Shown here: positions 1 to 33,888 of the stretch, in pieces
Layout: each line of letters opens with the position of its first letter
Position numbering within the stretch: position 1 is the stretch's first letter
Made by a program: the position numbers and the translations under genes
Notes under the pieces: generated by a model
What the model was told of the DNA's origin: nothing
Database searches by the model: none
Seen by the model: only the letters and a program-made list of their open reading frames with translations
Assembly (NCBI GenBank): GCA_025353925.1
Contig: JANXNV010000108.1
Coordinates: 1-33,888 of the forward strand
Direction: 5' to 3'
DNA length: 33,888 nucleotides
From: Armatimonadota bacterium
GTDB lineage: Bacteria; Armatimonadota; Armatimonadia; Armatimonadales; Capsulimonadaceae

Positions 1-1257
1 ATCGTCGCGGCTCTGGCCGTAGGCATCGTCTTGTGGTTTCGTGGCCTAGATATCAACCCATCCATCGCCGTGCCGACACCAACAATGCCAGTGCCGAATG
101 CCCGCGATTACTTCGAGGCCGCCGGGAATGCGAAGGTCGAGGACAAATGGGCCAGCGGCGATCCACTCAAGGATAACAGCACGGCGGGAATTGCGGCAAA
201 GGAGAAGACGCTCCAGATGAATACAAAAGCGTTTCAGCTTTTGCATCAGGGCTTTCAATATCCGTACCTGGCACAGCCGGCGCGGTCGTTCTCCTCTCCC
301 TTCGCGTCGTTCCAAAAGTACCGCAGCCTGGCGCGGGTTTTGGGTTTGCAGGCAAGCGTCGCGGCCCACAAAGGCGACTGGAACGGGTCGATGAATGCCG
401 CGCTGGACGATGTGCAGCTCGGTGAGAAAATCCCGCGCGGTGGAGGTCTTATCTCCATGCTGGTCGGTGCCGCCTGCGAGTCGATTGGACGCAGGCAGGC
501 GTGGAACGCGGTGGATCATTTGAATGCCGCCGAGGCGCGGAAGGCAGCACGGCGTCTGGAACATATTCGGGCGGACCATGTGAGGTTTGCAGCGGTGATG
601 CAGGAAGAAAAATGGAGCGGGCAAGCCGGGCTTTTGGAACTGATGCATTCGAAGAACTGGCCTGGCGGCGCGGTCTTCAATGGGGATTCCACCGCAAGCG
701 GCGTGACGGATTCCGTGCGGAACGCGGCAACTGCGACGCAAGTACGCCTCGCGGGCAAACGCAGGATCATGGCGAATTATACGAGTTACATGGACCAGTC
801 TATCGCAAATGCCCGGCAGCCCTATGCCGCACATCTTCCCGCGCCACCGATTCCAACCGATCCGCTCAATCAAATGATGCTGTCGGAGAATTTGAACAAG
901 ACACGTTTGCGTGAAGCAGTGACCGACACGCAAAGCGCACTTTTAGCAACTATGCTGGCCCTGCACGCCTACAAATTGGAACACGGCGTTTACCCGGCGG
1001 CACTTTCGGCCCTCGTGCCGGGGTATCTCACAGCCGTGCCTGCCGACCCGTTCGCCCTTTCCGGCCCTTTGCGTTACAAACTGCAAGGCGCGAAGTATTT
1101 ACTTTACAGCGTCGGGCCGGACGGCAAAGACGATGGGGGACAGGCGATTTTTGATAAGACCCTGCCCCCACCGGGTGTCAACGCCTCGTCTGACCAGCGA
1201 CGCTATATCCAAGATAACAGCGTGGGCGATGTTGTGGCGGGGGTGAATGTGAACTAG
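1..1257 (+). CDS. Membrane-anchored protein with pilin-like C-terminus (5' partial)
   Basis: The reading frame is open from the first base of the window, so the true start lies upstream. The first residues (IVAALAVGIVLWF) form the end of a hydrophobic N-terminal helix, followed by a roughly 390-residue, mostly helical soluble part. The last ~100 residues contain LLALHAYKLEHGVYPAAL, a proline-rich turn (VPADPF) and LLYSVGPDGKDDGG. These resemble the globular end of type II secretion pseudopilins such as GspG. This kind of protein is common and uncharacterised in Armatimonadota and Planctomycetota. Location is probably the cytoplasmic membrane facing outward. Function is not known. It ends 33 bp before coaX, which has its own promoter. 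Confidence 0.6.
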   Translation: MVAALAVGIVLWFRGLDINPSIAVPTPTMPVPNARDYFEAAGNAKVEDKWASGDPLKDNSTAGIAAKEKTLQMNTKAFQLLHQGFQYPYLAQPARSFSSPFASFQKYRSLARVLGLQASVAAHKGDWNGSMNAALDDVQLGEKIPRGGGLISMLVGAACESIGRRQAWNAVDHLNAAEARKAARRLEHIRADHVRFAAVMQEEKWSGQAGLLELMHSKNWPGGAVFNGDSTASGVTDSVRNAATATQVRLAGKRRIMANYTSYMDQSIANARQPYAAHLPAPPIPTDPLNQMMLSENLNKTRLREAVTDTQSALLATMLALHAYKLEHGVYPAALSALVPGYLTAVPADPFALSGPLRYKLQGAKYLLYSVGPDGKDDGGQAIFDKTLPPPGVNASSDQRRYIQDNSVGDVVAGVNVN

Positions 1258-1275
1258 GAACGCTCCGCGTCGATA

Positions 1276-1284
1276 TGCTATACT
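1276..1284 (+). promoter_or_regulatory. Extended -10 promoter of coaX
   Basis: TG-n-TATACT is an extended -10 element (TG at 1276-1277, TATACT at 1279-1284). Only six bases separate it from the coaX ATG at 1291, so transcription would begin at or next to the start codon and give a leaderless mRNA. There is no clear -35 box and no Shine-Dalgarno sequence. The same TGCTATACT occurs on the minus strand at 12738-12746 upstream of the TPR gene. Confidence 0.55.
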
Positions 1285-1290
1285 CACCCC

Positions 1291-2085
1291 ATGCTGCTTG
1301 TCATTGATGCGGGGAATAGCAATGTCACCTTTGGCGTTTACGACGGCGAGACGCTGCGGACACACTGGCGGATCCGCACGGAAGTCGCGCGGACAGCGGA
1401 TGAATACGCGGCGTTTCTTGGGTCGCTTTTCTTTCAGCAGAGCCTTCCGCTCCGCGTGATCGAGGGGATTGCACTCGCCAGCGTCGTCCCGGCGGCGACA
1501 CCTGCCCTGCGGCGCATGTGCCTGAATACCTTTGGGCTGGCAGCATACGAAGTCACGCCGCAGTCGGAGCTGGGCCTGGAGATCGCATACTCCCCGCCGG
1601 GAGATGTCGGGGCGGACCGGCTGGTCGATGCCGTCGCGGCAGTTTATAAATATGGCTCCCCCTGCATTGTATTGGACTTCGGCTCGGCGACGACTCTCAA
1701 CGCGATTGCCGCACCAAATTCCCCCGGCGGGCTGCCGGTCTATCTCGGCGGGGCGATTTCCCTGGGAATAGGTCTTTCCCTGGACGCCCTCTTTGCGAAA
1801 GCCGCAAAAATCCCGCGTGTCGAGCTGGCCCTGCCGTCCCGGGCGATCGGCGGCAATACCGTCGAAGCGTTGCAGTCGGGAATCGTTCTCGGGACACTGG
1901 CTCTGGTAGAGGGCCTCGTCAGCCGCTTTCGCGCCGAGATGAACGCCCCAAGCTGCCCGGTGATTGCGACTGGTGGCTACGCCTCTAAGCTGCTGGCGGC
2001 GGAAAGCGCAATCATCACGCATCTGGAGCCAAATCTGACCCTCGACGGTCTGCATCTGGTCTTCGCGCGGCAGACCGCGGCATGA
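1291..2085 (+). CDS. coaX: Type III pantothenate kinase
   Basis: This enzyme phosphorylates pantothenate to 4'-phosphopantothenate with ATP, the first step of coenzyme A synthesis, in the cytoplasm. The 264-residue length matches the type III family. Visible ASKHA-fold motifs are the N-terminal phosphate loop DAGNSN (from D6), GADR at 107-110 with the expected aspartate D109, DFGSATTLN (the second phosphate motif) and a C-terminal ATGG segment. The ATG at 1291 puts DAGN at the usual distance from the N-terminus. No Shine-Dalgarno is present, and a -10 box lies six bases upstream. The stop codon overlaps the start of the EamA gene (ATGA), so the two are probably co-translated. Confidence 0.95.
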   Translation: MLLVIDAGNSNVTFGVYDGETLRTHWRIRTEVARTADEYAAFLGSLFFQQSLPLRVIEGIALASVVPAATPALRRMCLNTFGLAAYEVTPQSELGLEIAYSPPGDVGADRLVDAVAAVYKYGSPCIVLDFGSATTLNAIAAPNSPGGLPVYLGGAISLGIGLSLDALFAKAAKIPRVELALPSRAIGGNTVEALQSGIVLGTLALVEGLVSRFRAEMNAPSCPVIATGGYASKLLAAESAIITHLEPNLTLDGLHLVFARQTAA

Positions 2086-2978
2086 ACCGACTTCTGCTCC
2101 TGCTGGCGATCTTTTTCGTCAGCACTGCTGGCCTCTTTGCGCACCGCGCACTGGCAGAGGCGACTCCGCTGGCAATCTCCGCCTGGCGGCTCGGGCTGGC
2201 ATCGCTCTTTTTTGCCGTTCTGTCGCTCTTTACTCCCTACCGGAAAACGCAGAGTCCCCTCACCGCTCCTACCCGGCTCCGACTCTTGTTCGCTGGGTTT
2301 TGCCTCGCGGCGCATTTCCTGACCTGGTTCGGTGCCCTTGACTACACGCCCGTCGCCCGCGCGACCCTGCTGGCCTGTACGACGCCGCTCTGGACGACAC
2401 TGGGCGACTTCTTGCTCGGACGCCGCCGCCCGACGGGACGTGATCTTGCCGCCCTCGCGATTGCGTCGATCGGCTTGCTGCTGGTGACACAGACCGCCGC
2501 GCAGATCTCATCCCCGAAGACATTTCTTGGGGACTGCCTGGGGCTTGCCGCCGGTCTGCTGTTCGGTGTGTACCTGCTGTGCGTGGAGGGCTTGCACGAA
2601 ACCATTTCGTCTCAGCGTCAGGTCACAGTCACCTACTCCGCTGCGGCGATCCTTCTGTGGGCTTGTTTATTAGTTCAAGGCGGCGTCAAGATTTCGTACT
2701 CGCCCGGTGTTTGGGGGGCGCTTCTCGGGATGACGCTCGGCCCACAGATTTTCGGCCACACCTTGATCAACTGGTCCCTGCGCCATTTCCCCTCCTCACA
2801 AATCGCCTTCGCGATTCTGCTGGAACCTATCATTGCTGCCGGTTTAGCATGGCTGCTGCTGCATGAGGCCGTCACACCCCTGCAGATGCTCGGCGGCCTG
2901 CTAGTGCTAATCGCCATCGCCGTAGTGATTGGGCAGCAGACATCAGGGCAGCACGTCGAGGATGAGCTTGTCGGGTAG
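2082..2978 (+). CDS. EamA/DMT-family transporter
   Basis: This is a 298-residue protein with about ten hydrophobic helices arranged as two EamA repeats, typical of drug/metabolite transporters that export small metabolites across the cytoplasmic membrane. The first repeat contains the ALDYTPVARATLLACTTPLW segment, characteristic of the family. The second contains INWSLRHFPSSQIAFAILLE. The ATG overlaps the coaX stop by four bases (ATGA), indicating translational coupling. The substrate cannot be read from the sequence. Exporters of this family placed next to vitamin or cofactor genes are common, and this does not prove a link with pantothenate. Confidence 0.9.
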   Translation: MNRLLLLLAIFFVSTAGLFAHRALAEATPLAISAWRLGLASLFFAVLSLFTPYRKTQSPLTAPTRLRLLFAGFCLAAHFLTWFGALDYTPVARATLLACTTPLWTTLGDFLLGRRRPTGRDLAALAIASIGLLLVTQTAAQISSPKTFLGDCLGLAAGLLFGVYLLCVEGLHETISSQRQVTVTYSAAAILLWACLLVQGGVKISYSPGVWGALLGMTLGPQIFGHTLINWSLRHFPSSQIAFAILLEPIIAAGLAWLLLHEAVTPLQMLGGLLVLIAIAVVIGQQTSGQHVEDELVG

Positions 2979-2995
2979 AAGCCATGTGGTATAAT
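2968..2995 (+). promoter_or_regulatory. Strong sigma-70-type promoter of the small island
   Basis: TTGTCG (2968-2973), 16 bases, then an extended -10 TGG-TATAAT (TATAAT at 2990-2995). The -35 overlaps the end of the EamA gene. The predicted start point, about seven bases after the -10, coincides with an ATG at 3003. This is one of the best promoter matches in the window and separates the downstream pair from coaX-eamA. Confidence 0.65.
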
Positions 2996-3002
2996 CTTTA
3001 AT

Positions 3003-3077
3003 ATGTCGCAGCGATCATTACAGCTGATTAGGGAGCAGGGATGCGACTCACCTCTGGAGATGATCTTGAGCCGCTAA
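3003..3077 (+). CDS. Possible leaderless 24-residue peptide
   Basis: The ATG lies seven bases after the TATAAT box, exactly where transcription should start. The frame encodes 24 residues (MSQRSLQLIREQGCDSPLEM then ILSR) and stops at 3075-3077, inside the next gene in a different frame. It could be a leaderless regulatory peptide whose translation couples to the start at 3041. It could also be the out-of-frame remains of a longer N-terminus of that gene, or chance. There is no homology call. Confidence 0.25.
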   Translation: MSQRSLQLIREQGCDSPLEMILSR

Positions 3078-3352
3078 TGACCGGTTCGGGCTTGACTGCG
3101 ACACAGACTGCAGTGGACGCATCGCGAGTGAACCTTTACGCTGGGGAAATGGTGAGCGGAAATTGGCAGTGGCTGCCACTGAATCGTAGTAATCCTATTC
3201 TGTTGGATGAACTGGGGAGAATTATGAGCGGGCACCACAGATTAATTGCTGCCCACATCGCAGGAATTCATGTACCAGCAGATGCTGAGCAGAGATTTCC
3301 CGGTAGAACTCAGCGTCCCACGACTGCGTGGCATGATGTTTTAGTGCGTTGA
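3041..3352 (+). CDS. ParB-like (toxin-type) domain protein
   Basis: This is a 103-residue protein. Residues about 28-80 fit the small ParB/sulfiredoxin-like fold: a segment ending in NWQWLPLNRSNPILLDELGR, then IMSGHHRLIAAHIAGIHVP, matching the family's G-H-H-R loop. Such short ParB-like domains often form the C-terminal toxin of polymorphic or contact-dependent systems, but no delivery domain is present here. The start follows a GGGAGCAGGG purine-rich stretch, and an in-frame stop at 3029 rules out a longer form. Base composition is less GC-rich than the neighbours. The unknown gene at 3397 is a plausible partner. The fold call is fair and the toxic role is inference. Confidence 0.5.
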   Translation: MRLTSGDDLEPLMTGSGLTATQTAVDASRVNLYAGEMVSGNWQWLPLNRSNPILLDELGRIMSGHHRLIAAHIAGIHVPADAEQRFPGRTQRPTTAWHDVLVR

Positions 3353-3396
3353 ACTCAGGCTGGTTTAATACATGAGACAAGATCGGACACAAAATT

Positions 3397-3942
3397 ATGG
3401 GGTTTGAATCTTACACTGTTATGCTGACACCCTGCCCGTCTTCGCCGCTGGCTACAGCTCAGAACGCTGAGACACTCCAGAGGCTAGTCAACGAAATTGT
3501 GCAAAGTAATTATCACATTTGCCCAGATGATGAGGAAATTGGGCATCTGCCTTACACGCCGCACAGCGGAGAAGCGTTTCTCGTTTACAAGACAGCGTTG
3601 GGACTCTATCAGATGCTGCTGAAAGCTCACGAGCAACAGGTACACATCTCGCTGCAATTCGCTTATTGCAATCCACGGACTATCTACAAACCGTTCATCA
3701 GTATGGTTGCCAATTTGATGAGGCGATACGGGTTACAAAGTTACGTAATGGCATCGGACAAACCTCTGGATTTATGCGATCCGCAGACGGCAGAAAAGAT
3801 TTTGACGCCCAGCATGGACTACAACCGGCACCTGTGGCAGGCAGACGCCGGGATGAATCAAGAAGACATCTTACGTCCTGGTGAAGCACTGGAACGGTTT
3901 GTACAGCAAATGCAACACAGTCCGGTGCCCGCTCGACAATAA
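3397..3942 (+). CDS. Hypothetical protein, possible immunity partner
   Basis: This 181-residue soluble protein has no signal peptide or membrane segment and no family I recognise. It is rich in Tyr, Gln and Met, with a helical middle (AFLVYKTALGLYQMLLKAHE) and a C-terminal acidic and charged region. It starts 44 bases after the ParB-like gene on the same strand and shares its lower GC content, unlike the flanking coaX-eamA and dusB genes. That layout is what one expects for a toxin-immunity pair, but the role is inferred from position only. No strong Shine-Dalgarno is seen before ATG 3397. Confidence 0.5.
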   Translation: MGFESYTVMLTPCPSSPLATAQNAETLQRLVNEIVQSNYHICPDDEEIGHLPYTPHSGEAFLVYKTALGLYQMLLKAHEQQVHISLQFAYCNPRTIYKPFISMVANLMRRYGLQSYVMASDKPLDLCDPQTAEKILTPSMDYNRHLWQADAGMNQEDILRPGEALERFVQQMQHSPVPARQ

Positions 3943-3945
3943 ACT
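3940..3945 (+). promoter_or_regulatory. Putative -10 box of dusB
   Basis: TAAACT lies eight bases before the dusB ATG and overlaps the stop codon of the preceding gene. It fits the TANNNT pattern seen before other start codons in this window, implying a very short or absent leader. No convincing -35 box is visible, so this is a weak call on its own. Confidence 0.3.
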
Positions 3946-3953
3946 AAAGACCT

Positions 3954-4961
3954 ATGACCACACTCGCAGCAAAAACGAAACTCAAGCCCCTCCAAATCGG
4001 GCCGATCACGATTGATATGCCGCTGGTACTCGCCCCGATGGCGGGCGTGACCTCCCATGCGTTCCGGCTGCTATGCCGCAATCACGGGGTTGGCCTAGTG
4101 GTGACGGAGCTGCTGTCGTCGCATGCGATCCACTACAAGAACGCGAAGACGTTCGGTATGTTCGACTGGGCGGACAACGAGCGGCCTGTCTCTGTGCAGC
4201 TCTTCGGGGGCGATCCGGCCTTAATGGCGGAGGCGTCGCAGGTGGTGGAAGCGGCGGGGGCGGACATTATCGACCTGAACATGGGCTGCTGGGTTCCGAA
4301 GGTCGCCAAGACCGGTGCGGGGGCGACTCTCCTCAAAGATGTCTGCCTGGCTCAGTCCGTGGTCAAGGCCATGGTGGATGCGGTCAAGATTCCCGTAACC
4401 GTCAAGATCCGCTCCGGCTGGGACCCATCGCAAACCACTGGGATCGAGTTTGCGAAGCGGGCGCAGGATGCCGGGGCGCAGGCGATTGCCGTGCATGCAC
4501 GTTACGCGAACCAGGGCTTCACCGGACGCGCCGATTGGAGCATTATCCGGCGGGTCAAAGACATGGTGACGATTCCCGTCATCGGCAACGGCGATGTCGA
4601 AACGCCCGAAGACGCCAAACGCATGATCGCGGAGACGGGCTGCGACGCCGTCATGGTCGGGCGGGCCGCCATGGGCAACCCGTGGATCTTTGGGGACATC
4701 GCGCATTATTTGGAGACTGGCGAGCACCGACGCCCCCCCACCCTGGCTGACCGGATCGAGGCCGCCCTGTTTCATGTCAAAACGATGGCGGCAAACCCGG
4801 CGGTCGGTGAGGAGCGGGCTGTGAAAGAGATGCGCGGGCAGATCACGCACTACTTCAAGGGCTTTCCCGGCGTCTCCGCCCTGCGCTGCCTGCTGGTCCA
4901 GGCCCGGACGGTCGAGGAGATCGAATTGTTGCTGCGCCGCGAGAACAACGCACACTCATGA
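3954..4961 (+). CDS. dusB: tRNA-dihydrouridine synthase, DusB type
   Basis: This FMN enzyme reduces specific uridines in the tRNA D-arm to dihydrouridine using NAD(P)H. The 335-residue TIM-barrel length is normal. Motifs in order are LAPMAGVTSHAFRLLCRNHG near the N-terminus, NMGC with the catalytic C112, VTVKIRSGWD, AVHARYANQGF, IPVIGNGDV and VMVGRAAMGNPWIF (FMN phosphate site). One oddity is that the residue after the catalytic cysteine is Trp113, where the family normally has proline (NMGCPVPKV). The stop overlaps the start of the next gene (ATGA). The Dus family assignment is firm and the DusB subtype slightly less so. Confidence 0.92.
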   Translation: MTTLAAKTKLKPLQIGPITIDMPLVLAPMAGVTSHAFRLLCRNHGVGLVVTELLSSHAIHYKNAKTFGMFDWADNERPVSVQLFGGDPALMAEASQVVEAAGADIIDLNMGCWVPKVAKTGAGATLLKDVCLAQSVVKAMVDAVKIPVTVKIRSGWDPSQTTGIEFAKRAQDAGAQAIAVHARYANQGFTGRADWSIIRRVKDMVTIPVIGNGDVETPEDAKRMIAETGCDAVMVGRAAMGNPWIFGDIAHYLETGEHRRPPTLADRIEAALFHVKTMAANPAVGEERAVKEMRGQITHYFKGFPGVSALRCLLVQARTVEEIELLLRRENNAHS

Positions 4962-5902
4962 CTACCCCCCGTCCTAATGCGCTTCAGGCATTTCTCGCGA
5001 GCCCGCGCCGCGCAGCACTTTCGGCCCTGCTGATCTATCTCGCGTTCAACTTGCTGCTGCCGCTGGCTCCCCTGCCCCCCCGGCATTTGGGGGCGACGTT
5101 TCTGGGCAGCCTGGTGCTGCTGTCCACGGCGGTCTTCATGTTTCTGCAGATCTGGCTGGCGCAGACAGTGGTCAACCTCCAGCCGCGCCCGGTCATTGCG
5201 GCACTTTTGGCAGTTCTCTTTACGGTGTTGTGGTTCGCGGCAGCCCGATCTGTGCCTCCGCATTACCACCGCTCCCTGCTGATGGGCCTGACCATCACGC
5301 TGGGCTGTGCGTTCTTGGGCATTTTGCTGGCCCCAATCATCCGTGAGCCGAATGTTTTGCTGCCGGTAGCCTTGGTGTCCATGCCGATCGATTTTCTGGG
5401 CGCGATGACTTCTATCGGATTCACCCAGAACGTCGTCACGCACAACCCTGGGTTCGTCCGGGACGTTTCTGTGCCCGTGCCTTCGATTGGCGGCGGGCTG
5501 CACGGCGGCATCCATCCGATTGGCTTTATCGGCCCGGGGGACGCCCTGTTTATGGCCTTTTTCTTCGCCGTTGTTCTGCGGCTGAAGATGAACACGCGGG
5601 GGACGTTCTGGCTGATGTTCGGCCTGCTAACTGCCACGATGCTGATCGTGCTGGTGCAGGGCTACAACATCGCCGCCCTCATCCCGATGGGTCTTGCCAT
5701 ACTTATCGCTAATTACTCCTACTTCAAGCTTAAACGTGACGAAGTCTTTGCGACGGTCTACGCTGGAGCGATGATTCTTGTGCTCGTTACCGGCTTTTAT
5801 TTCTACAGCCATTCCCACTTCTACCGCTCCGACTCTAAAGGAAACTCCAATGCCGCTCGCAACCCTATCCGCTCCGCGCCGGGTCGTCCTGCTGGAAACT
5901 GA
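4958..5902 (+). CDS. Polytopic membrane protein with GxGD motif
   Basis: This is a 314-residue protein with about eight predicted transmembrane helices and a hydrophilic C-terminal tail (from about 285). Two aspartates sit in or next to hydrophobic segments: D145 in SMPIDFLGAM and D195 in GFIGPGDALFMAFFF. The second matches the G-x-G-D signature of intramembrane aspartyl proteases (presenilin/signal peptide peptidase, prepilin peptidase). A proline segment follows (AALIPMGLAIL, 239-249), where the presenilin PAL motif would be. This could be a diverged intramembrane protease, but a plain permease is equally possible. The gene is translationally coupled to dusB by an ATGA overlap. Its last 53 bases overlap the next gene. 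Confidence 0.6.
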   Translation: MTTPRPNALQAFLASPRRAALSALLIYLAFNLLLPLAPLPPRHLGATFLGSLVLLSTAVFMFLQIWLAQTVVNLQPRPVIAALLAVLFTVLWFAAARSVPPHYHRSLLMGLTITLGCAFLGILLAPIIREPNVLLPVALVSMPIDFLGAMTSIGFTQNVVTHNPGFVRDVSVPVPSIGGGLHGGIHPIGFIGPGDALFMAFFFAVVLRLKMNTRGTFWLMFGLLTATMLIVLVQGYNIAALIPMGLAILIANYSYFKLKRDEVFATVYAGAMILVLVTGFYFYSHSHFYRSDSKGNSNAARNPIRSAPGRPAGN

Positions 5903-6092
5903 CGAACGCGCCGGGCTGGTCGCCGCTCTCTCTGCCGCCTGCGCCGCCCGCTCCGTCTCCCTGGACCTCGTCACCGGCCCCGGCCATGTGCTGATTACCT
6001 TCGACACCGACGAACCGACCTTGGAACTCCTGTTGTCTGACCTCCGCGCCGTCGGCGGTGTCGTCACGGCGACGCCTTACACAGTTTTGTAA
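5850..6092 (+). CDS. ACT-like small protein
   Basis: This 80-residue protein has the beta-alpha-beta-beta-alpha-beta pattern of an ACT domain: RRVVLLETDERAGLVAALSA, then VSLDLVTGPGHVLITFDT, then a helix and a final TATPYTVL strand. ACT domains bind amino acids or other small ligands and usually act as regulators. The start at 5850 is chosen because AAGGAAA lies six bases upstream. A longer in-frame reading from 5778 has no ribosome site and lies within the preceding gene. It overlaps the preceding membrane-protein gene by 53 bases. The ligand is unknown. Confidence 0.6.
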   Translation: MPLATLSAPRRVVLLETDERAGLVAALSAACAARSVSLDLVTGPGHVLITFDTDEPTLELLLSDLRAVGGVVTATPYTVL

Positions 6093-6160
6093 ACGAACGA
6101 ACCGATTTAGCCTCACTTTGCGTTACTCTTCTCATGGCCTTTCGCCGAAGGAGAACTCTC

Positions 6161-7585
6161 ATGCCACTGTGCTTTTCCCTAATTGCCTGCCTGCTGCTCT
6201 CGCTCCTCCTGCCCGTTCGTGCGGCCCCGACCGCCCCAGCGAATCTCCGCTCTGATATTCTGTACACGTCGCGCGGGGAGTTCGTGCAGGTCAGCCCGAT
6301 GCACGCGCTGACACTCAACGCCCATATTCAGCAGTTCGCCTACGAGCCGCTGGGCATTGAGGTGGCTTTCGCCGGGTCTGAAGTTCAAGGGGATCAAACC
6401 ATCCATTTCGTCAAGACACTGGATGTTCGCAATGGGCGAGAAATAAGTCGGCTGACGATGACTGCACCCACGAGCAACGAGGGCGCGGGTTACATGCTGC
6501 TTGGCTGGACCGTAAGTGGGAAAAGCTTGCTGCTGCGAAGTTTTGTCCCGTCATCGGTGAATCCGGGGGAGTGCGACCAGCAGTGTCTGCGCTGGGACCT
6601 GACAACAAATCCGCCAACGACACATCTGATTGACCCAAGAGTGCCTCTTCCGAGGGAAGCTGTGTACGTCGAAGGAATTAGTGAGGGATGCATCTCACCC
6701 ACCGGTCGTTGGATGGTTTTCCGGCAACCCTACTATTTGCCCGGGGTTGAAAGCAAGCCAGATGAGGACCATGTGGCGTATATTCTTTACGAGACGGACC
6801 GGGATACTTACCGTTTGATGACCCTGCCTCCCAAGGCTATATGCTTTCAGTGGAATGATGATACACATCTCCTTTTGCAGCAGGACGGACCGGCACAAAA
6901 GCTGGATGTCGTTTCAGGTATAGTCAGCCAAATCTCAGCAGTTGCGGCTGTAGATAAACCCCTCATAACAAAGCAGTATCCCGATCTGACGCTCGAAGTA
7001 GAGGATCGGGATCAAAAAGACAAAAAAAGCGGGGGAGGTCATCTGGATTCCCACCTCCTGTGGATAAGGCGCACCCCGTTGGGCACGAAGCGTTTAGGTG
7101 TGGCTGCCGCAGGGATGACAACGGGCAAAGACGACCCGCAGGCGGTCTGGTCACCGACGGGCAAGCAGATTGCATTTCTCTCGCTGGGCGACTTGTTTGT
7201 GACGAATCTGACCACGGCTGAGGGGTCACTAGCACATGAAAAACTGGCGGTCGGCCTGATGCTGACACCTGCGGAGGAACAGGTACTCGCCATGACGAAT
7301 CTGAAGCAGATCGGACTGGGGATGATCCAGTATATCCAGGATTTCGACGAGCACTTTCCGCCGTCGGAGGGTGTCAATGAAGCGATTTATCCCTATATTA
7401 AAGCATGGGATGTCTTCCAGGTCGGCTCGCACCCCTTTGTCTATGTGCTGCCGGGGGGGACTTCACTGGCCTCTTTGGATGACCCGGCGAATACGGCACT
7501 GGGGAAAATCGAACTTGCCGACTCGGAGGTAATACTATTTGCCGACGGGCAAGTCAAATCGTTTCCGAAACCACGTAATCCTTGA
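6161..7585 (+). CDS. Secreted propeller-like protein fused to a pseudopilin (H-X9-DG) C-terminus
   Basis: The start at 6161 has AAGGAG seven bases upstream; an ATG at 6134 lies before that site and is less likely. A signal peptide (MPLCFSLIACLLLSLLLPV) opens the 474-residue protein. Residues about 30-375 show repeated short beta-rich blocks ending in VWSPTGKQIAFLSLGDLFV, like TolB/WD-type propellers. The last ~100 residues contain NLKQIGLGMIQYIQDFDEHF and VILFADGQVKSF, the core and end of the H-X9-DG pseudopilin family, without that family's N-terminal membrane helix. The protein probably acts outside the cytoplasm. Its role is unknown. It overlaps the convergent GNAT gene by 32 bases. Confidence 0.7.
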   Translation: MPLCFSLIACLLLSLLLPVRAAPTAPANLRSDILYTSRGEFVQVSPMHALTLNAHIQQFAYEPLGIEVAFAGSEVQGDQTIHFVKTLDVRNGREISRLTMTAPTSNEGAGYMLLGWTVSGKSLLLRSFVPSSVNPGECDQQCLRWDLTTNPPTTHLIDPRVPLPREAVYVEGISEGCISPTGRWMVFRQPYYLPGVESKPDEDHVAYILYETDRDTYRLMTLPPKAICFQWNDDTHLLLQQDGPAQKLDVVSGIVSQISAVAAVDKPLITKQYPDLTLEVEDRDQKDKKSGGGHLDSHLLWIRRTPLGTKRLGVAAAGMTTGKDDPQAVWSPTGKQIAFLSLGDLFVTNLTTAEGSLAHEKLAVGLMLTPAEEQVLAMTNLKQIGLGMIQYIQDFDEHFPPSEGVNEAIYPYIKAWDVFQVGSHPFVYVLPGGTSLASLDDPANTALGKIELADSEVILFADGQVKSFPKPRNP

Positions 7586-8093
7586 GAATAATCTGCAGCA
7601 GGACGCAGTCTTCCCGCGCCCCGTTTCGGAGGCCAACTTCGCGCTGGGTGCCGATCAACTCATAGCCGCATTTGCGGCACATGGCGAGGCTGGCGGCGTT
7701 CTGGGACCAGATGCGGGAGAGGACGACATGGTGGCCGAGACGCTTGGCTTCGGCGAGCAGCTCCCGCATGAGCGCGGTTCCGAGGCCACGCCCCTGGGCA
7801 CTTGGGGCCAAAAAGAGTGAGGACTCGACGGTGTCCCTGTAGACGGGATACGGTGACCAGGGGGAGAGCGATGCGTAGCCGATGACTTCCCCGGCGTGTT
7901 CGGCAGCAAGGATGGGGTAGCGCGGGTCCAGATGCGAATCCCACCAGGGAAGGCGGTCTTCCAGAGTGACGGGCTCAAGATAGCCTGTGGAGGTGGTTCC
8001 CGTGATGGCGGCATTGAGGATCGCGGTCAGCGCGGGCATGTCGGTCTCGACTGCCGGGCGAAAGGTAATTTGGGTGTCAGAATTGTAGGCCAT
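7554..8093 (-). CDS. GNAT-family N-acetyltransferase, phosphinothricin acetyltransferase-like
   Basis: This 179-residue protein transfers an acetyl group from acetyl-CoA to an amine. The N-terminus (ITFRPAVETDMPALTAILN) and GEVIGYASLSPW are typical of the Pat/MddA-like branch. The acetyl-CoA loop AQGRGLGTALMRELL and the downstream QNAASLAMCRKCGYE segment are clear. The acceptor could be phosphinothricin-, methionine sulfone- or another amino-acid-type substrate and cannot be decided here. The ATG lies inside the end of the upstream membrane-protein gene (17-base overlap), so it is probably co-translated. The 3' end overlaps the converging gene at 6161-7585. Confidence 0.88.
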   Translation of the reverse strand: MAYNSDTQITFRPAVETDMPALTAILNAAITGTTSTGYLEPVTLEDRLPWWDSHLDPRYPILAAEHAGEVIGYASLSPWSPYPVYRDTVESSLFLAPSAQGRGLGTALMRELLAEAKRLGHHVVLSRIWSQNAASLAMCRKCGYELIGTQREVGLRNGAREDCVLLQIILKDYVVSETI

Positions 8094-8412
8094 TGGTCTG
8101 TGTGATAATCAAAAAGACTTCCCAGAAGACGATCAGGAGATATACTAAGCAGCCCATGGTCACGATGATACGCGACGTGCGGATATTAGCGATCGAGATA
8201 CCCTCACAGGCCAGAACGACGATCATCACCAAGCCGAATTTATACAGGGCAAAGCCGCGGAAGCCGAAGTGTACCCAAAACCAGTTGGCGGGGCCGTTTG
8301 CCTCTAGGCCGCCGGCACGCAGAATATAACCTGTCAGAAACAGATCGAACATATTCAGCAGCAGAAAGCCGAGATATTCCTGCGCCAGAAGCACGTCTCG
8401 TTTGAAGAACAC
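8077..8412 (-). CDS. DUF5658-like small membrane protein
   Basis: This 111-residue protein has three to four transmembrane helices. It contains LLLNMFDLFLTGYILRAGG followed by EANGPANWFW and FALYKFGLVMIVVLACE, which match the DUF5658 pattern (a conserved D in the first helix, a G-x-E-x-N loop, then YK-F). Function of the family is unknown. It starts with GTG at 8412, with GGAG nine bases upstream. It follows recN by 52 bases and overlaps the GNAT start, so it reads as part of the minus-strand run from the TPR gene. Confidence 0.7.
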   Translation of the reverse strand: MFFKRDVLLAQEYLGFLLLNMFDLFLTGYILRAGGLEANGPANWFWVHFGFRGFALYKFGLVMIVVLACEGISIANIRTSRIIVTMGCLVYLLIVFWEVFLIITQTNGLQF

Positions 8413-8464
8413 GGGTCAAATCTCCGCCCATTCTAGATTTTGTAGTGCTTGCTTACGTTTTGCC

Positions 8465-10150
8465 TCAGACGACGGCCAGCATCTCGCGGGCATGCTGGAC
8501 CACTGCCTCCGAGCGACGCGAGCCGCCGAGCATTCGGGCGATCTCGTCGATCCGGCCCTCGGCGTCTAAAGGGACTACTGAGACGACAGTCCGCCCATCC
8601 TGAACACGCTTCTCGATGAAAAAGTGCGCCCCGGTACGCGACGCGATTTGCGGCAGATGGGTGATGCACAGAACCTGAGAATCACCGGCAAGTGCGACCA
8701 GCTTGTCCCCGATAGTTTGGGCAGTGCGCCCGCCGACCCCCACGTCGATCTCATCGAAAATCATGGTCGGGATGCCGCCGGTCTTTGCCAGCACGGACTT
8801 TAAGGCCAGCATAATCCGGGACATCTCGCCGCCGGACGCGATCTTCGCGAGTGGCCGCAGCGGTTCGCCCGGATTAGGAGAAAGCAGGAACTCCACTCGG
8901 TCCGCACCTCTGCTCGCCGCCGCCATGGGTTCGATGCTGACTTCGAATTTCGTCGCCGCCATGCCGAGATCGGCCAGCTCGCGGGCGATCCCCGCTGAGA
9001 AGTCCCGGCTGATCCCCCGCCGCAGCTTGGTCAGCTTCGCGGCAGCTTTTATCAAGGCGGCGTCGGCGTTTGAGATCGCCGCCGTCAGCTGCTCTTCGCG
9101 GGCCTCCGAGTTCTCCAAGACTTCCAGCTTACTTGTCAGCTCCGCCCCGTAAGCGATGATGTCGTCCACCGTTTCGCCGTATTTGCGCTTCAGGGTTCGC
9201 AGCAGGTCCAGGCGAGCTTCCAGCTCTTCCAGCCGCTCCGGATTGAACTCCACCGCTTCCTGATATACCCGCAGGTCGTGCCCGGCATCTTCGGCATACG
9301 CCACGGCATTCCGCAGTGCATCCGCTACCGGCGACAGCTTTTCATCGAGAGACGCGGCGTGCTCCACGGAGACCAAGGCGGCATTCAGGGCATCCAAGGC
9401 ACCGCCTGTCCCGCGCTCCCCGCCGCTGAGAATATCATAGGACTCGGTCGCCGCCGCGCTCAGCTTCTCGCTGTTGGCGAGGCGTGTCCTGTCAGAGGTC
9501 AAAGCCTGCTCTTCCCCGGACTTCAACTGCGCAGTGACGATCTCTTCCTGCTGAAACCGCAGCAGATCGAGTGTCCGGGCACGCTCCCGGGCATCAGTTT
9601 GGAGCTTTTCGCGCTCTCGTTTTAGCAAATTTGCACTGCCGTAGAGTGCTGCGACTTCTCCGCGCAGGGCGACTGCCTCTTTGCCGCCCCAATCATCCAA
9701 AATATCGACGTGCCGGTCGGCGGATAATAGTGACTGATGCTCATGCTGTCCGTGGACATCCACCAGCCCCTCGGCGATCTCTTTAAGCACGGAAACCGGC
9801 ATCAAGCGACCATTCAAGCGGCACTGCGACTTACCGCCCGTCCGGGCCAGTTCGCGGGTCACGAAAAGCATATCCGAGTCGTCTTCAGTATCCAGACCGG
9901 CTTCGGTCAGCCGACGCCGGACTTCAGTCGGCGCATTCGACAGGTCAAACACGGCCTCCACCGTCGCCCGCGCAGACCCCGTGCGAATCAGATCACTGCC
10001 CGCTCGCTCCCCAAGTGCCAGCCCCAAGGCGTCGATAATAATAGACTTCCCAGCACCCGTCTCGCCGGTGAGGATATTCAGCCCCGCCCCGAATGTCAGG
10101 TCCAGGTGATCAATCAGCGCAAAATTGGTGACATGGAGTTCAGCGAGCAT
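8465..10150 (-). CDS. recN: DNA repair protein RecN
   Basis: RecN is an SMC-like ATPase that helps hold and process broken DNA ends during recombinational repair. The protein is 561 residues from the ATG at 10150, a usual length. Walker A is GETGAGKS (29-36), and the first block MLAELHVTNFALIDHL is the standard RecN N-terminus. The middle is a long coiled coil with the RecN-specific VDVHGQHEHQSLL. The C-terminus holds the ABC signature IASGGEMSRIMLALK, Walker B MIFDEIDVGVGG and the H-loop CITHLPQIAS. A longer reading from 10258 adds a basic, non-conserved stretch and is rejected. nadK lies 49 bases upstream, a common pairing. Confidence 0.95.
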   Translation of the reverse strand: MLAELHVTNFALIDHLDLTFGAGLNILTGETGAGKSIIIDALGLALGERAGSDLIRTGSARATVEAVFDLSNAPTEVRRRLTEAGLDTEDDSDMLFVTRELARTGGKSQCRLNGRLMPVSVLKEIAEGLVDVHGQHEHQSLLSADRHVDILDDWGGKEAVALRGEVAALYGSANLLKREREKLQTDARERARTLDLLRFQQEEIVTAQLKSGEEQALTSDRTRLANSEKLSAAATESYDILSGGERGTGGALDALNAALVSVEHAASLDEKLSPVADALRNAVAYAEDAGHDLRVYQEAVEFNPERLEELEARLDLLRTLKRKYGETVDDIIAYGAELTSKLEVLENSEAREEQLTAAISNADAALIKAAAKLTKLRRGISRDFSAGIARELADLGMAATKFEVSIEPMAAASRGADRVEFLLSPNPGEPLRPLAKIASGGEMSRIMLALKSVLAKTGGIPTMIFDEIDVGVGGRTAQTIGDKLVALAGDSQVLCITHLPQIASRTGAHFFIEKRVQDGRTVVSVVPLDAEGRIDEIARMLGGSRRSEAVVQHAREMLAVV

Positions 10151-10159
10151 TTGATTGTC

Positions 10160-10165
10160 ATTATA
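10160..10165 (-). promoter_or_regulatory. Putative -10 box of recN
   Basis: On the minus strand TATAAT ends nine bases before the recN ATG, within the 49-base nadK-recN gap. This would give recN its own transcript with a leader of about two or three bases. There is no strong -35 box and no Shine-Dalgarno sequence. Confidence 0.4.
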
Positions 10166-10199
10166 CCCAACATCTGTTCTAAATCGAGGGCGGAGAATC

Positions 10200-11063
10200 C
10201 TAGTACAGCGTCTCGCCCCAGTGGAGCTTGCTTTGAAGTTTATCGTAGAAGTCGGCACCGCCGACGGAGAGGAAGCGGGCCTGATGCGGGGCGCGGCGAA
10301 CGGTGATTTCGTCCTCCGATTGAAGCGGAAAGCCGAGCTGGCCGTCGATGGTGACGCGGACGATATCCTGCGGGTCGCGCTCGACGAAGACCGTGACTTC
10401 GGCCTCCGAGGGGATCAGGAGAGCGCGGGCCGTCAAAGTGTGCGGGCAGATCGGCGTGACGATCAATGTCTGCAGGCGGGGGTGAACCAGAGGACCGCCT
10501 GCCGAGAGTGAGTAGGCGGTCGAGCCAGTGGGCGTGGCGACGATGATGCCGTCGGCGGCGTAGGTCGTGACATATTTGCCGTCGATGGATGTCCGCAGGT
10601 GCAACACCCGCGAAAGCGGGCCGTTCGCGACCACAATCTCGTTCAGTGCCAGACCGGAGTCCTGCAAAATACCGCCCCGGCGCGTTTCGCACCAAAGCAT
10701 CATTCGCTCTTCCTGAGTGTAGCGGCCCTCGTGCAGAGCGTCCAGTGCTTCAGAGAGGTTCTCCGGGGCCACAGCGGTCAGAAAGCCGAAACGCCCGACG
10801 TGAATCGGCAGCATGGGAATGCCCAGCGGGGCGCAGAGGCGAGCGGTCGCCAGAATCGTGCCGTCGCCGCCCAAAACCAGAACCGCATCGGCATCGGCTA
10901 CCCCGTCATCGGAGAAGCCGCGCTCGGGCTGGCCGAGGGCGTCCGCCACACGAGATTGAATACGCACGGCGACGCCGCGTGCTTCCAGATACGAACAGGC
11001 CCTTCCAGCGACCTCAAGAGCCGCCGGCTTCCCAGCATTCGCCATGATACCAATGGTTTGCAT
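10200..11063 (-). CDS. nadK: NAD kinase
   Basis: This enzyme phosphorylates NAD+ to NADP+ in the cytoplasm, the only known route to NADP. The 287-residue protein has the family motifs: VLVLGGDGTILATAR with GGDGT at 65-69, GRFGFLTAV, NEIVVANGP, DGIIVATPTGSTAYSLSAGG and PICPHTLTARALLIP. Length and order are normal. It starts with ATG 30 bases after the TPR gene stop on the same strand, so the two are probably co-transcribed. recN follows 49 bases downstream. Confidence 0.95.
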   Translation of the reverse strand: MQTIGIMANAGKPAALEVAGRACSYLEARGVAVRIQSRVADALGQPERGFSDDGVADADAVLVLGGDGTILATARLCAPLGIPMLPIHVGRFGFLTAVAPENLSEALDALHEGRYTQEERMMLWCETRRGGILQDSGLALNEIVVANGPLSRVLHLRTSIDGKYVTTYAADGIIVATPTGSTAYSLSAGGPLVHPRLQTLIVTPICPHTLTARALLIPSEAEVTVFVERDPQDIVRVTIDGQLGFPLQSEDEITVRRAPHQARFLSVGGADFYDKLQSKLHWGETLY

Positions 11064-11093
11064 CCCGAACAGCCGCCCCTAAATTCCCCTCCG

Positions 11094-12674
11094 CTAACTG
11101 CGGGCGAAACGGTTCAGGTTGAGCCTAGCCTCCCTCAAATTTGGATCGAGAACGAGTGATTTCTGATACGCAGCAATCGCTTCCGCTTTTTTCCCGAGAA
11201 GCTCCAGGACGACGCCGATGTTGTTCTGGATACGGGCACTGCGCGGGTTAAGGATCAGAGCCTGGCGGAACGCCGCCAGGGCACGCGGGTACTGCCGCAG
11301 CTTCTGGTAGGCAGTGCCGCGCCCGTTCTGGATCGCGGCATCTGAGGGACGCGCCTTCGCCGCGGAGTCATAGAATGACAGAGCATTGACATACTGCTTT
11401 TGTTCCAGGCAGAAACCGGCCAGCGAGATCTGCGTGTCGGTATCGCTTGGGTTGAGTGCCAGGGCCTGACGCCAGGCGGCATTTGCTTCAGTTGGCTGCT
11501 TCAGTGCAGCGTACACGTCGCCCAAACGTCCGTAGATCGGTCCGGCTTTGGCTTCCTGGGGCAGACGCGGGGCGGTCTCCGAAAGCTGCACCGCTGCCTC
11601 GGTCAGCTTGCCTTCGTCGGCGAGAAGCAGACCAAGTGCCGCTTGAATCTGCAGATTACCCGTGTCCAAAGCCAATGCGCTCCGGTAGGACGTTTCCGCA
11701 TCGCTGTTCAGCCCGGCCTGCTGCTGGAGAACGCCGGCATTGTAAAGCGGCACCGCATTCTGCGGCTGGGCGGCGGAGGCAAGCTTAAACTCTTTGATCG
11801 CCTGAGCTGTGTTAGCCTTTGCCGAATACACTTCGCCTAAGGCAAAATGGGCGGCGTAAATCGAGGCGGGGTCAAGCGGCGGGGTGGCCCCGGCATCGAG
11901 GGCGTGGTTCAGAGCACTCAGGGCTTCGTCATTATTGCCCATTTTGACATAAAGCTCACCTGCGCTAAGCCACGCCCCGGCATCCTTCGGGTTCAGCTCA
12001 CCGGACTTCCGAAGCGCATCGGCAGCCTGCGGCGTCTTGCCCGCCTTTTGCAGAAAAAAGCCATAGTTCTTCATCGTGGCGGCATCGGGGTTCGCGGCGG
12101 CAAGCTCAGCAAAGAGTGCTAGGGACTGGTCGAGGTGCCCGGCCTGACCAAGGGCTGTCGCCAGGTTGAACTTAACCTGGCTGGTGTCCGGGCTACCGGA
12201 TCCCGCTGGGGCGTGGTCCAGAATGTACTGATACTGCGCCGCGGCTTCCTCATAGCGCAGTGTTTGACGCAATGCGCTTCCAAGGTTGTTTCGGGCGGCC
12301 ATATCGTCAGGCTTGAGCTGAACTGCTGTCTGAAGCTCCGGCACGGCGGAGGCCGAGTCGTTCTGGGTCAGGTACAAATAGCCGATTAGATTGTGTACCG
12401 TGGCATCATTTTTGTACTCCGGCATCTGAGCCAGAGCCTGCAGCTCGGCGATGTTCTTCGTGGTAAGTGCTTTATCAAAAGAACGAGTGGCGGCATTGAA
12501 GCCGCTGATCGCCGCGTTGTACTTCTCCTGCGCCGGGGTCAGCTTGCCGGGAACGGTCTTTGCGGCATTTTGCTTTGGCGGCACGGGGGTAAGTGTCCCA
12601 GGAGTCTGCGCAGAGACGCCCAAGATAAGAGTGAAAAAGAGACCGGTTGAAAAAACTAACCTAAAATTATTCAA
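11094..12674 (-). CDS. Exported TPR-repeat protein
   Basis: This is a 526-residue protein with an N-terminal signal peptide (NNFRLVFSTGLFFTLILG, then VSAQ) and a Pro/Thr-rich linker. About twelve tetratricopeptide repeats follow from residue ~90 to the end. Each shows the W/L-G-Y-A-P pattern, for example NNLGSALRQTLRYEEAAAQY and NNIGVVLELLGKKAEAIAAY. It should be a periplasmic or membrane-associated protein-protein scaffold; the partner is unknown. The start is TTG at 12674, since no ATG or GTG leaves the signal peptide intact; GAGG lies 11 bases upstream. It heads the run TPR-nadK-recN-DUF5658-GNAT. Confidence 0.85.
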   Translation of the reverse strand: MNNFRLVFSTGLFFTLILGVSAQTPGTLTPVPPKQNAAKTVPGKLTPAQEKYNAAISGFNAATRSFDKALTTKNIAELQALAQMPEYKNDATVHNLIGYLYLTQNDSASAVPELQTAVQLKPDDMAARNNLGSALRQTLRYEEAAAQYQYILDHAPAGSGSPDTSQVKFNLATALGQAGHLDQSLALFAELAAANPDAATMKNYGFFLQKAGKTPQAADALRKSGELNPKDAGAWLSAGELYVKMGNNDEALSALNHALDAGATPPLDPASIYAAHFALGEVYSAKANTAQAIKEFKLASAAQPQNAVPLYNAGVLQQQAGLNSDAETSYRSALALDTGNLQIQAALGLLLADEGKLTEAAVQLSETAPRLPQEAKAGPIYGRLGDVYAALKQPTEANAAWRQALALNPSDTDTQISLAGFCLEQKQYVNALSFYDSAAKARPSDAAIQNGRGTAYQKLRQYPRALAAFRQALILNPRSARIQNNIGVVLELLGKKAEAIAAYQKSLVLDPNLREARLNLNRFARS

Positions 12675-12737
12675 GAGTTTATTATCCTCATTTCGCAGCG
12701 TACTTCAGACATTATGGTTTTACGCTGATTTCGTAAT

Positions 12738-12746
12738 AGTATAGCA
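12738..12746 (-). promoter_or_regulatory. Extended -10 promoter of the TPR-nadK-recN run
   Basis: On the minus strand TGC-TATACT is an extended -10 element identical to that of coaX. The predicted start point near 12731 gives a leader of about 57 bases before the TTG at 12674. It is divergent from, and only about 35 bases away from, the glnA promoter, so the two could share regulators. Confidence 0.5.
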
Positions 12747-12780
12747 TATAGCAGCGGCCAAAAAAAGCCAAAAACTGCTC

Positions 12781-12809
12781 TTGACATTTTTCCAGTTTAT
12801 TTGTATACT
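12781..12809 (+). promoter_or_regulatory. Consensus sigma-70 promoter of glnA leader
   Basis: TTGACA (12781-12786), 17 bases, TATACT (12804-12809). This is a near-perfect housekeeping promoter with optimal spacing. Transcription should begin near 12816, leaving a leader of about 165 bases before glnA. The leader carries a terminator-like hairpin described separately. Confidence 0.75.
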
Positions 12810-12850
12810 CAACACAGTACCGAAAAGCAGCCGAAACACAGACGTTTCTG

Positions 12851-12909
12851 CGCAGTGCGAAGACCCATGATTGCCATTTGTCTCTTCGCTGCGACAGAGG
12901 CGTTTTTTT
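12851..12909 (+). terminator. Attenuator-like terminator and alternative helix in the glnA leader
   Basis: The 5' arm 12873-12882 (GCCATTTGTC) pairs with 12893-12901 (GACAGAGGC), with one bulged A and one G-U pair. A G and seven Ts follow (12903-12909), an intrinsic-terminator layout. The ten-base loop plus one base (12883-12893, TCTTCGCTGCG) also pairs with upstream 12851-12863 (CGCAGTGCGAAGA) through 11 base pairs with a two-base bulge. The two helices interleave, so they can form an H-type pseudoknot or compete. Since the start point is about 12816, this either attenuates glnA or ends a small RNA of roughly 93 bases. A 16-codon frame (12867-12917) also runs through the hairpin. Confidence 0.5.
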
Positions 12910-12980
12910 GTGCCTGATTTATCGTTATACCGCGCACCGTCATGCTTTCAAACTAAATCCCAAGGAGACAGATTTTTTCA

Positions 12981-14399
12981 ATGGCCAAAACACCCCAGGA
13001 TGTACTGACGCTGATCAAGGACAAAGACATCAAGTTCGTCGACGTCAAGTTTGTTGACGTTCCCGGCACGTGGCAGCATTTCACGATGCCCGCGCATCGT
13101 TTTGAGGAAGAAGTCTTCACCGTCGGCTTGCCCTTCGACGGCTCTTCGGTCCGGGGCTTCCAGACCATTGACGAATCGGATATGCTCCTGATCCCCGACC
13201 CCGAGACCGCGGTGATGGACCCGTTCACGGAGGTCGCAACGCTGTCCATCATCGCCGATGTCGAGGACCCGATCACCCGCGAGAAGTACCCGCGCGACCC
13301 TCGCAATATCGCGAAGAAAGCCGAAGCGTATCTGCAGTCCACGGGAATTGCCGATGTCGCGTACTTCGGGCCGGAAGCCGAGTTCTACGTTTTCAATGAC
13401 ATCCGTTACGGGCAGACCGCGAATAGCGGCTTTTATTCCATTGATTCGGACGAAGCCGCCTGGAACACGGGCCGCGACGAAAAGCCGAACCTCGGCTACA
13501 AAATGCGGACCAAAGAGGGCTACTTCCCGGCTCCGCCGTCTGACACCCTGAGTGATCTGCGCTCGGAGATGGTGCTGACCCTGCTGGAAGCCGGGATCGA
13601 AGTCGATGTCCATCACCACGAAGTCGGCAATGCCGGTCAGTGCGAAATCGGCATCAAGTTTGACTCACTGGTCACCATGGCCGATAAGCTGATGATGCAC
13701 AAGTACATCGTCAAGAACACCGCCGCTCAGAACGGCTACACCGCCACGTTCATGCCGAAGCCCATCTTTCAAGACAACGGCTCGGGGATGCACACCAGCG
13801 TCTCGATGTGGAAGGGCAACACGAACATTTTCTACGATGAGAAGGGCTACGGCTCACTCTCCGAGACCGCGCTGTACTACATCGGCGGCATCCTGAAGCA
13901 TGCCCGCGCCCTGCTGGCGTTCGGCGCCGCTTCCACAAACTCCTACAAGCGCCTCGTGCCCGGCTACGAAGCCCCGATCAACCTGGTCTACTCGGCCCGC
14001 AACCGCTCCGCCGCCGTCCGCATTCCGATCGCGGGCAGCCCGAAGTCCAAGCGTGTCGAGTTCCGCGCCCCGGACCCCACCGCAAACCCCTACCTGCTGT
14101 TCGCCGCCATGGCGATGGCCGGGATCGACGGGATCCAGAACAAGATCATGCCGCCCGCTCCGGTCGACAAAGACATCTATGAGCTGGCGCCCGAGGAGAA
14201 AAAGGGAATTGCCCAGACCCCCGGCACCCTTGCCGAGTCGCTGGAAGCCCTGGAAGCTGACCATGAGTTCCTGCTCAAAGGCGATGTCTTCACGCAGTCG
14301 CTGATCGAGACCTACATCGATTACAAGCGTGTCCGCGAGATCGAGGGCGTCGCCCTGCGGCCGCATCCGTACGAGTTCTTCCTGTATTACGACGCCTAA
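12981..14399 (+). CDS. glnA: Glutamine synthetase, type I
   Basis: GlnA makes glutamine from glutamate, ammonia and ATP, the entry point for nitrogen assimilation; the active enzyme is a cytoplasmic dodecamer. The 472-residue length is typical of GSI. Visible motifs are the N-terminal [18 protein letters not shown], the metal-site [38 protein letters not shown], and [10 protein letters not shown] with the ATP-site arginines. Y400 in [11 protein letters not shown] sits at the position adenylylated in the GSI-beta group. A Shine-Dalgarno (AAGGAGA) lies just before the ATG. Expression probably responds to the leader structure at 12851-12909. Confidence 0.97.
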
Positions 14400-14511
14400 A
14401 GTCGTCGCCGCTTTCGTCCCCCACCCGGCCCGTTTCTCCCGCCTAGCCTCAGGCGATGAGAAGCGGGTCATTTCTTTGAATTTTTTCTTTGGTTTTCGCT
14501 TTATCGCCGAC

Positions 14512-14528
14512 TTGGCATGATTTATGCA
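14512..14528 (+). promoter_or_regulatory. Sigma-54 (RpoN) promoter of the PEP-CTERM pair
   Basis: TTGGCATGATTTATGCA has GG at 14514-14515 and GC at 14526-14527 with exactly ten bases between, the -24/-12 pattern recognised by sigma-54. Transcription would start near 14539, 41 bases before the ATG at 14580. The identical 17-mer occurs on the minus strand at 32050-32066 before another PEP-CTERM gene. An enhancer-binding activator would be expected to bind in 14400-14511, but no site is evident. Confidence 0.8.
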
Positions 14529-14579
14529 CTGGCGTAATTGACAGGCACTACAAACTGAACACCCTGAAAGGAAATACTC

Positions 14580-15287
14580 ATGCACATCGCTTTCAAGGTT
14601 GGCCCTGCTCTGGCCCTCCTCTCCCTGACCACGCTTGCGGCTTCATCAACGTTTGCCGCTACGCTGCACGATTACCAGCTCAACGGCACCTATGCCGATG
14701 CCCTGGGCGGTCCACCGCTCTCGCCCGATGGAGGGACGCTCGGCGCGACGGGGTATACATTTGCCGCCAATCAAGGCCTCAATGCCAGTGGTATCACCAA
14801 TGGCTCCGTGTATAGCATCGATATGGTGTTTCAGCTCACCGATATCGGTGGATACCGTAAGATCCTTGATTTCTCAGACCGGGGACCGGACACAGGGCTT
14901 TATATGCTGGATGGTGCATTAAACTTCTACAATGTGGTCACTGGATCATCGACAATCGCTGCGAACCAGACGGCGGACGTTCGGCTGGACCGCGACGCGG
15001 CAGGAACCGTGACCGGATTTGTCAACGGAGTCCAAGAAATCCAGTTCGCCGACACCGGGAATATTGCCGTCTTCAATACTCCCGCCCAGATAATGCGTTT
15101 CTTCGAAGATGACAATGCGACCGGGCAGCACGAAGCCTCCGGTGGATTTGTGGACAGCATCACAATCCGCTCGGACCCTGTCCCCGAGACATCCACGTCG
15201 ATGTCGCTGGGCCTGCTTGTCGCACTTGGCCTCGGCACGCTTGCCTTGACTACACGCAAACGCGGCTTCTTAACGAAAGGTCACTAA
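14580..15287 (+). CDS. PEP-CTERM surface protein, LamG-like
   Basis: This 235-residue exported protein has a signal peptide (about 1-25, ending TFAAT). The body is a beta-rich LamG/concanavalin-like jelly roll: SIDMVFQLTDIGGYRKILDF, then TADVRLDRDAAGTVTGFVNG. A C-terminal sorting signal starts at V201: VPET, a hydrophobic helix (LGLLVALGLGTLAL) and a basic TTRKR end. Such proteins are processed by exosortase and released to the envelope or an exopolysaccharide matrix. No exosortase gene lies in this window. AAGGAAA precedes the ATG, and the sigma-54 promoter at 14512 drives it. The sorting motif has Thr where Pro is canonical. Confidence 0.8.
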   Translation: MHIAFKVGPALALLSLTTLAASSTFAATLHDYQLNGTYADALGGPPLSPDGGTLGATGYTFAANQGLNASGITNGSVYSIDMVFQLTDIGGYRKILDFSDRGPDTGLYMLDGALNFYNVVTGSSTIAANQTADVRLDRDAAGTVTGFVNGVQEIQFADTGNIAVFNTPAQIMRFFEDDNATGQHEASGGFVDSITIRSDPVPETSTSMSLGLLVALGLGTLALTTRKRGFLTKGH

Positions 15288-15288
15288 T

Positions 15289-15975
15289 ATGAAACTTGCG
15301 CAAAAATTGAGTGCCGTTTTCTCTCTGGCACTCGTCGGATGCACCCTCGCCGGAAATGTCCAGGCTGCTAACCTCATCACCAATGGCAGCTTCGAGACCG
15401 GGAATTTCGTCAACAACGGCAACGGAGCCATGTCGCTGGCGGTCGGAGCGACGGATGTGACCGGATGGAAGGTTACGAACGCTGAGATAGCCTGGACGAC
15501 CAACCTGAATTCTTACGGCCTCACCGCTTCGGATGGCTCGTATTTTCTTGACTTGACCGGCTATCACGACGCAGTACCCTACGGCGGTGTGACGCAGACG
15601 ATCAACACGACACCCGGACAAGCATACACGTTGGCATTCAATTTGGATGTCAACCAGTCCGATGGCCGCTACAGCGGCCCGGTTGGGATCCAAGCAGCGG
15701 CGGGAAGCACCAGTCAGGCATTTACATTTAATCCGTCGGGTTCGGGAAACCAATTCGGTCTCTTCGGATTCAATTTTGTCGCAGCGGCTTCTACGACTGC
15801 GATTACATTCACCGGAACGCAGGGCAATCAGTACATTGGCCTCGACAATGTATCCGTCATCTCGGCAGCTGTGCCCGAATCGTCTGCCATGACTTCGCTG
15901 AGTCTGCTGTTGGGGCTGGGTGGGGCATCCATATTTGCCGGGACTCGCCGCAAAACTAGGAAAACCTCGAGTTAA
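15289..15975 (+). CDS. PEP-CTERM surface protein, DUF642/choice-of-anchor-like
   Basis: This 228-residue exported protein has a signal peptide (1 to about 26, ending NVQA). The body begins NLITNGSFETGNF and contains GYHDAVPYGGVTQTI and GQAYTLAFNLDVNQS, the pattern of DUF642-like carbohydrate-binding beta sandwiches in secreted proteins. The sorting signal starts at 195 with VPES, then a hydrophobic stretch and a basic RRKTRK end. It begins one base after the preceding PEP-CTERM gene's stop, with AAAGG nearby, so both are expressed from the sigma-54 promoter at 14512. It probably sits in the cell envelope or matrix. The ligand is unknown. Confidence 0.8.
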   Translation: MKLAQKLSAVFSLALVGCTLAGNVQAANLITNGSFETGNFVNNGNGAMSLAVGATDVTGWKVTNAEIAWTTNLNSYGLTASDGSYFLDLTGYHDAVPYGGVTQTINTTPGQAYTLAFNLDVNQSDGRYSGPVGIQAAAGSTSQAFTFNPSGSGNQFGLFGFNFVAAASTTAITFTGTQGNQYIGLDNVSVISAAVPESSAMTSLSLLLGLGGASIFAGTRRKTRKTSS

Positions 15976-16112
15976 GCCGAGAAAATTTAACGGAGTTTTA
16001 ACGCAGAGTGAGTACAATTTTAGGCTTTTTGCCGCGAAGGTGAGAAAACTATGATTCTGGAACGCTCCGCCGGTTTCGGACCGGGATCGAGGCGTTTCGT
16101 AGGTTCACCAGG

Positions 16113-16118
16113 TAAGAT
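16113..16118 (+). promoter_or_regulatory. Putative -10 box of the CaCA exchanger gene
   Basis: TAAGAT ends six bases before the ATG at 16125, the same spacing as at coaX. There is no well-placed Shine-Dalgarno sequence and no clear -35 box, so a leaderless transcript is plausible but unproven. Confidence 0.35.
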
Positions 16119-16124
16119 GCTGAC

Positions 16125-17198
16125 ATGTTTGGCATCTCCCACCTTTCTTTTCCATTTCTTGTCCTCACATTCGGCCTGGCCGCCGCCGCAGTTTGGGTCG
16201 CGGGGATCGGGCTGTCCAGTACGACGGATGCCCTCGCCTCGCGATTTAATCTCGGCGAGGCTCTGGGCGGGCTGCTTCTGCTGGCAATTACGACGAATCT
16301 GCCGGAGATCGCGATCACCGTATCGGCGGCCCTGCATCACGATCTTGGGATCGCCATCGGCAATATCCTGGGCGGGATCGCCATTCAGACCGTTGTCCTG
16401 TGCCTCCTGGATTTCCGCATTCCCGGCAAGCATCCGTTGACTTTCCAGGCGGCCTCTCTGGTGCTGGTACTGGAAGGTATTCTGGTCGTCGCCGTGCTGG
16501 TCGTCGCCGTCATGGGGACGCAGATGCCGCGAAACGTGAGTTTTATGCATCTGGCCCCGCAGGATCTGCTGATTTTCTTTTTCTGGATTGGCGGAGTGTG
16601 GCTGCTGAACAAGGCCCGAACCGACCTGCCCTGGCAGGAGAAAGGCGACGCCCCAGGCGGCGAACAAACAGTCGCCATGAAGCGGCGCAAAGAAGATGCG
16701 CAGAAGAAGACTCAAAAAGCGGGGATCGGCAAAACGATTGCCCTGTTTTTGGCGGCTTCCGCTGTCACCCTGATCGCCGGGTTTGTCCTCGAAGAGACAG
16801 GGAACGGGATCGCCGGACGTATTCACCTGACCGGAGTTCTCTTCGGAGCGACCGTGCTGGCAGCGGCAACCTCCCTGCCGGAGATTTCGACAGGCCTGGC
16901 GTCGATCAAGATGGGTGATTATCAACTCGCGGTCAGCGACATCTTTGGGGGGAACGCATTTCTCCCCGTGCTGTTTTTACCGGCGACATTGATCTCAGGG
17001 TCTTCCGTGCTGCCGCAGGCGAAGAACACGGACATTTACCTGGCTGGTCTAGGCATTCTCCTGACGGCAGTGTATCTGTACGGCCTGATTTTTCGCCCGC
17101 GCCGCCTCTTTCTGCGCATGGGGGCGGACTCGATTGCCGTGCTGCTTTTGTACGCGCTTGGCATCGCCGGTCTGTTCACGATCGCCCGTGCGCATTGA
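16125..17198 (+). CDS. Sodium/calcium exchanger (CaCA) family protein
   Basis: This 357-residue integral membrane protein has about ten to eleven helices in two inverted halves. The two alpha repeats are visible: LLLLAITTNLPEIAITVSAA with GNILGG in the first half, and GATVLAAATSLPEISTGLAS with SDIFGGNAF in the second. These are the ion-binding signatures of Ca2+:cation antiporters. A basic cytoplasmic loop (MKRRKEDAQKKTQKAG) joins the halves. It should exchange Ca2+ or another divalent cation for Na+ or H+ across the cytoplasmic membrane; the exact ions cannot be told. The ATG at 16125 is chosen because the first helix follows directly and -10-like TAAGAT precedes it. Confidence 0.85.
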   Translation: MFGISHLSFPFLVLTFGLAAAAVWVAGIGLSSTTDALASRFNLGEALGGLLLLAITTNLPEIAITVSAALHHDLGIAIGNILGGIAIQTVVLCLLDFRIPGKHPLTFQAASLVLVLEGILVVAVLVVAVMGTQMPRNVSFMHLAPQDLLIFFFWIGGVWLLNKARTDLPWQEKGDAPGGEQTVAMKRRKEDAQKKTQKAGIGKTIALFLAASAVTLIAGFVLEETGNGIAGRIHLTGVLFGATVLAAATSLPEISTGLASIKMGDYQLAVSDIFGGNAFLPVLFLPATLISGSSVLPQAKNTDIYLAGLGILLTAVYLYGLIFRPRRLFLRMGADSIAVLLLYALGIAGLFTIARAH

Positions 17199-17224
17199 CA
17201 CCCGCTTGCCCTCTGCGGTACACT
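17195..17224 (+). promoter_or_regulatory. Promoter of the mtaB operon
   Basis: A consensus TTGACA (17195-17200), 18 bases, then TACACT (17219-17224). The -35 overlaps the stop codon of the preceding exchanger gene. The start point would be about 17231, only about four bases before the mtaB ATG at 17235, so the message is essentially leaderless. Confidence 0.6.
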
Positions 17225-17234
17225 CCAAGATACC

Positions 17235-18575
17235 ATGCCGACCGCTGCTTTTTCCAATTTAGGCTGTAAAGTCAACCAATATGAGACCGAGCGAATGGCC
17301 GAGAGCTTTGAAGCTCTCGGCTTCACACTGACGGACTTCCGTCAGCCTGCCGACGTCTACGTGATCAATACCTGCTCCGTCACCGCCGACGCCGACCGGA
17401 AATCGCGCCAGATGGCCCGCCGTGCGGCCCGGCAGAAAGACGGCGCGAAAGTGGTGCTGACCGGGTGCTTCGCGCAGATGGCCCTCGATACCGGAGAGGC
17501 CGTGGACGGCGCCGCCCTGCTCGTGCCGAACGGCGACAAGATGCGGACCGCCGCCCATGTGCTGGCCGCTTTCCCGGAATTGATCCAATACACTTCGTCC
17601 CCGGCAAACGATCAGCCTGCCGTTTTCCCCGAGTCCGCACCCGGAGGCCTGATCTCCCCCGAGTCGCTAGTCAGCCGAATGGGTCACCGGACACGGGCGA
17701 CGCTGAAGATTCAAGACGGCTGCACGTACTTCTGCGGCTTCTGCTCGATTCCCTACACGCGGAACGTCATGGCGAGTCGTCCCTTCGCCGATGTCCTCAC
17801 CGAAGCCCGCCAGATGGCGACTGTCGGCACGAAGGAGATCGTCGTCACCGGCGTGTGCGTCGGAGCCTACGGCCCCTCGGACGGCAGCGGCGGGGAGGAC
17901 CTGGCCGATGTTTTGGTCGCGGTCGCCGACATTCCGAGCATCGAGCGGGTCCGGCTGTCATCGGTTCAGCCCGTCGAGATTCCTGACAAGCTGATTGCCG
18001 CCATGGCCACCCATCCCAATATCGCTCCGCACCTGCACCTTTCGCTGCAAAGTGGTGACGACACGATCCTTAAAGCCATGAACCGACCTTATGATACTGG
18101 TTTTTTTGCCGAGATCGCCGGGAAGCTGCGCGGCGTCATGCCGCGAATCGGCTTGACCACGGATTTGATCGTCGGGTATCCCGGTGAAACGCGGGAGCTG
18201 TTCGAGAACACGTTAGAGTTTGCCCGGAAGATGCAGTTTGCCCGCACCCACGTGTTTCGCTACTCACCGCGTCAGCGTACCGCCGCCGAGCTTTTGCGCG
18301 ACGACGTTCCCTACGAGGAAAAAGAGCGGCGGCACCGGGAGCTGACCGCCGTGTGCGTGGCGACTCAAGAGGCGTTTGCGGCGGGTGATCTCGGCAAGAC
18401 GGTGGATGTTCTGGTCGAAGCGAAAGGGGCACAGGAAGGCTGGCTTTCGGGCTACACCGGAAACTACGTTCGAACGCAGTTCGCTGCCCCGCCCCATCTG
18501 CGCGGCCGGATCGTACCGGTGCGGCTGACCGAGATACTGCCCGGCGGCGATGCCTTTGGGATACTCGAAGACTGA
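17235..18575 (+). CDS. mtaB: tRNA t6A37 methylthiotransferase MtaB
   Basis: MtaB is a radical-SAM enzyme that converts t6A to ms2t6A at position 37 of tRNAs reading ANN codons. The 446-residue protein has the three family parts. The N-terminal UPF0004 domain is CKVNQYETERMAESFEALGF, with further cysteines in NTCSVTADAD and LTGCFAQM. The radical-SAM core has CTYFCGFC (C163, C167, C170). The C-terminal TRAM-like region starts around 380. The variant N-terminus SNLGCKVNQYE separates MtaB from MiaB and RimO. No Shine-Dalgarno is seen; the promoter lies directly upstream. It is the first gene of a plus-strand run with the HIT and ABC-importer genes. Confidence 0.93.
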   Translation: MPTAAFSNLGCKVNQYETERMAESFEALGFTLTDFRQPADVYVINTCSVTADADRKSRQMARRAARQKDGAKVVLTGCFAQMALDTGEAVDGAALLVPNGDKMRTAAHVLAAFPELIQYTSSPANDQPAVFPESAPGGLISPESLVSRMGHRTRATLKIQDGCTYFCGFCSIPYTRNVMASRPFADVLTEARQMATVGTKEIVVTGVCVGAYGPSDGSGGEDLADVLVAVADIPSIERVRLSSVQPVEIPDKLIAAMATHPNIAPHLHLSLQSGDDTILKAMNRPYDTGFFAEIAGKLRGVMPRIGLTTDLIVGYPGETRELFENTLEFARKMQFARTHVFRYSPRQRTAAELLRDDVPYEEKERRHRELTAVCVATQEAFAAGDLGKTVDVLVEAKGAQEGWLSGYTGNYVRTQFAAPPHLRGRIVPVRLTEILPGGDAFGILED

Positions 18576-18587
18576 AGGGATAACAGC

Positions 18588-18932
18588 ATGTCTGATACGA
18601 TCTTCGGCAAAGTCATCCGCCGCGAGATACCCGCCGACATTCTCTACGAAGATGACCAGACTCTGGCCTTTCGGGACGTTTCGCCGCAAGCCCCCACGCA
18701 CTTTCTGGTTGTGCCCAAGAAACCGCTGACCAATCTGCTGGATTCGGGTCAGGAAGACACTTTGCTGCTGGGGCAATTGCTGCAGGCGGCGGTGCATGCC
18801 GCCCGGACGCAGGGCTTGGCCGATGACGGATTCCGCGTCGTCATCAATATCGGTGCCGACGGCGGCCAGACAGTTGACCATTTGCACGTGCATGTTCTCG
18901 GCGGTCGCCATTTGACCTGGCCTCCCGGCTAG
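18588..18932 (+). CDS. HIT-family (HINT-like) nucleotide hydrolase
   Basis: This 114-residue cytoplasmic protein is of the histidine-triad superfamily, HinT-like branch, which hydrolyses nucleoside phosphoramidates and related adenosine nucleotides. It begins with the typical TIFGKVIRREIPADILYEDD. The triad is H98-L-H100-V-H102 in DHLHVHVLGGRHLTWPPG, followed by the expected conserved end. Length is normal for a single-domain HINT. GAAGGGA precedes the ATG by seven bases. It begins 12 bases after mtaB and 25 bases before the lipoprotein gene, fitting one operon. Confidence 0.93.
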   Translation: MSDTIFGKVIRREIPADILYEDDQTLAFRDVSPQAPTHFLVVPKKPLTNLLDSGQEDTLLLGQLLQAAVHAARTQGLADDGFRVVINIGADGGQTVDHLHVHVLGGRHLTWPPG

Positions 18933-18957
18933 ATGTTTCAAGAAAAGAGATTTACTG

Positions 18958-19956
18958 TTGAAAACCACTGTCCGCTTATTCCCCTGCACACTCCTCACCT
19001 TCGCTGCGGTAATATTGAGCGGCTGCCACGGAGATGCGCGACAAGTCAGTGTCCCCGCCCCCTCTGCCAATGCCTTTAAAGTCGCGCTTCTCACGACTGG
19101 CCCGGTTACGGACGGCGGCTGGAACCAGTCGGCTTATACCGGCCTGCAGCGTATTCAAAAAGATCTGGGGGCGACGGTCGCCAAACAGGAAAACCTCAAG
19201 CCCGATCAGTTCGAAGGCGCGTTCCGAGATTTTGCCCAGCAGGGCTACAGCGTCGTCTTTGCCCACGGCGACGAATTCAGCGCAGCGGCGGCGAAGATCG
19301 CGGCACAGTATCCGAAAACCGATTTCGTGACCACCGGCGGCACCCACACCGCGCCGAACCTGACGGCCCTGCATTTCGCGACCGAAGAAGGCACCTATCT
19401 GCAGGGTATGGAGGCGGCTTTCGTCTCCAAGACCGGCAAAGGCGGTTTCATCGGCGGCCAGGCACTTCCTCCGGTCACGATTGCGGCAAACGCTTTCCGT
19501 AAAGGCGCAAATGCAGTGAATCCTAAGTATGCATTTCAGATTACTTATATCAACGGCTGGTCGGATATCGGGGCTGCGAAGGCCCAGACCGATGCCCTTC
19601 TCAGCTCCGGGGCGGATACCATCGCCCATAACTGCGATGCCGCCGCGGCGGGGATGTTCCAAACCGCCGGAGCAAAACCCGGCGTCTATACCTTCGGCGT
19701 CAATGCCGACGAGAACGCCAAAGCCCCAAATGTGTTTTCTTCCGTCTTTTTAGACATCCCGAAAGCCTTTGCCGATGTGGCGGCGACCGTCAAAAACGGC
19801 ACGTTTCACGGGCAGGCATTGTCTCTCGGCTTGAAAGAAAACGATGTGCGGCTCATTGCGAATCCAAAGCTGGTCAGCGTGATAACTCCTGCCGGGAAGG
19901 CGAAAGTGGAGCAGGCGACTCAGGACATCGCGAGTGGGAAGATCTCCGTTTTATGA
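18958..19956 (+). CDS. BMP-family nucleoside-binding lipoprotein
   Basis: This is a 332-residue substrate-binding lipoprotein of the BmpA/PnrA family, which delivers purine or other nucleosides to an ABC importer. The start is TTG at 18958, because it gives an intact lipoprotein signal with lipobox LSGC (acylated C23). Family motifs are FKVALLTTGPVTDGGWNQSAYTG, FAHGDEF, TDFVTTGGTHTAPN, FIGGQALPPVTIAANAF and DTIAHNCDAAAAGMFQTA. It should be anchored in the envelope, facing outward. It precedes the ATPase gene by 41 bases. The nucleoside specificity is inferred from the family. Confidence 0.9.
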   Translation: MKTTVRLFPCTLLTFAAVILSGCHGDARQVSVPAPSANAFKVALLTTGPVTDGGWNQSAYTGLQRIQKDLGATVAKQENLKPDQFEGAFRDFAQQGYSVVFAHGDEFSAAAAKIAAQYPKTDFVTTGGTHTAPNLTALHFATEEGTYLQGMEAAFVSKTGKGGFIGGQALPPVTIAANAFRKGANAVNPKYAFQITYINGWSDIGAAKAQTDALLSSGADTIAHNCDAAAAGMFQTAGAKPGVYTFGVNADENAKAPNVFSSVFLDIPKAFADVAATVKNGTFHGQALSLGLKENDVRLIANPKLVSVITPAGKAKVEQATQDIASGKISVL

Positions 19957-19997
19957 AGACGCCGCGTATCGCGATTAAAGGCAGTCGCGAGTAATCC

Positions 19998-21518
19998 ATG
20001 CCCGTGTTATCCCTGCGCGGTATCTCAAAGCGGTTCGGCACTACTCCGGCCCTCAATGGCGTGAATTTCGATCTGCAGCCAGGCGAAATTCATGCGCTGC
20101 TCGGCGAGAACGGAGCCGGAAAATCGACGCTGATGAATGTCCTGTGTGGCCGCACTCAGCCAAGCGCCGGACAGATTTTTCTTGGCGATGAGCCCGTCCA
20201 ATTCACTACCTCCCAGGACGCCACGCGAGCGGGGATCGGCATGGTGCATCAGCACTTTCTGCTGGTGCCGACATTCACGGTCGCTGAAAACCTCGCGCTG
20301 GCTTCTCAAACGAGGCAGTCTCCTCTTAAGGAGGCGGCGAAAATGGCGAATCGTCTTGGCTGGATTATTCCCTTGAATGCCCGCATTGCCGACCTGCCGG
20401 TAGGGACGCAGCAGAGGGTTGAAATCCTCAAGGCCCTGCTGGGCAATGCCCGAATCCTGCTTTTTGATGAGCCGACCGCCGTGCTCGCTCCCCCCGAAGT
20501 TCAGGAGCTGTTCACCGTGCTCCGCGCCCTGAAAGCGGAAGGCAGGTCGCTGGTCTTCGTCTCCCACAAGCTGAACGAGGTCATGGCCCTCTGCGACCGA
20601 GTCACGGTCCTGCGCCGGGGCCGGAACGTGGAAACGGTCGCGGTGAGTGAAACGAATGCAGCGGAGCTGGCACACCAGATGGTCGGTGATGCCGTCGAAA
20701 GTGCGGCACTCGAAAGCATACGGTCAGTCGGCCCAGATAAGTCGCTCACCCCTCTTCTCTCCGTCGCCCATCTCTCCACCGTTGGCGGCCCGGACGCGGT
20801 CGCGCTCCGCGATATCACGTTTGCAGTTCAAGCCGGGGAAACCCTGGGCTTTGCCGGGGTGGACGGGAATGGTCAAGCAGAGCTTGCCGCCGTGCTGACC
20901 GGGCTGCGAGCGAAGAGTGCAGGCAGGATCGTCCTGCGTGGGCAGGACATTTCGCGCCTGAGTCCGCGTGATTTGGAGCGGTTGGGCATCGCATTCATCC
21001 CCCCGGATCGCCACACCGAAGGGCTGGCTCTGACGCTCTCGATTGCGGATAATCTTACTCTGGAGGCCTCGAACCTGCCTCGCTTCCGGCGCGGGCCGGG
21101 TGGGATATTTCTCGACCGTGCAGGGCTTCGCGCATTCGCCGCTCAGTTGGCCGCTGACTTCGATATCCGGGCGAACGATCTCACGCAATCGGCGCGGTCG
21201 CTTTCCGGCGGCAATCAGCAGAAGATCGTCATCGCCCGTGCCCTCTGGCGTAAACCGGACATTCTGGTAGCGGTCAGCCCGACACGCGGGCTGGATATCG
21301 CGGCGACGCGCTATGTCCACGCCCGCCTGCGGCAGCGGCAGGCGGAGGGGGGCGCGACGGTGCTGATTTCGACGGAGCTGGAGGAAATCATCGCCCTCAG
21401 CACTCAAATCGCGGTTTTGTACGAAGGAAAGATAATCGGGATCATGCCGCCGGAGACCCCGCGCGAAATGCTGGGCCGCATGATGGGCGGTCAAATGCAG
21501 GAGAGTGGTCATGGCTGA
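19998..21518 (+). CDS. Nucleoside ABC importer ATPase (two nucleotide-binding domains)
   Basis: This 506-residue cytoplasmic ATPase is of the sugar/nucleoside-type carbohydrate-uptake class, with two tandem ATP-binding domains. The first has an intact Walker A (GENGAGKST), signature VGTQQRVEI and Walker B ILLFDEPTAVL. The second has the degenerate Walker A usual in this family (GVDGNGQAELA), signature LSGGNQQKIVIARAL and ILVAVSPTRGLD. It pairs with the BMP lipoprotein upstream and the permease downstream, like bacterial nucleoside importers (YufO type). Its end overlaps the permease start by eight bases. Confidence 0.93.
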   Translation: MPVLSLRGISKRFGTTPALNGVNFDLQPGEIHALLGENGAGKSTLMNVLCGRTQPSAGQIFLGDEPVQFTTSQDATRAGIGMVHQHFLLVPTFTVAENLALASQTRQSPLKEAAKMANRLGWIIPLNARIADLPVGTQQRVEILKALLGNARILLFDEPTAVLAPPEVQELFTVLRALKAEGRSLVFVSHKLNEVMALCDRVTVLRRGRNVETVAVSETNAAELAHQMVGDAVESAALESIRSVGPDKSLTPLLSVAHLSTVGGPDAVALRDITFAVQAGETLGFAGVDGNGQAELAAVLTGLRAKSAGRIVLRGQDISRLSPRDLERLGIAFIPPDRHTEGLALTLSIADNLTLEASNLPRFRRGPGGIFLDRAGLRAFAAQLAADFDIRANDLTQSARSLSGGNQQKIVIARALWRKPDILVAVSPTRGLDIAATRYVHARLRQRQAEGGATVLISTELEEIIALSTQIAVLYEGKIIGIMPPETPREMLGRMMGGQMQESGHG

Positions 21519-22554
21519 GCTTCTTCGTCAGGCACTCCGCATAGTTGCGGCACTGCTGACCGCCTTCGGGCTGACTTTTCTGGTGATACTTCTGGCGCAT
21601 CAAGACCCGAGAACAGCCCTGAGTGCGCTCGCCGCCGGGGCGTTCGGCAGCCCCTACACGCTGGCCGAGACGCTGACCAAAGCCGTGCCTCTGCTGCTGA
21701 CGGGCCTGGGTGTGGCGATCGCCTTTCGGGCACGTCTCTGGAATATTGGCGGCGAGGGGCAGTTTCTGGTCGGGGCTTTGGCGGCTTCGGCCCTGGGCAC
21801 ATCGGGGCTGAAGAGCCTGCCCGCGTTTGCGCTGATTCCGGTGATGCTGCTGGCCGGCACCGTCGCCGGTGCCCTCTGGGCCGGGCTGGCATCGTGGATG
21901 CGAACGGCACGGGGCGTCCCGGAAGTCATCAGCACCATCATGCTGAACTTCATCGCCGCGCAGCTGCTCTCCTACCTGCTGCATGGCCCGATGCAGGAGG
22001 GAACGCATGCCCAGCCTGCCTCCGAAGCACTGCCATCGGCGGCGACGCTGCCGGTTCTGTGGGCCGGGACGACTCTGCACGGAGGAGTTTTGATTGCTCT
22101 GCTTTTCGTCGGTGTGGTCACGATTTTCTTGTTTCGCACTCGGGCCGGGTTCGCCCTGAGTGTTGTCGGCGCGAACCCGGAGGCGGCACGGGTAGCGGGA
22201 ATGGATGTGGCCCGGACGCGTCTGACCACGATGCTTTGGAGCGGCGGGCTATGCGGGCTGGCAGGCGGGATCGAGCTGTCGGGCGTGGTCGGGACGCTTT
22301 ACGAGAATTATTCGCCGGGGTACGGCTTCGCAGCGGTTGCGGTTGCCCTGCTAGGGCGTCTCAGCCCATGGGGAATCCTTGCTTCGGCCCTATTTTTCGG
22401 AGCTTTGAACGCCGGATCGGGCAGCATGGAGCGCAGTGCCGGAGTCTCGGCCAGCCTTTCGTACGTTTTGCAGGCAATCCTTCTGCTGGTGCTTCTGGCA
22501 TCCCAGCGGGTCCGGTGGACGCCGCGCCGGACTGTGATGAATGAAAGTACTTGA
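21511..22554 (+). CDS. Nucleoside ABC importer permease (YufP-like)
   Basis: This 347-residue membrane subunit has about eight to nine helices, of the BPD_transp_2 type. It has LLTGLGVAIAFRARLWNIGG followed by EGQF, and GVPEVISTIMLNFIAAQLLS, both typical of BMP-linked nucleoside permeases, and the EAA-like stretch VVGANPEAARVAGMD. ATG 21511 is preferred over GTG 21505, as GGAG lies seven bases upstream. It overlaps the ATPase gene by eight bases and the next gene by one base. Importers of this class normally have a second permease (YufQ-like) that is shorter and lies next. It is not present here. Confidence 0.92.
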   Translation: MAELLRQALRIVAALLTAFGLTFLVILLAHQDPRTALSALAAGAFGSPYTLAETLTKAVPLLLTGLGVAIAFRARLWNIGGEGQFLVGALAASALGTSGLKSLPAFALIPVMLLAGTVAGALWAGLASWMRTARGVPEVISTIMLNFIAAQLLSYLLHGPMQEGTHAQPASEALPSAATLPVLWAGTTLHGGVLIALLFVGVVTIFLFRTRAGFALSVVGANPEAARVAGMDVARTRLTTMLWSGGLCGLAGGIELSGVVGTLYENYSPGYGFAAVAVALLGRLSPWGILASALFFGALNAGSGSMERSAGVSASLSYVLQAILLLVLLASQRVRWTPRRTVMNEST

Positions 22555-23855
22555 TGATTCGTGCCGACAAACGCTGGAATTTTATCGCCTGCCTCACCGA
22601 TGCGGTCGGCTGGCCTCTGGGAGCGGCGCTCATTTCGAACACCACGATTCTGCCGCTTTTTCTGGGCCACCTCGGGGCGAGCAACACGGCGGTCGGTGCG
22701 CTGCCCGCGCTGTACAATCTGCTTGTATTCCTGCCCGGCCTGCTGGTAGTGGGTCACATCAGCCGCTTGCGCCGGGTGCGGCCGTACCTCTTCACAATCG
22801 CGCTGATCGAGCGGTTCGTACTCCTGACACTGGTTCCTTTGACACTGCTCTGGGGCAGAACGCACCCCGGCTGGCTTTTAGCCGCTCTTTTTCTGGTCAT
22901 CTCCGTACACGCCGGGGCGATGGGCTTAAACCAGCCCGCCTACTGGGTCGTAGTCGGGAAGTGCGTCCCGGCGGCCTGGCGTGGACGGCTGTTCGGGTAC
23001 GCAGGCGGCGTGGCGGGAGTTTTAGGGATCGGTATGGACGGCCTCCTGCGCCGCCTGCTGTCCGGGCCGAACGGCGGATTCCCGGAAGGTTACAGCACCT
23101 GCTTTCTCATCTGCTTTTTGATCCTGACAGTGAGCGTCCTCCCGCTGGGCTTCGTGCGCGAGCCGTTGAGGCTGCCGACCCCCAATGACAATCCGCACAC
23201 GGGCCACTACGGGCGGGACAGCCTGCGAGTCTGGCGGACTGACACCCACTTCCGGCGGTTCCTGCTCGGCCAGATCGCCTGGACCCTGGCAGGGCTTGCC
23301 GTGCCGTTTTATGTCCTCTATGCGGAGCGGCATCTGCTGGCCGGTCCGGGAGCAGTGGCCGGATACACGGCCACTCTGGTGCTGGCGGGGTCTTTCGGCG
23401 GCTTACTTTGGGGGGCGTGGAGTGATCGGGCGGGGAACAAGACCGTGCTGCTGGTATCGGCACTCTGCGGCGTGCTGGCGGCCCTGCTGGCGTTGGCGGC
23501 AACCTCTCCGCAAATGTTCTACGGGGTGTTTGCCCTGCTGGCTCTGGCGATGGCCGGGGCGGGTCTGGCAGGGAATAACATCGTGATGGAATATGCCGGG
23601 ACATCCCGGGAGATCCCACTGTATACGGCGATCTTCAATGCGGTCACCGCTCTCCCTCGCGCCGCCGGACCACTGCTGGGCGGGCTGCTGGCCGACCATG
23701 CCGGAGGGTACCCGGTGCTGTTTGTGCTGTCGGCGATACTGGGCGGGGTGAGCCTGATCTTGACTTTTCGAGCGGCGGAGCCGCGCCACCAGCACAAACC
23801 ACCCATATCTAACGGCGGCGGCGAGTTTTCGGCAGCACCTCTTCTAGGGGACTAA
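22554..23855 (+). CDS. MFS transporter
   Basis: This 433-residue protein has twelve predicted helices, of the major facilitator superfamily. The N-terminal half contains LGASNTAVGALPALYNLLVF and the motif-A-like loop SRLRRVRPYL. The C-terminal half contains GGLLWGAWSDRAGNKTVLLV, the conserved G-x3-D-R-x-G/R-K loop. The stop of the permease gene overlaps the start (TGATG), so it is co-translated with the nucleoside importer. It might export or exchange a product of imported nucleosides, but the substrate is unknown. It is not homologous to the missing second ABC permease. It overlaps the convergent gene by 12 bases. Confidence 0.88.
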   Translation: MIRADKRWNFIACLTDAVGWPLGAALISNTTILPLFLGHLGASNTAVGALPALYNLLVFLPGLLVVGHISRLRRVRPYLFTIALIERFVLLTLVPLTLLWGRTHPGWLLAALFLVISVHAGAMGLNQPAYWVVVGKCVPAAWRGRLFGYAGGVAGVLGIGMDGLLRRLLSGPNGGFPEGYSTCFLICFLILTVSVLPLGFVREPLRLPTPNDNPHTGHYGRDSLRVWRTDTHFRRFLLGQIAWTLAGLAVPFYVLYAERHLLAGPGAVAGYTATLVLAGSFGGLLWGAWSDRAGNKTVLLVSALCGVLAALLALAATSPQMFYGVFALLALAMAGAGLAGNNIVMEYAGTSREIPLYTAIFNAVTALPRAAGPLLGGLLADHAGGYPVLFVLSAILGGVSLILTFRAAEPRHQHKPPISNGGGEFSAAPLLGD

Positions 23856-24614
23856 TTTTTTTGCATCTTCCAAGTGGGTGAGTGTCACTTGAAACCGCTG
23901 CTTGAGTATCGTGGTGCCAAGCCGCAAGTCAAGGGTCGTCACGTGGGCGAGGCGGCTGATTGTTCCGGTGGCGAGATCGAACACGAGCGTGCCGTCGCCG
24001 GTCACGGTTCCGCTCATCACCTGGGAGCTGCTGGTTCCCTCAGCTGCTGCTTTGGTAAGCTTGCGGGTCATCTTCTGCTGGATAATGGCGCGGCGCACAC
24101 CGCCGGTGGTGTCGTATCCGGTGAAGGTATTCGTCACAGCACCGCTTTCGGCACCTAGGGCGACAGTGGCTGCTCCTTTCCATGACTCACCGACCTTCAG
24201 AGGATGGGACGGGAACGCACCGGTGAATTGCGTCGACATTCCCGAGAGGTCAACCGAAAGCACTTGGCCACTGGGCAAAGAGACGACCGTGTACGGCTTC
24301 TTCATCTGAGCTGACGCTGGATACTGGAGTGCCGTCTCTTTGCCGTTTGAAAAGACGTGATATTCTTCGATCTGCCCGAGAGAAGTTGCCGCCCCATCCG
24401 AAGTACGGACTTTTTGGACCGTCTGCCGGAACACCATGTCCTGTGTCACAGTGGATGTCGGGGGGGAACCGGGCCGGGCTGGGGTCAGCGTGGTGTCCAT
24501 GCGTGTGTGGAGCTTATACCGCCGCACCTGCCCCGGCACGTATTTGTAGCGCAGCGTGATCGATTGTGCGGGCACAGCCGCGCGGAATACGGCAGGATAT
24601 TGACAGTGTGACAC
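23844..24614 (-). CDS. Beta-rich protein, paralog of upstream gene (DUF6263-like)
   Basis: This 256-residue protein is clearly homologous along its length to the preceding gene product. Aligned blocks are ITLRYKYVPGQVRRYK versus ATLRFKFVPGETRRYK, RQTVQKVRTSDGAA versus RQTVKSVRPSDGAA, LPSGQVLSVD versus LPTGKILSVD, and LKVGESWKG versus LPVKVGDHWNG. It resembles DUF6263-like secreted proteins of unknown function. Unlike its paralog it has no evident signal peptide. The start is GTG at 24614 with GGGAG eight bases upstream, and the frame upstream has no better start. It is the last gene of the minus-strand run, 17 bases after its paralog. Confidence 0.65.
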   Translation of the reverse strand: MSHCQYPAVFRAAVPAQSITLRYKYVPGQVRRYKLHTRMDTTLTPARPGSPPTSTVTQDMVFRQTVQKVRTSDGAATSLGQIEEYHVFSNGKETALQYPASAQMKKPYTVVSLPSGQVLSVDLSGMSTQFTGAFPSHPLKVGESWKGAATVALGAESGAVTNTFTGYDTTGGVRRAIIQQKMTRKLTKAAAEGTSSSQVMSGTVTGDGTLVFDLATGTISRLAHVTTLDLRLGTTILKQRFQVTLTHLEDAKKLVP

Positions 24615-24631
24615 GAAAAGCTCCCTACCCT

Positions 24632-25549
24632 CTACTTTGCTGGAGTTGTGCCGGGGACCGCGTCATCGAGCCGCTCCATCGTGACGATCTGCTTCATCGC
24701 CATCTTCATGCTCGGCGGCATTCCTGCCGGACGGGCGGCACCGGCGGGGGGCGTGAACTTCATCAGGAAGTTCATATTCATTTCCATGTTCTGGCTGACA
24801 AGTGCCCCGGCCGTATTATCAAATACCTGACTGCCGCCACCAGTCAGCTTTCCAGTCATTTTCATGGTGACCGGCATATTTTTGGTGACTGTCATATTGA
24901 TGTCGCCGCTCAAAGTCTGATTGATGGTGGCCTGGTCCGCGCCGCCCTCCGTATTTATTCCCGCCAGAGAGGAGGCATAAAGCACGTTAACACCACCAAG
25001 ATTGAGGCTGCCGTTCCAGTGGTCGCCGACTTTCACCGGCAAGTCTGGAAACGCGAGGCTGGCTTTCATCGCACTGCTGGGATCAATCCCAGAGATTGCA
25101 CTTGCGGGCAGAGCCGCAGCGTCGACCGAAAGAATTTTTCCTGTCGGCAGCATCAGGGTCGTGGTCGGCTGCTTCATCTTCGCGATCTGCGCCTCCGGCA
25201 TGGCAATTGCCTTGCCGCTCATACTCATCTCCACCGTTTCGATCTGCGTGGACATCGTGGCCGCGCCGTCGGAGGGACGAACCGACTTGACCGTCTGGCG
25301 CATCACCATTTCCATGATGGTGTTCATCGGAATACCCGCCCCGGACTGACCGGTCAGTATGGTGCCGGTCATCGTCATATTCATCTTGTAGCGACGCGTT
25401 TCGCCGGGAACAAACTTGAATCGGAGCGTGGCACCGCTGGCCGCAGGGGCCGCCGTCACCACGACCGGCGGCGGCAGTACGGCGTCTTCGGCCAAGACTG
25501 TCGTTGGAAAAGCCGCAGCCAACAGGGCAGCAAGAAATATCGTCTTCAT
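24632..25549 (-). CDS. Exported beta-rich protein (DUF6263-like)
   Basis: This is a 305-residue exported protein with signal peptide MKTIFLAALLAAAFPTTVLA. The body has the beta-rich repeats shared with the next gene: LRFKFVPGETRRYKM, MRQTVKSVRPSDGAA, LPTGKILSVDAAALP and VKVGDHWNGSLNLGG. The family resembles DUF6263-like proteins with no known function. Met content is unusually high. ATG 25549 is chosen because AGGAG is eight bases upstream; ATG 25555 lies only two bases after it. It starts 13 bases after the FHA gene stop and is followed by its paralog, so the pair arose by tandem duplication. Confidence 0.7.
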   Translation of the reverse strand: MKTIFLAALLAAAFPTTVLAEDAVLPPPVVVTAAPAASGATLRFKFVPGETRRYKMNMTMTGTILTGQSGAGIPMNTIMEMVMRQTVKSVRPSDGAATMSTQIETVEMSMSGKAIAMPEAQIAKMKQPTTTLMLPTGKILSVDAAALPASAISGIDPSSAMKASLAFPDLPVKVGDHWNGSLNLGGVNVLYASSLAGINTEGGADQATINQTLSGDINMTVTKNMPVTMKMTGKLTGGGSQVFDNTAGALVSQNMEMNMNFLMKFTPPAGAARPAGMPPSMKMAMKQIVTMERLDDAVPGTTPAK

Positions 25550-25562
25550 TTTCATAACTCCT

Positions 25563-26495
25563 CTACTGTTTCGCTTCATCATTGCTCTGAAACCGGAAAA
25601 AATTGTCCCCGACTTTGACCTGATCCCCAGAACGCAGGATCGCCCGCTGAACACGCGTTCCATTGACGTAGACCCCATTCGCACTGCTCAGATCCAGCAG
25701 GGCAAACTGGCCGTTATCCTGCCGCAGGAGGCGGGCATGGTAGCGGGAAACAGTATTTTCCGCCAGCACAATCTCGTTTTCCCCGTCGCGCCCGATCGTG
25801 ACTTCGGTAGCGGTCAGAGCAAATGTGCTTCCGGTTACCAGGCCCTGCACACCGACCAGAGTGGCGGGCCGGGCCAGAGGGATGACTGGGCCGCGGTGCA
25901 GTTCCTTCTCCGGGACGATATCGAACCGAGTCATTTCCGTATCTTCGCCCGGCGGTCCCTGATGCCCCGGCATCAGAATCATCCCTGGGTCGCGCTCGCG
26001 CGGCACCGTGAGTGTTGTGGGCGTCTGTTTCGCGGATCGGCGGCCCAGCGCCCACAAAAACCAGCCGCCACCGATTGCCGCCGCGCCGGCAGCAGCAATC
26101 AAAGCGGGAGGCATCCCGCCACCGGCCGCAGGAGCCGCGGCAACGGATGCAGCCGCTGGGGCTGTCGACGGCGCAGCACCGAGAGGGCGAAAGTCGCCCA
26201 GAGTAAAGACTGCAGGCGCGATTGTTCCCGCCGCGCTGAGTGCCAATACTTGCTGCGCACATTGCCCGGTCGCAGTGTCGAGGAGTACTAGGCGATTGCC
26301 TTTCTCGCGCGGAACACGCAGGGTGATGATCTGATGGTTGGAAACGTTCGCCGGGAGCGCGATCACCGCCCCATTTCGGGCCTGAAGCCAGTACGAGTAA
26401 CTGCCGTAGTCCGGTAGGGTCACCTGGACAATCGGATCTGCAAACGCACTTCCGGCGAACGATAAAAGCAAAATAGCAAGTAATAGTCGAGTCAT
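25563..26495 (-). CDS. FHA-domain membrane protein
   Basis: This is a 310-residue protein. It has a signal peptide (MTRLLLAILLLSFAGSAFA), an N-terminal extracytoplasmic beta domain (about 20-105), an Ala/Pro-rich linker and a transmembrane helix (about 128-150, then a basic RRSAKQ). A C-terminal FHA domain spans about 228-305: VTIGRDGENEIVL, SRYHARLLRQ, SSANGVYVNGTRV and DQVKVGDNFFRF. FHA domains bind phosphothreonine peptides. With this topology the FHA part faces the cytoplasm, so it could link an envelope signal to Ser/Thr phosphorylation; no kinase lies in the window. The start at 26495 overlaps the nnr stop (ATGA). Confidence 0.8.
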   Translation of the reverse strand: MTRLLLAILLLSFAGSAFADPIVQVTLPDYGSYSYWLQARNGAVIALPANVSNHQIITLRVPREKGNRLVLLDTATGQCAQQVLALSAAGTIAPAVFTLGDFRPLGAAPSTAPAAASVAAAPAAGGGMPPALIAAAGAAAIGGGWFLWALGRRSAKQTPTTLTVPRERDPGMILMPGHQGPPGEDTEMTRFDIVPEKELHRGPVIPLARPATLVGVQGLVTGSTFALTATEVTIGRDGENEIVLAENTVSRYHARLLRQDNGQFALLDLSSANGVYVNGTRVQRAILRSGDQVKVGDNFFRFQSNDEAKQ

Positions 26496-28072
26496 AAGTC
26501 TGAATTTTCGAAATGACAGTGGGCGATCGCGTAGGCTATGCCGTGAATAATATCCGTAGCGATCAGCCCGGCATATACTCCCTGGTCTGCGGCGGCCAAA
26601 TCCCCGGCCAAACCATGTAAGTAGGCTCCGGCAGCCGCCGATTCCCACGGCCCCAGCCTGCCTGCCATAAGTGCAGTGATAATACCCGTTAGTGCGTCTC
26701 CTGCGCCACCCGTCGCCATACCGGGATTGCTGGTCGTGTTGACGGCGAGACGCCCTGCGGCATCGGCGATCAGTGTCCGGGCACCTTTCAGGAGAACGAC
26801 GCAGCCGTATTCTTTTGCCGCCCACTCGACCGCCCCGCGCCGATCCGCCTGGACGGCTTTCGTATCCATTCCCAAAAGCCGCCCCATTTCGCCGGGGTGG
26901 GGGGTCAGGACAGTAGCCACAGATCTTTCTCGGAGTATGGAAACTCCCCGATCAGGCTCCAAAGCCAGGCAGTTCAGGGCATCGGCATCGATGACCAGCG
27001 GCACCGAGCAACAGGCAACGAATTCGCGCACGAAGGCCCGCGTTTCTTCGTCATTCGTCCCGCCCAGACCCGGCCCGAGGGCTGCTGCCGTCCCCTGGCC
27101 GGCCACTATCAAGGCCGCTTCGACGGATCGCCATGCGAATGTCCCGCCGGAAGTCTGCGGCAGACCGCGCGTCATCACCACCGGGCTGACCCGTGCCATG
27201 ACGGCGTTTTGAATGCCCTCGGGGATCACGAGTGTCACCAGACCCGCCCCGGTCCGAGCCGCCGCTTCCGCCGTCAGAACGGGTGCGCCTGCGAAGCCCG
27301 CCGAGCCGGCAAACACCGTCACATGACCGAACTGCCCTTTGTTGCTGTCCCGCCCGTTGACCCGTGCTGGAAGCCAGCGCGAGACGTCTGAGGACTCCGT
27401 CACGCCGACTCTGATCTCGTCGGGCGCGATCAGGGGACGCGGCATTCCAATGTCTGCAACGAGCACTTCCCCGGCAAGCTCCGCCCCAGGGTAGACCACT
27501 AAGCCGAACTTAGGCAGTGCCAGAGTCACTGTCATAGAGGCGCGAATGCAGGCACCTTCGGCAAGCCCCGTATCTGAGTTGAGGCCGGAAGGCACATCGA
27601 CTGACAGAATCGGCACACCGCTGCGGTTCATCGCCTCGATCATTTCGGCATATGGCCCGGTCACGGCCCCTTTGATGCCTGTGCCAAGCAGAGCGTCCAC
27701 GATCAACTCGCCCCAGCCGCCGGTCATTGGGCCATCGGAAGAGAGCAGTGACAGGCCAAATGACTGCGCCATCGCGTAGCTCAAGGCGGCGTCGCCCGAA
27801 TACTCTGCCGGGTCCGATGCCAGCAGGACCGTCACATTTGCGCCAAATCGAGTCGCCAGATGCCGGGCGACCGCCAGACCGTCCCCGCCATTGTTGCCTT
27901 TGCCGCAGACGACGGTGACCCGCTTTCCCTGGAGTGGGCTGTAACGTTCCACCACGACATCGACAACGCGCAGGGCGGCATTCTCCATCAGCACGATTCC
28001 AGGAACACCGTACTCCTGGATCGCGACACGGTCCATCTCGTGCATCTGCGCTGTCGTAGGCAGCTTGATCAT
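26492..28072 (-). CDS. nnr: Bifunctional NAD(P)H-hydrate epimerase / ADP-dependent dehydratase
   Basis: This enzyme repairs damaged hydrated NADH and NADPH. The N-terminal YjeF_N domain interconverts R and S hydrates, and the C-terminal ribokinase-like domain dehydrates the S form using ADP. The 526 residues match the fused form. Visible are VVCGKGNNGGDGLAVARHL and DVPSGLNSDTG in the epimerase, then GHVTVFAGSAGFAGAPVLTA, LTPHPGEMGRLLG, VLLKGARTLI and TGGAGDALTGIITALMAG in the dehydratase. ATG 28072 is taken because MIKLPTTAQMHEMDR is the normal N-terminus. The start lies one base after the aldo/keto reductase stop. Confidence 0.95.
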   Translation of the reverse strand: MIKLPTTAQMHEMDRVAIQEYGVPGIVLMENAALRVVDVVVERYSPLQGKRVTVVCGKGNNGGDGLAVARHLATRFGANVTVLLASDPAEYSGDAALSYAMAQSFGLSLLSSDGPMTGGWGELIVDALLGTGIKGAVTGPYAEMIEAMNRSGVPILSVDVPSGLNSDTGLAEGACIRASMTVTLALPKFGLVVYPGAELAGEVLVADIGMPRPLIAPDEIRVGVTESSDVSRWLPARVNGRDSNKGQFGHVTVFAGSAGFAGAPVLTAEAAARTGAGLVTLVIPEGIQNAVMARVSPVVMTRGLPQTSGGTFAWRSVEAALIVAGQGTAAALGPGLGGTNDEETRAFVREFVACCSVPLVIDADALNCLALEPDRGVSILRERSVATVLTPHPGEMGRLLGMDTKAVQADRRGAVEWAAKEYGCVVLLKGARTLIADAAGRLAVNTTSNPGMATGGAGDALTGIITALMAGRLGPWESAAAGAYLHGLAGDLAAADQGVYAGLIATDIIHGIAYAIAHCHFENSDL

Positions 28073-28073
28073 C

Positions 28074-29018
28074 TTAGAAAACCCCTGCGATCCGTGCCCG
28101 TTCTGCTTCCGATATCGGCGCAGTATGAATCGCGCCGACATTTTCCTGTACCTGCGAGGGCGTCTTCGCCCCGGCCACGACGCAGGCGACTGCCGGATCG
28201 TCAAGCACAAAGCGCAGGGCGGCCTGGGTCGGCGTCCGCTGCCCCTCTTGTGATAAGAAGCGGAGTTTCGCCGCAGTCTCCACCATCGCGGCGACGTATT
28301 CGCGGGGCAGGGCCGCCCGGATGTCGCCTTCCGTAAACTCGGTGTCCGCCGCGTACTTATCCGTCAAAAATCCGTTCGCCAGCGGCTCGCGGGCCAGGAT
28401 ACCGACTTTGTGCCGACGGGCCAGCGGCAGCAGCTCCGCCGTCGCTCCCTGATAAAAGAGGCTGTAGCCGACCTCGATCACTTCCACCGGCAGGCGGTTT
28501 TGCAGCAGCCAGACCCCGTCGGCGGGGTCCGCAACCGAAACCCCGGCATGGGCGATCTTGCCCGCCCGTTTCAAGGCGTCCAGTGTCTCCCAGACCCGGA
28601 ACCGCTCCAAATCCTCGACGGGAGGGTTCATCAGCAGGAAAACGTCCAGCGTCTCCCGCCGCAGACGCGCCCGGCTTTGCTCGACGGCATGCGCCAGTGC
28701 CAGAGGGGTCCAGTCCGGCTCCAGCGTGCCGTCCTGCCGGTAAAAGTTGATTCCCGCTTTTGTCACGACTGTCGGCGGCGGGCCGGACCATTCCGCGAGA
28801 GCCTCTCCCAATAGTGCTTCGCTGTGGCCCTGCCCGTACACATCCGCCGTATCGAAGAGTGTGATGCCGAGTTCCAGGGCTTGCCGCAGCGCGGCCTTCG
28901 AAACGTCATCGTCGGTTTCGCCGTAAGAGTTGCCGTAGGCGTTGCCGCCGATTCCCCACCCGCCGAAGCCGATCTCCGAGATGCGCAGGCTGGTTTTCCC
29001 AAGCTTATTGGTTCGCAT
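28074..29018 (-). CDS. Aldo/keto reductase (catalytic His replaced)
   Basis: This 314-residue NADPH-dependent oxidoreductase is of the COG0667 type, with a TIM barrel. It begins KLGKTSLRISEIGFGGWGIG and has FDTADVYGQGHSEALLG with D56 and Y61, and VVTKAG with K87. The fourth catalytic residue is normally His in LLHNPP, but the sequence reads LLMNPP with Met130. The enzyme may be less active, have altered substrate use, or use another acid. It starts directly after the small hypothetical gene's stop (TAA then ATG) and ends one base before nnr. The substrate is unknown. Confidence 0.9.
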   Translation of the reverse strand: MRTNKLGKTSLRISEIGFGGWGIGGNAYGNSYGETDDDVSKAALRQALELGITLFDTADVYGQGHSEALLGEALAEWSGPPPTVVTKAGINFYRQDGTLEPDWTPLALAHAVEQSRARLRRETLDVFLLMNPPVEDLERFRVWETLDALKRAGKIAHAGVSVADPADGVWLLQNRLPVEVIEVGYSLFYQGATAELLPLARRHKVGILAREPLANGFLTDKYAADTEFTEGDIRAALPREYVAAMVETAAKLRFLSQEGQRTPTQAALRFVLDDPAVACVVAGAKTPSQVQENVGAIHTAPISEAERARIAGVF

Positions 29019-29336
29019 TTAGGCCGCAGCACCAAACGGCTTCTTGGCCTTCAGCTTCTCTTCCAGCCGCTTCGCTTCCGCCCGGGCAGTGAGATACGCT
29101 TTGGCGTCGAACACGGGAAATTTGCTGCCGAGCGCAAGGGCCACGTCATCCGGCAGCTCCAAAGCTGTCACTTCGCTGAGAAAGCCTGGGTCCTGCCCAA
29201 TAATTGCGGGCAGATACAATAGGCCGCAGTCGAAGAGTGTTTTGGTATTCTGCGTCGCCCCCGGCGTCTGTGCCCGCAGGCTGGTTCCATGCCGAAAGGC
29301 GTACAGACAAAGGGTTTTCATGCGGACAAGGTTCAA
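29019..29336 (-). CDS. Hypothetical small protein
   Basis: This is a 105-residue soluble protein with no recognised family. The start MNLVRMKTLCLYAFRHGTSL is followed by a hydrophobic middle and a charged C-terminal helix (AEAKRLEEKLKAKKPFG). The start is TTG at 29336, since AGGAG lies nine bases upstream; an internal ATG at 29321 would be 24 bases from that site. A -10 box (TATACT) lies 31 bases upstream. It is the first gene of the minus-strand run that continues with aldo/keto reductase, nnr, FHA protein and two paralogs. The tight spacing suggests a shared transcript. Confidence 0.55.
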   Translation of the reverse strand: MNLVRMKTLCLYAFRHGTSLRAQTPGATQNTKTLFDCGLLYLPAIIGQDPGFLSEVTALELPDDVALALGSKFPVFDAKAYLTARAEAKRLEEKLKAKKPFGAAA

Positions 29337-29367
29337 ATTAATCGGCTCCTATAGCTACTGATACGGG

Positions 29368-29373
29368 AGTATA
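29368..29373 (-). promoter_or_regulatory. Putative promoter of the six-gene minus-strand run
   Basis: On the minus strand TATACT lies about 31 bases upstream of the TTG start, with AGGAG between them (29350-29346). No strong -35 box is visible. The predicted leader is about 25 bases. Confidence 0.4.
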
Positions 29374-29448
29374 CCCAGTCTGGCCGTGCATATTGGGTGA
29401 TGCCGCTGAGAATTTATTCTGGCAGGACTGAGGGTGAGCGTGTGGACA

Positions 29449-29482
29449 GAAAAGACGTGGGAATAAATTCCCACGTCTTTTC
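29449..29482. terminator. Perfect 15-bp hairpin in a divergent intergenic region
   Basis: GAAAAGACGTGGGAA, a four-base loop (TAAA) and its exact complement TTCCCACGTCTTTTC. The stem is flanked by A-rich bases on the left and T-rich bases on the right, so it can act as an intrinsic terminator in either direction. It lies between two divergent genes, where no terminator is needed, 65 bases before the HD-GYP start. Confidence 0.6.
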
Positions 29483-29547
29483 TTCGTGGCAACACTTCCG
29501 TAAGCCCTCTAATATCGCCACCCCCACGCCGATAATGGTACAAACCC

Positions 29548-30948
29548 ATGCCGCATCTACCTTTCACTTTGACACTCGATGAAGCCCCGCACCGAACGCT
29601 CTGCTTGGCGGAAGTGCTCTCGTCACTGAGCTATGCCCTGGATCTGACCAGCGGGCAGGTGCGCGGCCATGCCGAGCGTACCTGCCTGATAGGGATGCGC
29701 TTGGGGGCCTCGGTCGGGATGGAGGAAGCGGCACTGAACAGCCTCTACCATGCCCTGCTGATGAAGGACTCGGGGTGTTCCAGTAACGCAGCGCGGATGT
29801 TCGAAATCTATGGTAGCGACGACATTCAGGCCAAATATGCCTCTAAAATCGTCGACTGGACTAACATTCTCGAGGCCATCAAGTATGCCGCCGCCCATAC
29901 CCTGCCGGAAGGCTCGCTGCTCGCCCGCGCGGGCAAGATGGTCAAACTAGCGGGGATTAAAAACGTCGGCGACCAGCTTATGCAAGCCCGCTGCTCACGT
30001 GGGGCGCAGATCGCACTGAGCCTCGGGCTGGGTCAGGAGACGGCGGACTGCATCAAGTATTTGGATGAACACTGGGACGGCCTCGGTGCTCCTCACCACC
30101 TCGTAGGCGATGCCATTCCCCTGCCCGCCCGAATCGCCTGCCTAGCGCAGACCTTGGAAGTCTTCGCGCAGACATTTGGCCTCGGCCCGGCGTATGAGAT
30201 GATCCGCGCCCGCTCCGGCCGCTGGTTCGACCCGGACCTGGTTCGGGCGGCGCATGAGTTTCGGCAGGACGATGCATTTTGGAAGTCTGTTAGGGAGACG
30301 CCCCACGCGGCACTTCTCGGCATGGACATCAGGGCGGCAACTGAGGCGGCAACCGATGCCCGTGTGGATTCGGTCTGTGATGCGTTCGCGCAAATCGTGG
30401 ATGCCAAGTCTCAGTTTACCGGCGAGCATTCGACCCGGGTTTGCGCTTATACCCTGGAGATCGCCGACGGCCTGGGGATCTCAGGCGAACGCCGGACAAC
30501 GCTTCGCCGCGCTGCCCTCCTCCACGATATTGGAAAGCTTGCCGTTCCCAACTCCATTCTGGACAAGAACGGCAAGCCGACCGACGAAGAATGGGTGTGT
30601 ATCCGCCGACATCCGTTTCACAGTCAGCAGATACTCGAGCTTATCGGCGGTTTCGAGCAGATCACACAAATTGCGGCGGCGCACCATGAACGGCTCGACG
30701 GCAAAGGCTATTTTCGCGGCCTGACCGCCGACGTTCTCAGCGTCGAGATGCGGGCTTTAGCCGTCGCCGACGTGTTCGATGCCCTTTCGGCGAACCGCCC
30801 CTACCGCGATGCGATGCCGATGGATAAAGTCTTTTCGATTTTGCAAAGCGAGTCGCTCGATCCCGACTGTGTTGGCGTTCTGCGGGACAAGTATCAGGGC
30901 CAGAGCTTCATCGCATTTCCACCGAGCGATATGGCTCTGGCCGCTTAA
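29548..30948 (+). CDS. Tandem HD / HD-GYP domain protein (c-di-GMP phosphodiesterase-like)
   Basis: This is a 466-residue soluble protein with two HD-type domains. The first (about 20-200) has HAERTCLIGMRLG, then HALLMKDSGCSSNAARM where the HD motif should be, so it is probably non-catalytic; DEHWDGLGAPHHL marks its GYP-like end. The second (about 270-455) has LLHDIGKLAVPNSILDK with H326-D327 and HHERLDGKGYFRGL with G386-Y387-F388, plus the metal-site VADVFDALSANRPYR. HD-GYP enzymes hydrolyse the second messenger c-di-GMP. Here GYP is GYF. No sensor or receiver domain is fused. The start ATG 29548 has GATAAT 11 bases upstream and no strong Shine-Dalgarno. Confidence 0.85.
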   Translation: MPHLPFTLTLDEAPHRTLCLAEVLSSLSYALDLTSGQVRGHAERTCLIGMRLGASVGMEEAALNSLYHALLMKDSGCSSNAARMFEIYGSDDIQAKYASKIVDWTNILEAIKYAAAHTLPEGSLLARAGKMVKLAGIKNVGDQLMQARCSRGAQIALSLGLGQETADCIKYLDEHWDGLGAPHHLVGDAIPLPARIACLAQTLEVFAQTFGLGPAYEMIRARSGRWFDPDLVRAAHEFRQDDAFWKSVRETPHAALLGMDIRAATEAATDARVDSVCDAFAQIVDAKSQFTGEHSTRVCAYTLEIADGLGISGERRTTLRRAALLHDIGKLAVPNSILDKNGKPTDEEWVCIRRHPFHSQQILELIGGFEQITQIAAAHHERLDGKGYFRGLTADVLSVEMRALAVADVFDALSANRPYRDAMPMDKVFSILQSESLDPDCVGVLRDKYQGQSFIAFPPSDMALAA

Positions 30949-30961
30949 ACTCCCCGGTCAC

Positions 30962-31952
30962 TCAGGCCGTGCCGGCTTTGTTCTTCCGACCACGCAGAAA
31001 GACGATCCCCAAGATCAGTAAGCTTATTCCTAAACCAGCCGCCGTGGACTGCTCCGGCACCGGGCTTTCTCCCACGGCGAACTGAAACGAGGAACCGTCG
31101 AAAAAGCCGGGGCTGCCCTTGAATTTCCCGGTCGCGGGATCATAGACGATCGAATCGGTCTGGGTTCCCCCGGCCACACCCTGCATCGTGTCATGGGCCA
31201 CATCCAGCGCGTACTTGCCGCCGCCGAGGTCCGTGATGCCGACGACCGCCGCCGTGTGCCAGTCCCCCTGAAGCTCGACATCTTCCCCCGCATCCACCTC
31301 TTTGATGACATCGGCGCTTGAGGTTGGGCTGATACTTGCTGCTGAGGTATTGGAGGCTGTTGGAAGCCGCCGCCGGAGCGCATTCATTTTTAGCAACTTC
31401 CTGATTGGGAAAGTTCATCACCGTGTGCTTGGTGGGATCAGCCGCCGGGCCGCCGACCAGCGGGGCGGCTTGCGGAACCGGCGGGACCGGTGTCCCGCTG
31501 ACTCCACTGCTGAAGACTACACTGCGCTGCGTGGTGTTTGAGAGGAGGCTACTCACAGGCATCGTGCCCTGCACCGAGGAAGTCAGAGTATAGCCGTAGC
31601 TGACAGCACTCACGCTGGTGCCGCGCGGCACACCTAGATCGAAGCTGAACACTTCGGACTGCGTGACCCCGGTGCCGTTTGCACTCAGCACGGGCACATT
31701 CTGCACCTGCCAGCTGCCATTGACGGCGAGATTGAAGTACAGGATCGGAGACTGACCCGTGTAAGTCAAGTCAGCGGCCCCCCATTCGGTCGTCGGGGTA
31801 GAAACCCCGTCCAGAATAAAGCTTTGCTGACTCAAGGAGACGGTCTGGGCACTCACCAGGCCTGGGAGGCCAATGACAAGAAGGGCCGCGAACAGCGTGG
31901 CCCGCCGAATGGCGGCCCGCGATGCGGGCAGGGAGGGGTAAGAGATGGACAT
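30962..31952 (-). pseudogene. PEP-CTERM protein split by a frameshift, with peptidase-like Cys motif
   Basis: The N-terminal frame (31952 to about 31320) encodes a signal peptide (ATLFAALLVIGLPGLVSAQ), a beta-rich region and NECAPAAASNSLQYLSSKY. The C-terminal frame (about 31335 to 30962) continues with SADVIKEVDAGEDV, DWHTAAVVGITDLGGGKYAL and DVAHD. It ends with a VPEQ sorting signal, hydrophobic helix and RGRKNK. A +1 shift near 31311-31335 would join them. The Cys block followed by a His block resembles C39-like cysteine peptidase folds, though the spacing is short. AGAGG precedes ATG 31952, and the sigma-54 promoter lies upstream. A real mutation, a sequencing error and programmed shifting are all possible. 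Confidence 0.65.
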
Positions 31953-32049
31953 TTTTCCTCTTTCTGCTATGAAAGCGTCATTACAGATTCGAAAACCGGT
32001 CCGGGAACCGACGGCAGAGGGTAAAGTGGTATGCCGTATCGATACACAC

Positions 32050-32066
32050 TGCATAAATCATGCCAA
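32050..32066 (-). promoter_or_regulatory. Sigma-54 (RpoN) promoter of the second PEP-CTERM locus
   Basis: On the minus strand the sequence is TTGGCATGATTTATGCA, identical over 17 bases to the plus-strand element at 14512-14528. The GG-N10-GC spacing is exact (GG at 32064-32063, GC at 32052-32051). The start point would be near 32039, giving an 87-base leader to the ATG at 31952. The divergent lipid-kinase promoter is about 70 bases away. Confidence 0.8.
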
Positions 32067-32113
32067 CACTGGTATTTGTATGGGGGAGCGCGAAAAAACG
32101 CTTGCACTTCTCG

Positions 32114-32141
32114 TTGCAGAGAGGCCATTTTCGGGTAATAG
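32114..32141 (+). promoter_or_regulatory. Putative promoter of the lipid kinase gene
   Basis: TTGCAG (32114-32119), 16 bases, TAATAG (32136-32141), ending five bases before the ATG at 32147. The boxes are imperfect. If real, the message is leaderless. A second TTGCA at 32103-32107 makes a short direct repeat here. Confidence 0.3.
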
Positions 32142-32146
32142 CCTGT

Positions 32147-33193
32147 ATGACTGAAACTACCCATGCCACCGACCAGAAGTGCGTCACCATCATCTTCAAT
32201 CCTGTTTCCGGCAGCAGTGACCCGGAAGAACGCAAGAAGATCATCTCGGACACACTTGCTAATCTGGGGTATCGATGCCAGTTCATCGCGACCACCCGGG
32301 AGCAGGGAGCAAAGGCATTAGCCGCGCAGGCCGTGCAGGACGGCGTGGACCTGCTGGCCGTTTCCGGCGGCGACGGTACCGTCATGGAGGCTATGTCCGC
32401 CTTGGTCGGCACGAAAGTCCCAATCGCGGTCTTCCCCGCCGGCACCGGGAATTTGCTTTCCATCAATCTGGGGATTCCGATGACCGTGCCGGATGCCGTC
32501 ACGGTCGCACTTTCCGGTCATACCCAGGCATTCGATCTAGTGCGCACCAATGAAGGCCGCTATTTCGCCATTATGGGCGGTTTGGGAGTAGACGCTCAAA
32601 TGATCGCAGACACGGATCGTCAGGCGAAAGACCGGCTGGGCAAGCTGGCCTATTTTCTTTCCGCCCTCAAAAATCTGCCGCGCCGCCGAGCCTATGTCGA
32701 TATTATCCTGGACGACGGACCGCCGCTGCGCCGCCGTGTCAAAAGCGTTCTGCTTGCCAACATGGGCAAGATCACCGGGGGCCTTGAAGCCATGCCGACG
32801 GCATCGCCCCGAGACGGACTGCTGGATGTCGGCATCCTCAAAACCGCAACACTAGGTCAAGGACTGCGACTTTTGGGGTATGCGCTCTTGGGACGGACCC
32901 AGGATGACCCGGATATGGAAGTCTACCAAGCCAAAAAAGTCACCCTGCAGTCCCGGTTCCCGGAGCCGGTCCAGTTCGACGGCGAAGATGGCGGGCGCAT
33001 GCAGAAACTGAGTGTCGAGATCGTGCCGAACGCCGTCCATATCTTCCTGCCGGAAAACTCACCCGCCGCTCTTGATCTGGATACTCCACCTGCGGAAGCG
33101 GCCCAGCGTACTGCGAAGCGGCGTCTGCTTATCCCCTTGGCGTGCTTCTTAGTGGCCGCCGGCATTCTTTTGTGGCGGAGGCGATCACGTTAG
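32147..33193 (+). CDS. Diacylglycerol/sphingosine kinase-family lipid kinase
   Basis: This is a 348-residue protein of the DagK/YegS/BmrU family, which phosphorylates a lipid hydroxyl with ATP. Visible are CVTIIFNPVSGSSDPEE at the N-terminus, the nucleotide motif SGGDGTVMEAMSAL, PAGTGNLLSINLGIP, GLGVDAQMIAD and a C-terminal DGLLDVGIL. A hydrophobic helix and basic end (LLIPLACFLVAAGILLWRRR) should anchor it in the cytoplasmic membrane. ATG 32147 is preferred, because a longer frame from 32060 would cover the divergent sigma-54 promoter and adds unconserved residues. The exact lipid cannot be determined. The stop overlaps the convergent oxidoreductase gene. Confidence 0.9.
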   Translation: MTETTHATDQKCVTIIFNPVSGSSDPEERKKIISDTLANLGYRCQFIATTREQGAKALAAQAVQDGVDLLAVSGGDGTVMEAMSALVGTKVPIAVFPAGTGNLLSINLGIPMTVPDAVTVALSGHTQAFDLVRTNEGRYFAIMGGLGVDAQMIADTDRQAKDRLGKLAYFLSALKNLPRRRAYVDIILDDGPPLRRRVKSVLLANMGKITGGLEAMPTASPRDGLLDVGILKTATLGQGLRLLGYALLGRTQDDPDMEVYQAKKVTLQSRFPEPVQFDGEDGGRMQKLSVEIVPNAVHIFLPENSPAALDLDTPPAEAAQRTAKRRLLIPLACFLVAAGILLWRRRSR

Positions 33194-33888
33194 AGGGGCA
33201 GCTTCTGTGTCTGCCCCGTGTCTGCCGCTCGCAAGCCTGCTTCCAGGATCTCCTGAGTCACGCGGCTGACTTCTGGCGAGCAGAAGCCGGTGATGGGCGC
33301 ATTCGTCGCCAAGCAGTGCAGCAGGTATTCAGGACCGTTTCGGTGCGGGCTGATGAGCGGCGGCGGCGTGACGATCTCCATCGGCTGTCCAGGCCTCTGC
33401 CAGTGAACGGTGCCTGCGACCACCGCCAGTGAGCCGCCGGTCCCGTAGGCAATTGGGTTTGCAGCCTCAGCGTAGGGCACTGTCTGTGTCCAGCAGGCTT
33501 CGGTGACGCCAAAAGCCTGCGGATACTGCATCAAGATAATTGCGTTGTCGTCGGGGATAGAATAGTCTTTGACAAATGTCCCGCGCATTCCTGTGACCGA
33601 GGTCGGCAGGCCAAGAAAGCGGGCGTTCATGTTTGCCCCATAGCCGCAGTAGTCCATCAAAGCCCCGGCCCCGTTCTTCTCGGCATCATAAAGCCACTCA
33701 GTAAAATAGGAGGAGCAGCCAATCTCCTTTGGCCCATTGTGCGCTGAACGGTACTTGAGATAATTGATCTGCCCGATAGCTCCCGCCAGCAGCCGCCGCT
33801 CCCATTCCTGAATAACGGCGGACCAGGCCGTCGGCCAGTTGATCAGCAGCAGCGTCCCGGCATCTGCGGCGGCTTTTGCCATGCGGCT
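33190..33888 (-). CDS. Gfo/Idh/MocA-family oxidoreductase (5' partial)
   Basis: The frame is open to the window edge, so the N-terminal Rossmann fold is missing; about 232 C-terminal residues remain. LLLINWPTAWSAVIQEWER and AIGQINYLKYRSAHNGPKE match the start of the substrate domain of NAD(P)-dependent Gfo/Idh/MocA enzymes. So do GAGALMDYCGYGANMNARFL (with the G-x3-D/H-x-G loop) and the end RVTQEILEAGLRAADTGQ. Such enzymes oxidise or reduce sugars and related alcohols. The Asp in LMDYCGYG stands where many members have Asp-x-Gly or His. The substrate cannot be assigned. It converges on the lipid kinase gene with a four-base overlap. Confidence 0.85.
   Translation of the reverse strand, partial: SRMAKAAADAGTLLLINWPTAWSAVIQEWERRLLAGAIGQINYLKYRSAHNGPKEIGCSSYFTEWLYDAEKNGAGALMDYCGYGANMNARFLGLPTSVTGMRGTFVKDYSIPDDNAIILMQYPQAFGVTEACWTQTVPYAEAANPIAYGTGGSLAVVAGTVHWQRPGQPMEIVTPPPLISPHRNGPEYLLHCLATNAPITGFCSPEVSRVTQEILEAGLRAADTGQTQKLPL

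Follow-up and report, generated by a model that had tools for sequence, protein, structure and literature searches.

In the clostridial GlnR-glnA system, an ANTAR protein is thought to control glnA through antitermination. In M. tuberculosis, the ANTAR protein Rv1626 (PdtaR) is paired with PdtaS, which is a kinase of the HisKA_2 type. Nitrogen genes are known to be under ANTAR control more widely: ANTAR-target RNAs contain hexaloops whose first base is A and whose fourth is G (A1/G4), the second copy of the hexaloop overlaps a terminator, and most of these RNAs lie before nitrogen genes, including genes for glutamine synthesis (PMC3369931). The same paper states that in E. faecalis, P1 (the first of the two hairpins) is required in vivo. 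The minimal binding unit for ANTAR is a single hexaloop (PMC8934654). ANTAR targets in mycobacteria overlap the start codon or the ribosome-binding site and act on translation (PMC8164766).

Here we consider the leader of glnA in a window of 33,888 nucleotides (the whole stretch of DNA that was analyzed) from the 4.03-Mb draft genome of a member of the Armatimonadota, probably of the family Capsulimonadaceae, judging by its relatives. The promoter, the two hairpins described below, and glnA are all on the forward strand. glnA (12981-14399) encodes a glutamine synthetase of 472 amino acids, and PF00120 and PF03951 are both over the cut-off. Directly after glnA, at 14580-15975, are two neighboring secreted proteins whose C-termini resemble PEP-CTERM-type sorting signals by eye; one of them has a DUF642 domain. 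The glnA promoter (12781-12809; TTGACA-17-TATACT) matches the consensus at 11 of 12 positions, in agreement with the first-pass annotation, and its two hexamers are common to all five leaders in this family that have the hairpin element (the window's leader and those of four relatives). Transcription is predicted to start at about 12816. We propose, with a probability of roughly 0.72, that the leader is a transcription attenuator under the control of an ANTAR-domain RNA-binding response regulator, and that it is a variant without a detectable P1. Because the leader joins an off-switch hairpin to an ANTAR-type hexaloop hairpin, it is probably an RNA-binding two-component regulator, and not a metabolite-sensing RNA, that switches nitrogen assimilation.

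The off-switch is an intrinsic terminator (12840-12909). Its 18-bp hairpin, in which 12840-12857 pairs with 12887-12893 and 12895-12905, has a predicted energy of -31.2 kcal/mol and overlaps a tract of seven T's at 12903-12909. The outer arms (12840-12850 and 12895-12905) pair with a probability of 0.99-1.0, and each of 200 dinucleotide shuffles folds less well than the leader itself (z = -3.3). The first-pass annotation had already noticed a hairpin followed by seven T's, and also that 12851-12863 is complementary to 12883-12893, which is real (-11.5 kcal/mol as an isolated duplex). However, it combined this complementarity with a short hairpin (12873-12882 with 12893-12901) into an H-type pseudoknot, which we rejected: the short hairpin has a predicted energy of just -5.0 kcal/mol, with pair probabilities between 3e-7 and 4e-7, while the complementary segments form the inner part of the much more stable nested hairpin. 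The interleaved order arose because a weak local hairpin was chosen, and the nested pairing accounts for the same complementarity.

The terminator is kept, with compensatory changes, in five of the six glnA genes of the family. When five leaders are aligned, with the variable tip of the terminator excluded, the terminator helix is 95.6% paired and has four compensatory pairs, and its covariation score was reached by none of 500 shuffles. Within the order, a covariance model built from the five leaders matches just these glnA leaders (E = 1e-10 to 1e-12), one per genome, plus a single weak match at E = 0.48. We had also considered a repeat or a mobile element, which was rejected given that the matches are confined in this way. 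Another potential explanation for a terminator in this position is leader-peptide attenuation, as an ATG-started ORF of 16 codons begins at 12868 and reads through the terminator. However, this ORF contains zero glutamine codons and lacks a persuasive ribosome-binding site, and visual inspection of the related leaders did not reveal a clear equivalent; leader-peptide attenuation is almost certainly not the explanation.

Just upstream of the terminator, and sharing one strand with it, is a hairpin that the first reading overlooked (12833-12848; GAAAC-ACAGAC-GUUUC). Its hexaloop (12838-12843) has A1 and G4, as in the P2 hairpin of ANTAR-target RNAs, and we interpret it as an antiterminator. The last four bases of its loop and its 3' arm (12840-12848) serve in the 5' arm of the terminator as well; the two hairpins are therefore mutually exclusive, as P2 and the terminator are in ANTAR-target RNAs. 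Equilibrium folding of truncated RNAs indicates that the small hairpin forms first: its probability is 0.94-0.99 up to about 12894, 0.29 at 12899, and 0 at 12905. A matching arrangement is found in the glnA leaders of the four relatives, with GGAAC-AUAGAU-GUUCC in one and GAAC-ACCGAC-GUUC in three species. Across the five species, the loops (ACAGAC, AUAGAU, or ACCGAC) vary at positions 2, 3, and 6, but A1 and G4, and also A5, are invariant, so that all of them have the hexanucleotide loop on a short stem, with A1 and G4, that characterizes ANTAR targets. The stem itself shows one compensatory pair in the five sequences, which shuffles often match (178 of 500), and the pattern GNAACANNGANGTTNC is not specific by itself.

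The strong promoter and the terminator would yield an RNA of about 93 nucleotides, ending at about 12909, even if read-through were not regulated, as with a constitutive partial terminator or a small-RNA gene. But a constitutive terminator leaves unexplained why A1 and G4 are conserved in a hexaloop that overlaps the terminator, and also the link with ANTAR genes, and we consider unregulated termination to be quite improbable. Conditional read-through, which the first-pass annotation had proposed, is instead well supported, as the terminator is conserved and covarying and is overlapped by the antiterminator-like hairpin. A small RNA of about 93 nucleotides is compatible with attenuation, as a possible product of termination.

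A ligand-sensing RNA had been suggested as the cause of the conditional read-through. A glutamine sensor would fit a terminator in a glnA leader, and the known glutamine riboswitches (the glnA RNA and the Downstream-peptide motif) are similarly placed before nitrogen-assimilation genes. However, no Rfam family reaches its gathering threshold in a scan of the leader, and the three matches found up to E = 10 do not include a glutamine riboswitch. Furthermore, the conserved parts of the leader are the 16-nucleotide hairpin and the terminator only, with no aptamer-sized segment. It is very unlikely that the leader is a metabolite-sensing RNA or a thermodynamic switch that works without a protein partner.

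Control by an ANTAR protein fits the gene content of the genome, which has two REC-ANTAR genes: ANTAR1 (contig C206, 568-1143; 191 amino acids) and ANTAR2 (contig C37). The closest solved relatives of ANTAR1 are Rv1626 (1s8n), which is the nearest, and EutV. ANTAR1 keeps 7 of the 11 residues of EutV that contact RNA, and two more are conservatively changed (as mapped by eye, with an inferred numbering offset of two). ANTAR1 is also 88-96% identical in four relatives. The sole HisKA_2 kinase of the genome, which has two GAF domains, is on the same contig as ANTAR1 (C206, 2939-4741) and is of the EutW/PdtaS type; its homolog directly adjoins ANTAR1 in two relatives (G002 and G004). We infer that ANTAR1 is the protein that acts on the leader. 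Speaking against this link, another genome of the family (G003) keeps ANTAR1, though its glnA leader (L009) is short and has neither the hexaloop nor the terminator.

It is also conceivable, but unlikely, that a different RNA-binding protein reads the attenuator, or that ANTAR2 does so instead of ANTAR1. ANTAR2 has Q at two positions, corresponding to M172 and R175 of EutV, that are essential for RNA binding by EutV, and we looked for ANTAR2 but did not find it in G005, which has both the leader and ANTAR1. Conversely, ANTAR2 also seems to be connected with nitrogen, because its orthologs in five genomes of the order are clustered with genes for P-II and amtB, and in G001, which has the leader and the kinase, ANTAR2 is the only ANTAR protein seen. 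However, the absence of ANTAR1 from G001 is uninformative because the contig ends before the place where ANTAR1 is expected. In the five genomes with the conserved neighborhood, the second REC-ANTAR gene is about 2 kb from amtB (G014:C46, G015:C237, G017:C133, G018:C632, and G002:C1:5183895-5187443), and the P-II gene lies between the two in four of them. A scan of the fetched sequence around amtB and the P-II genes in this order did not bring up a clear attenuator like the one at glnA.

We propose that the attenuator works as follows. RNA polymerase, starting from about 12816, would make the hexaloop hairpin (12833-12848) first. If this hairpin were not bound, the terminator (12840-12905) would displace it once the 3' arm of the terminator emerges (after about 12894), and transcription would stop at about 12909. 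If a sensor kinase activated the REC-ANTAR protein, its ANTAR domain would bind the hexaloop, at A1 and G4, and would keep the small hairpin closed; this would block the base of the terminator, beside the U tract, and glnA would be transcribed. In this scheme, we infer the binding by ANTAR, the signal, and the direction of regulation. The most important step of the mechanism is proposed by analogy, because P1 is needed in vivo in E. faecalis yet was not detected here. Specifically, we did not find a P1 with an A1/G4 or G1/G4 hexaloop between the start point and P2 in the window's leader, and no P1 hexaloop was detected in the window's clade. The start point is about 16 nucleotides from the small hairpin, which leaves little room for P1.

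Compared with the eut system of E. faecalis (EutV/EutW), the leader has the same kind of A1/G4 hexaloop, with its 3' side forming part of an intrinsic terminator, and the genome has the same kind of proteins, with a HisKA_2-type kinase near a REC-ANTAR gene. However, eut needs both P1 and P2, whereas the leader has just a P2-like hexaloop and the gene is glnA. The predicted ANTAR RNAs at nitrogen genes also have a terminator-overlapping motif before a nitrogen-assimilation gene, but those predictions were built on the dual-hairpin model (PMC3369931). The PdtaS/PdtaR system includes the nearest solved relative of ANTAR1, but its mycobacterial targets act on translation, while the glnA leader has a terminator. 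We suggest, tentatively and at somewhat worse than even odds, that in this family an ANTAR antiterminator switches glnA with one hexaloop and no recruitment hairpin, so that the dual requirement seen in E. faecalis is not universal, and that the dual form has been retained in the glnA leaders of other families in the phylum.

Dual hexaloops and a terminator are present before glnA in five other families of Armatimonadota: f15 (L278), f22 (L026), f24 (L181), f33 (L198), and f5 (L013-L016). These leaders closely resemble the published dual ANTAR motif, although position 1 is G rather than A in some of the loops of f33 and f5, and the P1 hairpins of L181 and L198 were identified by eye. Across the phylum, we searched for hexaloops closed by a C-G pair in 100 glnA leaders, 85 from genomes with ANTAR proteins and 15 from genomes without. 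A1/G4 hexaloops were found in 21 of the 85 leaders, as compared to 2.2 ± 1.4 in shuffles, and in none of the 15 (Fisher P = 0.04). If loops with G at position 1 are included, which was decided after the leaders had been seen, these numbers rise to 35 of 85, as compared to 4.5 ± 1.9 in shuffles, and are still 0 of 15 (P = 0.001). Both P values ignore relatedness, and the counts are of sequences rather than of independent events. Similarly, in 2.2 Mb of strand-wise sequence, which is rich in glnA loci, we found 20 distinct terminator-overlapping hexaloops of the (A/G)NNG type, as compared to 2-9 for other loop types.

As far as the available text of the earlier work goes, both the form with one hexaloop and the set of glnA leaders across the phylum appear to be new. 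If our interpretation is correct, ANTAR-controlled attenuation extends to the main gene for nitrogen assimilation in a phylum that has been little studied, and the guess of a riboswitch can be replaced by a named candidate pair of regulators. Also, the leaders form a natural series, some having one hexaloop and others two, which makes the need for P1 in antitermination directly testable.

Finally, similar layouts occur in other bacteria. The glnA leader of a Kineothrix (L109, 1820-1860) has a single A1/G4 hexaloop (AAGAAC-AAAGGC-GUUCUU), which lies directly behind a promoter-like sequence and overlaps a terminator. This leader is from an unrelated phylum, which suggests that the single-hexaloop leader is a recurring form. 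It is also a point of likeness, in leader layout, between the window's leader and the clostridial GlnR-glnA system, which belongs to a different phylum. In a metagenome-assembled genome from the Acidobacteria (L051, 1823-1867), the glnA leader likewise contains an A1/G4 hexaloop (AAGAC-AGCGAA-GUCUU) that overlaps a terminator.
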